Below, piece after piece: positions 1-64,000 of a stretch of DNA of 64,000 nt; within the stretch, counting starts at the first letter, position 1; every line of letters starts with the position of its first letter. Made by a program: the position numbers and the translations under genes. The stretch comes from Aneurinibacillus soli (GTDB taxonomy: Bacteria > Bacillota > Bacilli > Aneurinibacillales > Aneurinibacillaceae), in NCBI RefSeq assembly GCF_002355375.1, contig NZ_AP017312.1, positions 532,001 to 596,000 of the forward strand, read 5' to 3'. The notes under the pieces were generated by a model. The model did no database searches. It was not told the origin of the DNA and saw nothing but the letters and a program-made list of their open reading frames with translations.

Positions 1-61
1 CTCGTTACTTTAGTGATGAGAGGTTCAATTCCCTACGATATATACAAGGAGTGGAGAACCC

Positions 62-913
62 ATGGAAGTAAAAACATTTATGGTTGTAGGCGCAGGTCAG
101 ATGGGAAGCGGCATTGCACAAGTAGCGGCACAGGCAGGACTGAACGTTATCCTGCATGATGTAAAAGACGAATTTGTGAACCGTGGCCTTGGTGTGATTA
201 CGAAGAATCTCACACGTGATGTAGAAAAAGGACGCAAGACAGAAGAAGAGAAACAGGCGATCCTTGGCCGCATCAAGCCGTCTACAGACATCAACAACGC
301 AAAAGACATCGACTTCGTTGTCGAAGCGATCATTGAAAACATGGAAGTCAAAACACAGCTGTTCAAGCAGCTTGATGAGCTTGCACCTGCGCACGCCATT
401 CTTGCGAGTAACACGTCCTCGCTCCCGATCACAGAGATTGCAGCGGTAACGAAACGTCCGGAGCAAGTGATCGGTATGCACTTTATGAATCCGGTTCCTG
501 TTATGAAGCTGATCGAAGTGATTCGCGGTCTGGCTACTTCGGATGAGACATACAAAATCGTAGCAGAACTGTCCGAGAAGATGAACAAGACAGCGGTGGA
601 AGTAAACGACTTCCCTGGCTTTGTATCCAACCGTGTTCTGCTTCCGATGATCAATGAAGCAATCTACTGTGTATACGAAGGCGTTGCAACACCGGAAGCA
701 ATTGATGATGTAATGAAAATGGGCATGAACCATCCGATGGGTCCACTGACACTCGCTGACTTTATTGGGCTTGATACGTGCCTCTATATCATGGAAGTGC
801 TGCATGAAGGCCTAGGAGATTCCAAATACCGTCCATGCCCGTTGCTGCGCAAATATGTAAAAGCAGGCTGGCTCGGACGTAAATCAGGTCGCGGCTTCTA
901 CGTATACGAATAG
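62..913 (+). CDS. hbd: 3-hydroxybutyryl-CoA dehydrogenase
   Basis: NAD-dependent oxidation of (S)-3-hydroxybutyryl-CoA to acetoacetyl-CoA in short-chain fatty acid or butanoate metabolism; cytosolic. The 283-residue protein has the Rossmann dinucleotide motif GAGQMGSG near residues 10-17. The catalytic His/Glu pair is visible as H140 in GMHFMNPVP and E152. The C-terminal half is the all-helical 3HCDH dimerisation domain. Length is typical of the stand-alone family. ATG 62 follows AAGGAGTGGAG at 46-56. It heads a same-strand cluster with two acyl-CoA dehydrogenases and a MeaB-type GTPase, which suggests one acyl-CoA degradation operon, possibly continuing upstream of the window. Confidence 0.93.
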
Positions 914-984
914 ATACACGTAACAGGCACATGGCAGGTGCTTTTCCAGCTAGAGCAGACAGATCGATCCAAGGAGGATAAACC

Positions 985-2127
985 ATGCATTTACAATTTA
1001 CAGAAGAGCAAGATATGATGCGCAAGATGGTGCGCGACTTTGCGCGTGAGGAGATTGCACCGCAGATCGAAAAAATGGAAGAGAACGATGAATTCCCATA
1101 TGAGATCATTCGTAAGATGGGAGAATACGGTCTGATGGGGATTCCGATTCCAGAAGCATACGGCGGTTCAGAAGCGGATTTCATCTCGTATATCATTGCC
1201 ATTAATGAAATTTCCAAAGTAAGCCCGACAGTAGGAGTAATTCTCTCTGTACACACTTCGGTTGGAACGAACCCGATTTTGTACTTCGGGAATGAAGAGC
1301 AGAAGAAGAAGTATGTGCCGAAGCTTGCGACAGGTGAATACATTGGTGCGTTTGCGTTAACGGAACCAAGTGCAGGCTCTGATGCAGCGGGCATGCGAAC
1401 AACGGCTGTGAAGCAGGGCGATAAATATATTTTGAACGGCTCCAAGATTTTTATTACGAATGGTGGTGCGGCAAGTACGTACATCGTATTTGCGGTAACA
1501 GATTCATCCAAAGGACCAAAAGGGATTTCTGCTTTCATTGTAGAAAAAGATACACCAGGGTTTACTGTAGGCAAAAAAGAGAAGAAAATGGGTCTGCACG
1601 GTTCGAGTACAACCGAGCTCATTTTCGATAATGCGGAAGTGCCAGCAGCAAATCTACTTGGCGAAGAGGGCATGGGCTTTACTATCGCGATGGCTAACCT
1701 TGATGTTGGTCGGATCGGGATTGCTTCACAGGGTCTTGGGATTGCGGAAGGTGCGCTTGAGCATGCGATTGCGTATGCCAAAGAGCGTGTTCAGTTCGGC
1801 AAACCGATTGCAGCGCAGCAGGGAATCGGCTTCAAACTCGCAGATATGGCAACACAGACAGAAGCGGCTCGTATGCTTGTATACCGTGCGGCAGCGCTGC
1901 GTAATGCAGGCGTGAAGTGCGGATTGGAAGCATCAATGGCGAAGAAGTTCGCAACCGACACGGCTATGAAGGTAACCACAGAAGCGATCCAGGTATTCGG
2001 CGGGTATGGATATACGCGTGAATATCCGGTAGAGCGTTTGTTCCGCGATGCTAAAGTTACACAGATTTACGAAGGAACCAACCAGATTCAGCGTCTTGTA
2101 ATTTCAAAGCACTTACTAAACAAATAA
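985..2127 (+). CDS. Acyl-CoA dehydrogenase (short-chain type), copy 1
   Basis: FAD-dependent alpha,beta-dehydrogenation of acyl-CoA thioesters, with electrons passed to electron-transfer flavoprotein. The 380 residues cover the N-terminal, middle and C-terminal ACAD domains. The AFALTEPSAGSDA signature lies in the middle domain. The C-terminal motif IYEGTNQIQ carries the probable catalytic base E363, the position used by short- and medium-chain enzymes. The start follows AAGGAGG at 971-977. It is a close paralogue of the next gene (same length, many identical blocks), so the pair looks like a tandem duplication. Chain length or branched-chain preference cannot be read from sequence alone; neighbouring icmF makes butyryl/isobutyryl-CoA plausible. 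Confidence 0.92.
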   Translation: MHLQFTEEQDMMRKMVRDFAREEIAPQIEKMEENDEFPYEIIRKMGEYGLMGIPIPEAYGGSEADFISYIIAINEISKVSPTVGVILSVHTSVGTNPILYFGNEEQKKKYVPKLATGEYIGAFALTEPSAGSDAAGMRTTAVKQGDKYILNGSKIFITNGGAASTYIVFAVTDSSKGPKGISAFIVEKDTPGFTVGKKEKKMGLHGSSTTELIFDNAEVPAANLLGEEGMGFTIAMANLDVGRIGIASQGLGIAEGALEHAIAYAKERVQFGKPIAAQQGIGFKLADMATQTEAARMLVYRAAALRNAGVKCGLEASMAKKFATDTAMKVTTEAIQVFGGYGYTREYPVERLFRDAKVTQIYEGTNQIQRLVISKHLLNK

Positions 2128-2152
2128 TTTGAAGAAATAGGAGTGGAGAGAA

Positions 2153-3295
2153 ATGGACTTTCAACTGTCTGAAGAACACAAAATGCTGCGTCAAATGGTA
2201 CGTGATTTCGCTGAGAATGAACTAGCTGAAAAAGCAGGCGAACGTGATGAAGAAGAACATTTTGATATGGAAGTATTCCACAAGATGGCAGAACTCGGTC
2301 TAACAGGTATTCCGTGGCCGGAAGAGTACGGCGGCGCGGGCTTTGATTATCTGAGCTATGTGATCGCAGTAGAAGAGCTGTCTCGTGTTGATTCCTCTGT
2401 AGGGGTTACTTTATCCGCTCATACGTCGTTAGCAGGCTGGCCGATCTATAAGTTCGGTACAGAAGAGCAGAAGCAGAAGTATCTTCGTGCGCTGGCAGAA
2501 GGCCGCAGCATGGGTGCATACTGCCTGACAGAGCCGGGTTCTGGTTCGGATGCAGCTGGTATGAAAACTGTTGCGAAGCGTGATGGCGATGATTACATCC
2601 TGAACGGGTCCAAAATCTTCATCACAAACGGCGGACTTGCTGACATTTATGTTGTATTTGCAGCGACAAATCAAGAATTGAAACATAAAGGCCAAACCGC
2701 TTTCATCGTGACAAGCGATATGCTAGGCTTCAAAGTCGGCAAAAAAGAGAAAAAGCTCGGCATTCGTTCTTCTGCAACAACCGAAATCATCTTCGAAGAT
2801 TGCCGTGTACCGGCTGAGAACGTTCTCGGCAAAGAAGGAGAAGGTTTCAAAGTGGCAATGATGACGCTTGATGGAGGCCGTAATGGTATCGCTGCACAGG
2901 CGGTAGGTATTGCAGATGGCGCTCTGACACATGCTACTGCATATGCAAAAGAGCGCGTGCAGTTCGGCAAGCCGATTGCAGCACAGCAAGGCATTGCCTT
3001 CAAGCTGGCTGATATGGCGACAAAAGTAGAAGCAGCACGTCTCCTGACATACCAGGCAGCCGTGCTTGAAGATAAGAAACTCCCATATGGCAAAGCTTCC
3101 GCGATGGCGAAGCTGTTCGCGGGTGATATTGCAATGGAAGTAACAACCGATGCGGTGCAAGTATTCGGCGGTTACGGTTACACACGTGAATATCCAGTTG
3201 AGCGCTTCATGCGTGATGCCAAGATTACACAGATTTACGAAGGAACAAACGAAATTCAGCGTCTCGTCATTTCAAATTACTTGCTTAAAGACTAG
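2153..3295 (+). CDS. Acyl-CoA dehydrogenase (short-chain type), copy 2
   Basis: Second FAD-dependent acyl-CoA dehydrogenase, 380 residues, only 25 bp after the first. It has the same signatures: [12 protein letters not shown] in the middle domain, and IYEGTNEIQ with the probable catalytic Glu at 363. The RBS AGGAGTGGAGAG precedes ATG 2153. Divergence from copy 1 is spread along the protein rather than concentrated, as expected for an old duplication with altered substrate range. In B. subtilis an acyl-CoA dehydrogenase gene (acdA) also sits upstream of rpoE, so one of the two is probably its positional equivalent; which one is not decidable here. Confidence 0.92.
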
Positions 3296-3307
3296 GAAGT
3301 GACTGTT

Positions 3308-4252
3308 GTGCATGAGTTAGTAGAACGCATCTTGCATGGAGATCGCCGGGCGGCTGCCCGGGCGATCTCCTATGTAGAAAGCAATCATCCAGATAAAACA
3401 CAGGTGCTGCAGGAGCTGTTTCCGCACACCGGCAACTCATTTCTCGTCGGCATCACTGGCTCACCGGGAGCGGGCAAAAGCTCATTTGTTGACAAGCTGA
3501 TTGGCTATCTTCGTAAAAAAGGTCTGACAGTCGGTATTGTGGCGGTGGACCCAACCAGTCCCTTTACCGGAGGGGCGATTCTGGGCGACCGGATTCGTAT
3601 GCAGGATCACTTCCTTGATGAGGGGGTATTCATCCGTAGCATGGGGACGCGTGGTAGCCTGGGAGGTCTTGCTCGTTCGACTAAAGAAGCGGTGCGTATT
3701 CTTGATGCGTACGGCAAAGACGTGATTATTATCGAGACGGTTGGTGTTGGCCAGTCTGAGCTTGATATTATGAACATTGCCGATACGACAGCCGTCGTGC
3801 TCAATCCGGGCGGCGGGGATACGATTCAGGCATTCAAAGCCGGAATTATGGAAATCGCGGACCTGTTTATTCTGAATAAAGCCGATCTTGCGGGAACGGA
3901 TAAGCTAATGCGCGAGGTTGAACAGATGTTAGATCTTGTAAAACACGATGCGCCATGGCGTCCTCCGATTGTCAAGACGATCTCGCTTCAGAATAAAGGA
4001 ATTGATGAGGCGTGGCAGGCATTCATCGATCATCAGGAATATTCCAAGCAAAGCGGAGAATGGCAGACGCGCCGGGCTTCTCATTTGCGTGAGGAAGTTA
4101 TGGAGATCGTGGAGTATGACATGCATCAGATCGTTATGCAACAGCTACGCAGCGATGCATATGCTGAAAGTATGGCGAAAGTTTCAAGCCGCGAGGTCGA
4201 TCCGTACGAAGTAGCAGGGAAGTTGTTTCAATCACTCGTCCGCGAAAAGTAA
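3308..4252 (+). CDS. meaB: MeaB/ArgK-type G-protein chaperone of B12-dependent mutase
   Basis: SIMIBI-class P-loop GTPase that gates cofactor loading and protects B12-dependent acyl-CoA mutases. Counting from the GTG at 3299, Walker A GSPGAGKS is at residues 54-61, followed by VDPTSPFTGGAILGDRIRM and the NKAD base-recognition motif. Two starts are possible. GTG 3299 lies 3 bases after the previous stop. GTG 3308 has AGGAAGTG (3294-3301) at better spacing and gives the usual MHELVERIL start, so it is preferred. It sits between acyl-CoA dehydrogenases and icmF. IcmF already carries its own fused MeaB-like domain, so this free copy either serves another mutase or is partly redundant. Confidence 0.88.
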   Translation: MHELVERILHGDRRAAARAISYVESNHPDKTQVLQELFPHTGNSFLVGITGSPGAGKSSFVDKLIGYLRKKGLTVGIVAVDPTSPFTGGAILGDRIRMQDHFLDEGVFIRSMGTRGSLGGLARSTKEAVRILDAYGKDVIIIETVGVGQSELDIMNIADTTAVVLNPGGGDTIQAFKAGIMEIADLFILNKADLAGTDKLMREVEQMLDLVKHDAPWRPPIVKTISLQNKGIDEAWQAFIDHQEYSKQSGEWQTRRASHLREEVMEIVEYDMHQIVMQQLRSDAYAESMAKVSSREVDPYEVAGKLFQSLVREK

Positions 4253-4266
4253 TGAGCTGAAATTTG

Positions 4267-4296
4267 TTGCGGATGGCTTTCTTGCCTGCGTATAAT
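4267..4296 (+). promoter_or_regulatory. Candidate sigma-A promoter for the TetR gene
   Basis: TTGCGG (4267-4272), an 18-base spacer, then a perfect TATAAT (4291-4296). Transcription would begin near 4303, leaving a leader of about 80 bases that contains an A/T-rich hairpin (AAAGAAAAG near 4301-4309 pairing with CTTTTCTTT) and the inverted repeat at 4343-4358. Confidence 0.55.
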
Positions 4297-4342
4297 AAAA
4301 AGAAAAGAAGAGGCCGGTGAGCCTTTTCTTTTTCCTCGCACT

Positions 4343-4358
4343 CTGAGCATACGCTCAG
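4343..4358. promoter_or_regulatory. Inverted repeat, candidate TetR-family operator
   Basis: CTGAGC-ATAC-GCTCAG is a perfect 6-bp inverted repeat with a 4-bp centre, 28 bp before the TetR start and downstream of the candidate promoter. TetR regulators usually bind palindromes of about this size in their own control region. Autoregulation is inferred from position only. I did not find another exact copy upstream of icmF or the acyl-CoA dehydrogenases. Confidence 0.45.
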
Positions 4359-4385
4359 TCGAGGGTGAAGAGAAGGGGCGATGAG

Positions 4386-5018
4386 TTGAGAATGGAGCCG
4401 AAAAAAGCAATTCCCTCAATGGTCAAAGACCCGAAGTTGATTGAGAAGCGACGGGAGCAAATCGTGGAGGCAGCTGTGGAGCTGTTTATCTCGAAGGGGT
4501 TTCACAAGACAACGACGAGAGAAATTTCACGGGCATCCGGATTCAGTATCGGAACATTGTATGAGTACATCGAATCGAAAGAAGACGTACTGTATCTTGT
4601 ATGTGATGCGATTCATCAGAATATGGAGCGTGGCTTGAAAGAAGTACTCGTGAATGGTGTCAGCGGGGCTGTCATGCTGAAGGCGGCCATTGAGGGATTC
4701 TTGCGTGTAATGGATGAGATGCAAGATCGCGTTTTACTGATTTATCAGGAGATCAAATCGCTTCCGAAGGATACCATGAAATATGTCATGGCGAAGGAAG
4801 AAGAAATTACGAGCTTTTTTGAAGAGATTCTACACCGTGGGCGCAAGGACGGATCACTGAATATTGATGAACCGTTGGTAAAGCTGATGGCGCACAATAT
4901 CGTCGTGCTTGGGGAAATGTGGACCTTCCGTCGTTGGAGCCTGCGGAAGAATTATACACTTGAGCAATACACAGAAATTCAGACGTCGTTGATTTTGCAT
5001 GACCTTACAGGGAAGTAG
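4386..5018 (+). CDS. TetR/AcrR-family transcriptional regulator
   Basis: Ligand-responsive repressor with an N-terminal helix-turn-helix (about residues 20-65 from TTG 4386; TTTREISRASGFSIGTLYEYIESKEDVLY is the recognition region) and a helical ligand-binding domain. Open frame reaches GTG 4365. TTG 4386, seven bases after AAGGGG (4373-4378), has the best ribosome site, and ATG 4392 is also possible. Position between meaB and icmF suggests control of acyl-CoA or branched-chain catabolism in the manner of FadR-type TetR proteins. The effector is unknown. Confidence 0.85.
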   Translation: MRMEPKKAIPSMVKDPKLIEKRREQIVEAAVELFISKGFHKTTTREISRASGFSIGTLYEYIESKEDVLYLVCDAIHQNMERGLKEVLVNGVSGAVMLKAAIEGFLRVMDEMQDRVLLIYQEIKSLPKDTMKYVMAKEEEITSFFEEILHRGRKDGSLNIDEPLVKLMAHNIVVLGEMWTFRRWSLRKNYTLEQYTEIQTSLILHDLTGK

Positions 5019-5035
5019 TAGTCTTTTGTATGAAA

Positions 5036-5079
5036 AGATAGGGGAAGCAGGCCATTGTTTTCTCCTCTATCTGCTTTTT
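5036..5079 (+). terminator. Terminator-like hairpin between the TetR gene and icmF
   Basis: AGATAGGGGA (5036-5045) pairs with TCCTCTATCT (5063-5072) with one mismatch, followed after GC by TTTTT. An alternative stem, AAGCAG with CTGCTT, overlaps it. It would end the TetR transcript or attenuate readthrough into icmF. Confidence 0.5.
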
Positions 5080-5114
5080 CTTATCATTTTCCGAAAATGG
5101 GGAGGAACTTGAAT

Positions 5115-8100
5115 ATGGAAACGACCATTTACCGTCCGAAACACAACGTTCGTTTTGTAACCGCTGCCAGTTTGTTTGATGGACACGACGCTTCTATTAA
5201 TATCATGCGTCGCATTCTGCAAGCAGGCGGTGTGGAAGTCATTCATCTCGGTCACAACCGTTCTGTAGAGGAAATTGTAAACGCTGCAATTCAAGAAGAT
5301 GCACAGGGGATTGCGATTAGCTCGTATCAGGGCGGGCACGTAGAGTACTTTAAGTACATTGTTGATTTACTGAAAGAAAAGAATGCTTCTCATATTAAAG
5401 TGTTCGGTGGCGGTGGTGGCGTTATCGTTCCTGCTGAAATTCGTGAATTACATGAATATGGTGTTGCACATATCTTCTCACCGGATGACGGGCGTACACT
5501 GGGGCTTCAAGGGATGATCAACTCTATGATTGAGCAGACGGATTATCCGACGCCAAAAGAAGTTGAAGAAGAGATCGAAAATTTGAAAAACAAAAGCTGG
5601 AACGCTATCGGCCGCCTGATCACACTGGCAGAGGAAAATGTGGAGCGGAAGGATAAAGAGGTAGCGGCTACGCTTGAGAAAGTGCAAGAAATGACGGCAA
5701 CTGTGCCGGTTCTTGGAATTACAGGTACAGGCGGTGCGGGTAAGAGCTCGCTTACGGATGAACTCGTTCGCCGTTATATTGAGCAGTTCCCGGATAAAAC
5801 AATTGCGATTCTTTCGGTTGATCCGTCCAAGCAAAAAACGGGTGGGGCACTGCTTGGCGACCGGATTCGCATGAATGCCATTAACTCACCGCGTGTATAC
5901 ATGCGTTCCCTTGCAACCCGTAACTCGCACAGTGAGCTGAGCCAGGCTATTGATGACGCGATTAATATCGTAAAAGCGGCGGGTTATGACTTTATTATCG
6001 TAGAAACATCCGGTATCGGCCAGGGCGATGCGAATATCACAAAAGTTTGCGACCTGGCGATGTATGTGATGACAAGTGAATTCGGTGCGCCGACGCAGCT
6101 TGAGAAAATTGACATGATTGATTATGCCAATGTTATTGCGATCAACAAGTTTGAGCGACGCGGTTCAGAAGATGCGCAGCGCGATGTGAAAAAGCAGTGG
6201 AAGCGCAGCCGCAATTTGTTCGAGATGAATGACGATGATGTACCGGTATATGGCACGATTGCGAGCCAGTTCAACGATCCGGGCACCAATGTGCTGTTTG
6301 TGAATCTGATGCGAATTGTGGGCGAGAAAACCGCAACAGAATGGCCGACAACCATTAATATTTCTGGTGATCAGAAATCGAAGAAGAACTATATCATTCC
6401 GTCTGACCGTATTCATTATCTGGCGGAAATTGCAAATACAACACGTGATTATAAGAAGTTCACCGAACAACAGGTGCAGATTGCCCGCAAGCTGTATCAG
6501 TTGAAAGGAACAAAAGAAGAATTTGCGAAGCAGACGGGTGAGATGGCAGAAGAACTGCTTAAGCAGCTCGATGTATGCATTGCGCACTATGAAGAGAAGG
6601 TTCATCCGGAAACGAAAAAAATTCTGGATAACTGGAGTAGCATTAAAGAAGCGTACCGGCAGGATGAACTGGTTACGAAAGTTCGTGATAAAGAAATCCG
6701 AACACAGCTGTACACCACATCGCTGTCCGGCACGCGTATTTCAAAAGTGGCACTGCCGAAGTTCGAAGACTGGGGTGAAATTGTTCGCTGGGTCATGAGC
6801 GAGAATCTACCAGGCTACTTCCCATACACCGCAGGCGTATTCCCGTTCAAGCGTGACGGGGAGGACCCGAAGCGCCAGTTTGCGGGCGAAGGTACGCCGG
6901 AGCGTACGAACCGTCGCTTCCACTATTTATCTAAAGACGATGACGCCAAGCGTTTGAGTACAGCATTTGATAGTGTAACGCTATATGGTGAAGACCCGGA
7001 CTACCGCCCGGACATCTACGGAAAAATCGGTACGAGCGGCGTGAGCATCTGCACACTGGACGATATGAAGAAGCTGTATGACGGCTTCGACCTGTGCCAT
7101 CCATCTACCTCTGTATCCATGACGATCAATGGACCGGCTCCGATCATTCTGGCGATGTACATGAATACGGCAGTCGAACAGCAAGTAAAACTGTTCGTAG
7201 AAGCGAACGGCCACGAGCCGAGCGCGGACGAAATGGTAAAAATTAAGGCAGATACACTGCGCAACGTACGCGGTACGGTGCAGGCTGATATTTTGAAAGA
7301 AGACCAGGGTCAGAATACGTGCATCTTCTCGACGGAATTCGCGCTGAAGATGATGGGTGACATTCAGGAATACTTCATTCAAAACTATGTCCGCAACTAC
7401 TACTCGGTTAGTATTTCTGGCTATCATATCGCGGAAGCTGGCGCAAATCCGATTTCCCAGCTGGCGTTCACGCTCGCAAACGGATTCACGTATGTCGAGT
7501 ACTACTTGAGCCGTGGTATGAACATTGATGATTTCGCGCCAAATCTGTCGTTCTTCTTTAGCAATGGCCTTGATCCGGAATATTCTGTGCTCGGTCGTGT
7601 AGCACGCCGTATCTGGTCAACGGTGATTAAGAACAAATACGGTGGCAACGAGCGCAGCCAGAAGCTGAAATATCATATCCAGACGTCCGGGCGCTCTCTG
7701 CACGCGCAGGAAATGGATTTCAATGACATTCGTACGACATTACAGGCGCTCATGGCGATTTATGACAACTGCAATTCGCTTCATACGAACGCATATGACG
7801 AGGCGATTACAACACCAACGGAGAATTCGGTGCGTCGCGCGATGGCGATTCAGATGATTATCACCAAAGAGCTTGGTCTGGCGAAGAATGAAAACTCGCT
7901 ACAGGGCTCGTTTATTCTTGAGGAGTTGACCGATCTTTTAGAAGAAGCTGTTCTGACCGAATTCCAGCGTATTAGCGATCGCGGTGGCGTGCTTGGCGCG
8001 ATGGAAACACAGTATCAGCGCAGCAAGATTCAAGAGGAGTCTCTTTACTATGAGACACTCAAGCACAACGGGGATCTGCCAATCATCGGTGTAAATACGT

Positions 8101-8369
8101 TCCTGAATCCGAATTCAACAGAAGAAGATTACGAGATCGAGTTGGCGCGTTCGACAGAAGAAGAAAAGCAGCAGCAAATCACTAACCTGCGTGCCTTCCA
8201 GGAGAGACATAAAGATGCCGCTTCAACAGCGCTTGCTCGCCTGAAAGAAGTAGCGTACAGCAATGGCAATATTTTTGCCGAGCTGATGGAGACTGTGAAG
8301 GTAGCGAGTCTGGGACAGATTACAGGTGCGCTTTACGAAGTAGGCGGCCAATACCGACGTAACATGTAA
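5115..8369 (+). CDS. icmF: Fused isobutyryl-CoA mutase IcmF
   Basis: Adenosylcobalamin-dependent interconversion of isobutyryl-CoA and n-butyryl-CoA. The 1084 residues from ATG 5115 (GGGGAGGA at 5099-5106) hold three parts. First is a B12-binding domain whose DGHDAS motif carries the lower-ligand His. Second is a MeaB-like GTPase with Walker A GTGGAGKS at 204-211 and an NKFE base-recognition motif. Third is the mutase barrel with SGYH (H771). By spacing to that His, F589 and Q733 appear to occupy the positions I recall as F598/Q742 in Geobacillus kaustophilus IcmF, favouring isobutyryl-CoA over pivalyl/isovaleryl-CoA; this needs an alignment. An upstream in-frame ATG at 5055 lacks a good RBS. 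Confidence 0.94.
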
Positions 8370-8371
8370 TT

Positions 8372-8565
8372 GATGTGGTGAGTGTAAAAGCTGTGCGTAT
8401 TCTTTTCTGGCAGAGAAGAGTTGACTGTCCGCTCCATTGAAAGCTGCGCTGGTCTGTCAAACATCTGGGTAGCTCAATGATGGAGACAATGACAGCCCTA
8501 ATCGCGCACCTTTCAATTACGCTAGGGAAAGAAAAGAAAGGCACGAGCTTTTACACTCCCACATC
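8372..8565. repeat. Long imperfect palindrome, family copy A
   Basis: The ends GATGTGGTGAGTGTAAAAGC (from 8372) and GCTTTTACACTCCCACATC (to 8565) are inverted copies with one indel. Further imperfect pairing continues inwards, so the whole 194 bp could fold into one rod. The shared 11-base core of the family (GGAGCGGACAG on the minus strand) is at 8425-8435. It fills most of the intergenic gap between icmF and rpoE. No convincing ORF lies in it. Related copies are at 21575-23439 (split), 35657, 36021, 62322 and 62600. Confidence 0.7.
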
Positions 8566-8579
8566 CCGATAGTTTTAGA

Positions 8580-8616
8580 AAGCTAAGCTCACGTAGAAAT
8601 AGCGTGGGCTTAGCTT
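8580..8616. other. Strong hairpin downstream of icmF
   Basis: AAGCTAAGCTCACG (8580-8593) pairs with CGTGGGCTTAGCTT (8603-8616), 14 bp with one G-U, loop of 9. No T-tract follows on either strand, so it is not a standard intrinsic terminator. It could be a processing or mRNA-stabilising element. Confidence 0.5.
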
Positions 8617-8686
8617 CGTTGCAAGAAAGACAACACGCAGTGAAAACAAATATTCCTCACTTTGTAACACTACTTCCTCCGCCCAC

Positions 8687-8714
8687 TTGCTTTTTAACGT
8701 CTAAATTGTATAAA
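8687..8714 (+). promoter_or_regulatory. Candidate sigma-A promoter for rpoE
   Basis: TTGCTT (8687-8692), a 16-base spacer and TATAAA (8709-8714), about 90 bp before the rpoE start. Nothing else is visible between 8617 and 8686. Confidence 0.45.
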
Positions 8715-8803
8715 ATAAGGAATGCTGAATACTAGGGATACTATGCGTGCATGTCATAGACAGCCGCTGTTCGAAATATATGCCAAGAAGGGAAGTGCTC
8801 CGG

Positions 8804-9310
8804 GTGAGTAATGCGTTAAACCTTGAAGCAGAACAATTAAAAGAAATAGCGATGGTTGACCTTGCCTATCGTCTTCTTACACAAACGAAAAAACCAACGA
8901 ATTATCGCGAGCTGTTTAATGACCTTGTTGAAATGAAAGGCATGTCCAAAGAACAGGCCATGGACATCATCGCGCAGGTGTACACAGAAATCAACCTGGA
9001 TGGACGCTTCATCTGTCTCGGCGAAAACATGTGGGGTCTGAAGCGCTGGTACCTCGTTGAAACACAGGAAGAATCAGCAGAAGGTGGATTCCGCGGAAAA
9101 TTCTTGCTGGATGATTTCGACGATGATGATGATCTGGATGAAGAATATGATGAGGTTGAGGAAACCGATCTTATTACAACTGGTGACGATGAAGAGGATG
9201 AAGATCTGGACGCTGATTTTGATGAAGAAGAGGAGTCAGATGAAGAGTTCAGTGACGAAGACGACGATGAAGCAGATTCTGATGAAGATGACGAAAATCT
9301 TGACATGTAA
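8804..9310 (+). CDS. rpoE: RNA polymerase delta subunit
   Basis: Gram-positive-specific RNA polymerase subunit that speeds recycling and displaces RNA/DNA from core enzyme. The globular HARE-HTH domain (about the first 90 residues; KKPTNYRELFNDLVEMKG and LDGRFICLGENMWGLKRWY are typical) is followed by a long Asp/Glu-rich disordered tail, the family hallmark. GTG 8804, after GAAGGGAAG at 8788-8795, gives 168 residues, close to the family length; in-frame ATGs at 8747 and 8780 would add an untypical leader. It lies immediately upstream of pyrG as in other Bacillales, and the pyrG promoter starts inside its last codons. Confidence 0.93.
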   Translation: MSNALNLEAEQLKEIAMVDLAYRLLTQTKKPTNYRELFNDLVEMKGMSKEQAMDIIAQVYTEINLDGRFICLGENMWGLKRWYLVETQEESAEGGFRGKFLLDDFDDDDDLDEEYDEVEETDLITTGDDEEDEDLDADFDEEEESDEEFSDEDDDEADSDEDDENLDM

Positions 9311-9328
9311 GATTGGGAAAGATAAAAT
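9300..9328 (+). promoter_or_regulatory. pyrG promoter with GGGC initiation site
   Basis: TTGACA (9300-9305) overlaps the last rpoE codons, then a 17-base spacer and TAAAAT (9323-9328). The expected start, 7-8 bases later, is GGGC (9336-9339). Initiation at GGGC is the hallmark of B. subtilis-type pyrG control, where low CTP causes repeated G addition at the 5' end. Confidence 0.75.
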
Positions 9329-9369
9329 ACTTTTTGGGCTTTAAAAGTTGACGAATACGTTAGTCACGA

Positions 9370-9423
9370 AAAACAAAAGTGCCCTTCCGACGTGCTCGGC
9401 TAGGGAGTGCTTTTGTTTTTTTG
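9370..9423 (+). terminator. pyrG leader attenuator
   Basis: AAACAAAAG (9371-9379) pairs with CTTTTGTTT (9410-9418), with extra imperfect G/C pairs inside and a T-rich tail. The 5' side carries the C/U-rich block GCCCTTCC. In the known pyrG mechanism a 5' poly-G tract made by reiterative transcription pairs with such a block and prevents the terminator, raising CTP synthase when CTP is low. Position and parts all fit; function is inferred. It may also end rpoE transcripts. Confidence 0.7.
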
Positions 9424-9473
9424 TTTTTGTAGATGTTTTTCATACTAGAGGTAGTTTTGTGGAAAAGTATTGA

Positions 9474-11102
<1,629 letters not shown>

Positions 11103-11117
11103 TTTTTATAAGGAGAA

Positions 11118-11148
11118 GGGACAGGCTTATACGCCTGCCCCTTTTTTT
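11118..11148 (+). terminator. pyrG terminator
   Basis: GGGACAGGC pairs with GCCTGCCCC around the loop TTATAC, followed by seven T residues. It separates pyrG from spo0F. Confidence 0.85.
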
Positions 11149-11159
11149 GTAAAAATAAA

Positions 11160-11186
11160 AAAGGATTTTGTAGGAAAGCAGCGAAT
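11160..11186 (+). promoter_or_regulatory. Sigma-H-type promoter of spo0F
   Basis: AAAGGATTT (11160-11168), a 13-base spacer and CGAAT (11182-11186) fit the sigma-H consensus RWAGGAWWT-N12-14-HGAAT. B. subtilis spo0F is sigma-H driven at sporulation onset. A weaker sigma-A-like TATGGT occurs nearer the gene. Confidence 0.6.
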
Positions 11187-11255
11187 GTATAAGGTCAAAC
11201 ATTTGCTAATTGTGTAGAGTTGTTTTGATATGGTAAGAATGAAGGGGGAGATAGC

Positions 11256-11621
11256 GTGGAAAATAAAAAAGTGCTGATTGTGGATGATCAGTATGGAATT
11301 CGCGTGTTGCTGTTTGAGGTATTCGGCAAAGAAGGCTACCGGACATTTCAAGCCGCAAACGGGAAGCAAGCGCTCGAGATCGTTGTGAATGAAGCACCGG
11401 ACCTGGTCATTCTTGATATGAAAATACCTGGCATGGATGGCTTAGAAATTCTAAAAGAAATTAAAAAAATCGCCCCGGATACAAAAGTCATCATGATGAC
11501 AGCGTATGGCGAGTTAGATATGATTAAAGAGGCTACTCAATTGGGTGCGCTTACACACTTTACGAAGCCGTTTGATATTGACGAGCTGCGAGCTGCGGTG
11601 AATAACCAACTCGCATGCTAA
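11256..11621 (+). CDS. spo0F: Sporulation phosphorelay response regulator Spo0F
   Basis: Single-domain receiver that takes phosphate from sporulation histidine kinases and passes it to Spo0B, then Spo0A. 121 residues. The acidic pocket is DD at 10-11, the phosphorylation site is D54 in [13 protein letters not shown], and MTAYGELDM and [10 protein letters not shown] carry the conserved Thr and Lys. There is no output domain, as expected. GTG 11256 follows AAGGGGGAG. The order pyrG-spo0F-fbaA-tal-murAB matches B. subtilis. Confidence 0.96.
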
Positions 11622-11631
11622 ACCGGCATTG

Positions 11632-11640
11632 TGCTATAAT
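11632..11640 (+). promoter_or_regulatory. Extended -10 promoter for fbaA
   Basis: TGCTATAAT is an extended -10 hexamer about 50 bp before the fbaA start. No good -35 element is visible, which the TG dinucleotide can compensate. Confidence 0.5.
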
Positions 11641-11688
11641 AAACAATGTTTGCAAGGTATGTGCGATAAAACAAGGAGGACTTTACAT

Positions 11689-12552
11689 ATGCCATTAGTT
11701 TCGATGACAGATATGTTGAAGAAGGCCGTACTCGGAAAATATGCGGTCGGCCAATTTAACCTGAATAACCTGGAGTTTACACAGGCAATTTTGCAGGCTG
11801 CACAGGAAGAAAATGCTCCTGTCATCCTTGGGGTAAGTGAAGGGGCAGCGCGGTATATGGGCGGCTTCAAGCTGGTCGTTGTTATGGTAGAAGCGCTAAT
11901 GGAAGAATACAACATTACTGTTCCGGTTGCCATTCATCTCGACCATGGCTCTTCTTTTGAGAAATGTATGGAAGCGATCCATGCCGGATTTACATCTGTT
12001 ATGATTGACGGATCACACTATCCGCTTGAAGAGAACATCGCGCTCACAAAGCGTGTGATTGATGTGGCTCATTCACTTGGAATTTCTGTAGAAGCGGAAC
12101 TTGGCCGCATTGGTGGACAGGAAGATGATCTTGTCGTGAATGATGCAGAAGCGATGTATGCTGTTCCGTCTGAATGCGATCAACTCGTACGTGAGACGAA
12201 GGTAGATTGCTTTGCGCCAGCACTCGGTTCTGTACACGGTCCATACAAAGGCAAACCGAACCTTGGTTTTGACCGTATGGAAGAAGTGATGAAGCTGACA
12301 GGTGTTCCGCTCGTTCTGCACGGGGGTACAGGTATCCCAACAGATGATATCAAGCGTGCGATTTCACTTGGAACAGCCAAAATTAACGTAAATACAGAGA
12401 ATCAGATCGCAGCTTCTGCGACTGTGCGCAAAGTTTTGGAAGAAAAACCGGATGTGTATGATCCGCGTAAATATCTCGGACCAGCACGCGACACGATCAA
12501 GGAAACGGTAAAAGCAAAGATCCGCGAATTCGGCAGCAGTAACCAGGCCTAG
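11689..12552 (+). CDS. fbaA: Class II fructose-1,6-bisphosphate aldolase
   Basis: Zinc-dependent cleavage of fructose-1,6-bisphosphate to DHAP and glyceraldehyde-3-phosphate in glycolysis, reversible for gluconeogenesis. 287 residues from ATG 11689, with AAGGAGGA at 11673-11680. Visible signatures are HLDHGSS (metal His and catalytic Asp region), [25 protein letters not shown] and VLHGGTG. The frame is open 20 codons further upstream but that part has no family similarity. Next to a transaldolase-like gene and glpX, it forms a sugar-phosphate cluster. Confidence 0.95.
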
Positions 12553-12567
12553 AAGAAGGAGCGTACT

Positions 12568-13215
12568 ATGAAATTTTTTATCGATACGGCAAACGTAAAT
12601 GAGATTCGTGAAGTAAACGAGTGGGGCGTACTGGCAGGTGTCACGACAAACCCGTCACTTGTTGCCAAGGAAGGCCGTGACTTTGAGGAAACACTGAAAG
12701 AAATCATCGATATTGTGGATGGACCGATTAGCGCCGAAGTCATTAGTCTTGAAGTGGACGGAATGATTGAAGAAGGCGAGAAGCTCTCCTCTCTTTCTAA
12801 AAATATTGTCATTAAAGTTCCAATGACGGTAGAAGGCTTGAAAGCCGTTAAATATTTTACAAAGAAAAAGATCAAAACGAATGTGACGCTTGTTTTCTCG
12901 GCGACACAGGCGCTTCTTGCGGCGCGTGCGGGCGCGACATACGTCTCTCCGTTCCTTGGCCGCCTCGATGATATTTCACATGATGGTCTGCAGCTCATCT
13001 CTGACATCTCTGATATTTTTACAATTCATAGCATTGATACAGAGATCATCTCGGCAAGCGTTCGTCATCCGATTCATGTTGTAGAATGTGCGAAGCTTGG
13101 CGCTGACATTGCAACCATCCCGTACGCAACTTTCAAACAAATGGTGAAACATCCGTTAACAGACCACGGAATTGAACGTTTTCTTGCAGATTGGGAAAAA
13201 GCGCAGCAAAAATAA
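12568..13215 (+). CDS. tal: Transaldolase / fructose-6-phosphate aldolase family protein
   Basis: Small TIM-barrel enzyme of the TalC/FSA subfamily, 215 residues. The Schiff-base Lys is K83 in IVIKVPMT, and the N-terminal [15 protein letters not shown] and GVTTNPSL are characteristic. In B. subtilis the gene at this locus (ywjH) is annotated as transaldolase. Transaldolase versus fructose-6-phosphate aldolase activity cannot be settled from sequence. AAGAAGGAG precedes the start, 15 bp after fbaA. Confidence 0.9.
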
Positions 13216-13219
13216 TACA

Positions 13220-13266
13220 GGAAAAAGCACCTTTTCGATTTTTTCATCAGAAAAGGTGCTTTTTCC
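13220..13266. terminator. Terminator after tal
   Basis: GGAAAAAGCACCTTTT and AAAAGGTGCTTTTTCC form a 16-bp perfect stem with A/T-rich flanks, able to work in both directions. It ends the fbaA-tal transcript just before murAB. Confidence 0.85.
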
Positions 13267-13289
13267 CATTGAGTAAGGAGAATCAACCT

Positions 13290-14558
13290 GTGGAGAAGCT
13301 GTTCATTCGAGGCGGGCATAAGCTTCGAGGGCGTGTGCAGATCAGTGGAGCGAAAAACAGCGCCGTTGCGCTCATTCCTGCCGCTATTCTCGCTGCTTCC
13401 GAAGTTGTGCTAGATAACGTGCCGGACATTAGTGACGTACAGATTTATACGGAGATTTTGGAAGATTTGGGCGCGACAGTAGTCCGTGATAACGACATGC
13501 TGCGCATTGATTCTTCCAAAATGGTGGCGAAACCAATGCCGAATGGCAAGATCAAAGAGCTGCGTGCTTCTTACTACTTGATGGGTGCGATGCTTGGCCG
13601 ATTCGGCGAGGCGACAATCGGAATGCCGGGCGGATGTAATCTGGGCCCACGCCCGATTGACCAGCATATCAAAGGGTTTGAAGCACTCGGAACCGTATTG
13701 TCTCATGAGCGCGGGTCCCTGCACCTTGAAGGGAAGAACATGGTCGGAACACGTGTCTATCTCGATGTTGTCAGTGTAGGGGCTACGATCAATATCATGC
13801 TGGCTGCCTGCCGGGCAAAAGGGCGTACCGTCATTGAGAATGCGGCGAAAGAACCGGAGATTATCGATGTGGCCACACTGCTGAATGCTATGGGAGCAAG
13901 TATCAAAGGTGCTGGCACAGATGTGATCCGGATTGATGGGCGCCAGGAGCTACACAGTTGCCGACATTCGATTATCCCGGACCGAATCGAAGCAGGCACA
14001 TACATGATCGCGGCGGCTGCGACGGGAGGCGATGTCGTAATCGACAATATCATTCCTCGTCATCTCGAATCTCTCACAGCCAAATTGCGAGAGATGAACG
14101 TAGAGATCGAAGAAGAAGACGATGCGATTCGTGTGCGGGGCGGCGGTGATTATGTAGGGATTGATATCAAAACCCTTCCGTATCCAGGGTTTCCAACCGA
14201 TCTTCAGCAGCCGATTACCGCTTTGCTTACGGCAGCCCGTGGGGCAAGCATTGTTACCGATAATATTTATCAAGCCCGCTTTAAGCATGTTGATCACCTT
14301 CTCAACATGGGGGCCAAAATTAAAGTGGAAGGGCGCTCGGCTGTGATTGAGGGGCCGACTTCCCTGTATGGGGCACGTGTAACGGCGACCGACTTGCGTG
14401 CGGGTGCCGCTCTTGTAATCGCAGGATTGATGACGGAAGACGTAACGGAAATCAGCGGTCTGACTCATATTGATCGTGGGTACTCTAATCTGGAAGAGAA
14501 ATTAAGAAGTCTTGGAGCCGAGATGTGGCGCGAGCAGCATATACAAAGTGCGCAATAA
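13290..14558 (+). CDS. murAB: UDP-N-acetylglucosamine 1-carboxyvinyltransferase, second paralogue
   Basis: First committed step of peptidoglycan synthesis: enolpyruvyl transfer from PEP to UDP-GlcNAc. 422 residues from GTG 13290 (TAAGGAG at 13274-13280); the frame upstream runs through the preceding terminator. K22 in SGAKNS and the fosfomycin-sensitive C116 in [10 protein letters not shown] are present, so it is predicted active. It sits in the locus of B. subtilis murAB (murZ). A second murA is at 59797-61134, giving the two-copy arrangement common in Firmicutes. Confidence 0.95.
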
Positions 14559-14578
14559 GAAACAGGAGATGACATACA

Positions 14579-15547
14579 ATGGAACGCAGTTTGACAATGG
14601 AATTAGTACGGGTAACAGAAGCGGCGGCGCTTGCGTCTGCACGCTGGATGGGACGCGGTCAGAAAGATGAAGCAGATGGTGCAGCTACAAGCGCGATGCG
14701 TGCGGTCTTTGATACAGTGCCGATGCAAGGAACAGTTGTAATCGGGGAAGGCGAAATGGATGAAGCCCCAATGCTCTATATCGGAGAACAGCTCGGTCAG
14801 GGCGGCGGCCCGGAAGTAGATATTGCGGTCGATCCACTTGAAGGCACGAATATTGTGGCCAAAGGCACATGGAACGCGATGACGGTACTTGCTGTAGCAG
14901 ATCGTGGCAACTTATTGCATGCTCCGGATATGTACATGGACAAGATTGCTGTTGGTCCGGAAGCAGCAGGGAAAATTGACATCGACGCTCCAATCATCGA
15001 CAATTTGCGTGCGGTAGCTAGAGCAAAAGGCAAAGATATTAGCGACCTCGTCGCATGCGTAATGGATCGGGAACGTCATGCGAAAATCATTCATGAAATT
15101 CGGGAAGCGGGTGCACGCATTAAGCTGATCTCAGATGGAGATGTAGCAGGGGCGATCAACACAGCATTTGAACATACAGGCGTGGACATCCTGTTCGGTA
15201 TCGGTGGTGCTCCGGAAGGCGTAATCGCAGCGGTTGCTCTTAAATGCATGGGTGGGGACTTCCAGGGACGCCTTGTGCCAGGCAATGAAGAAGAGCTGCT
15301 ACGCTGCAAGAAGATGGGACTTGCAGACCCGCGTCAGGTTCTTCTGCTCGAAGACCTCGTAAAAGGGGACGACTGCATTTTTGCGGCAACGGGCGTAACG
15401 GATGGAGAATTAATTAAGGGCGTTCGTTTTAGTGGAACGAAAGCAACGACACAATCGCTCGTTATGCGTGCGAAATCAGGCACGGTGCGCTTTATAGAAG
15501 GCCAGCATCGCCTTGAGAGAAAACCTGAATTTGTGATGAAAGACTAA
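14579..15547 (+). CDS. glpX: Class II fructose-1,6-bisphosphatase
   Basis: Mg/Mn-dependent dephosphorylation of fructose-1,6-bisphosphate in gluconeogenesis, Li-sensitive phosphatase superfamily. 322 residues. [15 protein letters not shown] and VDPLEGTN are the metal-binding motifs. [14 protein letters not shown] and [14 protein letters not shown] are typical of GlpX. The start ATG 14579 follows ACAGGAGATG. It is close behind murAB and before rho, as in B. subtilis. Confidence 0.95.
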
Positions 15548-15562
15548 TTTCAAAAGAAAAGC

Positions 15563-16855
15563 GTGGTGTTTGTGCACGATATGGAAATGAATTTAGCGCA
15601 ACTGGAAGAAAAGAAATTGACCGACTTGTATAAGCTTGCAAAAGAATTTCAGATTCCGTATTACGGAACGATGAAAAAACGCGAGCTTATCTTTGCCATC
15701 CTGCACGCACAGGCGGAGCGTCAAGGACACATGTTTATGGAAGGGGTGCTGGAGACGCATTCGGATGGATTTGGTTTTCTCCGTCCGGTGAACTATCTCC
15801 CAAGTGCGGAAGATATCTACATCTCGGCATCCCAGATTCGCCGCTTTGACCTTCGTACCGGAGATAAAGTATCCGGTAAGGTACGTCCACCGAAAGAAAA
15901 TGAGCGTTATTTTGGCTTGTTACATGTAGAGGCCGTTAACGGTGAACCACCGGAAACATCACCGGAGCGCCCGCATTTTCCGGCGCTGACGGCGCTGTAT
16001 CCGCAGCGGAATATGGTGCTTGAAACGTCGCCGGATCGTGTGTCGACCCGTGTGATTGATTTGATCTCTCCTGTCGGTTTTGGCCAGCGTGGCCTGATCG
16101 TGGCTCCGCCAAAAGCGGGGAAAACCATGTTACTGAAAGAAATTGCGAATAGCATTGCCACAAACCATCCTCATGTCGAGTTGATTGTGTTGTTAATTGA
16201 CGAGCGCCCTGAGGAAGTAACGGATATGCAGCGATCGGTCAAAGGCGAAGTCGTCAGCTCTACCTTTGATGAACTCCCGGAGAACCACATTAAAGTAGCG
16301 GAACTTGTACTTGAGCGTGCGATGCGCCTCGTTGAGCATAAAAAGGATGTCGTCATCCTGCTTGACAGCATTACACGCTTGGCACGTGCGTACAATGTGA
16401 CCGTGCCTGCAAGCGGTCGTACGCTCTCAGGCGGTATCGATCCAGCTGCCTTCCACCGCCCGAAACGCTTTTTTGGTGCTGCTCGTAACGTGGAAGAGGG
16501 TGGAAGCCTGACCATTCTGGCCACAGCTTTGATTGAAACGGGCTCACGGATGGATGATGTCATCTATGAGGAATTCAAAGGAACGGGTAACATGGAGCTT
16601 CATCTCGACCGTAAGCTGGCGGAACGCCGCGTGTATCCTGCGATTGACATTCGTCGTTCCGGCACACGCCGGGAAGAACTCCTGTTTACGAAAGACAATC
16701 TGGAGAAAGTCTGGGCGTTGCGTAAATCGATTCATGATAACAATGAATTCACAGAAGCGTTCATTAAGCGCTTGAATGATAGTAAGACGAATCAGGAATT
16801 CCTTGATGCGATTCCGCTGGAAGCGGCAAAAAAGACCGTAACGCGAACGCGGTAA
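15563..16855 (+). CDS. rho: Transcription termination factor Rho
   Basis: Hexameric RNA-dependent ATPase that releases nascent transcripts. 430 residues from GTG 15563; ATG 15581 (424 residues, [13 protein letters not shown]) aligns better with the B. subtilis start, and no strong RBS decides between them. The N-terminal helical domain is followed by the cold-shock RNA-binding fold with DGFGFLRP, then the RecA-like motor with Walker A APPKAGKT. The [21 protein letters not shown] segment carries the secondary RNA-binding loops. Confidence 0.96.
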
Positions 16856-16863
16856 TGAGATAA

Positions 16864-16922
16864 CTCCCCTTTTGGACGACTATTCTGGCCTGTCCGGGCA
16901 TACGATGGTCTAAAAAGGGGAG
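16864..16922 (+). promoter_or_regulatory. Hairpin overlapping the uppP ribosome-binding site
   Basis: CTCCCCTTTT (16864-16873) pairs with AAAAGGGGAG (16913-16922). The 3' arm contains the Shine-Dalgarno sequence of uppP. There is no T-run, so translational control or mRNA stability is more likely than termination. Confidence 0.5.
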
Positions 16923-16928
16923 AAGGAT

Positions 16929-17714
16929 ATGAATGACTGGCAGGCCATTCTTCTTGGGATTATTCAGGGAATCACTGAGTTTCTGCCGATCAGCAGCACT
17001 GGACATTTGTATCTGGGACGGCATTTGTTCGGACTGGATGAAGCGGGGCTGTTTCTCGATACGATGCTACATATCGGTACACTGTTCGCGGTGCTGGCTG
17101 TATATGGAGACGATGTGTTTGAGATTATACGGCGACCATTCTCGCGCCTGACCGGGTTGCTTGTTGTCGGGACGATTCCGGCGGCTGGGCTTGGCCTTCT
17201 GTTGGAAGATTTCTTCGAGGAAATCTCCCGCACTGGTGTAACGGTCGGGTATGAGTTTCTGCTGACGGGCTTCATACTGTGGGTAGCCGACCGTTGGAGG
17301 GATCAGGGCAGGCGGGAGTTTTCTGACCTAACATACGGGGATGCGGTGTTTATCGGCTGTTTTCAGGCGGCGGCGATTATGCCGGCTCTATCGCGCTCTG
17401 GTCTGACAATTGCGGCCTCGTTTTTACGCGGGCTGGATCGGGATACTGCGGCGCGGTTTTCCTTCCTGCTGTCTATTCCTGCCATTGGTGGCGGTGTTGT
17501 ACTTCAAGGTGCGAAGCTGTTTACGGGTGAGGTACGGGAATCCATTGGACTGATGCCGCTTTTGTTGGGTGCGATTTTTTCCGGGTTGGCAGGCTATGTG
17601 GCTGTCCGGTGGATGATTGGTCTTTTGAAGCGCGGTTCTTTGAAATGGTTTGCGATTTATGTGTGGGTACTCGGCCTGTTCATTATTGGGGCGCAGGTGA
17701 GTGGGGTTTTTTAA
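16929..17714 (+). CDS. uppP: Undecaprenyl-diphosphate phosphatase
   Basis: Integral membrane phosphatase that recycles the C55 lipid carrier; the BacA/UppP type confers bacitracin tolerance. 261 mostly hydrophobic residues. QGITE (13-17) with FLPISSTGHL and the later MPALSRSGLT motif form the catalytic face of the family. The SD AAGGGGAGAAGG lies partly in the hairpin above. It is not at this locus in B. subtilis, where rho is followed by rpmE, so this and the next two genes form a local insertion. Confidence 0.9.
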   Translation: MNDWQAILLGIIQGITEFLPISSTGHLYLGRHLFGLDEAGLFLDTMLHIGTLFAVLAVYGDDVFEIIRRPFSRLTGLLVVGTIPAAGLGLLLEDFFEEISRTGVTVGYEFLLTGFILWVADRWRDQGRREFSDLTYGDAVFIGCFQAAAIMPALSRSGLTIAASFLRGLDRDTAARFSFLLSIPAIGGGVVLQGAKLFTGEVRESIGLMPLLLGAIFSGLAGYVAVRWMIGLLKRGSLKWFAIYVWVLGLFIIGAQVSGVF

Positions 17715-17732
17715 AAAATGAACGGATATGTA

Positions 17733-17769
17733 GGCTGGCTGTCTTTTTATAGGACAGCCAGCCTTTTTT
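17733..17769. terminator. Bidirectional terminator between uppP and ktrB
   Basis: GGCTGGCTGTC pairs with GACAGCCAGCC around an A/T loop, followed by TTTTTT. It serves two convergent genes. Confidence 0.85.
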
Positions 17770-17773
17770 GATG

Positions 17774-19138
17774 CTATCCGATAATGATTTTACCTTCGGA
17801 ATAACGGAAGTGCTTTTTCTTGCGATCCCAATTTAATGCGAATGCAACGGTTAGCGGGCCAACGCGTCCCGCAAACATCATGAATGAAATCAAGGCTTTT
17901 CCAAACCCGGTCAGGTGCGGGGTCAGTCCTGCCGTTAGCCCGACTGTACCGAATGCAGATGTTGTCTCGAATAGAATCACAAGGAAGTCTGCTTTCTCTG
18001 TAATGCAGAGAATCATCGTAACGAGCATGATCAGCGTGAGTGCAGCAAAAGCGATGGTAAGGGCTTTGTATACTTTGCTCTCATGAACGCGTTGTTTGAA
18101 GAACACAACGTCTCCCTGGCTACGAATCATTGCCCAGACAGCGGCAAGCAGTGTGGCAAATGTAGTCGTTTTGATCCCGCCCCCTGTTGAGCCAGGCGAT
18201 GCCCCGATGAACATCAGAATGACCATAAGAAACAGGCTGGACTGATGCATGTCCCCAATCGAAAGCGTATTCGCGCCATCTGTCCGTGTACAGACCGATT
18301 GGAAAAGTGATCCCCAGAACTTCCCGGACCAATCGAGTGGGGCGAGCGTTTTTGGATTGGTGAACTCGAAAGCAAAAATAAGAATGGCACCAAAAACAGT
18401 TAGAAAGGCACTCGTCGACAGGACAACTTTTGTATGCATAGAAAGCTTGCGCCGGGTGCGGTATTCTACCAGTTCAGCAATGACAACGAACCCGATCCCG
18501 CCTACAAAAATTAAGGTAATAATAACAAAGTTCACAACCGGGTCGCTTACATAGGGAGTCAAACTTTGAAAGTTACCAACCACATCAAATCCAGCATTAT
18601 TGAAGTTGGATACGGAGTGGAAAATGCCGAAATAAATTGCCTGCGACCAGCCCATCTCACTCGCCCAGTGCAGGGTGAGAATAAGTGCGCCAGCGGACTC
18701 GAACACAAGAGTGAAAATCAATACTTTTCGTACGAGTTTGACAACACCTTCTACTGAAAGCTGATTGAGTGATTCCTGGATAAGCAGGCGCTGGCGGAAT
18801 GAAATTTTACGTCCGAGAATTAATGTGAATAAGGTAGCGACAGTCATAAATCCGAGGCCGCCGATCTGAATCATGCCAAGAATGGTAAGTTGGCCGAATG
18901 TAGTGAAGGTCGTGCCCGTATCGACAACGACTAGCCCGGTTACACACGTGGCGGATGTCGCCGTAAATAACGCATCAATAAACGGGAGCCCTTGTCCGTT
19001 TACTGTGGCAGCAGGCAGTGTGAGTAAGAATGCTCCGAGCAAAATAATGGCGCCAAAGCCTGCGACAAATAATTGTGCGGGGCTAATGGATGATAACGAA
19101 AATAGCGGTTTTTTGGGTCGTGTACTTTGTTCCTCCAT
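17774..19138 (-). CDS. ktrB: Potassium transporter membrane subunit, KtrB/TrkH family
   Basis: Potassium-translocating subunit of a Ktr-type system. 454 residues from the ATG at 19138, with AGGAGG nine bases upstream; the frame extends 40 codons further without support. Four pore repeats are recognisable by their selectivity-filter segments: TCVTGLVVVDTG, SNFNNAGFDVVG, GASPGSTGGGIKTTT and TSAFGTVGLT. No KtrA-type RCK gyrase-like regulatory subunit gene is in the window, so the partner must be elsewhere. It is the only reverse-strand gene of this cluster. Confidence 0.9.
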   Translation of the reverse strand: MEEQSTRPKKPLFSLSSISPAQLFVAGFGAIILLGAFLLTLPAATVNGQGLPFIDALFTATSATCVTGLVVVDTGTTFTTFGQLTILGMIQIGGLGFMTVATLFTLILGRKISFRQRLLIQESLNQLSVEGVVKLVRKVLIFTLVFESAGALILTLHWASEMGWSQAIYFGIFHSVSNFNNAGFDVVGNFQSLTPYVSDPVVNFVIITLIFVGGIGFVVIAELVEYRTRRKLSMHTKVVLSTSAFLTVFGAILIFAFEFTNPKTLAPLDWSGKFWGSLFQSVCTRTDGANTLSIGDMHQSSLFLMVILMFIGASPGSTGGGIKTTTFATLLAAVWAMIRSQGDVVFFKQRVHESKVYKALTIAFAALTLIMLVTMILCITEKADFLVILFETTSAFGTVGLTAGLTPHLTGFGKALISFMMFAGRVGPLTVAFALNWDRKKKHFRYSEGKIIIG

Positions 19139-19186
19139 AGGTCTGCACCTCCTTTTACTAACTAGAATAAAAATACCCTCCAAGCT

Positions 19187-19213
19187 ATTATAGAACAACG
19201 GCAAAAGAGTACA
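19187..19213 (-). promoter_or_regulatory. Candidate promoter for ktrB
   Basis: Reading the minus strand: TTGTAC (19213-19208), a 15-16-base spacer and TATAAT (19192-19187). It faces away from the plus-strand promoter at 19218. Confidence 0.45.
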
Positions 19214-19217
19214 ATCT

Positions 19218-19247
19218 TTGACTTTTACAAGTGCAGTAGCGTATAAT
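19218..19247 (+). promoter_or_regulatory. Candidate sigma-A promoter for the radical SAM gene
   Basis: TTGACT (19218-19223), an 18-base spacer and perfect TATAAT (19242-19247), about 55 bp upstream of the gene. Confidence 0.65.
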
Positions 19248-19303
19248 GTTTCGGACATTTATACTGTACGTTTAGCGAATGAAATGCGAAGGAGTTTATG
19301 ATT

Positions 19304-20587
19304 ATGTACCTTGTATATGCGGACAAGCAGGGGCAGGTGTATGACCATTCGGAATTGATTGGGCTCGGGCGGAGCGGCGATTCCCTGATGGAAATACTGG
19401 AAGAGGAACTTATTCCGCTTCCAGAAGGCGCTACACTTGTCAGTCTGCCGAACTGTCATCCTGTTGGCATGGATCCGGATACGGGCGAAATGGTACGTCT
19501 CACGGAGTATCAGGCGGTTGGAGCATTGATGCCGCAGGGATACACTCGCCTTATGTTCCCCGGTTATGTGAAAGAAAATAAGGAAGATAAGCTTCCTCTC
19601 TTTGGATATACAGCGGTTGTCTGGCGAGAGGGTGGGTTTTTTGTCGCGGCGGAAGCGAGTGATGAGCCGCATCGCTGGAATCCGGATAACTTTCCACGCT
19701 GCGATCTGGAAAAGCTGGTAAAAGACACGGTGAATCAGTATCCAGAAAATCGGATTTTTACCCATCTCAGTAACTGTACACTTGGCTACGGCTGTCTGAC
19801 GGCATCGAATACATTCTTTAACCGCTGGGAAGCAGGATTGCCGGTATCGTACTCGTGCAATGCGGGCTGTTACGGCTGTATTTCGGAGCAGCCGGATGAC
19901 AGTGGTTTCGTCTCACCGCAGACGCGAATGAATTTCAAGCCGACTGAGGATGAACTGGTTGAGGTTATGATGCATCATCTTCAGACACCGGAGTCGATTA
20001 TTAGCTTTGGTCAGGGTTGCGAGGGAGAGCCGTCCACGCAAGCAGCGATCATTACGAAGGCGATGCGCCGTGTGCGTGAGCAGACAGACACGGGCTTCAT
20101 TAATATCAATACGAATGCAGGCTTGACGGATCATATCCGGGCGATTGTTGATGCTGGGCTTGATTTAATGCGGGTTAGTACGATTAGTGCGCTCGATGAA
20201 CATTATAACGCCTACTACCGCCCGCGTGGTTATACACTGGCTAATGTAGAGCAGTCAGCAACGTATGCGAGTAGCCAGGGTGTGTATACATCGATTAACT
20301 ATCTCGTATTTCCGGGTGTATTCGACCGGGAGGAAGAGATGGAAGCGATGATTGAGTTCATCCGCCGCTCAGGCATTCGTTTGATTCAGATGCGCAACTT
20401 AAATATTGATCCGGATAGCTACCTGGCGATGATTCCGCAAGCAAAGGGTGAAGTGTTTGGCATGAAGCAGGCGCTTGAGATTTACCGGGCGGAGCTGCCG
20501 GATGTCATCATTGGTTCGTATACGCATGTGCCGCCAATTGAGTATCAGGAACGTCGTCGTCAGACACTCTCCCAGCTCAAAAAATAA
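19304..20587 (+). CDS. Radical SAM domain protein of unknown function
   Basis: I do not recognise the specific family. The radical SAM cluster motif CNAGCYGC (CxxxCxxC, C185, C189, C192) is preceded by an N-terminal region of about 180 residues with no identifiable fold, itself containing SNCTLGYGCLTASN just before the motif. The barrel shows SFGQGCEGEPS (glycine-rich SAM loop) and ININTNAGL. About 427 residues; ATG 19304 has AAGGAG at nine-base spacing, better than ATG 19298. The C-terminus is short, with no obvious SPASM cysteine set. It sits between ktrB and rpmE and has its own promoter. The substrate is unknown. Confidence 0.75.
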   Translation: MYLVYADKQGQVYDHSELIGLGRSGDSLMEILEEELIPLPEGATLVSLPNCHPVGMDPDTGEMVRLTEYQAVGALMPQGYTRLMFPGYVKENKEDKLPLFGYTAVVWREGGFFVAAEASDEPHRWNPDNFPRCDLEKLVKDTVNQYPENRIFTHLSNCTLGYGCLTASNTFFNRWEAGLPVSYSCNAGCYGCISEQPDDSGFVSPQTRMNFKPTEDELVEVMMHHLQTPESIISFGQGCEGEPSTQAAIITKAMRRVREQTDTGFININTNAGLTDHIRAIVDAGLDLMRVSTISALDEHYNAYYRPRGYTLANVEQSATYASSQGVYTSINYLVFPGVFDREEEMEAMIEFIRRSGIRLIQMRNLNIDPDSYLAMIPQAKGEVFGMKQALEIYRAELPDVIIGSYTHVPPIEYQERRRQTLSQLKK

Positions 20588-20601
20588 AACCCAATAACTG
20601 T

Positions 20602-20630
20602 TTGCATTGCTAGCATAGCCGTGCTATAAT
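20602..20630 (+). promoter_or_regulatory. rpmE promoter
   Basis: TTGCAT (20602-20607), a 17-base spacer and TATAAT (20625-20630) preceded by TGC, an extended -10. Confidence 0.65.
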
Positions 20631-20693
20631 GCTCTCATATGTGTTTGATAACTCTGTTTCGTACAAGATTCAGGGCAGAAAGAGGTGAATGAA

Positions 20694-20894
20694 ATGAGAC
20701 CGGGAATCCATCCTGATTACAAGTTAACGAAGGTTACTTGCGCTTGCGGTAACGAATTCGAAACCGGCTCAGTGAAAGAGAACCTGCGCGTGGAGATTTG
20801 CTCCGAGTGCCATCCGTTCTACACTGGCAAACAAAAATTTGCTGACGCTGGCGGTCGTGTTGATCGTTTCAAAAAGAAATACAATATCAAGTAA
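20694..20894 (+). CDS. rpmE: 50S ribosomal protein L31 (zinc-binding form)
   Basis: Ribosomal large-subunit protein. 66 residues from ATG 20694, with GAGGTG seven bases upstream; a GTG at 20685 is part of that RBS. Four cysteines in CACGNEF and CSECHPF mark the C+ zinc-binding paralogue rather than the zinc-independent YtiA type. [24 protein letters not shown] is the family signature. Confidence 0.97.
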
Positions 20895-20902
20895 TATTCA
20901 AG

Positions 20903-20930
20903 CAGACAGGCCACGCGCCTGTCTGTTTTT
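20903..20930 (+). terminator. rpmE terminator
   Basis: CAGACAGGC pairs with GCCTGTCTG around CACGC, followed by TTTTT. Confidence 0.85.
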
Positions 20931-20954
20931 ATGTGGTGCTGTGATAGCAAGGTT

Positions 20955-20984
20955 CACCTCCGCGCACACTAAGTGCAGGAGGTG
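20955..20984 (+). promoter_or_regulatory. Hairpin covering the Shine-Dalgarno site of the lipoprotein gene
   Basis: CACCTCC (20955-20961) pairs with GGAGGTG (20978-20984), extended by CGCAC/GTGC inside. The 3' arm is the Shine-Dalgarno sequence itself, five bases before ATG 20990. The fold would block ribosome access and could make expression conditional. Confidence 0.5.
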
Positions 20985-20989
20985 GGTGG

Positions 20990-21496
20990 ATGAGTATCAA
21001 ACCATCACGCGCAATCATGCTCAGCCTGTTGCTACTTATACTTCCGGCATGTGGCAAGCAGGGGGCAGCACCGAATGAGATGAAAAGTGATCATCATACA
21101 ACTCGTGTACAGGTACGAGATACGAACCCTGCTATCGTTAGCGGGCACCATAATGTTCAAAACCTACAGATGGAAGCGGACAATCTGGCTAACATTGCAG
21201 TCAAAGTACCGAATGTTAGCCGGGCCACTGTAGTCATTAACGGAGCCATCGCGTATGTAGGCATCACCACAACGGACAGGGTACACTCGAAGAAGCAGGT
21301 AGCGAACGTCCGGGAAGAAGTGCGCAAGCATGTACAGGCAAAAATACCGCGCTATCAAGTGCGCGTCTCAAATGATCCCCGAATCTTCAAACGCATCCAA
21401 GACATCGGTGACGGTCTGCGCAGCGGAACACCTATAAACAACTACCGCATACACATAAATGACCTGAACGATCGCATGCCTGGTATTAGAAAGTAA
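20990..21496 (+). CDS. YhcN/YlaJ-family sporulation lipoprotein
   Basis: 168 residues with a type II signal peptide ending in the lipobox LPAC (lipidated Cys about residue 21). The rest is a YhcN/YlaJ domain: a stretch of about 100 residues including ANIAVKVPNVSRATVVINGAIAYVGI, then repeats of basic and amphipathic segments. Family members are found in the spore membrane/cortex region and affect germination or outgrowth. A forespore role here is inferred from family only. An overlapping frame at 20839-21078 is judged spurious. Confidence 0.8.
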   Translation: MSIKPSRAIMLSLLLLILPACGKQGAAPNEMKSDHHTTRVQVRDTNPAIVSGHHNVQNLQMEADNLANIAVKVPNVSRATVVINGAIAYVGITTTDRVHSKKQVANVREEVRKHVQAKIPRYQVRVSNDPRIFKRIQDIGDGLRSGTPINNYRIHINDLNDRMPGIRK

Positions 21497-21507
21497 AAGC
21501 AACATAA

Positions 21508-21563
21508 GAAGCGATCTCGAAAGTGATCCTAACGATTGAGATCGCTTCTTTTGAATTTTTTTT
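21508..21563 (+). terminator. Terminator after the lipoprotein gene
   Basis: GAAGCGATCTC (21508-21518) pairs with GAGATCGCTTC (21538-21548), followed by TTTT and, after GAA, about 11 T residues. Confidence 0.8.
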
Positions 21564-21574
21564 TTGAATCAAAC

Positions 21575-21697
21575 ATGGTTGGGAGTAGAGAAGAGAGAAG
21601 CAAGAGAGCGCCTGTACGCGATTACCCAGCGGAAGGAGAACGGCGAACGGGCCTTTGCCCGCAATCCTTCCGTGAAAGAACATCTGGGGCTTTTCTT
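21575..21697. repeat. Palindrome family copy B, left half
   Basis: The arm GGGAGTAGAGAAGAGAGAAG (from 21581) is an exact inverted match to 23413-23432. The inner sequence, ending GGGCTTTTCTT at 21697, closely follows the intact copy D (36027-36142), which continues directly into TTTGCGGGCGAG. Here that continuation is found 1.6 kb away, beyond the IS110 element. This half also shares GAACGGCGAACGGGCCTTTG with copy D. Confidence 0.8.
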
Positions 21698-21804
21698 ACG
21701 ATTAGTCAAGTGAATCATAATGATTTTGAGTGATTATTTTGTAAGTAACAGGGGGAGGAAGCGGAGAGAAAATAACAGGTTTCACAGAAAGTATGGATGT
21801 TGAC

Positions 21805-21855
21805 ATACCAAATAAACCTAGGGTGTTTTTATTTTTTGCTAGGTTTATTTGGTAT
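21805..21855. repeat. Perfect 16-bp inverted repeat near the IS right end
   Basis: ATACCAAATAAACCTA (21805-21820) and its exact complement at 21840-21855, with a 19-base loop. It lies between the recombinase stop codon and the IS end. It may stop converging transcription or bind a regulator; the stem is too A/T-rich for a typical terminator. Confidence 0.65.
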
Positions 21856-21875
21856 ATGGTATGATAGAAATTGCA

Positions 21876-23093
21876 TTATGATCTGGTGGCACACTGGTAC
21901 TCATAGTGCTGATTGTGTGTAATAAGGTAGAAGAGGCACTTCAAGAGCTTATTTACACAAGCGATCGACGCAACTTTATGACACTTGTTATAAGGTTGCG
22001 TTTTTACTTTGTCATAGTACTCAACGAGATGGTTGTTCCCGAAACGACGCTGTTTAATCATATTCTGAATGACAAGGTAAAGCAGTTTACGCAGGTGCTT
22101 GTTTCCGCGCTTATTGATTTTATCCTGGAAAAAGGTTTTACCGGACTGGAACCGTCGGATATCAATCCCTGCAAAGGCGTTGAGCTGTTTCGGATTGTCG
22201 AAGCGGCGGATGTCTCCGATTTCGGCGAGTAAACGCACCGCTGTATTTACCCCAATGCCCGGAAAGCTGAGAAGAACTTGATAGTCCTCTCGATGCATGC
22301 TCATTTCCTCCATTTGCCGAATCAGAGCTTCTCGTTGGCGAAGAATCTCCAAATAACGTTTGACATAGATGCGTAGCTGGTCACAAAGAACATCGGTTGC
22401 GGAAACCGCCGGATACGAGTTCTGTGCGGCTTCAAGCAACTGGATGGCTTTCTTCTCAGCGGTACCTGCCGATAACTTTTTGTCGGTACTCTTGAGAATC
22501 CGGTTTCTGATTACGGTTTTGGAAAGACCGTTCACGAGATCGGGATGTGGAAATAACTGAATGACATGTAAACAGAGCTCCGATCGGCTTGTAAAGATCG
22601 TTTCCAGTTCGGAAAAGGTCAGTTGAATGACTTTATGCATCCGATTGCGAAGAGTAGAAAGTTCTCCGTCTAATTCTTGGTAAAACCGAGAGAGAGACTT
22701 TAGCTGCTGGAAGAAGTCATTGGGTACTTCTTTTTCTCTTCGAGAGACCGTGAAATGAGTCAACGCCAGCCGATGAGCGTCACTTCGATCCGTTTTATGC
22801 ATCCGCATAGAAGCGGACTGCAGTTTGGCTTCAAGCGGGTTTAACAGGCAATAGGTGTACTGATGATCTTGCATAAAGCGTTCCAGTTGTCTGGAGTATA
22901 CGCCCGTAGCTTCGAAAACAATGGACGGTTGTTCCCCATCTTGCTCGATCAGCTTCTCCATGCAGGCATGCAACCCTTCAAAATCGGAACGGGTATGCCG
23001 GATTTCTCCTTCAAACTCACAGTGCCGGTCGGCATTGTACACCACCCAATAGCTCTTTCCCATACTTACATCAAATGCGACTACATGTTTCAT
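21876..23093 (-). CDS. IS110-family recombinase/transposase
   Basis: 405 residues from the ATG at 23093, preceded by AGGAGGAG; the frame runs 13 codons further upstream without support. The N-terminal RuvC-like DEDD domain has D8 (FDVS), E61 (FEATG), D102 and D105 (KTDRSDA). A coiled-coil region follows. The C-terminal Tnp domain has PGIGVNTAVRLLAEIGD and the candidate catalytic serine S317 in FQSGKT. All key residues are intact, so it is predicted active. The long upstream non-coding stretch and the length place it in the IS110 rather than the IS1111 subgroup. Confidence 0.93.
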   Translation of the reverse strand: MKHVVAFDVSMGKSYWVVYNADRHCEFEGEIRHTRSDFEGLHACMEKLIEQDGEQPSIVFEATGVYSRQLERFMQDHQYTYCLLNPLEAKLQSASMRMHKTDRSDAHRLALTHFTVSRREKEVPNDFFQQLKSLSRFYQELDGELSTLRNRMHKVIQLTFSELETIFTSRSELCLHVIQLFPHPDLVNGLSKTVIRNRILKSTDKKLSAGTAEKKAIQLLEAAQNSYPAVSATDVLCDQLRIYVKRYLEILRQREALIRQMEEMSMHREDYQVLLSFPGIGVNTAVRLLAEIGDIRRFDNPKQLNAFAGIDIRRFQSGKTFFQDKINKRGNKHLRKLLYLVIQNMIKQRRFGNNHLVEYYDKVKTQPYNKCHKVASIACVNKLLKCLFYLITHNQHYEYQCATRS

Positions 23094-23139
23094 GGTTGTT
23101 CTCCTCCTGATGTTCGTTGTAGAAGCCTTCACGCATCCT

Positions 23140-23323
23140 TATCGATTCCCTTTTCTTATACACGATCTCAATGGATCCAACATACTGAAGCTGATTCAAA
23201 TAAGGGCAGTGAAGTTGGCCTGTTTCTTTGACGGATTCAAGATCCCGAAGCCCACTCGGCCTGTTTCTTCACTTCTACCACAAAAAAATAGTAGCACAAA
23301 CCGTGGCCTTGGTCTGTGCTACT
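23140..23323 (-). ncRNA. Candidate IS110 bridge RNA
   Basis: Read on the minus strand from 23323: a 13-bp stem (AGTAGCACAGACC with GGTTTGTGCTACT, one mismatch) followed by ATTTTTTTG; then a loop closed by AGTGAAG/CTTCACT (23273-23208); then a loop closed by CTTAT/ATAAG (23204-23155). The first loop carries GTGGGCTT (23255-23248) and CAAAGAAA (23230-23223) on opposite sides of an apical hairpin; these match the two halves of the palindrome target, GTGGGCTTTTCTTTG in copy D. The second loop carries AGTATG (23186-23181) and ATCGT (23166-23162), matching the two IS ends. The first hairpin with T7 could alternatively be a terminator that shields the IS. Confidence 0.65.
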
Positions 23324-23341
23324 AATCTTAGTATGTTTCTT

Positions 23342-23439
23342 TGCGGGCGAGTTCGTCGGTCTCCTGGAGCGGACAGTCTAAGCTTCCCTGTCAAGCGTAC
23401 CCCAGCGAACGGCTTCTCTCTTCTCTACTCCCCCACCAC
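23342..23439. repeat. Palindrome family copy B, right half
   Basis: Continues the interrupted copy: TTGCGGGCGAGTTCGTCGG, the family core GGAGCGGACAG at 23366-23376, a CTTCCCTG block, and the terminal arm ending CTACTCCCCCACCAC. The arm pairs exactly over 21 bp with the left half at 21581-21601. Confidence 0.8.
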
Positions 23440-23465
23440 GCTCGATCCCACAAAATCACAATATA

Positions 23466-23494
23466 TTGCACTCCTCCCCCACTTGCTTTATAAT
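23466..23494 (+). promoter_or_regulatory. prfA promoter
   Basis: TTGCAC (23466-23471), a 17-base spacer and perfect TATAAT (23489-23494), about 50 bp before prfA and just outside the palindrome arm. Confidence 0.65.
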
Positions 23495-23546
23495 TGTAAT
23501 GTTACCCAAATGCACGTTTATTTTTAAAGATTGAGGTGAAGCAACC

Positions 23547-24620
23547 GTGCTACAACGTTTAGAATCGGTAGTTGAGCGTTATGATCGTTTAACGCATCTG
23601 CTCTGCGACCCGAACGTGATGAATGATCCCAAGAAGCTTCGGGAGTATTCCAAGGAGCAATCCGACATTGAACCAACGGTACAGGCGTACCGTGAATATA
23701 AAGAAGTAAGTGAACAGCTTCAAGACGCCAAAGACATGCTAGAAGAGAAGCTCGATGATGAGATGCGCGAAATGGTCAAGATGGAAGTCGGTGAGTTGAC
23801 CGAGCGTAAAGAGAAGCTGGAAGAAGAGATCCATATCCTTCTGCTGCCGAAAGACCCGAATGATGATAAAAACGTAATTATCGAGATTCGTGGTGCGGCA
23901 GGCGGTGATGAAGCAGCTCTGTTTGCCGGTAATCTGTATAACATGTACACTCGCTATGCAGCAAAGCATCGCTTCAAAGTCGAATTGCTAGAAGCGAACT
24001 ATACAGACATTGGTGGCTTTAAAGAAGTCATCTTCTCTGTGAATGGCACAGGTGCATACAGCCGTCTTAAATTTGAAAGCGGTGCTCACCGTGTGCAGCG
24101 CATTCCGGCGACAGAGTCCGGTGGTCGTATTCATACGTCAACGGCAACCGTAGCGGTGCTGCCGGAAGCAGAGGAAGTAGAAGTAGAAGTGAACGACAAC
24201 GATATTCGTGTTGACCTGTTCTGCTCTAGCGGCGCGGGCGGCCAGAGTGTTAACACAACCAAATCAGCGGTGCGCTTAACACACGTTCCGACTGGAATCG
24301 TTGTAACATGTCAGGATGAGAAATCCCAGCATAAGAACAAAGACAAGGCGATGCGCGTTTTGCGTGCCCGTCTGTATGACAAAATGCAGCAGGAAGCATT
24401 CGCAGAATATGCGGATGCACGTAAATCTGCCGTTGGTACGGGTGACCGCAGTGAGCGTATCCGAACGTACAACTTCCCGCAGAGCCGTGTGACCGATCAT
24501 CGTATCGGCTTAACACTGCATAAGCTTGACCAAGTTCTCAACGGCGAGATGGACGAAATTGTAGACGCACTCGTGCTGCATGAGCAGGCAGAACTCATGC
24601 GCAATGCTGAAGGGGCGTAA
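23547..24620 (+). CDS. prfA: Peptide chain release factor 1
   Basis: Recognises UAA/UAG and triggers peptide release on the ribosome. 357 residues. The anticodon-like PAT tripeptide is at 187-189 ([10 protein letters not shown]) and the catalytic GGQ at 231-233 in [13 protein letters not shown] 23547 follows GAGGTGAAG. prmC, which methylates the GGQ glutamine, starts 2 bp after the stop. Confidence 0.97.
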
Positions 24621-24621
24621 C

Positions 24622-25500
24622 GTGAATAGTATGACGACGCGAGAAGCTTTGCAAAAAGCTTCTCGTTTTTTACAGGCAGAAAATATCGAAGACGCGTTAT
24701 TCTTGGCCGAGTATGCGCTGCGTCACGCACTCGGCTGGGACCGGACGACTCTATTTGCCCGCATGAATGAGCCGCTTTCCGCTGACACGTGGGCATGTGT
24801 AGAAGCGATCATCCGCCGCCGTGCTGCCGGGGAGCCGATGCAGTACATTACAGGCGAACAGGAGTTTTACGGGCTGACCTTCGAAGTGAATCCGGATGTA
24901 CTCATTCCTAGGCCGGAAACAGAGTTACTAGTAGAAGAAGTGCTGAAGCAGGCACGTCAGATGTGGTTCAATAAGAGCGTCCTCCATGTGGCGGATATCG
25001 GAACCGGGAGTGGCGCGATTGTCGTGACGCTTGCGGTAGAAGGGGAGGAGAACTGGGCGTATACGGCTGTCGACATTGCCCAGGCTTCGCTCGATACAGC
25101 GCGTCGCAATGCGGAACGCCATGGTGTGGCGAGTCGCATCAATTTCGTGCAGGGTGATCTATTAGTCCCCCTTCTCGATGGTGGTCGGCGGGTGGACATT
25201 CTCGTTTCGAATCCCCCGTATATTCCGTCGTTCGATGTAACGCAGCTGGATACGCAGGTAAAAGACCATGAGCCGCTGCGTGCGCTCGATGGCGGAGAAG
25301 ACGGATTTGACTTTTACCGTCGGATGGTGCGTGAGCTGCCGCATGTACTAGCAGAACGGGCGATTGTCGGCTGGGAAGTGGGCATTCACCAGGCGGACAC
25401 GGTACAAGCCTGGCTTGTGGATACCGGGCTGTTTGACCGTGTGTATATCGTGGATGATCTAGCGGGGATTGGCCGGCATGTAATTGGGATAAAATTATGA
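24622..25500 (+). CDS. prmC: Release-factor glutamine methyltransferase
   Basis: SAM-dependent N5-methylation of the GGQ glutamine of release factors. 292 residues. Motif I is VADIGTGSGAIVVTLA and the glutamine-binding motif NPPY is in VSNPPYIPS. GTG 24622 has GAAGGGG six bases upstream, inside the end of prfA; ATG 24631 is too far from it. The frame is open back to 24580 but overlaps prfA. Translational coupling with prfA is likely. Confidence 0.94.
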   Translation: MNSMTTREALQKASRFLQAENIEDALFLAEYALRHALGWDRTTLFARMNEPLSADTWACVEAIIRRRAAGEPMQYITGEQEFYGLTFEVNPDVLIPRPETELLVEEVLKQARQMWFNKSVLHVADIGTGSGAIVVTLAVEGEENWAYTAVDIAQASLDTARRNAERHGVASRINFVQGDLLVPLLDGGRRVDILVSNPPYIPSFDVTQLDTQVKDHEPLRALDGGEDGFDFYRRMVRELPHVLAERAIVGWEVGIHQADTVQAWLVDTGLFDRVYIVDDLAGIGRHVIGIKL

Positions 25501-25526
25501 CAATTTATGTTTAGTCTCGCTTTCTT

Positions 25527-25546
25527 CTGTTCATACTGGTGAACAG
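25527..25546 (+). other. Inverted repeat upstream of spoIIR
   Basis: CTGTTCA-TACTGG-TGAACAG, extended outward by imperfect CTTCT/GAGAAG pairing, 24 bp before the spoIIR start and just upstream of its RBS AAAGGGG. Operator or mRNA hairpin; no clear sigma-F promoter was identified here. Confidence 0.4.
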
Positions 25547-25569
25547 GGAGAAGAAAGGGGACGAAAACA

Positions 25570-26181
25570 ATGAAAAGAGTCATTACGAAAAAATTTCTTT
25601 ATATAGCATTCGTACTTATTGTCATCATGATGAATTGGGAAGGCCAGAGGGATGCATTTGCTCTTGTTGCGAAACAGACTGTGCCGGAAGAATCGATTCG
25701 TCTACGGATTCTCGCGAACAGTGATGCGCCGGAAGATCAGCAACTCAAGCGTCATGTGCGTGACCGGGTGATTGAATCGGTGAAACAGTGGTCATCAGAA
25801 GCGGAGAATGCAGATAATGCACGTGTTATCATCAGCAATCACTTGCCGGAGCTACAGGGAGTTGTAAAGCGTACCATTCAAGAGGAAGGGTACAGTTACC
25901 CAGCTTCTGTTGAACTGCGTGCGACGGATTTTCCGACAAAAATGTACGGCACGCAAGTATTCCCTGCCGGACAGTACGAGGCAGTGCGTATCGCAATCGG
26001 CAATGCCGAAGGACAAAACTGGTGGTGTGTGCTGTTCCCGCCACTCTGCTTCACAGATATATCGAACGGAGATACGACATCTTCTAAAACAGCCTCCGCT
26101 GATAAGGCGGATGCAAAGGATAAACAGCGAGTAGAGGTCCGATTCTTCCTGCTCGACTGGCTGACTCAGTTATTTGCCTGA
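25570..26181 (+). CDS. spoIIR: Stage II sporulation protein R
   Basis: Forespore-made secreted signal that activates the SpoIIGA protease in the mother cell, leading to pro-sigma-E processing. 203 residues. An N-terminal membrane/signal segment (residues about 8-22) is followed by the conserved SIRLRILANSDAPEDQQLKRHVRD and by GNAEGQNWWCVLFPPLCF, both diagnostic of SpoIIR. ATG 25570 follows AAAGGGG. The position after prmC matches B. subtilis. Confidence 0.95.
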   Translation: MKRVITKKFLYIAFVLIVIMMNWEGQRDAFALVAKQTVPEESIRLRILANSDAPEDQQLKRHVRDRVIESVKQWSSEAENADNARVIISNHLPELQGVVKRTIQEEGYSYPASVELRATDFPTKMYGTQVFPAGQYEAVRIAIGNAEGQNWWCVLFPPLCFTDISNGDTTSSKTASADKADAKDKQRVEVRFFLLDWLTQLFA

Positions 26182-26367
26182 TCTCATACCGGGAATTCTG
26201 CCTTTGTGGTAGAGTTTCTTTTTTTTTGGATGCAGGAGGGATATGATAAGGATACGGATAAAAACATAGTGCAGGAGGTATGCGTGGACAGAAAGGCGAC
26301 ACTGTGAACGTATGTTTGCAATATGTGTAGTACAAACTGGTATAGAAAAAGAAGCGACATGTGCGGC

Positions 26368-26554
26368 TTATCAACTAGAGTTATCAACAAGTTATGCACA
26401 TATTGTGGATAACTTGTTGGATTATCAGGGGATAAGTCGGATTGTATAACTAAAAGAGTCATATTTTATAAGAGTTGAGAGGAACTATATGAATATACAG
26501 ACAAAATATTGGAATGTGGATAATTATGTGGATGACTTGATAGATTGTCCACAA
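26368..26554. promoter_or_regulatory. DnaA-box cluster at ywlC
   Basis: Perfect DnaA boxes: TTATGCACA at 26392-26400, and TGTGGATAA (reverse) at 26404-26412 and 26515-26523. Near-matches: TTATCAACT (26368), TTATCAACA (26381), TGTGGATGA (26527) and TTGTCCACA (26546). The first two perfect boxes sit in a 16-bp inverted repeat (26385-26400 with 26404-26419, one mismatch). The cluster spans the ywlC promoter region and first codons. B. subtilis has a DnaA-binding cluster at ywlC that affects initiation control. The rest of the 307-bp gap (26182-26367) shows only a T-rich tract near 26218 and no recognised element. Confidence 0.7.
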
Positions 26555-27541
26555 GTACGCGAGGCCGCGTTGCTCCTGCGTGCAAATGAGTTGATCGCCT
26601 TCCCGACCGAGACTGTATATGGTCTGGGTGGAAATGGACTTGTGGATGAAACGGTAGAAAAAATTTATACAGCGAAAGGTAGACCGAGTGACAATCCACT
26701 CATTCTGCATATTGCCGACCGTGGACAACTTGTGGATATTGTTGAATATGTGCCGCCGCTTGCGGAAGCGCTTATGGAAGCATTCTGGCCGGGCCCACTT
26801 ACATTGGTGTTGCCCAAGAAACCAGGCGTGGCGATGCGTGCGTCTGCCGGACTGGATACGGTAGCGGTACGGATGCCGGATCATCCGGTGGCCGACGCCC
26901 TCATTCGAGCAGCGGGAGTTCCGGTAGCGGCTCCGAGCGCCAATGTATCAGGCCGACCAAGCCCGACAACGGGACGACATGTACAGGAAGATCTGGATGG
27001 TCGGATTGCAGGAATTCTCGATGGCGGTCCGACCGGGATCGGCGTGGAGTCAACTGTAGTGGATACAACCGGTGATGTGCCACTTATTCTGCGGCCAGGC
27101 GGCATTACCGCCGAACAGATTGCAGAGATTATCGGAGAGGTAGCAGTGGACCCGGGGTTGCTTGGTGATGGTTCGGCTGCACCGCGGTCACCAGGGATGA
27201 AATACCGCCACTATGCGCCGGAAGGGGAGATGTGGTTGGTGGAAGAACCAGACATGCGTATACGCTTAGTACAGGCTGTGGAGCGGGCAAAGCAGGAAGG
27301 CAGGCGGGTTGGTGTGCTGACAACAGAGGAATCCACTACGGCTTATCCGGGCGCAGATGTTGTGCTGGCTTGTGGGCAGCGGGCTGACTTGATCTCAGTA
27401 GCTCGTCAGTTGTATGATGTGCTGCGCCGCTTTGACCAGGAACAGGTAGATGTGATTTTCAGCGAAACATTCCCTTACACGGGTGTAGGGGCAGCGGTCA
27501 TGAACCGCCTTGTAAAAGCGGCCGGCGGAAAATATCTATAA
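26489..27541 (+). CDS. ywlC: Threonylcarbamoyl-AMP synthase (Sua5 type)
   Basis: Makes threonylcarbamoyl-AMP from threonine, bicarbonate and ATP for the t6A37 modification of ANN-decoding tRNAs. 350 residues: an N-terminal YrdC/SUA5 domain (AFPTETVYGLGGNG, KGRPSDNPLILHI, APSANVSGRPSPT) and a C-terminal Sua5 domain after the linker SPGMKYRHYAPE. This is the long form, unlike YrdC alone. GAGAGGAAC precedes ATG 26489. DnaA boxes overlap the promoter and first codons. Confidence 0.94.
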   Translation: MNIQTKYWNVDNYVDDLIDCPQVREAALLLRANELIAFPTETVYGLGGNGLVDETVEKIYTAKGRPSDNPLILHIADRGQLVDIVEYVPPLAEALMEAFWPGPLTLVLPKKPGVAMRASAGLDTVAVRMPDHPVADALIRAAGVPVAAPSANVSGRPSPTTGRHVQEDLDGRIAGILDGGPTGIGVESTVVDTTGDVPLILRPGGITAEQIAEIIGEVAVDPGLLGDGSAAPRSPGMKYRHYAPEGEMWLVEEPDMRIRLVQAVERAKQEGRRVGVLTTEESTTAYPGADVVLACGQRADLISVARQLYDVLRRFDQEQVDVIFSETFPYTGVGAAVMNRLVKAAGGKYL

Positions 27542-27619
27542 GAACGGCATCTCTTCTATCAGTCTTTCCTCCCGCATATCTTGTCTATGTAATGCCTGTA
27601 CGAAAGCGGGGGGATAGGA

Positions 27620-28174
27620 GTGGAAGGTTTGCAGTGGGGGGAACTGATCACGATTTCGCTGATCGGGATCGCACTTGGCATGGACGCGTTTTCGCTTGGA
27701 ATCGGGATGGGGATGGGCGGCATTCGTTTGCTTACGATTGCGAAAGTCAGTTTGACGATTGGTGTGTTTCATATTGTGATGCCGCTGATCGGGATCGCAT
27801 TGGGCATTTTTCTCACGTCCTATATGGGAAATGTGGCGACCTACATCGGTGGACTGGTTCTGATTATTCTTGGTCTGCATATGTTGTGGAACGGTTTCTT
27901 CGGTAAGGAGAGGAATCCGGTTATGAAGACAACCTTCTGGGGGGTTGCGTTGTTTAGTTTTAGTGTAAGCATCGACGCGCTTTCTGTTGGGTTTTCGTTT
28001 GGATTGTTCCGGGTGAATGTTTTTCTCGCGGTGCTAATTTTTGGCGTGATGGGGGCTGTACTTGCAGCTAGTGGGCTTCTGCTCGGTCGCCGTGTCGGAA
28101 GCTGGCTTGGTGAGTACAGCGAGATTTTTGGTGCACTTATTCTGGTAGCCTTCGGGCTCAAGTTTTTATTATAG
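27620..28174 (+). CDS. mntP: Manganese efflux pump MntP
   Basis: Six-helix membrane exporter of Mn2+. 184 residues with two related halves: GIALGMDAFSLGIGMGM in the first and FSVSIDALSVGFSFGL in the second carry the paired acidic residues of the family. GTG 27620 follows GGGGGATAGG. The position after ywlC equals B. subtilis ywlD. The 78-bp gap upstream is too short for a full yybP-ykoY manganese riboswitch and shows none. Confidence 0.92.
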   Translation: MEGLQWGELITISLIGIALGMDAFSLGIGMGMGGIRLLTIAKVSLTIGVFHIVMPLIGIALGIFLTSYMGNVATYIGGLVLIILGLHMLWNGFFGKERNPVMKTTFWGVALFSFSVSIDALSVGFSFGLFRVNVFLAVLIFGVMGAVLAASGLLLGRRVGSWLGEYSEIFGALILVAFGLKFLL

Positions 28175-28186
28175 CGGTGGCCGTCT

Positions 28187-28930
28187 ATGACAGAGCTACT
28201 GGTTATTAGTACAGTGACTGGATTAACGACGGTGGCAGGTGCACTTACGACGTTGTTTGCAGGTGAACCGGGAACGAAGCTTATGGCGTTTTATCTTGGA
28301 TTATCAGCGGGGATTATGGCGCTTGTGATTGTGGCAGACTTACTTCCGGCAGCTCTTTCTGGCGGAGAGGCATACGGGATTCTGCTCGGGCTCCTGGTAG
28401 GGGTGGTCATGCTGCGGGCACTCCATCATGGCATGGACAGGATGTCGGGAGAGGCACTTGTATCAGCCCGTACTGAACCTACACCTGCGCACTGGCGGCA
28501 GGCAGGCTGGATGATGGGAATTGCCCTCGCGTTGCACCACATCCCAGAGGGAATCGCCATTGGAGCTGGATTCGAGGCGCATCATCAAGTTGGTGTGATG
28601 CTGGCGTTGTCGATGGCGTTGCATAACATTCCGGAAGGCATTGGACTTGCAGCCCCGTTTCTGCTCGGGCAGCTTCGCCGGCGGATGATCGTGCTGTTCT
28701 CGTTTCTTGTCAGTCTATGCATTCCGCTCGGTGCATGGCTTGGCGGCATCTATTTTACGACAAGCCCACAGGCGGTGGCATTCGGTATGGCCTTTGCAGC
28801 CGGAGCTATGGGATATCTCGTCTTTTGGGAACTTGGACCGTCCGGAATTCGACTGCATCGTCTGAGTGCGCAGTTTGGCATGCTTATTAGTTTGATTGCC
28901 ATGCTAATTTTGCATGCATTACCGGGTTGA
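28187..28930 (+). CDS. ZIP-family metal transporter
   Basis: Divalent metal permease of the ZIP family, 247 residues, about eight membrane helices. The two metal-site helices are obvious: ALALHHIPEGIAIGAGFEAHH and SMALHNIPEGIGLAAP. It begins 13 bp after mntP, so a manganese exporter and a ZIP carrier appear to be co-transcribed. Metal specificity (zinc, manganese or iron) cannot be read from the sequence. Confidence 0.88.
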   Translation: MTELLVISTVTGLTTVAGALTTLFAGEPGTKLMAFYLGLSAGIMALVIVADLLPAALSGGEAYGILLGLLVGVVMLRALHHGMDRMSGEALVSARTEPTPAHWRQAGWMMGIALALHHIPEGIAIGAGFEAHHQVGVMLALSMALHNIPEGIGLAAPFLLGQLRRRMIVLFSFLVSLCIPLGAWLGGIYFTTSPQAVAFGMAFAAGAMGYLVFWELGPSGIRLHRLSAQFGMLISLIAMLILHALPG

Positions 28931-29002
28931 TTACTGAAGGGAAAAATCGGACAATATGAATAACGAATAAATTAGGTAAGACAGAAAGGGGAGAGCATCC
29001 TA

Positions 29003-29686
29003 ATGCGTATTTTATTCGTATGTACAGGAAATACATGCCGCAGTCCGATGGCGGAGAAGCTGCTTCGTAAAATGGCGATGGAACAGGGGGTGGATATAGA
29101 GGTGAAATCGGCGGGAGTATTTGCATCGCCGGGCTCCATTGCTTCTGTGAATGCCAGGGGTGTGTTAGAAGGCCGGGGAATTACAGAAGAACACCGTTCT
29201 CAGCCTGTGTCTTCCACGCTCATGGATTGGGCAGATCTAATTATTACTATGACAGAGGCGCACAAGCAATCGTTATTCCAGGAGTATCCGGACTGTGCGG
29301 AGAAAGTGTATACTTTAAAAGAGTATACTGACACCTCGGAAGGAACAACGAAGCGTCTCGAAGAACTTGATGAGCTGTATGATCGGCTGGAAGAAAAGCA
29401 GGAAGCGTTCATGCGGGAAAATCGCGAGGAGATTCATCAGCTTGAGGAGCGATATCAGGAACTTTATAGCCAGCTTGAGCTTGTGCGGGAACAGTTGGAT
29501 GACTGGCGCGAGCGCATTATGCAGGCAACCGTAGTGGAGCGCAACCAGATCTCAATTCTGGAACAACAGACGCCTGACTATGATATTAGCGATCCGTTCG
29601 GCGGTACGCTGGAAACGTATGAAAGCTGTGCTGCAGAGATTGAGTCATCTCTTGCACGGTTGCTCGAGCTTGTGAAGAAATCGTAA
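29003..29686 (+). CDS. ywlE: Protein-arginine phosphatase YwlE with inserted coiled coil
   Basis: Low-molecular-weight phosphatase fold that removes phosphate from McsB-modified arginines. The P-loop CTGNTCRS (C7, R13) and the Thr typical of arginine specificity (CTGNT) are present, as is the general acid D197 in DISDPFGG. The family is about 150 residues; this protein is 227. The excess is one block, about residues 115-192, between LKEYTD and DYDISDPF, rich in Glu, Leu and Arg with clear heptads ([18 protein letters not shown]...). Flanking sequence aligns on both sides, so this is an insertion, not a frameshift. GGGGAGAG precedes the start. Confidence 0.9.
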
Positions 29687-29709
29687 AGGGATGCAAGGGG
29701 GATGGCACC

Positions 29710-30999
29710 ATGGAGAAACAGAACACTTCTCGTTTCGGACTGGAGAAAAAGCTGGTGATCGGCATTGCTCTCCTTTCCCTCGTTACATATAGCACGAGTG
29801 CGCTGTTTATTTTTTTCTTGCAGGATTATGTGACCCAATATATGCCGAGCTGGCTGTTTACCGGACTCACGCTATTGCTGGGTGTTTTCTGGTCAGGCGT
29901 GTTCGGCTGGGGCATAGCTCGCTGGATTACGAAGCCAATTGTCGAGCTGGAGCAGGCGGCTTCTCGTGCGGCAGAAGGGGATTTGCGTGTAGAGATTCGT
30001 GTGCCGGACAGCCAGGATGAGATTGCTGCTCTTACACGTTCTTTTGCTAAAATGATTGCCAACCTGCGTCGCATGATGACAGATATTAACCAGTCAGCTG
30101 AACATGCGACTGCAGGAGTTCAGGAGTTGACGGAAGCATCTGAACAGGCGGCCGTTCAGATTGAGCAGATTAGCGTTACTATGGATGAGATCGCACGCGG
30201 AGCGGACGAGCAGGTGGCGTATACGGATACGATGGTTCAGTCTGTAAGTCAGACAGAGCGTCTTAGCCAGAAGGCGAGCCAGTATGCCGAACAATCACGC
30301 GATTTGTCACGCCGCATGTTGGCTACGCTTGGGACAAGCAGTCGGATTGTTTCTTCCCTTGTTAATGGGATGCATCGGCTGGCGGAAGAAAACCAGAACT
30401 CCATTGCAACCGTTCATCGGCTTGAAAAAAACGCGGCGCAAATCGGGGCGATTACGCAGGTTGTCAGCGATCTAGCGGGACAGACCAATCTGCTTGCGCT
30501 GAATGCCAGCATCGAAGCAGCGCGTGCTGGGGAGCATGGACGTGGCTTTGCGGTAGTGGCTGATGAGGTTCGGGATTTGGCGGATGAAAGTGGTCGAGCT
30601 GCTTCAAATATTAATGAACTGATTGAGCTGATGCAGAAAGAAGTAGGTCGTGTGGTTAGTCAGATTAATGAGCAAGTAGCGATTGCAGACGCAGAATCGC
30701 AGCGTGGCGAAGAGACGACCCAGGCGCTGCGTGAGATTGAGCATTCTGTGCAAGAAGTTGTAGCAGCTGTTGAGCATATTACAGAGCTGATTGTACAGCA
30801 GAATGCGGGCATGCAGGTCATCATGCAAAATGCGGGTGATGTGGCTCGTGTGGCGCATGAAGCATCAGATGGAGCAGAAGTCATTGCCCATGCCGCACAG
30901 GAACAAACCGCCTTTATGGAAGAGGTGGCAGCAGCTGGCCAAGTGTTGCGTGAGCAGTCTGAGCAACTTAAAGACTATGTGGCTCGTTTTCACATTTAA
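29710..30999 (+). CDS. Methyl-accepting chemotaxis-type transducer without an external sensor domain
   Basis: 429 residues. Two membrane helices (about 15-36 and 48-70) are separated by only about 11 residues, so there is no extracytoplasmic ligand domain. A HAMP domain (about 71-125) and a long methyl-accepting coiled-coil domain follow, with the highly conserved tip [33 protein letters not shown]. Sensing is therefore cytoplasmic, membrane-linked or via a partner. ATG 29710 follows AAGGGGG. Confidence 0.9.
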
Positions 31000-31009
31000 C
31001 TAACACATC

Positions 31010-31042
31010 AAAACGTGGGATCTCGTAATCCTGCGTTTTTTT
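31010..31042 (+). terminator. Terminator after the chemotaxis gene
   Basis: AAAACGTGGGAT pairs with ATCCTGCGTTTT around CTCGTA, ending in a T9-10 tract. No other element is seen between 31043 and the promoter at 31163. Confidence 0.85.
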
Positions 31043-31162
31043 TTATCTGAAATTTGCAGGAAAATTTTATTTACTATGAAAAAGTGTTTATTTCCGAACG
31101 ATATTTAGTATATAATCAAAAACGTACAGTTTTTCAATGGTTTTAAACAAGTGCAAGGTGCT

Positions 31163-31191
31163 CTGTCAAATTAGCGAGAATCGGTTATAAT
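31163..31191 (+). promoter_or_regulatory. Candidate rpiB promoter
   Basis: CTGTCA (31163-31168), a 17-base spacer and perfect TATAAT (31186-31191). Confidence 0.5.
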
Positions 31192-31232
31192 ACAGAAGAA
31201 TGAACTATCGTGAAAAACGGAGGGTATGTACC

Positions 31233-31676
31233 ATGAAAGTTGCACTTGCTGCTGATCACGGCGGATACGATCTGAAAGAAGAAATTAAGCAGTATCTTGA
31301 TTCGGTTGGAATTTCATACGAGGACTTCGGCTGTACATGCGAACAATCCGTTGATTATCCGGATTATGCGCTTCCAGTTGCTGAGAAGGTAGCGGAAGGC
31401 CAGTTTGACCGCGGGATTCTCGTATGCGGAACCGGAATTGGAATGTCGATTGCTGCGAATAAAGTAAAAGGCATTCGCTGCGCACTTGTACACGATTGTT
31501 TCACCGCAAAAGCAACTCGTGAGCACAATGACTCGAACGTGCTGGCGATGGGTGCACGCGTGATCGGACCGGGACTGGCGCTTGAGATTGTGAAGCTCTG
31601 GCTCGGGACAGAATTCGAAGGCGGGCGCCATATGCGCCGTGTCGAGAAAATTACAGAAATCGAAAACAAGCAGTAA
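31233..31676 (+). CDS. rpiB: Ribose-5-phosphate isomerase B
   Basis: Interconverts ribose-5-phosphate and ribulose-5-phosphate. About 147 residues from ATG 31233 (GGAGGG eight bases upstream). MKVALAADHGGYDLKEEI, the catalytic-Cys loop VCGTGIGMSIAANK and REHNDSNVLAMGAR are the family signatures. Overlapping upstream frame from 31200 is not supported. Matches B. subtilis ywlF by position. Confidence 0.94.
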   Translation: MKVALAADHGGYDLKEEIKQYLDSVGISYEDFGCTCEQSVDYPDYALPVAEKVAEGQFDRGILVCGTGIGMSIAANKVKGIRCALVHDCFTAKATREHNDSNVLAMGARVIGPGLALEIVKLWLGTEFEGGRHMRRVEKITEIENKQ

Positions 31677-31692
31677 AAACGGGCGGTTAACG

Positions 31693-32262
31693 ATGAGCGT
31701 GGAAATCATTCGAGAAGAAGTAGTGACAATTGTCAGGGAGCTGTTACAGGCGAAGCCGCTTAGTGAAGGACATGTGCTGGTGATTGGCACGAGTACAAGT
31801 GAAATCATCGGGCAAAGAATCGGCTCAGCGGGCAGCCAGGAAGTAGCGGCGACACTGTATGAATCACTAGAAGCAGTCCGGGTTACGCATGGCTTTGCGC
31901 TCGCGTTTCAATGCTGTGAGCATTTGAACCGCGCGCTTGTGATAGAAAGAAAAACCGCAGAACGGTTCGGCTGGCCTGAAGTAACTGTCATTCCTGTGCC
32001 GACAGCAGGTGGAGCAATGGCGGCGCATGCATTCCGTGCGATGCAGGACGCGGTAGTGGTGGAATCGATTCAGGCGGATGCGGGCATTGATATTGGAGAT
32101 ACGTTTATCGGTATGCATTTGAAACCGATAGCCGTTCCGGTACGCCCGAGCGTTAAGCAAGTAGGGGAAGCACATGTCACAATGGCAGTTACACGTCCGA
32201 AGCTAATCGGAGGCGTCCGCGCTGTATATGATCGTGGACCTTTGAATGATAGCTGCCGGTAA
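31693..32262 (+). CDS. ywlG: YwlG / UPF0340 family protein
   Basis: Conserved Bacillales protein of unknown function, 189 residues from ATG 31693. GHVLVIGTSTSEIIGQRIGSAGS, FQCCEHLNRALVIE and VPVRPSVKQVGEAHVTMA are the conserved blocks. No catalytic assignment is possible; the conserved CCEHLNR suggests a metal or thiol site. The order rpiB-ywlG-glyA is the same as in B. subtilis. The ribosome site is weak, consistent with coupling to rpiB, 16 bp upstream. Confidence 0.88.
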   Translation: MSVEIIREEVVTIVRELLQAKPLSEGHVLVIGTSTSEIIGQRIGSAGSQEVAATLYESLEAVRVTHGFALAFQCCEHLNRALVIERKTAERFGWPEVTVIPVPTAGGAMAAHAFRAMQDAVVVESIQADAGIDIGDTFIGMHLKPIAVPVRPSVKQVGEAHVTMAVTRPKLIGGVRAVYDRGPLNDSCR

Positions 32263-32287
32263 TTACAAGTGAAGGAGACGAGGATAA

Positions 32288-33538
32288 ATGCTAGAACATG
32301 TAAAAAAACAAGATGCAGAAGTAGCAGAAGCCATTAAGCTGGAGCTTGGCCGTCAGCGCACAAAAATCGAGCTGATCGCATCCGAGAACTTTGTAAGTGA
32401 AGCGGTTATGGAAGCAATGGGTACGGTTCTGACCAATAAATATGCGGAAGGCTACCCAGGCAAACGCTACTACGGCGGTTGCGAATGTGTAGACATTGTG
32501 GAAGATCTGGCACGTGACCGTGCAAAACAACTGTTTGGTGCTGAGCATGCTAATGTGCAGCCGCATTCTGGTGCACAGGCAAACATGGCTGTTTACTTTG
32601 CATTCCTGAAGCCGGGAGACACTGTGCTTGGTATGAATCTGTCGCACGGTGGACACCTTACACACGGAAGTCCGGTTAACTTCTCGGGTACGCTGTATAA
32701 CTTTGTTGAGTACGGCGTAAGCGAAGACAAGCAAGTTCTTGATTATGACGATATCCGTCAAAAAGCGGAAGAACATAAACCGAAAATGATCGTAGCAGGT
32801 GCAAGTGCATACCCGCGTCAAATCGATTTTGCTAAATTAAGCGAGATTGCGAAAAGTGTCGGCGCATACCTGATGGTAGACATGGCACACATCGCAGGTC
32901 TTGTGGCAACCGGTCACCATCCGAATCCGGTTCCGTATGCAGATTTTGTAACCACTACAACACATAAAACATTGCGTGGCCCTCGTGGCGGTATGATCCT
33001 TTGCCGCGAAGAATATGCAAAAGCAATCGATAAATCTGTATTCCCTGGCATTCAGGGTGGCCCGCTCATGCACGTAATCGCAGCAAAAGCAGTGGCATTT
33101 GGTGAAGCGCTCAAACCAGAATTCAAAGATTACGCTGCGAATATTGTAGCAAATGCAAAACAACTTGCAGAATCACTTACAGAAGAAGGGGTTACGCTTA
33201 TCTCTGGTGGTACAGACAATCACCTGATCTTGATTGACGTTCGCAACATGAACCTGACAGGTAAAGAAGCGGAACATATTCTGGATGAAGTGGGGATCAC
33301 ATGTAACAAGAATACGATCCCGTACGACCCAGCTAGCCCGTTCGTAACAAGCGGTATCCGTATCGGTACAGCAGCGGTCACAAGCCGTGGCTTCGATATG
33401 GAAGCAATGAAAGAAATCGCAGCGATCATGGCTGTGGCCCTTAAGAACCCGCAGGATGAAGCGAAACAGACAGAAGCAAGCGAACGAGTGGCTGCTCTGT
33501 GCGCGAAATTCCCGATGTACCCGAACCTGAGTATCTAA
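32288..33538 (+). CDS. glyA: Serine hydroxymethyltransferase
   Basis: PLP enzyme that converts serine and tetrahydrofolate to glycine and methylene-THF. 416 residues. The PLP lysine lies in [27 protein letters not shown] and [15 protein letters not shown] contribute to substrate and PLP binding. ATG 32288 follows AAGGAGACGAGG. A terminator follows at 33559. Confidence 0.97.
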
Positions 33539-33558
33539 TTGGTACGCAATACATGACG

Positions 33559-33599
33559 AAGACCTCTTGCTGGCAGTTGAGCCGGGAAGAGGTCTTTTT
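33559..33599 (+). terminator. glyA terminator
   Basis: AAGACCTCTT (33559-33568) pairs with AAGAGGTCTT (33587-33596), then TTT. Confidence 0.85.
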
Positions 33600-33685
33600 C
33601 CATATAGAATGGCGGTCTGTTTAAAATCAAGGTAGGAATGCATACTAAGTTCTGCGTGTTTTGCATTTTGTTTTTGATATGCTTT

Positions 33686-33694
33686 TGCTATAAT
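33686..33694 (+). promoter_or_regulatory. Extended -10 promoter for upp
   Basis: TGCTATAAT about 70 bp before the upp start. No convincing -35 element at standard spacing. No PyrR-type attenuator is visible in the leader. Confidence 0.5.
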
Positions 33695-33762
33695 ATAACG
33701 CAGTGCAAAAAATCAGCGCCCGTTACGGGAGCATTTTTCAAGCAGACAGGAGGCAAAACCTG

Positions 33763-34392
33763 GTGGGAAAAGTATACGTATTCGACCATCCGCTTATTCA
33801 ACATAAAGTATCATACATCCGTGATAAACGTACGGGAACGAAAGAATTCCGTGAACTAGTTGACGAAGTCGCTATGCTTATGGCATATGAAATTACGCGG
33901 GATATGCCGCTTAAAGAAATCGAAATCGAGACGCCGGTTACGACGTGTAAAACAAATGTAATCGCTGGTAAAAAAGTGGGCCTGGTGCCGATTCTGCGTG
34001 CGGGACTTGGTATGGTAGATGGCATGATGAAGATCATTCCGGCAGCGAAAGTAGGACATGTAGGATTGTACCGTAACCCGGAAACACTGGAGCCAGTGGA
34101 ATACTATGTGAAGCTTCCGAGCGATGTGAATGAACGGGAACTTATCGTAATCGACCCGATGCTTGCAACAGGTGGGTCTGCGGCGGCTGCGATTACCGCG
34201 CTGAAAAATCGTGGTGCACAGCATTTGAAGCTGATGTGCCTAATTGCAGCTCCGGAAGGTATCGAGAAGCTGCATGAAATTCATCCAGACATAGATATTT
34301 ATGTGGCAGCAGTCGATGAGCGATTGAACGATCATGGCTATATTGTGCCGGGCTTAGGAGACGCGGGAGACCGTCTGTACGGCACGAAGTAA
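33763..34392 (+). CDS. upp: Uracil phosphoribosyltransferase
   Basis: Salvages uracil to UMP with PRPP. 209 residues from GTG 33763, with AGGAGG nine bases upstream, giving the conserved start [15 protein letters not shown]; the frame is open to 33703 but the added part is unlike the family. The PRPP-binding loop is [12 protein letters not shown] and the uracil-binding end is [17 protein letters not shown]. Confidence 0.96.
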
Positions 34393-34414
34393 CAATTCGG
34401 GATGAGGTGAGATC

Positions 34415-35566
34415 GTGGCGAAGAAAAAAATTATGACTGTGTTTGGAACGCGACCAGAAGCGATCAAGATGGCGCCGCTTGTGCATGAACTGCGCCAGTA
34501 TGAAGAACTTGAACCGTTTGTATGTGTAACGGCCCAGCACCGTCAGATGCTTGATCAAGTGTTGGAGATTTTTGCGATTGAAGCGGATGCCGATCTAAAC
34601 ATCATGAAGGAACGTCAGACGCTCACACAGGTGACAACTCGTGTGCTTGAAGGTCTTGATGAAGTCATGAAAACAGAAAAGCCGGATATGGTGCTTGTTC
34701 ATGGAGATACGACAACGACATTTGCGGCCAGTCTGGCAGCGATGTACAATCAGATCCCGGTTGGGCATGTAGAAGCGGGCCTGCGTACATGGAATAAGCA
34801 TTCGCCGTTCCCGGAAGAAATGAATCGGCAGTTGACTGGCGTTATGTCTGATCTTCATTTTGCTCCAACTGCCCAGGCAGCGGATAACTTGAAGCGGGAA
34901 GATAAGCCATTAGAAGCGATTCATATTACGGGCAACACGGTAATTGATGCGCTCAAGACGACGGTGCGTGACGATTATAGCCATCCGGTACTGGAAGAGT
35001 TTGCGGACAAAAAGCTCGTCTTGATGACGGCACACCGCCGCGAAAATCTTGGGGAACCGATGGCTCGGATGTTCCGAGCGATTCGTCGCTTGGTGGATAA
35101 ACATGAGGACATCGCAGTTGTGTATCCCGTACACCTGAATCCGGTCGTACAGGAGGCAGCGGCGAAGTATCTTGGCGAGCATCCACGTATCCAACTCATC
35201 GCGCCGCTTGATGCGGTTGATTTCCATAACTTTATGTCACGTGCTCACCTTATCCTGACGGACTCTGGCGGTATCCAGGAAGAAGCTCCGGCATTCGGTG
35301 TGCCTGTACTTGTACTGCGCGACACGACGGAGCGTCCAGAAGGCATCCAGGCGGGCACACTCAAGCTTGCAGGTACAGACGAGGAGACGATCTTCGGCCT
35401 TGCAGATGAGCTGTTAAGCAGTCAGGAAGCGTATGAGAAAATGGCGAAAGCCGCCAACCCGTACGGTGACGGGGAAGCATCCCGTCGCATCTGTGAAGCA
35501 ATCCTCTACTACTTTGGCCTCCGCACGGAGAAGCCGGAGCCGTTTGGAGCGAGATTGACGAAGTGA
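34415..35566 (+). CDS. mnaA: UDP-N-acetylglucosamine 2-epimerase (non-hydrolysing)
   Basis: Converts UDP-GlcNAc to UDP-ManNAc for secondary wall polymers. 383 residues with GT-B fold. TVFGTRPEAIKMAPL, HGDTTTTFAASLAAMYNQIPVGHVEAGLRT, EEMNRQLTG and LTDSGGIQEEAPAFGVPVL are the family motifs. GTG 34415 follows GATGAGGTGAG. ManNAc-containing, pyruvylated wall polymer is the usual ligand of SLH domains, and an SLH protein is encoded next. Confidence 0.95.
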   Translation: MAKKKIMTVFGTRPEAIKMAPLVHELRQYEELEPFVCVTAQHRQMLDQVLEIFAIEADADLNIMKERQTLTQVTTRVLEGLDEVMKTEKPDMVLVHGDTTTTFAASLAAMYNQIPVGHVEAGLRTWNKHSPFPEEMNRQLTGVMSDLHFAPTAQAADNLKREDKPLEAIHITGNTVIDALKTTVRDDYSHPVLEEFADKKLVLMTAHRRENLGEPMARMFRAIRRLVDKHEDIAVVYPVHLNPVVQEAAAKYLGEHPRIQLIAPLDAVDFHNFMSRAHLILTDSGGIQEEAPAFGVPVLVLRDTTERPEGIQAGTLKLAGTDEETIFGLADELLSSQEAYEKMAKAANPYGDGEASRRICEAILYYFGLRTEKPEPFGARLTK

Positions 35567-35580
35567 CGATAAATGAACGA

Positions 35581-35629
35581 AGAGGCTGTCCCAAAAGCTG
35601 TAACACAGCGATTGAGGCAGCCTCTTTTT
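35581..35629 (+). terminator. mnaA terminator
   Basis: AGAGGCTG (35581-35588) pairs with CAGCCTCT (35618-35625), followed by TTTTTC. An inner GCTGT/ACAGC hairpin is also possible. The 5' arm is part of the 17-bp inverted repeat that bounds 35582-36310. Confidence 0.7.
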
Positions 35630-35656
35630 CTTGGTATGGTGTAGATTTTCTTCAAA

Positions 35657-35878
35657 GTGTGGTGAAGGAGCGGGATCGGGCGGGGCCTCGTCACTTAGGT
35701 ACGCTTGCTAAGAAGAGGGCGCTGTCCGCTCCAGGTGCCAGACGAACTCGCCCACAAAAGAAGCCCACGATGTATTTGCAGCGAAGCATTGTGGGCAAAA
35801 GCCCGTTCGCCTGGCCCCTTCCGCTGGGGAGTCGCGTACAGGTGCTCCGTTGCCCCGCCCGATCCCGCTCCTAGCACG
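35657..35878. repeat. Palindrome family copy C
   Basis: A 20-bp perfect arm, from GGAGCGGGATCGGGCGGGGC (35667-35686) to its complement at 35852-35871. The family core is at 35722-35732 on the minus strand. Inverted relative to copy D. Its counterpart of the IS target reads GTGGGCTTCTTTTG on the minus strand, slightly different from copy D. Confidence 0.75.
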
Positions 35879-36020
35879 CTTTTGTTAAACACTATCAAGC
35901 AATATCAAGAGGCTGAGCTTTGCTATGCAGGTAAAAAATAAGGCAGACATTTTTCGAAAAGCCAGTAGCTATTGAACAAATCCATTCTGACGGCGAGAGT
36001 CTTTTTGTAAACCGAAACGT

Positions 36021-36245
36021 TGTGCGGGGAGTGGGAGAAGGGATGAGTAAGAGAGCGCCTATACGCGCCTGCTCAGCGGAGGGAGAACGGCGAACGGGCC
36101 TTTGCCTGCAACGCTTCGGTGAATCGACATCGTGGGCTTTTCTTTGCGGGCGAGTTCGTCGGGCTCTCGGAGCGGACAGTTACCACTTCCCTGCAAGCGT
36201 ACCGAAGCGAACGGCTCCTCCCTTCTCCCACTCCCTCACCACCAA
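36021..36245. repeat. Palindrome family copy D (intact type copy)
   Basis: Arm GGGAGTGGGAGAAGGG (36027-36042) pairs exactly with 36220-36235; the outer part adds CACCACC. Core GGAGCGGACAG at 36169-36179, followed by ACTTCCCTGCAAGCG. The centre holds CGTGGGCTTTTCTTTGCGGG (36131 on), the uninterrupted form of the site where IS110 sits in copy B. Confidence 0.8.
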
Positions 36246-36410
36246 ACTTTGTCGATTTCACAATAAAAAAGCTGCCCTGTTCGCCATGTTCTGGCTTTTG
36301 GGACAGCCTCCTTTTCTCTTTTTCGTTCTCATTAAGAAACAAATGGAAGCCTTTGTGCGTCTAATTCAGATGGAGAACGTATAGATCAATACATACACGA
36401 GAGGAGAAAG

Positions 36411-39212
36411 ATGATGGGAAACCGCATACGCAGGGTTATAGGGCTCGTGTTCGCACTGACCATGATTATGGCCCTGCAGTTGCCGTCTGTCGGACAGGCT
36501 GCCGACATGTCATTGCAGAAGCTTTCAGAGTCCATTATTGGGGAAGGCACGGTTCTGCAGAAGTATAAGCTGGTCAGTGGGGGGAGAAGCTCGATTGTTT
36601 ATGTGACACGAGCAGACCTGAACAATCAATATGTGAAGGTGGGTCCAGTTTACGGCACGAATGGACAGGTGACGGTAAGGCAGAATGTTAAGAAGATGGC
36701 CGATGAAAAAGGAGCCATTGCGGCAATTAACGCCGATTTTTTCCGTATGGATCGCAAAGGTGCGCCGTTTGGCATCGTACTCGATGAAGGTAAGCTCGTA
36801 TCGTCCATGGGAAAAATCAATAGCTGGTATTCATTCGGACTTTTGAGTGATAAAACAGCGATTATGTCGCATCTGGGCTTTACGGGAACGGTGCAGGCTC
36901 AGGATGGAACAACCGGCGTCATTCAAGGTGTGAATAAGGAAGAATACAATCCGACGAATGACAAAAGTCATTTGGACAAAATCAATTTGTATACACGTGA
37001 TTTCGGTCCAACAAGTCTAGGTGCCATTAAAGGATATGACGATGCTGTCGAAATCCTGGTCGTTGATGATATGGTCAAAGATATGCGTGTGGGTAACCCG
37101 ACAGGTTATACCATCCCGACAGGTGGCTATGTGTTGTGGGGACACGGCGCAGGCAAGCAGTATTTGATGCAGCATTTCCAGGTGGGGGACCCGGTAACGG
37201 TAACGCTTCAGACGACGACCGATATTCCGCTTGATGGCCGGACGCTGACAAGCGCAGTAGGGGGGCATGTCGTACTTGTAAAGAACGGGCAGGCTCTTAC
37301 GAATATTCCATCTGATTACATTAGTGGCTACCAGCCGCGCAGTGCATTTGGCATCTCACAGGATGGTAAAACTGTGTACATGGTAGCGGTAGAAGGGTCA
37401 TCTGCTAGTAAAGGGATAACACTTGATGAGATGGCCCAGCTGTTAAAGCAGCTTGGTGCATACAATGCGGCGAACTTTGACGGCGGTGGTTCTACTACCA
37501 TGGTAGCGCGTCAACTCGGCAATACACAGACAACATTGTTGAACACGCCGAAGGGTGGAAGTATGCGTGCCGTGCCGACAGGCCTGGCTATTTTTAATAC
37601 AGCACCTGCGGGTGAATTCTCTAACTTTTTCTTTACGAATGATACAAAGACTGTAATGGGCAAAGCAACACCGATTACAGTGAAAGCGTATGATACACAC
37701 TATCAGCCATTTGCACTTGATCCGTCGCTTATGACATGGACCGCTAATCCGGCAGATGGTACGTTCACCAAAAACGTATTTACACCGAAGCGAAGTGGCT
37801 CCATTGTGATTACCGGACAGTACGGCAATGTAAAGAAAAACCTCACACTTACAGTAGCATCGCTTGATGTTGCAGACATGATCGTATCTCCGGGTTCTCT
37901 CGGATTGCGCCCGAATGATCAGGCGAATGTAACCGTAACACTGAAGGCGAAGAATGGGCAGACCTATACGGCTTCCCCGGATATGGTGAAGCTGTCACTT
38001 ACTCCGGGTCTTGGGGTTGTGAATGGACTGACTGTTACAGCGGGAAGTGAGAACAAATCCGGTGAACTGGTTGTGACCTATAAAAATATCGTACGTAAAA
38101 TTCCAGTAACAGTTGGTACAACATGGTCGCTCTGGAGCCATCTTGATACGACAACAGGGTTAACGTATACGGCAGTTCCGGCTGCGGTTAGTGCGGATGG
38201 TTCGTTCCGCCTCTCAACAGAAGGAGAACCGGCGCAGTCAGGCAAATCGTTGCGTCTCGATTACAATCTAACAAATTCTTCGAACATTGATATGCGGTTT
38301 GCATATGGACGCTTTGCTCCGACTATTGCGCTACCGGGTAAACCGTTAGGGATGAAAATCTGGGTAAAAGGCGACGCTAGCAATCACTGGCTTCGTGCGG
38401 AAGTACAAGATGCGAACGGCAAGATTTACTATGTAGATCTGGCGAAGCCAGTGAACTGGAGTGACTGGAAAGAGGTAGAAGGGCGCTTCCCAACAGGTAT
38501 GGCGTATCCGGTTTCCCTTCGCAGTCTGTATATTGTAGATGAAGAAGATTCTACACTCGAACCAAAAGGCACCCTGTACTTCGATGATCTCTCGCTTGAG
38601 CAGCCAGGTGGTGGTAGTTCGGTAGGTGTGACACCACCGCCACCGCCACCGGCTCCATCCGTGGGTGGTTTTACAGACATTGCAGGACACTGGGCACAAG
38701 ATACATTGCTTGCCATGTATAACAAAGGCATCGTAAGCGGGGTGACACAGACAACGATGGGCCCTGAACTTCCGGTGACGCGCGGACAGTTCGTAACATT
38801 CATGGATCGAGCGTTTGGCTGGACCAAAACGGGAGAAGCACAGGCTGCATCGTTTACAGATAAGATTCCTGCCTATGCAAAGTCATCCGTCAATGCAGCA
38901 GTAGCGAAAAAAATCGTAACGGGATTCCCGGATGGAACATTTCAGGCTGACAAACCGATCAGCCGTGCTGAGATGGCTGTTATTATGCACAACGCGCTAA
39001 AGCAGGGATATGGCAAATCAGACGGTACGGCGAAGGAGAAAGCAGCCTACAAAGATGAAGATGCAGTCCCTTCCTATGCGAAAGAAAGCGTACGTATTCT
39101 ATCAGAGCTCGGCTACTTGAGCGGGGGAGATGATGGAAGGTTCGGACCTACTCGTACAGCAACGCGGGCGGAAGCGCTTGTCGTGATCAAACGCTTGCTT
39201 GACAATATGTAA
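36411..39212 (+). CDS. Secreted phosphodiester glycosidase with three C-terminal SLH domains
   Basis: 933 residues. A signal peptide (about residues 1-31, ending VGQA) is followed by an NAGPA-type phosphodiester glycosidase domain (about 65-390; AAINADFFRMDRKGAPFGIVLDEG and YNAANFDGGGSTTMVA are typical). Next come Ig-like/invasin-type repeats and a carbohydrate-binding-like module (about 570-730), a Pro-rich linker, and three SLH repeats near 752, 813 and 877. It is expected on the cell surface, held by pyruvylated secondary wall polymer. GAGGAGAAAG precedes ATG 36411. Family members cleave GlcNAc-1-phosphodiester or related sugar phosphodiesters, possibly in wall polymer turnover; the substrate here is unknown. 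Confidence 0.85.
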   Translation: MMGNRIRRVIGLVFALTMIMALQLPSVGQAADMSLQKLSESIIGEGTVLQKYKLVSGGRSSIVYVTRADLNNQYVKVGPVYGTNGQVTVRQNVKKMADEKGAIAAINADFFRMDRKGAPFGIVLDEGKLVSSMGKINSWYSFGLLSDKTAIMSHLGFTGTVQAQDGTTGVIQGVNKEEYNPTNDKSHLDKINLYTRDFGPTSLGAIKGYDDAVEILVVDDMVKDMRVGNPTGYTIPTGGYVLWGHGAGKQYLMQHFQVGDPVTVTLQTTTDIPLDGRTLTSAVGGHVVLVKNGQALTNIPSDYISGYQPRSAFGISQDGKTVYMVAVEGSSASKGITLDEMAQLLKQLGAYNAANFDGGGSTTMVARQLGNTQTTLLNTPKGGSMRAVPTGLAIFNTAPAGEFSNFFFTNDTKTVMGKATPITVKAYDTHYQPFALDPSLMTWTANPADGTFTKNVFTPKRSGSIVITGQYGNVKKNLTLTVASLDVADMIVSPGSLGLRPNDQANVTVTLKAKNGQTYTASPDMVKLSLTPGLGVVNGLTVTAGSENKSGELVVTYKNIVRKIPVTVGTTWSLWSHLDTTTGLTYTAVPAAVSADGSFRLSTEGEPAQSGKSLRLDYNLTNSSNIDMRFAYGRFAPTIALPGKPLGMKIWVKGDASNHWLRAEVQDANGKIYYVDLAKPVNWSDWKEVEGRFPTGMAYPVSLRSLYIVDEEDSTLEPKGTLYFDDLSLEQPGGGSSVGVTPPPPPPAPSVGGFTDIAGHWAQDTLLAMYNKGIVSGVTQTTMGPELPVTRGQFVTFMDRAFGWTKTGEAQAASFTDKIPAYAKSSVNAAVAKKIVTGFPDGTFQADKPISRAEMAVIMHNALKQGYGKSDGTAKEKAAYKDEDAVPSYAKESVRILSELGYLSGGDDGRFGPTRTATRAEALVVIKRLLDNM

Positions 39213-39312
39213 TTATCATTAAATTCTGGAAGTTGAGCAGGAATCATATCTTCAAATCTCGAATATAGTAACCGTATTTCCACTATAAAGATGAGGGAGA
39301 GGGAACCATAAC

Positions 39313-40500
39313 ATGAATAATCGTGATGTTGTCATTGTTAGTGCAGTGCGTACGCCGATTGGAAGCTTTATGGGGTCATTGAGCAGTATTCCGGCAGCGG
39401 AATTAGGGGCAATTGCAATTAAAGAAGCGTTGAAACGTGCAGGCGTGTCAGGCGATCAAGTAGATGAAGTGATTATGGGGAATATCCTGCAGGCGGGTAC
39501 AGGTCAGGGTCCGGCTCGCCAGGCAGCAATTAAGGCGGGTCTACCGCAAGAAGTACCGTCTATGGCGATTAACAAGCTGTGCGGCTCAGGTCTCAAAGCG
39601 GTTCATCTCGCTGCACAGGCGATTTCAAATGGCGATGCTGAAGTTGTCGTAGCGGGCGGGATGGAGAACATGAGTATGGCACCGTATCTGATGCCCAAAG
39701 CGCGTACAGGCTACCGGATGGGTGATCAGAAGGTTCTTGACAGCATGCTGACCGATGGACTGATCTGTGCGTTTAACGAATATCATATGGGAATTACAGC
39801 CGAAAATATTGCAGAGCAGTACGGACTAACGCGTGCTGAGCAAGATGAATTTTCTGCATGGAGCCAACAAAAAGTAGAAGCAGCTACTCAAGAAAACCGA
39901 TTCAGTGAAGAGATTGTTCCGGTTGAAATTCCACAGCGCAAGGGAGATCCACTTGTAGTAGATAAAGATGAATTCCCGCGTGCGGGTATAACAGCCGAGC
40001 AACTTGGTAAGCTGAAACCTGCATTCAAGAAAGAGGGAACCGTAACAGCAGGTAATGCATCCGGCATTAATGATGGGGCGGCTGCCATTGTACTGATGAG
40101 CCGTGAACGTGCAGACCAGCTTGGTATCAAACCACTGGCGGTTGTTCGTGCCAATGCAAGTGCAGGGGTAGATCCGGCTATCATGGGGATTGGTCCGGTT
40201 CCGGCTACGAAGAAAGCGCTGGAGAAAGCGGGCCTGTCTATCGAAGACATCGATCTGGTAGAAGCGAACGAAGCATTCGCGGCACAGTCGCTGGCGGTAG
40301 GCCGTGACCTGAACATTCCGCGTGAGAAGCTGAATGTAAATGGGGGCGCGATTTCACTTGGTCACCCGATCGGTGCGAGCGGTGCGCGCATTCTGGTTAC
40401 GTTGCTGCATGAGATGAAACGTCGTGAACTCCGCTATGGTCTGGCTACGCTTTGCATCGGTGGCGGGCAGGGTGTGTCGACGATCGTCGAAATGGAATAA
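39313..40500 (+). CDS. thl: Acetyl-CoA acetyltransferase (thiolase)
   Basis: Condenses two acetyl-CoA to acetoacetyl-CoA or runs the degradative direction. 395 residues. The acyl-enzyme Cys is C90 in [10 protein letters not shown], with H351 in [12 protein letters not shown] and C381 in [10 protein letters not shown] completing the active site. The start follows a GAGGGAGAGGG tract. It lies alone, between the SLH protein and the atp operon. Together with hbd and the dehydrogenases at the window start it could feed a C4 acyl-CoA route, though the genes are far apart. Confidence 0.95.
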
Positions 40501-40566
40501 TATACCTGATTACAAGATGTGAAGTGCATGGTTTTGTCGAAAAAGTGACAAACAGGTTGCAACTTG

Positions 40567-40595
40567 TTGACAAACGTAGATAGCTTAAGTACTAT
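40567..40595 (+). promoter_or_regulatory. atp operon promoter
   Basis: Perfect TTGACA (40567-40572), a 17-base spacer and TACTAT (40590-40595). The transcript would start near 40602, inside the 5' arm of the terminator below, leaving a leader of about 130 bases. Between 40501 and 40566 nothing else was recognised. Confidence 0.7.
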
Positions 40596-40651
40596 GGTTA
40601 GGGACAACGTATACCGTATGCAAAAAGGGCGTTGTTTCTAACCACTTTTTT
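40596..40651 (+). terminator. thl terminator overlapping the atp start site
   Basis: GGTTAGGGACAACG (40596-40609) pairs with CGTTGTTTCTAACC (40630-40643), 14 bp with two G-U pairs, then AC and TTTTTT. Transcripts arriving from thl carry the whole stem; transcripts starting at about 40602 lack the outer half and should escape termination more easily. Confidence 0.65.
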
Positions 40652-40658
40652 GAAGGAA

Positions 40659-40686
40659 TTCGACAGTTTGTGTCAAATTTTTTTTT
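40659..40686 (+). terminator. Weak terminator-like hairpin in the atp leader
   Basis: TTCGACA (40659-40665) and TGTCAAA (40671-40677), one mismatch, loop GTTTG, followed by nine T residues. It lies after the atp promoter and before atpZ, so it could act as an attenuator. Confidence 0.5.
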
Positions 40687-40733
40687 GGGAAAAATGGGCA
40701 TGTGAAAGCAAAAAGGATGGGAGGGACCTTGTT

Positions 40734-40952
40734 TTGAAACAGGATCAGAACCGACCGTTACGGGCTTTTGCATTAGTAGGAACAATAGGGGTAGAAATGG
40801 CTACCTCTGTTATTTTTGGTTTTTGGGCTGGAAGTGCGATCGATAGGTGGTTAAAAACCGAACCGTGGTTCATGTTGATTGGATTATTGTTCGGATTAGC
40901 ACTTGGTGTTTACGGTCTGTATCTTCTGGTTAAACAGTTCTTTGGAGAATGA
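40734..40952 (+). CDS. atpZ: AtpZ/AtpI-type small membrane protein
   Basis: 72 residues from TTG 40734, about eight bases after GGGAGGGA; the upstream frame to 40632 runs through the leader hairpins and is not coding. Two membrane helices: ALVGTIGVEMATSVIFGFWAG and WFMLIGLLFGLALGVYGLYLLV. The GVEM...G.W.G..ID motif is typical of the AtpZ family that precedes atpI in many Bacillales and assists F-type ATPase assembly or Mg/Ca handling. The stop is 1 bp from the atpI start. Confidence 0.78.
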   Translation: MKQDQNRPLRAFALVGTIGVEMATSVIFGFWAGSAIDRWLKTEPWFMLIGLLFGLALGVYGLYLLVKQFFGE

Positions 40953-40953
40953 T

Positions 40954-41334
40954 ATGGAACAATTTTCTTTGTCAATGCGCACCATAGCGAGGTACATATT
41001 TCTGTTGTTCTCCATGGTTGTGGTTTGCTGGTTGTTTATGCCGCAACGTGTATTTTTCCAAGGATTGCTGCTTGGGATATTTGTCAGCATGTGTAACGGC
41101 TTTATTCTGTATGTAAAGACAGTGCAAGCAAGCGAAGTCGCCCTTAATACGGGGCGGCGCATGCGAGGTTTGGGCATGCTGCCAAGATTTTTGCTGACCG
41201 GGTTTGCTGTATATGTTTCATTCCGGCTACCTCATTTATTTTCCTTCTACGGCGTAGTGGCGGGTCTTCCCACTGTTCCGATCCTGACGTTGCTTGTCAC
41301 GATTTACTATTATATATCTACTAAACAAAAATAA
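40954..41334 (+). CDS. atpI: ATP synthase protein I
   Basis: Assembly factor linked to c-ring formation. 126 residues, four predicted membrane helices, with little sequence conservation as is normal for AtpI. ATG 40954 starts right after the atpZ stop and GGAG lies within the end of atpZ, so translation is coupled. Position ahead of atpB supports the call. Confidence 0.82.
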   Translation: MEQFSLSMRTIARYIFLLFSMVVVCWLFMPQRVFFQGLLLGIFVSMCNGFILYVKTVQASEVALNTGRRMRGLGMLPRFLLTGFAVYVSFRLPHLFSFYGVVAGLPTVPILTLLVTIYYYISTKQK

Positions 41335-41364
41335 CGTGTATGCGAAAGGGGTGAATGAGAAAAG

Positions 41365-42156
41365 ATGGAACATTATTCTCCGACGTTTAAGGCATTAGGA
41401 ATGACATTTGACATTCCGGTTATGCTCATGTCTGTTTTAGCTTCAATCCTTGTACTTATCCTTGTTACAATTAGTACAAGAAACATGACCACGGGTGTAC
41501 CGCGGGGCATGCAAAATTTCTTTGAATGGGTTATCGACTTCGTTCGCGGAATCGCCGGCCAATTCATGGATGCGAAAACGGGTACAAAATTTGTTACACT
41601 TGGCATCACACTGTTCTTGTACATCTTCATTAGTAACCAGATGGGTGTTCTGGCGAACTTCAACGTTACGTATACAGAACCGAATCCTTCTCTTGGCATT
41701 ACCCAGGAAGTCATCAACCAACATGGCCATGCGGTTACACATGATGGACATACAGTGAAAGAAGTGACGGTTTCCTGGTTCAAGTCACCAACAGCATCTC
41801 CGAGTGTGACATTCGGTCTTGCCTTGATGGTGCTGCTGTACGCACACTACCTTGGCATCAAGAAAAGCCCGGGTAAATACGTCAAGCACTGGTTTGAGCC
41901 AAGTCCGGCTATGTTTATCCTGCACGTGATGGAAGAGTTTATCATCAAACCATTAACGCTTCCGCTTCGTCTATTCGGTAACATTTTTGCCGGTGAAGTC
42001 CTGATTGCTTTCCTTCTGGCGGGCTCTGCTGCCGCTGTGAGTATTCCGCTTGTGATCTGGCTGGGTTACTCTGTATTCGTAGGCTCGATTCAGGCGTATA
42101 TCTTTACGACATTAACACTGGTTTACATCTCGCAAAAAGTTGTGGATGACCACTAA
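41365..42156 (+). CDS. atpB: ATP synthase F0 subunit a
   Basis: Proton half-channels of F0. 263 residues, hydrophobic. The essential Arg is in LTLPLRLFGNIFAGEVL. An insertion rich in His and Thr (GHAVTHDGHTVKEVTV) lies in the extracytoplasmic loop. AAAGGGGTGAATGAG precedes ATG 41365. Confidence 0.96.
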   Translation: MEHYSPTFKALGMTFDIPVMLMSVLASILVLILVTISTRNMTTGVPRGMQNFFEWVIDFVRGIAGQFMDAKTGTKFVTLGITLFLYIFISNQMGVLANFNVTYTEPNPSLGITQEVINQHGHAVTHDGHTVKEVTVSWFKSPTASPSVTFGLALMVLLYAHYLGIKKSPGKYVKHWFEPSPAMFILHVMEEFIIKPLTLPLRLFGNIFAGEVLIAFLLAGSAAAVSIPLVIWLGYSVFVGSIQAYIFTTLTLVYISQKVVDDH

Positions 42157-42183
42157 AGTGTAGCTTTTCGCGTTGTAAAATAG

Positions 42184-42450
<267 letters not shown>

Positions 42451-42564
42451 TAGTCAGGCATAACGTTTTAAAACACATGATTTTATTAGGCGGGGGCCGT
42501 TATCCTTCGCCTTCCTTTTGTACTTAAAGTGAATTCTCCTGCTACAGGAAAGGAGTGACGGACT

Positions 42565-43050
42565 GTGGATATCCAACTCGGTACATTGCTATTTCAAGTA
42601 GTAATGTTTCTGATTCTGTTGGCGCTTGTTTCTAAGTTTGCAATGAAACCGGCTATGTCGATTTTGCAAAAGCGCCAGGAACATATTGAAGGAAAAATCG
42701 CAGCTGCTGAGAAAGCGAATGCGGAAGCATCGTCTTTACTCGACCAGCAACGCGCTGAACTGAAAAAAGTGCGTGAAGATGCACAAAGTATTCTTGACCG
42801 TGCGAAGAAACAATCCGATGTGGAAGCTCAAGAAATCGTGGTAGCTGCACAGGAACGTGCAGAGCGCCTGGTTGAAGAAGCGAAGCTCGAAATCAACCGT
42901 GAAAAAGAGAAGGCCATCGCATCTGTTCGTGATCAGGTAGCTGGACTGTCTGTACTGCTTGCTTCTAAGATTATTGAGAAAGAAATGTCTCAATCAGAAC
43001 AGCAGGATACAATTGAGCAGTTCATGAGACAGGTGGGCGGTCAAGTATGA
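42565..43050 (+). CDS. atpF: ATP synthase F0 subunit b
   Basis: Peripheral stalk. 161 residues: an N-terminal membrane helix (TLLFQVVMFLILLALVSKFA) and a long charged coiled coil with many Ala, Glu and Lys. GTG 42565 follows AAAGGAGTGACGG. It overlaps atpH by 4 bp (ATGA). The 114-bp gap from atpE holds a small GGCG/CGCC hairpin near 42490-42513 but no T-tract. Confidence 0.95.
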   Translation: MDIQLGTLLFQVVMFLILLALVSKFAMKPAMSILQKRQEHIEGKIAAAEKANAEASSLLDQQRAELKKVREDAQSILDRAKKQSDVEAQEIVVAAQERAERLVEEAKLEINREKEKAIASVRDQVAGLSVLLASKIIEKEMSQSEQQDTIEQFMRQVGGQV

Positions 43051-43586
43051 GTGCTGTTGCGAAGCGCTATGCCCGTGCTCTGTTTGAAGTAGCGAGTGAA
43101 AATCAAACGATTGACACGACGGAAACGGAACTGAATCAAATCACGGATATCATCGCTCAGGATGCAGAGTTCAGAGCTATTCTGACACATCCAAAAATCA
43201 CGGCAGCTGAAAAAACTGACATGCTCAACACACTGTTTGCAGGCAAAGTATCTGAGACTACACTTATATTCTTAGGCCTGGTAATCAATCGTGGGCGTGA
43301 AGAAAGCTTCAGTGATATTGCACAGAATTTTACGGAACTTGCCAACGAAGTGCGCGGCTATGCTGACGCTATCGTAACAACGGCAAAATCGTTAACAGAA
43401 GAAGAGGCGCAAGCAATTGCTGCCCAGTTCGGCGCCAAGCTGAACAAAAAGCTGCGTGTAACGACCAAAGTTGATCCTTCGATCATTGGAGGCATGATGG
43501 TTCGTATCGGTGACCGTATGTACGATGGCAGCATCAAAGGCAAACTGTCCCGTTTTACACAGCAGATTAAGCAAGCCCAAGTATGA
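43047..43586 (+). CDS. atpH: ATP synthase F1 subunit delta
   Basis: Connects the F1 head to the b stalk. 179 residues with the MSAVAKRYARALFEVA N-terminus and the C-terminal VDPSIIGGMMVRIGDRMYDGSIKGKL motif. Translationally coupled to atpF by ATGA overlap. Confidence 0.95.
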   Translation: MSAVAKRYARALFEVASENQTIDTTETELNQITDIIAQDAEFRAILTHPKITAAEKTDMLNTLFAGKVSETTLIFLGLVINRGREESFSDIAQNFTELANEVRGYADAIVTTAKSLTEEEAQAIAAQFGAKLNKKLRVTTKVDPSIIGGMMVRIGDRMYDGSIKGKLSRFTQQIKQAQV

Positions 43587-43589
43587 TAG

Positions 43590-45119
<1,530 letters not shown>

Positions 45120-45172
45120 TCGTTGCGTGTCATACGAGTTTGATCAGATACAAAAAAAGGTGGTGAACATAA

Positions 45173-46033
45173 GTGGCCGGAGGACTTCGTGAAATAAAAG
45201 GGCGTATCAAAAGCGTCCAGAATACACGTCAAATCACGAAAGCGATGAAGATGGTTGCAGCTGCGAAACTGCGTCGTGCGCAGGAGCGCGCTGAGGCATC
45301 TCGTCCGTACGCAGACAAAATGCGTGAGGTCGTTATGAGCATCGCTGCCGGCACATCGGGCGCGAAGCACCCGATGCTGCAAAGCCGTCCTGTCAAAAAG
45401 ACAGGCTATGTCGTGATTACGTCTGACCGCGGTCTCGCGGGCGGATACAACGGAAACGTGCTCCGCATGGTTTCCCGGACGATTGATGAGCGTCATACGA
45501 GCAAGGACGAATATACAATTATTGTGCTGGGTCGTAGAGGACGAGACTTCTTTAAGAAGCGCAATTACTCGGTGATTGAAGAGGTTGTGAACCTGTCTGA
45601 TTCACCGACATTCGCTGACATTAAGAATGTCACGCGCAAAGCAGTACAGCTGTTTGCGGATGAGCAGATTGATCAATTGTATCTTGTATACAACAAATTC
45701 ATCAGCGCGATCCAGCAAGAGCCGACTGAAGTGCAACTTCTTCCACTTAGTGGTATCGAAAAAGTAGAAGGAACACCAACGTACGATTTCGAACCATCTG
45801 CGGATGAAGTGCTTGCCGACCTGTTGCCGAAATATGCAGAAACGCTTATTTTCAGTGCGCTGCTTGATGCGAAAGCAAGTGAGCAGGGTGCCCGGATGAC
45901 AGCGATGGGCAGTGCAACGGATAATGCGTCAGATATGATTGACCGCCTGACACTGTTCTACAACCGTGCCCGCCAGGCAGCGATTACGCAAGAGATTGCG
46001 GAGATCGTCGGCGGAGCCAACGCGCTCGAATAG
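45173..46033 (+). CDS. atpG: ATP synthase F1 subunit gamma
   Basis: Rotor shaft. 286 residues with the N-terminal helix [28 protein letters not shown] family pattern, [13 protein letters not shown], and the C-terminal [23 protein letters not shown] 45173 follows AAAGGTGGTG. Confidence 0.96.
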
Positions 46034-46046
46034 GTCGAAGCGTTAG

Positions 46047-47462
<1,416 letters not shown>

Positions 47463-47493
47463 TTCAACCCTGACGAAGGGGAGGGTTTCGTAG

Positions 47494-47898
47494 ATGAATA
47501 CAATTGCAGTCGAAATCGTTACTCCAGAACGGGTTGTCTACCGCGGAGATGCACGCATCGTCGTAGCCAGAGGTATGGAAGGGGATCTAGGCGTGCTGCC
47601 TAATCACATTCCGACGGTTACACCGTTGAAGATTGCTCCGGTTCTGGTGAAGAAGCATGAAGGTGCAGACGATATTATTGCTGTAAGCGGTGGGATGATG
47701 GAAGTTCGTAAAGATAAAATTACGATTCTTGCTGAATCTGCTGAACTAGCGGATGAAATTGACGTAAATCGTGCAACAGCTGCAAAAGAGCGAGCAGAAC
47801 GCCGTCTTGCTGAAAGTGGCCGTGATAATGTTGATTTTAAACGCGCTCAGTCGTCGCTTCAACGTGCAATGAACCGTCTAAACATTGTAGGTAAATAG
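47494..47898 (+). CDS. atpC: ATP synthase F1 subunit epsilon
   Basis: Central-stalk regulatory subunit. 134 residues: an N-terminal beta-sandwich (VEIVTPERVVYRGDARIVVARGMEGDLGVLPNH) and a C-terminal helical pair rich in Ala, Glu and Arg. Last gene of the operon, followed by a strong terminator. Confidence 0.96.
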   Translation: MNTIAVEIVTPERVVYRGDARIVVARGMEGDLGVLPNHIPTVTPLKIAPVLVKKHEGADDIIAVSGGMMEVRKDKITILAESAELADEIDVNRATAAKERAERRLAESGRDNVDFKRAQSSLQRAMNRLNIVGK

Positions 47899-47902
47899 GT
47901 AA

Positions 47903-47945
47903 AAAAGCCCCCGTTGTGATTAAAACACAGCGGGGGCTTTTTTCA
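47903..47945 (+). terminator. atp operon terminator
   Basis: AAGCCCCCGTTGTG pairs with CACAGCGGGGGCTT around ATTAAAA, then TTTT. It can act in both directions, also serving the convergent phosphatase gene. Confidence 0.9.
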
Positions 47946-47977
47946 TGAATTATTTTCCTTCCTATCAAAAAGATTGC

Positions 47978-48466
47978 CTAATCTGTGATATAATGGACAC
48001 GAATAATATGGTCCAGTAAGCCTATGCAGGAGCGATGAATGATTGCGTATGTTTCCAGAAAAGCATCATCCCCTTTGGCCCACGGATCAGGCACATCTCC
48101 GGGTTCTTCCGGATCGAATTCACGTAGCAGATGAATGTTTCCGCTTGTAGTACCTAATTTGCAGATATTGCTGTGATTAGAGCTATCCATAGCAATTATA
48201 TAATCCCATCGGGTCAAATCTTCCCCTGTAAACTGTCTGGCATACTGTCCATCCAGTGACACGCCGTGCTTTGCTGCTGCCCGTATGGAACCAAGGTCCG
48301 GTCGTTCACCGGTATGGTAGCTTGCAGTACCTGCTGAATCAATATGAAAGTACTCAGACAGCCCTCTTTTCTCTACAAGATGTCGAAATATACCTTCTCC
48401 AAGAGGGGAACGGCATATGTTTCCAAGACAAACAAAAACGATATGAATTTTTTTAGTTTTTGACAT
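47978..48466 (-). CDS. Low-molecular-weight protein-tyrosine phosphatase
   Basis: 162 residues. The P-loop CLGNICRSP (C13, R19) and the general acid in the DPW motif (VPDPWAKGD) are intact. The CLGNICR loop with Ile rather than Thr points to tyrosine/classical LMW-PTP type (YfkJ-like), distinct from the arginine-specific YwlE at 29003. Transcribed against the flanking operons. GGGTGT-type RBS is weak; a minus-strand -10 TATAGT lies about 35 bp upstream. Confidence 0.88.
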   Translation of the reverse strand: MSKTKKIHIVFVCLGNICRSPLGEGIFRHLVEKRGLSEYFHIDSAGTASYHTGERPDLGSIRAAAKHGVSLDGQYARQFTGEDLTRWDYIIAMDSSNHSNICKLGTTSGNIHLLREFDPEEPGDVPDPWAKGDDAFLETYAIIHRSCIGLLDHIIRVHYITD

Positions 48467-48534
48467 GAATTCACACCCTTTCTGATAGGAAAATTACTAT
48501 ACAAATGTACCATATGATCAGCTAATTCCTCTAT

Positions 48535-48563
48535 TAGACAGTAAAAGATGCATTTGGTATAAT
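48535..48563 (+). promoter_or_regulatory. nuo operon promoter
   Basis: TAGACA (48535-48540), a 17-base spacer and perfect TATAAT (48558-48563), about 70 bp before nuoA. Confidence 0.6.
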
Positions 48564-48632
48564 TGTATGGAATTTTCATATACACATTTTTGTAACTTGA
48601 TTTTTTATTAATTTTAGGGTAGGGGGAAGGTT

Positions 48633-49001
48633 ATGGCAACGTTATATTCAAACAACTATCTGATTGTTGTCATTTTTCTCTTCTTAGGCATCATTCTGCC
48701 CGTGGTAGCGATTACATTGGCACGACTTCTAGCGCCAAGTAACCCCACTGAGGAGAAAAGAAAGACGTACGAAAGCGGGGTCGATCCGATCGGTTCCAGC
48801 TGGGTTCAATTTAACGTCAAATACTACATTTTCGCTTTGCTTTTTGTTGTGTTTGACGTTGAGACTGTCTTCTTATATCCATGGGCAGTAGCCTTTGACA
48901 GTCTTGGGCTTTTTGCACTTGTTGAAATGATGATCTTTATTTTCCTGCTTGTCATTGGTTTAGTTTATGCCTGGAAAAAGAAGGTGTTGGAATGGAACTG
49001 A
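48633..49001 (+). CDS. nuoA: NADH-quinone oxidoreductase subunit A
   Basis: Membrane subunit of complex I, 122 residues, three helices, with the [32 protein letters not shown] signature of the quinone-site region. AGGGGGAAGG precedes ATG 48633. Its end overlaps nuoB by 10 bp. Confidence 0.95.
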
Positions 49002-49510
49002 ATTTAGAGGGCATCACCTTAGAAGAACGAAAAGAGTTAGAACGCAACGTTGTATTTAGTACATTTGAACAGCTCAAAGCATGGGCACGAAGCAACTCGA
49101 TCTGGCCGCTTACATTCGGCCTTGCTTGTTGTGCAATCGAAATGATGGGAACAGGGGGTGCGAACTGGGATACGGACCGATTTGGCGTATTCTATCGTGC
49201 TTCGCCGCGTCAGTCTGACTGTATGATTGTATCGGGCACAGTAACGAAGAAGATGGCCCCACTTGTACGCCGTTTGTATGATCAGATGGCAGAGCCGAAG
49301 TGGGTTATTGCCATGGGGTCCTGTGCAACAGCCGGGGGACCGTATGTGAACTCATATGCGGTTGTCAAAGGCGTGGATCAGATTATTCCGGTCGATGTTT
49401 ATATTCCGGGATGTCCACCAAGTCCGCCTGCTTTAATTTATGGGATTAACAAGCTACAGGAAAAAATTCGTTATGAAGCGAAGACCGGGAAGAAGGTGAC
49501 CGGTGAATGA
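48992..49510 (+). CDS. nuoB: NADH-quinone oxidoreductase subunit B
   Basis: Carries the terminal 4Fe-4S cluster N2. 172 residues. Cluster ligands are the tandem cysteines C46-C47 in LACCAIEM, the Cys of MGSCATAGG and the Cys of [10 protein letters not shown]. Ends in a 4-bp overlap with nuoC. Confidence 0.96.
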
Positions 49511-50226
49511 GTGAAGAGAAAAAGAGGCCAACACCAGAAGAGAAAGCTGCCGCTGCCGCGAAAGCCAAGGCTGCTGCAGCTGCTAAAGCGAAGGCTGCCA
49601 GCACTACGGATGGAGATGTAGATGCTGACGCCAAGGCCAAAGCTGCTGCTGCCGCAAAAGCAAAAGCCGCCGCCGCTGCCGCCGCAAAAGCGAAAGCCGC
49701 CGGTGCTGCTGGAGGAGACGAAGCTCCGCCTGAACCGAAAAAACCATCACCAAAACAGCCCGTATTGGATCAAATTGTGAAAGTTATAACACAGAAGCTG
49801 GGTCAGGATGTATTGGAAGACTCGTACATTAATGAACTGAGTGAACACATTCCGACGCTTGTTGTAAAGAAAGAGAGTCTTTTTGAGACTGCCCGCCTGC
49901 TTCGTGAACATGAAGAACTCGCGTTTGATTATCTTTCACTTAGTCTGGGCGTGGATTATGAAACGCACATGGAATCGGTTATTTACTTGTACTCCTATAC
50001 AAAAGGAGAAAATGTGTGCATCAAAGTAAAAGTAGATCGCGATAACCCGCATGTTGCATCGGTTATGCCGATCTGGCCAGGTGCCGATTGGTTCGAGAGG
50101 GAGACGTACGATCTTCTCGGGATTGTGTATGAAGGACATGCAAACTTAAAACGCATCATGCTTCCGGAAACATGGGTTGGGTACCCGCTGCGTAAAGACT
50201 ATGTACAGTACGACGGGGAGGTGTGA
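49507..50226 (+). CDS. nuoC: NADH-quinone oxidoreductase subunit C with Lys/Ala-rich N-terminal extension
   Basis: 239 residues. The conserved 30-kDa domain fills about 120-235 ([40 protein letters not shown]). It is preceded by about 70 residues of low complexity, almost only Ala and Lys with a short Asp-rich break ([12 protein letters not shown]), encoded by GCx/AAx repeats at about 49545-49710. The extension is in frame and directly coupled to nuoB, so it is translated. Its role is unknown; a basic helix near the membrane or RNA/DNA contact are possibilities only. Confidence 0.93.
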
Positions 50227-50231
50227 GGACA

Positions 50232-51347
50232 GTGAGCCAGAGCACAGGAATCAGAACAGAAGAAATGCTGCTGAATGTCGGGCCTCAGCACCCGAGTACG
50301 CACGGTGTATTCCGGATGATTGTCAAGATTGACGGGGAGACGATAACCGAATGTATTCCGATTATTGGGTATTTGCATCGTGGAACCGAGAAGCTTGCTG
50401 AGAACCTGAACTATACACAGATTATCCCGTATACGGATCGTATGGATTACATCGCAGCGATGTCGAACAACTACATGATGGTGCACACTGTTGAGACGAT
50501 GATGGGGCTTGAAATCCCGGAACGTGCAGAATACTTGCGCGTGATCGTGCTCGAATTGCAGCGGGTAGCCAGCCACTTGCTATGGTTTGGTACATATTTG
50601 CTTGACCTGGGTGCCTTGAGCCCGCTCTTATATGCGTTCGTTGATCGGGAAAAAATCCTGAGTTTCTTTACCGAAATCTCAGGTGCTCGCCTCACGTACA
50701 ATTATATGCGGGTTGGCGGCGTGAAATGGGATGCTCCAGAGGGCTGGCTTGAAAAAGTGGACGAGTTCGTGCCGTATATGCGCAAGCAGCTTCAGGATTA
50801 TCATGGACTTGTTACAGGGAATGAAGTATTTGAGAATCGTGTAAAAGGGGTCGGAATTATTACGAGAGAAGAAGCGATTGCATATTCCATGAGCGGTGTG
50901 CAGCTTCGTGCATCGGGTGTGAAGTGGGACTTGCGCAAAGATCAGCCGTATTCCATCTATGATCGGTTTGATTTCGAAGTCCCGACAGAGACAGCAGGGG
51001 ATTGCTTTGCTCGCTATATGATCCGCTTCCGTGAAATGGTAGAATCCCTCAATATTATTGAGCAGGCTTTAAAGCAGATGCCGGATAGCGGCGAGATCAT
51101 AGCCAAAGTTCCGCGTATCATTAAAGCCCCACAGGGTGAGGCATTTACAAGAGTGGAGGCACCGCGTGGCGAGATCGGCTGCTATATTGCAAGCAACGGG
51201 AAAGACAAACCGTATCGCATCAAATTCCGCCGTCCATCCTTTGCCAACCTTCAAATTCTTCCGAAGCTGATGCAGGGACAGAATATTGCGGACATGGTAG
51301 CCATCCTCGGAAGTATTGACATTGTACTTGGGGAGGTTGACGGTTAA
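50232..51347 (+). CDS. nuoD: NADH-quinone oxidoreductase subunit D
   Basis: 49-kDa subunit that forms the quinone pocket with NuoB. About 371 residues. NVGPQHPSTHGVFRMIVKIDGE and the GEIGCYIASNGKDKPYRIKFRRPSF C-terminal part are typical. GTG 50223 overlaps the nuoC stop, but GTG 50232 is better spaced from GGGGAGG (50214-50220) and is preferred. Confidence 0.95.
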   Translation: MSQSTGIRTEEMLLNVGPQHPSTHGVFRMIVKIDGETITECIPIIGYLHRGTEKLAENLNYTQIIPYTDRMDYIAAMSNNYMMVHTVETMMGLEIPERAEYLRVIVLELQRVASHLLWFGTYLLDLGALSPLLYAFVDREKILSFFTEISGARLTYNYMRVGGVKWDAPEGWLEKVDEFVPYMRKQLQDYHGLVTGNEVFENRVKGVGIITREEAIAYSMSGVQLRASGVKWDLRKDQPYSIYDRFDFEVPTETAGDCFARYMIRFREMVESLNIIEQALKQMPDSGEIIAKVPRIIKAPQGEAFTRVEAPRGEIGCYIASNGKDKPYRIKFRRPSFANLQILPKLMQGQNIADMVAILGSIDIVLGEVDG

Positions 51348-52348
51348 TGGATGCGTATTTGCAACAAGCATTGGGCTTACAAAATGGCCTTGTCTTTATT
51401 CTGTCAGCGGCTGCATTGCTCGGTATTGTACTGGGATTCGTAACGTATTCGATCTATTTTCAACGTAAAATTCTTGGTTGGATGCAGTTGCGTGTCGGTC
51501 CAAACCGGGTAGGGCCATTCGGTCTTCTTCAGACCGTGGCAGACGTACTGAAGCTATTATTGAAAGAAGATATTATCCCGAAGGCTGTTGACAAGCCGCT
51601 CTTTATTCTGGCGCCTGTTATCGCTTTTACACCGGCGTTCGCGGTGCTTGCGGTCATGCCGTTTACGGAAAATCTGCACTTTGCAGACATTGGAGTAGGG
51701 CTGCTGTATTACATTGCGGTATCGGGGATTACCGTACTTGGAGTCATAATGGGTGGATGGGCGTCGAACAATAAATGGGCCCTTATCGGTGCGATGCGTT
51801 CGGCTGCACAGATGATCAGTTACGAGATTCCGCTTGTTATGTCGGTTGTCGGTGTTGTATTGATGACAGGCAGCTTGAATTTGATTGATATCGTAGAGAA
51901 ACAGCGTGAGATGGGCATGTGGTTCTTTATTCCACAATTTCTTGGCTTTGTTGTATTCATCATTGCTCAGCTCGCCGAGTTAAGCCGGACACCATTTGAC
52001 CTGACAGAAGCAGAATCCGAGCTCATCTCTGGCTATCACGTCGAGTACAGCGGTTTCCGCTGGGCGTTCTTTATGTTGACGGAGTATGTGTACATTTTTG
52101 CGATGGCATCACTGACGACTGTGTTGTTCCTCGGAGGCTGGCTGCCACCATTTGAATTCCTGGCATTCATTCCAGGTATTATCTGGTTCGGACTTAAGTT
52201 TGCCTTCATTGTATTCTTTATTTTCTGGCTGCAGGCGACGTTCCCACGGATGCGTGTCGACCAGTTGATGCAGATGGGTTGGAAAGTTCTGCTGCCGGTG
52301 GCGCTGCTGAATATCCTGATCACTGCAGTGTTGAAGACGGTACTGTAG
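51347..52348 (+). CDS. nuoH: NADH-quinone oxidoreductase subunit H
   Basis: Membrane subunit connecting quinone site to proton pumps. 333 residues, about eight helices. RKILGWMQLRVGPNRVGPFGLLQ and FDLTEAESELISGYHVEYSG are the quinone-channel loops. Start overlaps the nuoD stop (TAATG). Confidence 0.96.
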   Translation: MDAYLQQALGLQNGLVFILSAAALLGIVLGFVTYSIYFQRKILGWMQLRVGPNRVGPFGLLQTVADVLKLLLKEDIIPKAVDKPLFILAPVIAFTPAFAVLAVMPFTENLHFADIGVGLLYYIAVSGITVLGVIMGGWASNNKWALIGAMRSAAQMISYEIPLVMSVVGVVLMTGSLNLIDIVEKQREMGMWFFIPQFLGFVVFIIAQLAELSRTPFDLTEAESELISGYHVEYSGFRWAFFMLTEYVYIFAMASLTTVLFLGGWLPPFEFLAFIPGIIWFGLKFAFIVFFIFWLQATFPRMRVDQLMQMGWKVLLPVALLNILITAVLKTVL

Positions 52349-52361
52349 AAGGGGTGATAGC

Positions 52362-52778
52362 ATGTTAAGATTTGCCAAAGGACTGGCGTATACATTTAAG
52401 CAAATGACAGAGAAAAAGGCAACGCACATGTATCCGGATCAGGAGATGATATGGCCGGAACGATTCCGGGGCATTCAGCATTTCGCACCAGAAAAATGCA
52501 TCGTATGCAATCAGTGCGCTCGCATCTGTCCGACGAGTTGTATCAACCTGATCGGGAAGAAGAGTGAAGACCCGAATAAAAAAGGAAAAGTGATCGACAC
52601 GTATGACATTAACTTCGAGTTATGCATTCTGTGTGATCTGTGTACGGAAGTGTGCCCGACTGAGGCGATTGTGATGACCACAAACTTTGAACTGGCCACA
52701 TACAGTCGCGATGAGCTGTTTAAAAACCTGCGCTGGCTTGATGATAACAATACCAATGTACGGGGAGGGGAAGCCTAA
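52362..52778 (+). CDS. nuoI: NADH-quinone oxidoreductase subunit I
   Basis: 8Fe ferredoxin-type subunit. 138 residues with two CxxCxxCxxxCP motifs, CIVCNQCARICP and CILCDLCTEVCP, binding clusters N6a and N6b. It is the electron entry point of this short complex because NuoEFG are absent. Confidence 0.95.
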   Translation: MLRFAKGLAYTFKQMTEKKATHMYPDQEMIWPERFRGIQHFAPEKCIVCNQCARICPTSCINLIGKKSEDPNKKGKVIDTYDINFELCILCDLCTEVCPTEAIVMTTNFELATYSRDELFKNLRWLDDNNTNVRGGEA

Positions 52779-53285
52779 ATGAGCGGACAGGTAATCGCAT
52801 TTTTCGTGCTTGCCCTGCTATCCATTGGGGGCGCAGTGTTCATGATCAGCAGTACGCGCGTGGTACACATGGTAGTATCCCTGGCGTTTACATTTCTCGG
52901 GATTGCTGGACTGTACATTCTGCTTGAGGCGGAGTTTGTTGGTATGACACAAATCCTTGTGTATTCCGGTGCGATCTCCATTCTCATGCTGTTCGGAATC
53001 ATGCTGACGCGTCATGATGCAATGGACGTTATGGTTCGGACGGGATGGACTAAGCAGTTGCTTCGTCTAGCGATCGTTGTATTTTTTATCATTGTTGGCT
53101 TTACGTTGTACAGTGCCCCGTGGAGTGGCGAGCCGGCAGCATTCTCGGAGCAGAACAATGTAAAAGAAATCGGGATTCAAATGTTCACGCATTACATGAT
53201 TCCGTTTGAACTCGTATCTGTACTTCTTCTTGTTGCGCTTGTGGGCTCGATTATTCTCGCGAAGAAGGAGGCGGACGACGAATGA
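52779..53285 (+). CDS. nuoJ: NADH-quinone oxidoreductase subunit J
   Basis: Membrane subunit, 168 residues, five helices; [17 protein letters not shown] is the conserved flexible-helix region. Start abuts the nuoI stop; end overlaps nuoK by 4 bp. Confidence 0.94.
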
Positions 53286-53593
53286 GTGTACCGATTATCT
53301 CATATTTACTAGTCGGTTTGATTCTGTTCTGTATCGGTTTATACGGATGTTTAACCAAGCGCAATGCAGTTGTGGTGCTTCTCTGCATTGAGTTAATGCT
53401 GAATGCGGCAAACATCAATCTGGTTACATTTGCAAAATTCGGGTTGTTTGCCAACATCGCCGGACAGGTATTCTCGCTGTTTACGATTACGGTGGCGGCA
53501 GCCGAGGCGGCCGTGGGGATTGCCATCCTGATTGCCCTGTACCGCAACCGCAACACGGTTCAGGTTGACGAGATGGATTTACTGAAGCGATAG
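53282..53593 (+). CDS. nuoK: NADH-quinone oxidoreductase subunit K
   Basis: Small membrane subunit, 103 residues, three helices, with buried Glu residues in [16 protein letters not shown] and [20 protein letters not shown] overlap with nuoJ. Confidence 0.95.
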
Positions 53594-53618
53594 AATGGAA
53601 GGGGAATGGTGATCTGAT

Positions 53619-55526
53619 ATGTTAGCAAATGCATGGCTCATCCCGCTCTTTCCGCTCCTGGCTTTCGTGCTGCTGGTCGCATTCGGTCGACAGCTCAAGG
53701 AAGCATCCGCCTATGTGGGAATTCTCGCAACGGCTGCTTCGTTTATTGTGGCGCTGCGTGTCTTTTTCGAGCGGTTCGCCGGGGGAGCGGAGGATTATCT
53801 GAATAATAGCTTCAACTGGTTAACATATGCCGGACAGAAAATCACAATGGGTTATGAAGTAACCCAGTTGAATGCTATGATGCTTGTGATTGTTACACTG
53901 GTCAGTCTATTGGTTAATATTTATTCCAAAGGCTATATGCACGGAGATGATAGATTTCCAGTGTTCTACCAGTATCTTGCACTTTTCACGTTTTCAATGC
54001 TTGGCGTTGTCTTGTCGCCAAATATTTTACAGTTGTACATATTTTGGGAGCTTGTAGGGGTATGTTCCTTCCTGCTTGTGGGTTTTTACTTCTTCAAGCC
54101 AGAAGCGCGTGCGGCTGCCAAAAAAGCCTTTATCGTGACCCGTGTCGGGGACGTGGGGCTCTTCATCGCCCTTGCTCTGATCTTCTGGTGGGTTGGCAGC
54201 TTCAATTATGATGATATCTTCGCTAAAGTTCAGGCTGGTGGTATTGAAGAGTGGAAGATTACGCTCATCGGTATCCTTGTCTTCGTTGGTGCCATGGGTA
54301 AGTCTGGTCAGTTCCCGCTTCATACGTGGCTTCCAGATGCGATGGAAGGCCCGACTCCGGTCAGTGCCCTCATCCACGCAGCTACGATGGTTGCAGCCGG
54401 TGTATACCTTGTAGCACGCATGTACGATTTGTATCTGGCATCGCCGGTAGCGACGGAAGTGATCGCCTATGTAGGTGGATTTACCGCTATTTTTGCCGCT
54501 TCCATTGGCTTGACGCAACGCGATATTAAACGTGTGCTCGCGTATTCAACGGTCAGCCAGCTCGGTTACATGATGCTAGCACTTGGTGCAGCAAGTGCGG
54601 CAGGTTATGTAGCGGGTACGTTCCACTTGATGACACACGCGTTCTTCAAAGCCCTTCTGTTCCTCGGAGCAGGTAGCGTTATTCATGCGGTGCATACCCA
54701 GGACATCTTTGAGATGGGTGGCCTGTGGAAGAAGATGCGGATTACCGGCACTGTTTTCTTAATTGGATGTCTGGCGATTGCGGGTATTCCGCCGTTCGCG
54801 GGCTTCTGGTCCAAAGAAGAAATTTTGAATGCGACGCTCGCATCAGGACGCTATGATCTGTTTATTATGGCGGTCATTGCGGCTTCGTTCACAGCTTTCT
54901 ATATGTTCCGTCTGTTCTTCCTCACCTTTACGGGTACACCACGTACAGACAACAGCCATGCGCATGAGTCGCCATCTGTGATGACTGTGCCGATGCTTGT
55001 GTTAGCGGTACTTGCTGTATTGGCAGGTCTGATCAATACGCCGTGGAAGCAGGTGCTTGGTGACTGGTTGACAAATAATTTTACACTGTATACAAACGGC
55101 CACGGAGGCGAACATCACGGCCCGATGTGGGTGACTGCTCTTGCGATTGCGGTATCGGTAGCCGGTATTGCACTGGCCTGGGTGATGTATGGGAAGGGAC
55201 GGATTCCTTCTGGCAAGGAAGGTATGCTGTATCGACTGTCCTTCCGCAAATACTACGTGGATGAGATTTACGACATTCTATTTGTTGAGCCGCTGCGTGC
55301 ACTTGGCAAGGCGATGAACTGGATTGATCACGCGATTGTGGACGGTCTGGTGCGTCTGGTTGCGCGGGCTGCGCAAGGAATTGGTGGCATAGGAGCGCGG
55401 ATGCAGGATGGTAAGGTGCAGACATATGGAACGATTGCCTTTATCGGCCTGGTGCTGCTTCTGGCCGGCTTGACAATAGCAGGGGGGTACGTAGAGCAAT
55501 GGCGAACTATTTTCTCACAATCCTAA
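53619..55526 (+). CDS. nuoL: NADH-quinone oxidoreductase subunit L
   Basis: Distal antiporter-like proton pump. 635 residues, many helices. FWELVGVCSFLLVGFYF, GKSGQFPLHTWLPDAMEGPTPVSALIHAATMVAAG and the C-terminal lateral-helix region are typical. It overlaps nuoM by 28 bp, the longest overlap in the operon. Confidence 0.96.
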   Translation: MLANAWLIPLFPLLAFVLLVAFGRQLKEASAYVGILATAASFIVALRVFFERFAGGAEDYLNNSFNWLTYAGQKITMGYEVTQLNAMMLVIVTLVSLLVNIYSKGYMHGDDRFPVFYQYLALFTFSMLGVVLSPNILQLYIFWELVGVCSFLLVGFYFFKPEARAAAKKAFIVTRVGDVGLFIALALIFWWVGSFNYDDIFAKVQAGGIEEWKITLIGILVFVGAMGKSGQFPLHTWLPDAMEGPTPVSALIHAATMVAAGVYLVARMYDLYLASPVATEVIAYVGGFTAIFAASIGLTQRDIKRVLAYSTVSQLGYMMLALGAASAAGYVAGTFHLMTHAFFKALLFLGAGSVIHAVHTQDIFEMGGLWKKMRITGTVFLIGCLAIAGIPPFAGFWSKEEILNATLASGRYDLFIMAVIAASFTAFYMFRLFFLTFTGTPRTDNSHAHESPSVMTVPMLVLAVLAVLAGLINTPWKQVLGDWLTNNFTLYTNGHGGEHHGPMWVTALAIAVSVAGIALAWVMYGKGRIPSGKEGMLYRLSFRKYYVDEIYDILFVEPLRALGKAMNWIDHAIVDGLVRLVARAAQGIGGIGARMQDGKVQTYGTIAFIGLVLLLAGLTIAGGYVEQWRTIFSQS

Positions 55527-57031
55527 CGTTTTCACCGCTGCTGGGTGTGCTGCTGCTCGCGTTCGTTCCGAAAAACCTGCCCGGCACTAGTAAAGCAATT
55601 GGAATTCTTGCGACACTTGTTCCGCTTGTACTGGCTTTGATGCTGTATACAGGATTTGATTCGACAGCACCGGGGCTGCAGCTAGTTCAGCAGATGAATT
55701 GGATTAACATCCCGCTTAGCAACACGCAGTCGCTCCCGATCCGTTTTGAGATGGGTGTCGATGGGCTATCCATGCCGCTTGTGCTGCTGACAGCTATCAT
55801 CAGCACAATGGCAGCGGTTGTAGGTCTGACAATTGATAAACGCTGGAAAACCTTCTATGTGTTGTTCCTGATCGTAGAGATGGGCATGCTCGGTGTATTT
55901 ACTGCAGCGAACTTGTTCCAGTTGTTTATTTTCTTTGAATTTACGATTATTCCGATGTTCTTCATGTTGGGTATCTGGGGCTATGTGGATCGCGAGAAGG
56001 CTGCGTTCAAATTCCTGTTGTATAACGGGGTTGGTTCTGCCATTATGCTGATCGTATTTGTTATCCTGTTCGTTCTGACAGGAACATTAAACATCGCGAA
56101 AATTGCCGAGCTGTTCACCAGTCCGATGTCGCCATTTAATGTTCCGGATGTACCGGGCTATATTCCGAATAGTGTTCGTCTGGGACTGTTTCTGGCTCTG
56201 CTACTTGCATTTGCCATCAAGATTCCAATCGTACCGTTCCATACGTGGATGCTGAAAACATATCAGGAAGGTCATCCGGCGGTTATTATGATTTCGTCCG
56301 GTGTTCTGATTAAGATCGGGGGCTATGCGCTGATCCGTCTGAACGCGGGCTTCTTCCCGCAGTGGATGAATGAACTGGCCACACTGATTGCGGTGCTTGG
56401 TGTGATTAATATTTTGTATGGGGCTGTGCTCGCACTTGTACAGAATGAACTGAAACAAATGCTGGCATATTCCAGCGTAAGCCATATGGGAGTTGTGCTT
56501 CTGGGGATTGCGGCAGTCAATGCGCAGGGACTCCAGGGTGCGATTTTCCAAATGATATCGCATGGTCTGATTGCCGCGCTTATGTTCTATCTTGTCTCGC
56601 TTGTTCATGAACGTGCAGGTACAAGTGATATCCGCAAACTTGGGGGTCTGGCAAAATCAATGCCGATTATTAGCGGGATTTTCCTGACCGCAATGATGGC
56701 ATCGGCGGGCCTACCAGGAATGTCTGGTTTTATTAGTGAGTTCCTGGCGTTTGTTGGGCTGTTCGGTTCAAAACCAGCAATCGCAGCAGTCGGTGCGATT
56801 GGGATTATTTTGACAGCTGTCTATTTGCTTCGAGCTACACTTGCGACAACGTTTGGTCCAACGCACGCGGAGCATGAGAGTCTAGCAGATGCACAGGCGA
56901 TTGAAGTTGTTCCAATGGTCGTTTTGCTTAGTTTAATCATTCTGATCGGTGTTTATCCGGCTGTATTGAGTGAACCACTGCAGGCGACGTTGCAAACTAT
57001 TGCGTCAGGGATTGGAGGTTTCAGCCGATGA
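55499..57031 (+). CDS. nuoM: NADH-quinone oxidoreductase subunit M
   Basis: Antiporter-like proton pump. 510 residues. FFEFTIIPMFFMLGIWG holds the conserved Glu, and KIPIVPFHTWMLKTYQEGHPAVIMISSGVLIKIGGY holds the pump lysines. Starts inside nuoL; ATGA overlap with nuoN. Confidence 0.96.
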   Translation: MANYFLTILTFSPLLGVLLLAFVPKNLPGTSKAIGILATLVPLVLALMLYTGFDSTAPGLQLVQQMNWINIPLSNTQSLPIRFEMGVDGLSMPLVLLTAIISTMAAVVGLTIDKRWKTFYVLFLIVEMGMLGVFTAANLFQLFIFFEFTIIPMFFMLGIWGYVDREKAAFKFLLYNGVGSAIMLIVFVILFVLTGTLNIAKIAELFTSPMSPFNVPDVPGYIPNSVRLGLFLALLLAFAIKIPIVPFHTWMLKTYQEGHPAVIMISSGVLIKIGGYALIRLNAGFFPQWMNELATLIAVLGVINILYGAVLALVQNELKQMLAYSSVSHMGVVLLGIAAVNAQGLQGAIFQMISHGLIAALMFYLVSLVHERAGTSDIRKLGGLAKSMPIISGIFLTAMMASAGLPGMSGFISEFLAFVGLFGSKPAIAAVGAIGIILTAVYLLRATLATTFGPTHAEHESLADAQAIEVVPMVVLLSLIILIGVYPAVLSEPLQATLQTIASGIGGFSR

Positions 57032-58566
57032 ATAGTAAATGGGGGGTTCTGGCCGAATATGACTGGTCAGTGATGAGTCCTGAGTTTACCATACTTGGTG
57101 TTGCTACACTCCTGTCGCTGATTGATTTACTCATGGGCAAAAAAGCAGATCGTCGCATTCTCGCCTGGATCGGGCTTGCAGGTGTCATTCTTGCCGGATA
57201 TTTTGTTATCCGAAATACCGGGCACAATGTTGTATCCATCATGAATGATATGTACCGCCTGGACGGGTTTGCGAATGCCTTTAAGCTGATTTTCCTCGGT
57301 GGTGTGGCATGCGTACTGCTCATCTCGATTAGCTATATTGATGAAGCGCGTAATGTACCGTATTCCGGAGAGTATTATTATTTGCTGCTATCTGCATTGC
57401 TTGGTGCCATGATTATGGCCTCATCGGCAGATTTGATTACGCTGTTTGTCGGTCTGGAGTTGCTCTCGCTTTCTTCCTATATATTAGTAGGAACGAGGAA
57501 GCATCATATTCAGTCGAACGAATCAGCGTTTAAGTATGTCGTATCCGGTGGAATTGCGGCAGCGATTATCCTGTACGGCATGTCGTTTATCTATGGGATA
57601 ACCGGATCAACGAATTTGTATACCATTGCAGAACGCTTGCCAAATGCATTTTATGGCGGCTTTGATCTTCTAATCTATCTTGCGTTCTTCCTGATGATTG
57701 TGGGTCTTGCTTTCAAGATCTCTGCTGTGCCATTCCACATGTGGGCACCGGATGTGTATCAGGGAGCGCCGACGCCGATTACCGCGTTCCTGTCTGTTGT
57801 ATCCAAAGCAGCAGGGTTTGCGATCATTCTGCGTATGTTTATCGTAATCTTTATCAACATTGTTGAAGTGGATGCCAAACTGGGTATGCAGCAGCCGATT
57901 ATTGCGGGTAAGCTGGCACTCTACATCTCGATCATTGCGGCAGCTTCCATGATTATCGGGAATACACTGGCACTTCGTCAGGTTAATGTGAAGCGAATGA
58001 TGGCATATTCGGGTATTGCGCAGGCAGGCTATCTACTTGTGCCTCTAGCATCTCTGACTGGTCTTTTGTTGGATCAGACGGTGTTCTATCTGATCGCTTA
58101 TCTGCTGGCGAATATGGGTGCTTTTGCGGTCATTATGATCGTAAATCGTGATCAACAAACGGAAGATGTGAAAGGATTTGCGGGCCTGTACCATCGGGCA
58201 CCGTGGTTGTCGATTTCCATGACATTCTTCCTACTTTCGCTTGCGGGCATTCCACTTTCTGCCGGTTTCTTTGGGAAGTTCTATATCTTTATGAGTGCTG
58301 TCGGCTTGATGAAATACTGGCTAGCCGGGATTATGATGGCAACAAGTGTGATCTCGTACTACTACTATTTTGGTATCGTTCGCCAGATGTATATGCGTCC
58401 AGGTTCGACAGAATCGCCACTGCGTGTGCCAGCTCCGATCGCGGTTGTTGTTCTGCTGACATTCATCGGAACTGTAGTGATTGGTGTGATGCCAGACCCG
58501 GTTATTCAGTACATCCATACGAATTTCCCGTTCCAGCAAATTTTTGAATCGGGTTCGAAGTTGTAG
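57028..58566 (+). CDS. nuoN: NADH-quinone oxidoreductase subunit N
   Basis: Antiporter-like proton pump, 512 residues. LFVGLELLSLSSYILVG and FKISAVPFHMWAPDVYQGAPTPITAFLSVVSKAAG are the key segments. Last gene of nuoABCDHIJKLMN, followed by a terminator. Confidence 0.96.
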   Translation: MNSKWGVLAEYDWSVMSPEFTILGVATLLSLIDLLMGKKADRRILAWIGLAGVILAGYFVIRNTGHNVVSIMNDMYRLDGFANAFKLIFLGGVACVLLISISYIDEARNVPYSGEYYYLLLSALLGAMIMASSADLITLFVGLELLSLSSYILVGTRKHHIQSNESAFKYVVSGGIAAAIILYGMSFIYGITGSTNLYTIAERLPNAFYGGFDLLIYLAFFLMIVGLAFKISAVPFHMWAPDVYQGAPTPITAFLSVVSKAAGFAIILRMFIVIFINIVEVDAKLGMQQPIIAGKLALYISIIAAASMIIGNTLALRQVNVKRMMAYSGIAQAGYLLVPLASLTGLLLDQTVFYLIAYLLANMGAFAVIMIVNRDQQTEDVKGFAGLYHRAPWLSISMTFFLLSLAGIPLSAGFFGKFYIFMSAVGLMKYWLAGIMMATSVISYYYYFGIVRQMYMRPGSTESPLRVPAPIAVVVLLTFIGTVVIGVMPDPVIQYIHTNFPFQQIFESGSKL

Positions 58567-58586
58567 TATAGCGTAGTATGATTTCC

Positions 58587-58640
58587 AAAGAATGCCCCGT
58601 GCTTGTACGTATGGTACAATAAGCCGAGGCATTCTTTTTT
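58587..58640 (+). terminator. nuo operon terminator
   Basis: AAAGAATGCC (from 58587) pairs with GGCATTCTTT followed by TTT (to 58640), with a long loop holding an inner GTAC-rich stem and a possible -10 TACAAT for ywzB. Confidence 0.75.
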
Positions 58641-58661
58641 CGAGAAAAGGAAGTGAAAGAG

Positions 58662-58886
58662 ATGGCGATAGAGGGCATGATTAATATTATGCTGTCGCTT
58701 GTGTTTATTGGACTGAGCTTCTGGGCGCTGCAGGCGTTCCGCTTTGACCTGTTTTTGTCTGAGGCCAGAGGAGGCAGAGCTCGTCTGCTACAGGTTTTTC
58801 TTGCGATTGTTATTGGGCATGGGGTAGCTAGGTTTTTCACCGATTATTACGGGTGGACCCAGATGCTCCGCCAATTTTTTGTATAG
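58662..58886 (+). CDS. ywzB: DUF1146 membrane protein YwzB
   Basis: 74 residues from ATG 58662, with AAGGAAG eight bases upstream. Two hydrophobic helices (MINIMLSLVFIGLSFWALQA and LLQVFLAIVIGHGVARFF) joined by a basic loop. Conserved in Bacillales just upstream of ywmB-murAA; function unknown. Confidence 0.85.
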   Translation: MAIEGMINIMLSLVFIGLSFWALQAFRFDLFLSEARGGRARLLQVFLAIVIGHGVARFFTDYYGWTQMLRQFFV

Positions 58887-58900
58887 CTTAAGCCACACAT

Positions 58901-58932
58901 AAAGCAGCGTAACCAGACAGCGCTGCTTTTTT
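58901..58932 (+). terminator. ywzB terminator
   Basis: AAAGCAGCG pairs with CGCTGCTTT around TAACCAGACAG, then TTT. Confidence 0.85.
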
Positions 58933-58996
58933 CATTGTATAAGAGCCTCCCATTCCGTAAACACTGAAATAAAAAGAAGATTGGGAGAGGAAAGTA

Positions 58997-59773
58997 ATGA
59001 AAATATATACAGTCTGGAAAATGATCTTGCTTGTTTTGCTGGGGGTTTCGGCGCTAATGGTGTATCCTGTTGTCGCGAGTATGACGGAAACGTCTGATGT
59101 CGATACAGCGATCACACATGCGCGGAATGATCTTGAACGCTTGATGCAGGCGACCCGGCAGACGGGTGCACAGGTTGACACCGTTAGCTTACGGGCAAAG
59201 GCCAGTTTTCCTGCTCTGGATACGGAAGAAGAGCAGCAGAAATTTTTACGAAAATTCGGCATACCAGTATGGCAACAAGACGTAAAGGATTCGATTTACT
59301 CCTACACAGGCGAGAAAAAGGACGGGACCATTCAGTTGAAAATTCACGTGTCTTTTTCCTCGGATAAGGGAGTAAAGAAGAATAACAGCGATTTATCGAT
59401 GGAAGTTACAGGTGAAGAGAAGCAGGTTACAGAAATGGAGCAAGAGCTTCATACGTATTTGAAAAGTAATGGAATTAGGTCTGAACTCCTACAAATTATG
59501 TCTTGTGTCAGAGGATTTTATAGTGGTAAACTGAAAAATGACTTGCAAATTGAGAAAACAAGTCGCATACTGGCCGAACTTAATGGAAAAATAGTGGAAA
59601 GTCTTACTGAGGAGACGATTCAGAGCACTTCAGCTTATTCACCCCTACTAAGTACCATGATTCGCACCAATCATCAACCTATGAATGTGCAGGTAGCGAC
59701 ACACTATAGCCAGTATCAGAACAGGACAACAATTACAGTGGGAACACCGATTATTACAGCGGAATATTATTAG
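58997..59773 (+). CDS. ywmB: YwmB family protein
   Basis: 258 residues, an N-terminal membrane/signal segment (about 8-27) followed by the YwmB fold, a TATA-box-binding-protein-like structural family of unknown function found in spore formers. [26 protein letters not shown] and the [19 protein letters not shown] region are recognisable. Located directly before murA as in B. subtilis. GGGAGAGGAAAG precedes the start. Confidence 0.82.
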
Positions 59774-59796
59774 AGCAGGACGCGGGGGGAAGTAGC

Positions 59797-61134
59797 GTGG
59801 ATAAGATTATCATCCGCGGTGGGCGACGTCTGTCGGGGAACGTTCGTGTACACGGCGCAAAAAATGCAGTATTGCCAATCATTGCAGCATCGATTCTGGC
59901 AGAAGACGGTGCTAGTACCATTCATGAAGTCCCTGGATTGGATGATGTATATGCCATCAGCGAAGTTATTAAAGCACTCAATGTAGAAATCACATATGAT
60001 GATCAGAAGGAAATCCTTTTGGTTAACGCGCAGGGCTTATCGGCGGTCGAGGCACCTTATGAATGGGTAAGGAAAATGCGGGCATCGTTTTTGGTAATGG
60101 GCCCTTTACTTGCGCGCAAAGGACAGGCAAAAATACCACTTCCAGGTGGTTGTGCAATTGGATCACGCGGCATTGACCAGCATCTTAAGGGATTTGAAGC
60201 CATGGGTGCAAAAGTGGAGATCGGACAGGGATATATTTTTGCAAGCGTAGCAGGCCGATTAAAAGGAACAAAAATTTACCTGGATCTTCCAAGTGTAGGC
60301 GCGACGGAAAACATCATGATGGCTGCCAGTATGGCAGAAGGCATGACCGTTATCGAAAACGCAGCACAGGAACCAGAGATTGTAGACCTGGCTAACTATC
60401 TGAATGCCATGGGTGCACGCGTCCGTGGTGCCGGAACCGATACGATTCGTATCGAAGGCGTAGAACGGATGCATGGGGCTGTACATAGCGTAATTCCAGA
60501 CCGGATTGAGGCGGGAACGTTCATGGTTGCGGCGGCCATTACACGTGGGGACGTGACTATTGAGAATGCCATCATTGATCATCTTAAGCCGGCTGTAGCA
60601 AAGCTGAGAGAGATGGGCGTAGAGGTCGAAGAAGTAGAGAACGGTGTACGTGTATGTTGCGAGAATCCGCTCAAAACGATTGATGTGAAGACACTACCAC
60701 ATCCGGGATTCCCGACAGATATGCAGGCACAGTTCATGGCGATGATGCTGTCGGTACCGGGTACAAGTTTAATTACGGAAACTGTATTTGAGAACCGCTT
60801 TATGCATGTGGATGAATTTAAACGCATGGGATCGGTTATCAAAATCGAGGGTCGGACCTCTTTTGTAACGGGTGGTACGCGCTTAACCGGAGCGAAAGTA
60901 AAAGCAACTGACCTCCGTGCAGGAGCAGCGCTCATTCTGGCGGGCCTCATCTGTGAAGGGGAAACGGAAATAACAGAGCTTCACCATATCGATCGTGGAT
61001 ATGTGCGCATTGTTGAGAAATTTAAAGCACTTGGCGCTGATATCGAACGCCACAATACGCCGGTTGTTCAACTTGTCAAAGACGAGTCAGAATCGGAAGC
61101 TGTGGTATCTTCAACAGAAGCGTCGCTGGCCTAA
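59797..61134 (+). CDS. murA: UDP-N-acetylglucosamine 1-carboxyvinyltransferase, main copy
   Basis: First step of peptidoglycan precursor synthesis. 445 residues, a little long because of a charged C-terminal tail ([17 protein letters not shown]). K22 and the PEP/fosfomycin-reactive C119 in [16 protein letters not shown] are intact. It is the murAA-position copy, upstream of spoIID; the paralogue murAB is at 13290. GTG 59797 follows GGGGGAAG. Confidence 0.96.
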
Positions 61135-61154
61135 TTGTATAGACATTAATTAAG

Positions 61155-61189
61155 AAGAGTCTGCGAATGAAGGTTTCGCAGACTCTTTT
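61155..61189 (+). terminator. murA terminator
   Basis: AAGAGTCTGCGAA pairs with TTCGCAGACTCTT, followed by TTG; short T-run but a strong stem. Confidence 0.75.
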
Positions 61190-61193
61190 GCAT

Positions 61194-61222
61194 TCATAAT
61201 GGTTTTTTCTCCGGCATAGTCT
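61194..61222 (+). promoter_or_regulatory. Candidate sigma-E promoter of spoIID
   Basis: TCATAAT (61194-61200), a 14-base spacer and CATAGTCT (61215-61222) resemble the sigma-E pattern (KMATATT, N13-14, CATACANT). spoIID is sigma-E driven in B. subtilis. Confidence 0.45.
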
Positions 61223-61266
61223 TCTTAAGAGAGAGTTGTCCAACAGGCATCTGGAGGGAGAATCCA

Positions 61267-62292
61267 ATGAAAAATATTTTGTATTTCGTCGTTGCTGTTA
61301 TCGGTGTACTGCTTGCTGTTCCATCCATTCTTGTACTCATTCATACAGAGCCTGAAGCAGTATCAGAAAAGCCTGCATCGATGCAGAAAGCATCTACCGC
61401 TGCCATTTCACCGACTGGAAAACAAGAAAAACCGATCACCTTTCCGATTAAAGTCCTTCGTGTGGAAACCGGAAAAGTAGAATCGATTCCGCTCGAACAG
61501 TACGTCGCAGGTGTTGTGGCCGGTGAGATGCCCGCTGAATTCGAAGTAGAAGCATTAAAAGCACAGGCGCTAGCCGCCCGAACGTATATTACACTCCGTA
61601 TTGCCAAAAAAGATTTTTCCGATGTGCCTAAGCAGGGGCACGTTACCGATACCATAAAGCATCAAGTATACCTTGACGATAAACAGCGCCGCGCACGCTG
61701 GGGAAGTACGTATGACTGGAAAAATGAACGCATTGTACGTGCTGTACAGGAAACAGCCGGTCAGATTCTCACGTATGAAAATCAGCCGATTAATGCGACC
61801 TTTTTTTCGACAAGCAACGGCTACACAGAAAATGCAGAAGATTACTGGGGCAGCAAAATTCCGTACCTTCGTAGTGTCAAAGTGCCATGGGACACAGCGT
61901 CTCCGCGATATGAGACAACGGTCACGATTCCCATCGAACAAGTAGAGAAACGACTAAAAACGAAACTGGCTATCCCAACGGGCGGTGGTCCGTCTTCCTG
62001 GCAGAAAGTGTTGTCTCGTACAGTAGGGCAGCGTGTGAAAGAAATCAAGATTGGCGATAAAACATACACCGGGCGCAGCGTGCGAGAACTACTTGATTTA
62101 AATTCTTCGCATTTTACGCTTTCGATTGAGAAGAAAAACGTGGTGGTGCATACTCTTGGCTACGGCCACGGTGTCGGCATGAGCCAGTGGGGAGCGAACG
62201 GCATGGCCAAAGAGGGGAAGAAGGCGGAGGAGATTGTGGCGTACTTTTATAAAGGGGTGCAGATTCAAAATGCCGAGAAGTGGCTGAAGTGA
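61267..62292 (+). CDS. spoIID: Stage II sporulation protein D
   Basis: Mother-cell lytic transglycosylase that thins septal peptidoglycan with SpoIIP and SpoIIM during engulfment. 341 residues: an N-terminal membrane anchor (about 2-22), then the SpoIID/LytB domain. The catalytic Glu is in VVAGEMPAEFEVEALKAQALAARTY. The C-terminal LGYGHGVGMSQWGANGMAKEGK block is diagnostic. ATG 61267 follows TGGAGGGAG. Confidence 0.95.
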   Translation: MKNILYFVVAVIGVLLAVPSILVLIHTEPEAVSEKPASMQKASTAAISPTGKQEKPITFPIKVLRVETGKVESIPLEQYVAGVVAGEMPAEFEVEALKAQALAARTYITLRIAKKDFSDVPKQGHVTDTIKHQVYLDDKQRRARWGSTYDWKNERIVRAVQETAGQILTYENQPINATFFSTSNGYTENAEDYWGSKIPYLRSVKVPWDTASPRYETTVTIPIEQVEKRLKTKLAIPTGGGPSSWQKVLSRTVGQRVKEIKIGDKTYTGRSVRELLDLNSSHFTLSIEKKNVVVHTLGYGHGVGMSQWGANGMAKEGKKAEEIVAYFYKGVQIQNAEKWLK

Positions 62293-62321
62293 GTTTTCTG
62301 GAGGGGAGAGTCAGCCGTAAG

Positions 62322-62540
62322 GCTGGTGGTGGAGCAGGGAGAATGAGGAATCTGCTTGCCTTTCCTTTTCGCAGGGAAGTGGATACTGTCCGTTCCGGAA
62401 GTGAAAAAGGGAAGGTGCAAAACATCCGGGTTAATTCAGTGAGGGAGACAATTGCACCTTCAGATCCTTTTTCACTTCCTCCACTGAGTAAGAAAAGCCG
62501 GACAGCGCAGATTCTCCCATTCTCCCCGCTCCAAACCAGC
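62322..62540. repeat. Palindrome family copy E
   Basis: Outer arms GCTGGTGGTGGAGC (62322 on) and GCTCCAAACCAGC (to 62540), then GGGAGAATG with CATTCTCCC. Nested inner arms are GGAAGTGAAAAAGG with CCTTTTTCACTTCC and AAGGTGCAA with TTGCACCTT. The family core appears as GGAACGGACAG on the minus strand (62386-62396). A small CAGCC/GGCTG hairpin lies just outside at 62312. No plausible ORF. Confidence 0.7.
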
Positions 62541-62599
62541 TTCGCTGCATTCTCTTTCACAAAACATCACTGAGATTTTAAAATTTTTTTACAAGCGGC

Positions 62600-62742
62600 A
62601 GCTTTGTGGGGTGGGAGGAGGGAAGCGAGAAGATGACGCCGTCCGGCCCTCTATACCCAGCGGAGCAGACAGTAGATACTTCTTATGTAGAGGGGAAAGG
62701 CAAGGAATCTTTCGATTCCCTCCTCCCATCCCCCACCAAGCT
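62600..62742. repeat. Palindrome family copy F
   Basis: Arms AGCTTTGTGGGGTGGGAGGA (from 62600) and TCCTCCCATCCCCCACCAAGC (20-base scale, to 62742) with few mismatches; GGGAA/TTCCC continues inwards. Core GGAGCAGACAG at 62662-62672, followed by TAGATACTTC. Shortest copy, 143 bp. With copy E it fills the 539-bp gap between spoIID and spoIIQ; 62743-62831 holds only an A/T-rich stretch and the spoIIQ RBS. Confidence 0.68.
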
Positions 62743-62831
62743 ACCGTTATGCATCCCAAAAAAGAAAAATTTTTTAAATCATGTTTATCCCCTCTTTTTC
62801 CTGTCAAAGCTGGGTGATGAGGTGATAAACA

Positions 62832-63581
62832 ATGAATGAAGATCAAATGAAACAAACAGGCTCTTCATCCCCGGTTAAAAAAGTGCAAACCAGCAGATGG
62901 AGACGAATGGCAAGTAAAAAATGGATTTTTCCCGCTGCCTACATGGGGATTGCGGCTATCATACTGGCGGGCGTAATGTGGTATCAGAACAGCAAAGATT
63001 TCTCCTTCACGAATGAAACGCCGAAGGCCATTCCGCAGTCTGTTGAGCCGGACAGCGGACAGGCTCAAACTGCCCAGCTTCCGGATGAACAAAAGGCCGT
63101 CCCAGTAAATGCAGAGGCACCGTTTGTATGGCCAGCCAAAGCTGAAGCGGACACGCACAAAGTGATGAACTTCTTTGATGAGACAGCGGACAAGAAAGAT
63201 CAGGAAGCAGCATTGATTCAATACGACAATTCGTATTGGCCAAACACAGGCATTGCGATTGCAGCTAAAAATAAGAAATCGTTTGAAGTAACAGCGGCTC
63301 TTGACGGTAAAGTGACGAAGGCGGAACGCGACCCAATGCTTGGCTATCAGGTCGAGGTGAAGCACGATAATGGAATGTCTACCGTATATGCAAGTCTCGA
63401 TGAGATGAACGTAAAAGCAGGCGATCAGGTAAAACAGGGTGCGGTTGTTGGCATGGCAGGACGCAATGTATTCGAGAAAAATCTCGGCATTCACCTCCAT
63501 TTTGAAGTGCACAAAGACGGGCATGCAGTAGCGCCGGATACATATCTACCGGCTTCCCGAACTTCCACATCGGCAAAATAA
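62832..63581 (+). CDS. spoIIQ: Stage II sporulation protein Q (degenerate M23 peptidase)
   Basis: Forespore membrane protein that pairs with SpoIIIAH to form the engulfment zipper and channel. 249 residues: one N-terminal membrane helix (about 29-50), a linker rich in Pro, Ala and Gln, then a LytM domain (about 130-240). The second zinc motif HLHFEVHKDG is present, but the usual HxGxD is replaced by PNTGIA, so peptidase activity is not expected, as in B. subtilis SpoIIQ. GAGGTGATAAACA precedes ATG 62832. Confidence 0.92.
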   Translation: MNEDQMKQTGSSSPVKKVQTSRWRRMASKKWIFPAAYMGIAAIILAGVMWYQNSKDFSFTNETPKAIPQSVEPDSGQAQTAQLPDEQKAVPVNAEAPFVWPAKAEADTHKVMNFFDETADKKDQEAALIQYDNSYWPNTGIAIAAKNKKSFEVTAALDGKVTKAERDPMLGYQVEVKHDNGMSTVYASLDEMNVKAGDQVKQGAVVGMAGRNVFEKNLGIHLHFEVHKDGHAVAPDTYLPASRTSTSAK

Positions 63582-63603
63582 CAAGAAAATAGAAGGAAAT
63601 GAA

Positions 63604-63643
63604 GAAAAAAGGCTGATTAGTACATGCTATCAGCCTTTTTTCG
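63604..63643 (+). terminator. spoIIQ terminator
   Basis: AAAAAGGCTGAT pairs with ATCAGCCTTTTTT around TAGTACATGCT. Confidence 0.9.
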
Positions 63644-63673
63644 CATATATACGGCCTTGCCTCAATATACTGT
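63643..63673 (+). promoter_or_regulatory. Possible sigma-E promoter of spoIIID
   Basis: GCATATAT (63643-63650), about 15 bases, TATACTGT (63666-63673). Only a loose sigma-E match; offered because spoIIID is sigma-E dependent in B. subtilis. Confidence 0.3.
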
Positions 63674-63711
63674 ATCAGACCAACGACCATAAGGTTTAGG
63701 AGGCGAGAGGA

Positions 63712-63999
63712 GTGCACGATTACATCAAGGAGCGAACGATGAAAATCGGCCACTACATTGTCGAAACTCGTAATACCGTTCGCAAGATTGCCAAAGAGTT
63801 TGGCGTGTCGAAAAGTACGGTGCACAAAGACTTAACAGAACGACTCCCGGAAATTAATCCTGAGCTGGCTAACGAAGTGAAAGAGATCCTCGAATATCAC
63901 AAATCTGTTCGTCATCTGCGAGGAGGAGAAGCAACGAAGATCAAGTACAAACGCAAGAGTAGAAGCTACCGGAAGGAGGAAGCAGAAGAGTTGGCCTGA
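63712..63999 (+). CDS. spoIIID: Sporulation transcriptional regulator SpoIIID
   Basis: Mother-cell DNA-binding protein that switches gene expression between sigma-E and sigma-K stages. 95 residues. The helix-turn-helix TVRKIAKEFGVSKSTVHKDL is at about 22-41, followed by the conserved ERLPEINPELANEVKEIL and a basic C-terminus RHLRGGEATKIKYKRK that contacts DNA. GTG 63712 follows GGAGGCGAGAGGA. Complete; the stop is two bases from the window end. Confidence 0.97.
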   Translation: MHDYIKERTMKIGHYIVETRNTVRKIAKEFGVSKSTVHKDLTERLPEINPELANEVKEILEYHKSVRHLRGGEATKIKYKRKSRSYRKEEAEELA

Positions 64000-64000
64000 T

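What the first reader, a model, noticed from the sequence alone, without database searches (positions are those of the whole stretch)
21575..23439. IS110 element split a palindromic repeat and its bridge-RNA-like loops match both the repeat target and the IS ends
Comparing split copy B with intact copy D fixes the IS boundaries. In the 5' region of the recombinase gene, one loop (23208-23273, closed by AGTGAAG/CTTCACT) has GTGGGCTT on its 5' side and CAAAGAAA on its 3' side of an apical hairpin; together they match the target GTGGGCTTTTCTTTG present in copy D (36132-36146). At the occupied site the match is 6/8 and 8/8. A second loop (about 23148-23206) has AGTATG and ATCGT in the same arrangement, matching the sequences just inside the two IS ends (CTTAGTATG at 23327-23335, ACGATTAG at 21698-21705). 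The shared block TTTCTT contains CT, the usual IS110 core. This two-loop layout is that of IS110 bridge RNAs. If right, the IS is programmed for this dispersed repeat family.
Basis: partly seen in the sequence, partly recalled or inferred. Interest (0 to 1): 0.82.

Follow-up and report, generated by a model that had tools for sequence, protein, structure and literature searches.

The report
RNA-guided jumping gene with swapped ends
A mobile DNA element carries a predicted guide RNA that sends it to one spot in a repeat scattered through its host genome; its guides are joined to the element's ends in the opposite way from the best-known relatives.

Summary
The window has an IS110-family element (21695-23336, gene on minus). 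Seven copies in this genome, identical over the 1639 bp compared, sit at one position of a ~223-bp palindromic repeat that has at least 40 other near-full-length copies. The upstream region encodes a two-loop RNA: over 42 sequences 96.6% of cells pair, and 26 of 48 pairs show double changes (0/500 shuffles). Target-loop guides change with the flanks: 5' guide versus right flank, mean match 7.20 against 4.39 permuted (0/4000, 22 guide clusters). Donor-loop guides match the element's ends. Bridge-RNA programming for the repeat is well supported by sequence; there are no RNA data.

Two corrections. The core is TT (AA on the gene strand), not CT. Guide-to-end pairing is reversed relative to IS621 and an enterococcal IS110 (read here) and ISEc21 (published): the left end joins the half read by the 3' guide. 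That is the published IS1111 order, with an IS110-type upstream RNA.

Hypothesis: the leader hairpin plus U-tract is a terminator whose outer arm precedes the predicted start site, so read-through RNA stops and circle-born RNA escapes. New variant of a known kind.

The parts
21695..23336 (-). IS110-family insertion sequence between its two core copies (LE at 23336, RE at 21695)
   Evidence: 21698-23336 identical in 7 of 7 genomic copies; ends refined with the junctions of relatives
21876..23093 (-). Transposase/recombinase gene, 405 aa, DEDD and Transposase_20 domains
   Evidence: Pfam; NCBIfam NF033542 206.9 bits against a cut-off of 140; E61, D102, D105, S317 align with IS621, D8 lies two columns off the IS621 D
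23130..23318 (-). Predicted bridge RNA (start inferred from -10 spacing, 3' end approximate)
   Evidence: Conserved fold in 42 sequences; start rule checked on IS621
23289..23324 (-). 5' stem-loop followed by U7; terminator-like; its outer 6 pairs lie upstream of the predicted start site
23208..23273 (-). Target-binding loop
   Evidence: helices 3-5
23248..23255 (-). 5' target guide GTGGGCTT; pairs with the RE-side half of the target
   Evidence: 6, 6, 7, 6, 8, 7 and 7 of 8 at the seven insertions
23223..23230 (-). 3' target guide CAAAGAAA; matches the LE-side half of the target and the core
   Evidence: 8 of 8 at six of seven insertions, 7 of 8 at one
23135..23207 (-). Donor-binding loop with outer stem (limits approximate)
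   Evidence: helices 6-9
23179..23186 (-). 5' donor guide AGTATGTT; complementary to LE AACATACT
   Evidence: hexamer complementary in 35 of 37 genomes or records, one of them with changes on both sides
23151..23166 (-). 3' donor guide ATCGT-(4 nt)-AAGAAA; matches RE ATCGT-AAGAA with a 4-nt bulge
   Evidence: AGGAA in both places in G154, G378 and G122
21704..21709 (-). Candidate -35 TTGACT near the RE, 17 nt from the -10 in the circle
   Evidence: conserved in relatives
23325..23330 (-). Candidate -10 TAAGAT near the LE (TAACAT in about half of the distinct junctions)
21693..21694 (.). Core copy TT at the RE
23337..23338 (.). Core copy TT at the LE
21575..21692 (+). Left half of the split palindromic repeat (copy B)
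   Evidence: outer edge approximate
23339..23439 (+). Right half of the split repeat (copy B)
   Evidence: outer edge approximate
36020..36242 (+). Intact repeat (copy D); folds at z -4.18
36132..36146 (+). Intact target GTGGGCTTTTCTTTG; core TT at 36140-36141

Best explanation
This is an active or recently active IS110-family element. Its upstream non-coding end encodes a bridge RNA. The target loop of that RNA is programmed for the middle of a dispersed palindromic repeat, and the donor loop for the element's own two ends. The recombinase-RNA complex would join the circular element to the repeat at a TT core (position shown by sequence comparison; the reaction is inferred). Within the RNA the layout is that of IS621: the 5' guide copies the left half of its target strand, the 3' guide is the reverse complement of the right half, and the second core base is T. 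Relative to the gene and the IS ends the arrangement is flipped: LE joins the half read by the 3' guide, and the 5' donor guide reads LE. A promoter across the RE-LE junction (TTGACT-17-TAAGAT) should drive the RNA after circularisation (inferred).
For: 7 of 7 copies at one repeat position. 10 of 10 exact genome sites in listed repeat copies. Fold: 96.6% of cells paired, 26 of 48 pairs with double changes, 0/500 shuffles, 25.8-50.2% paired when slid. Guide-flank covariation, one locus for each of 37 genomes or records: 7.49 against 4.61 (0/1000); 3' guide against LE flank 5.24 against 4.71 (0/1000); IS621 order 742/1000 and 252/1000. With 22 guide clusters, 20 draws of 200 permutations: 0/4000, 12/4000, and IS621 order 2707/4000 and 1592/4000. 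Donor hexamer complementary in 35 of 37. One IS621 copy read from E. coli shows the canonical order on its left side, as does an Enterococcus IS110 with a known empty site.
Against: No RNA or recombination data. Single-sequence folding of the window RNA is only modestly better than shuffles (z -1.76, 10 of 200), and the opposite strand folds better (z -3.55). The 3'-guide signal is weak because both sides are A-rich. In 8 of 37 genomes or records the 5'-guide match is 5 nt or less, about the permuted level (G374, G378, G460, G610, G553, G536, G519, Cytobacillus). Single copies in G535 (L112) and G532 (L116) sit in sequence unlike their guide. Two of 37 donor hexamers do not match, one of them by a G-U. 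The letters after the 5' guide (CG) do not pair with the TT core in the window copy. The structure was partly derived from the alignment it was counted on.
Confidence: 0.92

Rival explanations
1. The element recognises the repeat by protein-DNA contacts or DNA structure (hairpins), and the guide matches are by-products.
For: Right flanks are hairpin-rich: folding z below -2 in 29 of 72 insertions outside the window genome, against 5 of 72 left flanks. IS elements in palindromic REP sequences were described in 2006 (PMC1525189, listing and start of abstract seen).
Against: Relatives with different guides sit in different sequences, and flanks follow the guides. Six of the window genome's seven right flanks fold at z above -2 in a 50-nt window; one is at -2.4.
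Confidence: 0.04
2. It is an IS1111-group element whose RNA moved upstream; the reversed order is inherited from IS1111.
For: The guide order is the one reported for IS1111 (PMC11187229, abstract, sections and passages seen). That paper mentions a few IS1111 members with an upstream region. The window copy has a 7-bp subterminal inverted repeat GATTAGT.
Against: The protein is 405 aa against 330-350 for IS1111. The subterminal repeat is not kept across relatives (RE CTAATC in at most 47 of 71 distinct junctions). A 16-protein tree left the deep placement unresolved.
Confidence: 0.12
3. The seven copies share a site because they spread by homologous recombination between repeat copies, not by repeated guided insertion.
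For: The seven IS copies are identical over 1639 bp, and repeat copies are 85-92% like copy D.
Against: The seven flanking repeats differ from one another, on the RE side within about ten bases of the junction. Relatives show the guide-flank match at many unlike sites.
Confidence: 0.04

Closest known systems
IS621 (IS110 group, E. coli), bridge RNA
   Same: DEDD plus Ser recombinase; upstream RNA with 5' stem-loop, target loop and donor loop in that order; junction promoter; discontinuous pairing on the 3' donor guide (PMC11208160, sections read); IS110 elements in palindromic REP targets
   Different: LE joins the half read by the 3' guide, not the 5' guide; core TT, not CT; transposase 405 aa against 326; the leader hairpin has a U-tract and its arm starts upstream of the predicted start site
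ISEc21 (IS110 type, seekRNA)
   Same: Upstream non-coding region; two guides matching both target strands
   Different: There the top-strand match lies 3' of the bottom-strand match; here it lies 5' (published order, not re-measured here)
IS1111 group (ISEc11, ISPa11, ISKpn4)
   Same: Order of the two target matches in the RNA
   Different: There the RNA is downstream of a 330-350 aa transposase with 7-17 bp subterminal repeats; here it is upstream of a 405 aa one
ISPpu9 of Pseudomonas putida
   Same: IS110-family element in repetitive palindromes, also seven copies (start of abstract of PMC8450116 seen)
   Different: Targets there are REP sequences, here a ~223-bp palindrome; its guide order was not compared
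IS10 / IS50 read-through protection (recalled, not looked up)
   Same: Logic: RNA entering from outside carries an extra arm that blocks expression
   Different: There the ribosome site is sequestered; here a terminator is proposed

Membership tests
IS110 family | N-terminal DEDD domain (PF01548) and C-terminal PF02371 | tested here: met
IS110 family | Catalytic residues of IS621 (D11, E60, D102, D105, S241; passage) | tested here: met
   E61, D102, D105 and S317 align; D8 is two columns off D11 in this alignment
IS110 family | Longer non-coding end, upstream in the IS110 group | tested here: met
   LE 243 bp against RE 181 bp
IS110 family | Conserved two-loop bridge RNA | tested here: met
IS110 family | Loop guides complementary to the target and covarying with it | tested here: met
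   8 of 37 at the permuted level
IS110 family | Loop guides complementary to donor ends | tested here: met
   little variation, so weak covariation
IS110 family | Promoter formed across the RE-LE junction | tested here: inconclusive
   TTGACT-17-TAAGAT by sequence; activity not testable
IS110 family | Guide order of IS621/ISEc21 (bottom-strand match 5', top-strand match 3') | tested here: not met
   IS621 control
IS110 family | CT core of IS621; second T almost invariant (passage) | tested here: not met
   TT in the RNA frame: first base differs, the second T is kept
IS110 family | RNA expressed, bound by the recombinase and required for recombination | not testable with these tools
   needs wet work
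IS1111 group | Non-coding RNA region downstream of tnp | tested here: not met
IS1111 group | Top-strand match 5' of bottom-strand match | tested here: met
   against the order stated in PMC11187229
IS1111 group | Subterminal inverted repeats of 7-17 bp | tested here: inconclusive
   GATTAGT in the window copy; not conserved in the clade
IS1111 group | Transposase of 330-350 aa | tested here: not met
   405 aa

The most novel reading that the evidence does not exclude
In this clade the bridge-RNA cassette is inverted relative to the IS ends, and its leader is a terminator split by the start site. RNA that reads in from host genes carries the whole hairpin next to the U-tract and stops before the guides and the transposase. 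RNA from the promoter made by circularisation starts inside the hairpin, loses the outer arm and reads through. The element could then make its guide RNA and transposase only when excised, a safeguard suited to an element whose relatives often home to terminator-like palindromes.
Probability: 0.4. Interest if true: 0.72.

Novelty: new variant of a known kind. Interest (0 to 1): 0.6.

Why it matters
A published rule links guide order to family (IS110 against IS1111), resting on one IS110 member, ISEc21. This clade, found in 37 of 261 genomes of one family and a few others, breaks it: an upstream RNA with the IS1111 order. Guide order is therefore not fixed by where the RNA lies, and RNA frame, core and ends must be worked out per clade before an ortholog is used as a bridge-recombinase tool. 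A 405-aa enzyme with a TT core and 22 natural guide clusters with known flanks is a ready data set for specificity rules. The split terminator, if real, would explain how such elements stay silent in place.

Tried and rejected
Rfam search of the whole window at gathering scores: 0 matches. A promoter scan of 21600-23450 found one promoter-like site, inside the element on the plus strand, none at the LE. Frame errors were corrected. The peptide-pattern scan of genome contigs found 2 relatives; the genome search found more. Own family and order: only the own genome matches (1 of 11 at E<=1e-100; 1 of 15 at E<=1e-80), so there is no close comparison. IS4321 as an IS1111 order control was abandoned: its target could not be reconstructed from the stretch fetched, so the IS1111 order is taken from the paper. 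Covariance model R1 in the phylum: 5 of 398 genomes at E<=1e-4 with stricter filters, of which the own genome and G092 were in the training alignment. The three new hits do not decide the guide order: L147 and L149 have terminator hairpins at the LE flank and 5' guides that loosely resemble it, which would be the IS621 order, but L149 shows no gene, L147 also has an 8-mer match on the other side, both are single copies, and L148 shows no gene. The deep tree was unresolved because of long branches.

Rows dropped and patterns: L105 has no RNA match (1 of 96). 16 of 95 loci lacked a loop, LE or RE by my patterns. In one search my patterns fixed LE letters from ACATACT inward and RE letters up to GTA[AG]GA, so only the letters outside those are free evidence for the core. 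Identical leaders were collapsed to 38, one shown for each of 35 genomes or records; the stem finder allowed one mismatch. In one search the pattern for the 3' donor guide caught the wrong stretch in G378 and G122; I read those from the alignment.

Full report
WHAT IS THERE. The minus-strand gene at 23093-21876 encodes a 405-aa IS110-family recombinase (Pfam DEDD_Tnp_IS110 and Transposase_20; NCBIfam NF033542 at 206.9 bits against a cut-off of 140). E61, D102, D105 and S317 align with IS621; D8 lies two columns off the IS621 D. The IS621 catalytic residues are D11, E60, D102, D105 and S241 (PMC11208158, passages only). The best sequence matches among solved structures are ISCro4 and IS621. The genome (4.117 Mb, one contig, no name given) has seven copies of the protein and of the upstream region, all 100% identical. 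The 1639 bp tested are identical in 7 of 7 copies, and every copy splits the same dispersed repeat at the same place.

THE REPEAT. Copy D (36020-36242) belongs to a family with 40 near-full-length copies listed in this genome at 85-100% identity; 40 of 180 candidates were scored, so this is a lower bound, and the seven split copies are not among them. Of the six other genomes of the genus, G006 has 34 matches of at least 77% identity over at least 200 of 223 positions (counted by hand); the other five have none to two weak matches. G006 has no relative of this transposase at E<=1e-100, so the repeat does not depend on this IS. Copy D folds at -106 kcal/mol, z -4.18. All 10 exact matches to GTRGGCYTTTCTTTG in the genome fall inside repeat copies listed; the backward control has 0.

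RELATIVES. A sample of the class gave 14 of 398 genomes at E<=1e-80, the own genome included. One family gave 37 of 261 at E<=1e-100. Genome contigs gave 2 loci and plasmids 2 records at E<=1e-80. Of 96 loci taken together, own copies included, 95 have the conserved upstream region.

STRUCTURE. In an alignment of 42 upstream regions, the window's included, the structure with 5' stem-loop, target loop and donor loop is paired in 96.6% of cells. Of 48 pairs, 26 show changes on both sides (shuffled mean 9.1). None of 500 shuffles reaches any of the five measures, and sliding the partners gives 25.8-50.2% paired. The structure was partly derived from this alignment, which favours it over the slid versions. 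The order of parts on the gene strand is the one described for IS621 (PMC11208160: sections and extended-data legends read; passages).

GUIDES FOLLOW FLANKS. For 79 of 95 loci the loop and both flanks could be read. With one locus for each of 37 genomes or records, the longest match of the reverse-complemented 5' half of the loop to the right-end flank averages 7.49 nt, against 4.61 with flanks permuted (0/1000). The 3' half to the left-end flank averages 5.24 against 4.71 (0/1000). The IS621 order gives no signal (742/1000 and 252/1000). With 22 guide clusters (one of them holding 30 loci): 7.20 against 4.39 (0/4000), 5.38 against 4.69 (12/4000), IS621 order 2707/4000 and 1592/4000. Examples: GGAACCGCCTTT with flank AAAGGCGGTT (Mesobacillus); GAGCGGACGCT with AGCGTCCGC (G455); GTGTATGCTTT with AAAGCATAC (Bacillus arachidis). 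Against this, 8 of 37 have a match of 5 nt or less: G374, G378 (first copy), G460, G610, G553, G536, G519 and Cytobacillus. Single copies in G535 and G532 also sit in unlike sequence.

THE WINDOW ELEMENT. The 5' guide GTGGGCTT matches its seven sites at 6, 6, 7, 6, 8, 7 and 7 of 8 (6, 8, 8, 7, 8, 8 and 8 with G-U). The 3' guide CAAAGAAA matches at 8 of 8 in six and 7 of 8 in one.

CORE. Among 77 distinct left junctions the two letters before ACATACT are A in all 77, and the letter before those varies. Among 71 distinct right junctions the letter after GTA[AG]GA is A in 70, and the next one varies. These letters were free in my search patterns; those inside were not. The shared core is therefore AA on the gene strand, TT in the RNA frame. 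In IS621 the second T of the core is described as almost invariant, and CT, GT, AT and TT cores were tried (legend).

REVERSED ORDER. That copy has a duplicated left part and I did not identify its right end. An Enterococcus IS110 (26% identical protein) with a known empty site has a 5' segment CGTTTGTCTA equal to the left half and a donor segment TTATCACC equal to its right end: IS621 order. Its target is nearly palindromic and its RNA folds only slightly better than shuffles (z -1.35), so this control is weaker. The seekRNA paper states that the order differs between IS110 and IS1111 (PMC11187229: abstract, sections and passages). The window clade has the RNA upstream, like IS110, but the order of IS1111. 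The donor loop is flipped in the same sense: its 5' guide reads the left end. So the RNA frame is conserved while gene and RNA sit the other way round between the ends. Word searches in three papers showed no report of this combination; for the other papers listed I saw listings only, and preprints and most subscription papers are not held, so I do not claim it is absent from print.

DONOR LOOP. The 5' donor hexamer is the exact complement of the left-end hexamer in 35 of 37, one of them with changes on both sides (CAGACT/AGTCTG, G167). The exceptions are G118 (a G-U) and G553. The right-end motif AGGAA in G154, G378 and G122 is mirrored by AGGAAA in their donor loops; these may share one event. 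G234 does not match there.

LEADER. The 5' stem-loop is followed by a U-tract and scores as a terminator with 14 pairs. In the circle TTGACT and TAAGAT stand 17 nt apart. With the IS621 spacing (hexamer plus 6 nt) the RNA would start inside the hairpin. In 35 genomes or records the full hairpin averages -22.5 kcal/mol and the truncated one -10.6, with 5-9 nt between the truncated stem and the U-tract as the script defines it. The outer arm stays paired through changes in G154, G378 and G122. My reading is a terminator that acts only on read-through RNA. Against it: the start site is predicted, the three lineages may be one event, and 5' stem-loops are conserved in IS110 RNAs for another reason, helping the RNA bind the recombinase (passage).

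TARGETS OF RELATIVES. Right flanks fold better than left flanks: z below -2 in 29 of 72 insertions against 5 of 72, outside the window genome. Some are terminator-like hairpins, for example in G234, G144 and G462; many are not.

Noticed in passing
window 23289-23324, minus strand: Conserved leader hairpin plus U-tract whose outer arm precedes the predicted RNA start; may terminate only read-through RNA.
   Followed up: partly
G000 and G006; window 36020-36242: A ~223-bp palindromic repeat with 40 near-full copies listed here and 34 in a sister species lacking this IS; no Rfam match in the window; nature unknown.
   Followed up: partly
window 1936-2120 and 3104-3288: A second pair of dispersed repeats, 185 nt, 77% alike.
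   Followed up: no
window 35566-35627 and 36265-36326: 62-nt inverted arms, 71% complementary, on either side of repeat copy D.
   Followed up: no
RE flanks of L060, L064, L067, L070, L072, L107, L133: Relatives inserted beside terminator-like hairpins; many others have GAGGCTGGGACA or similar at the right flank.
   Followed up: partly
L147, L149: Distant RNA-model hits outside the class; the left flank is a terminator hairpin and the 5' guide loosely resembles it, so the order may be the IS621 one there.
   Followed up: partly
L148 (G767:C46:43914-44110): A leader hairpin very like this family's, without a transposase gene beside it; looks like a remnant.
   Followed up: no
L151 (G092:C3:888391-888513): A second, weaker RNA-model hit on the opposite strand overlapping the main one; perhaps the inverted leader hairpin.
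   Followed up: no
L142 1825-1998, minus strand: A weak RNA-model hit (22.6 bits) at the right end of an Enterococcus IS110, on the strand opposite to its gene.
   Followed up: no
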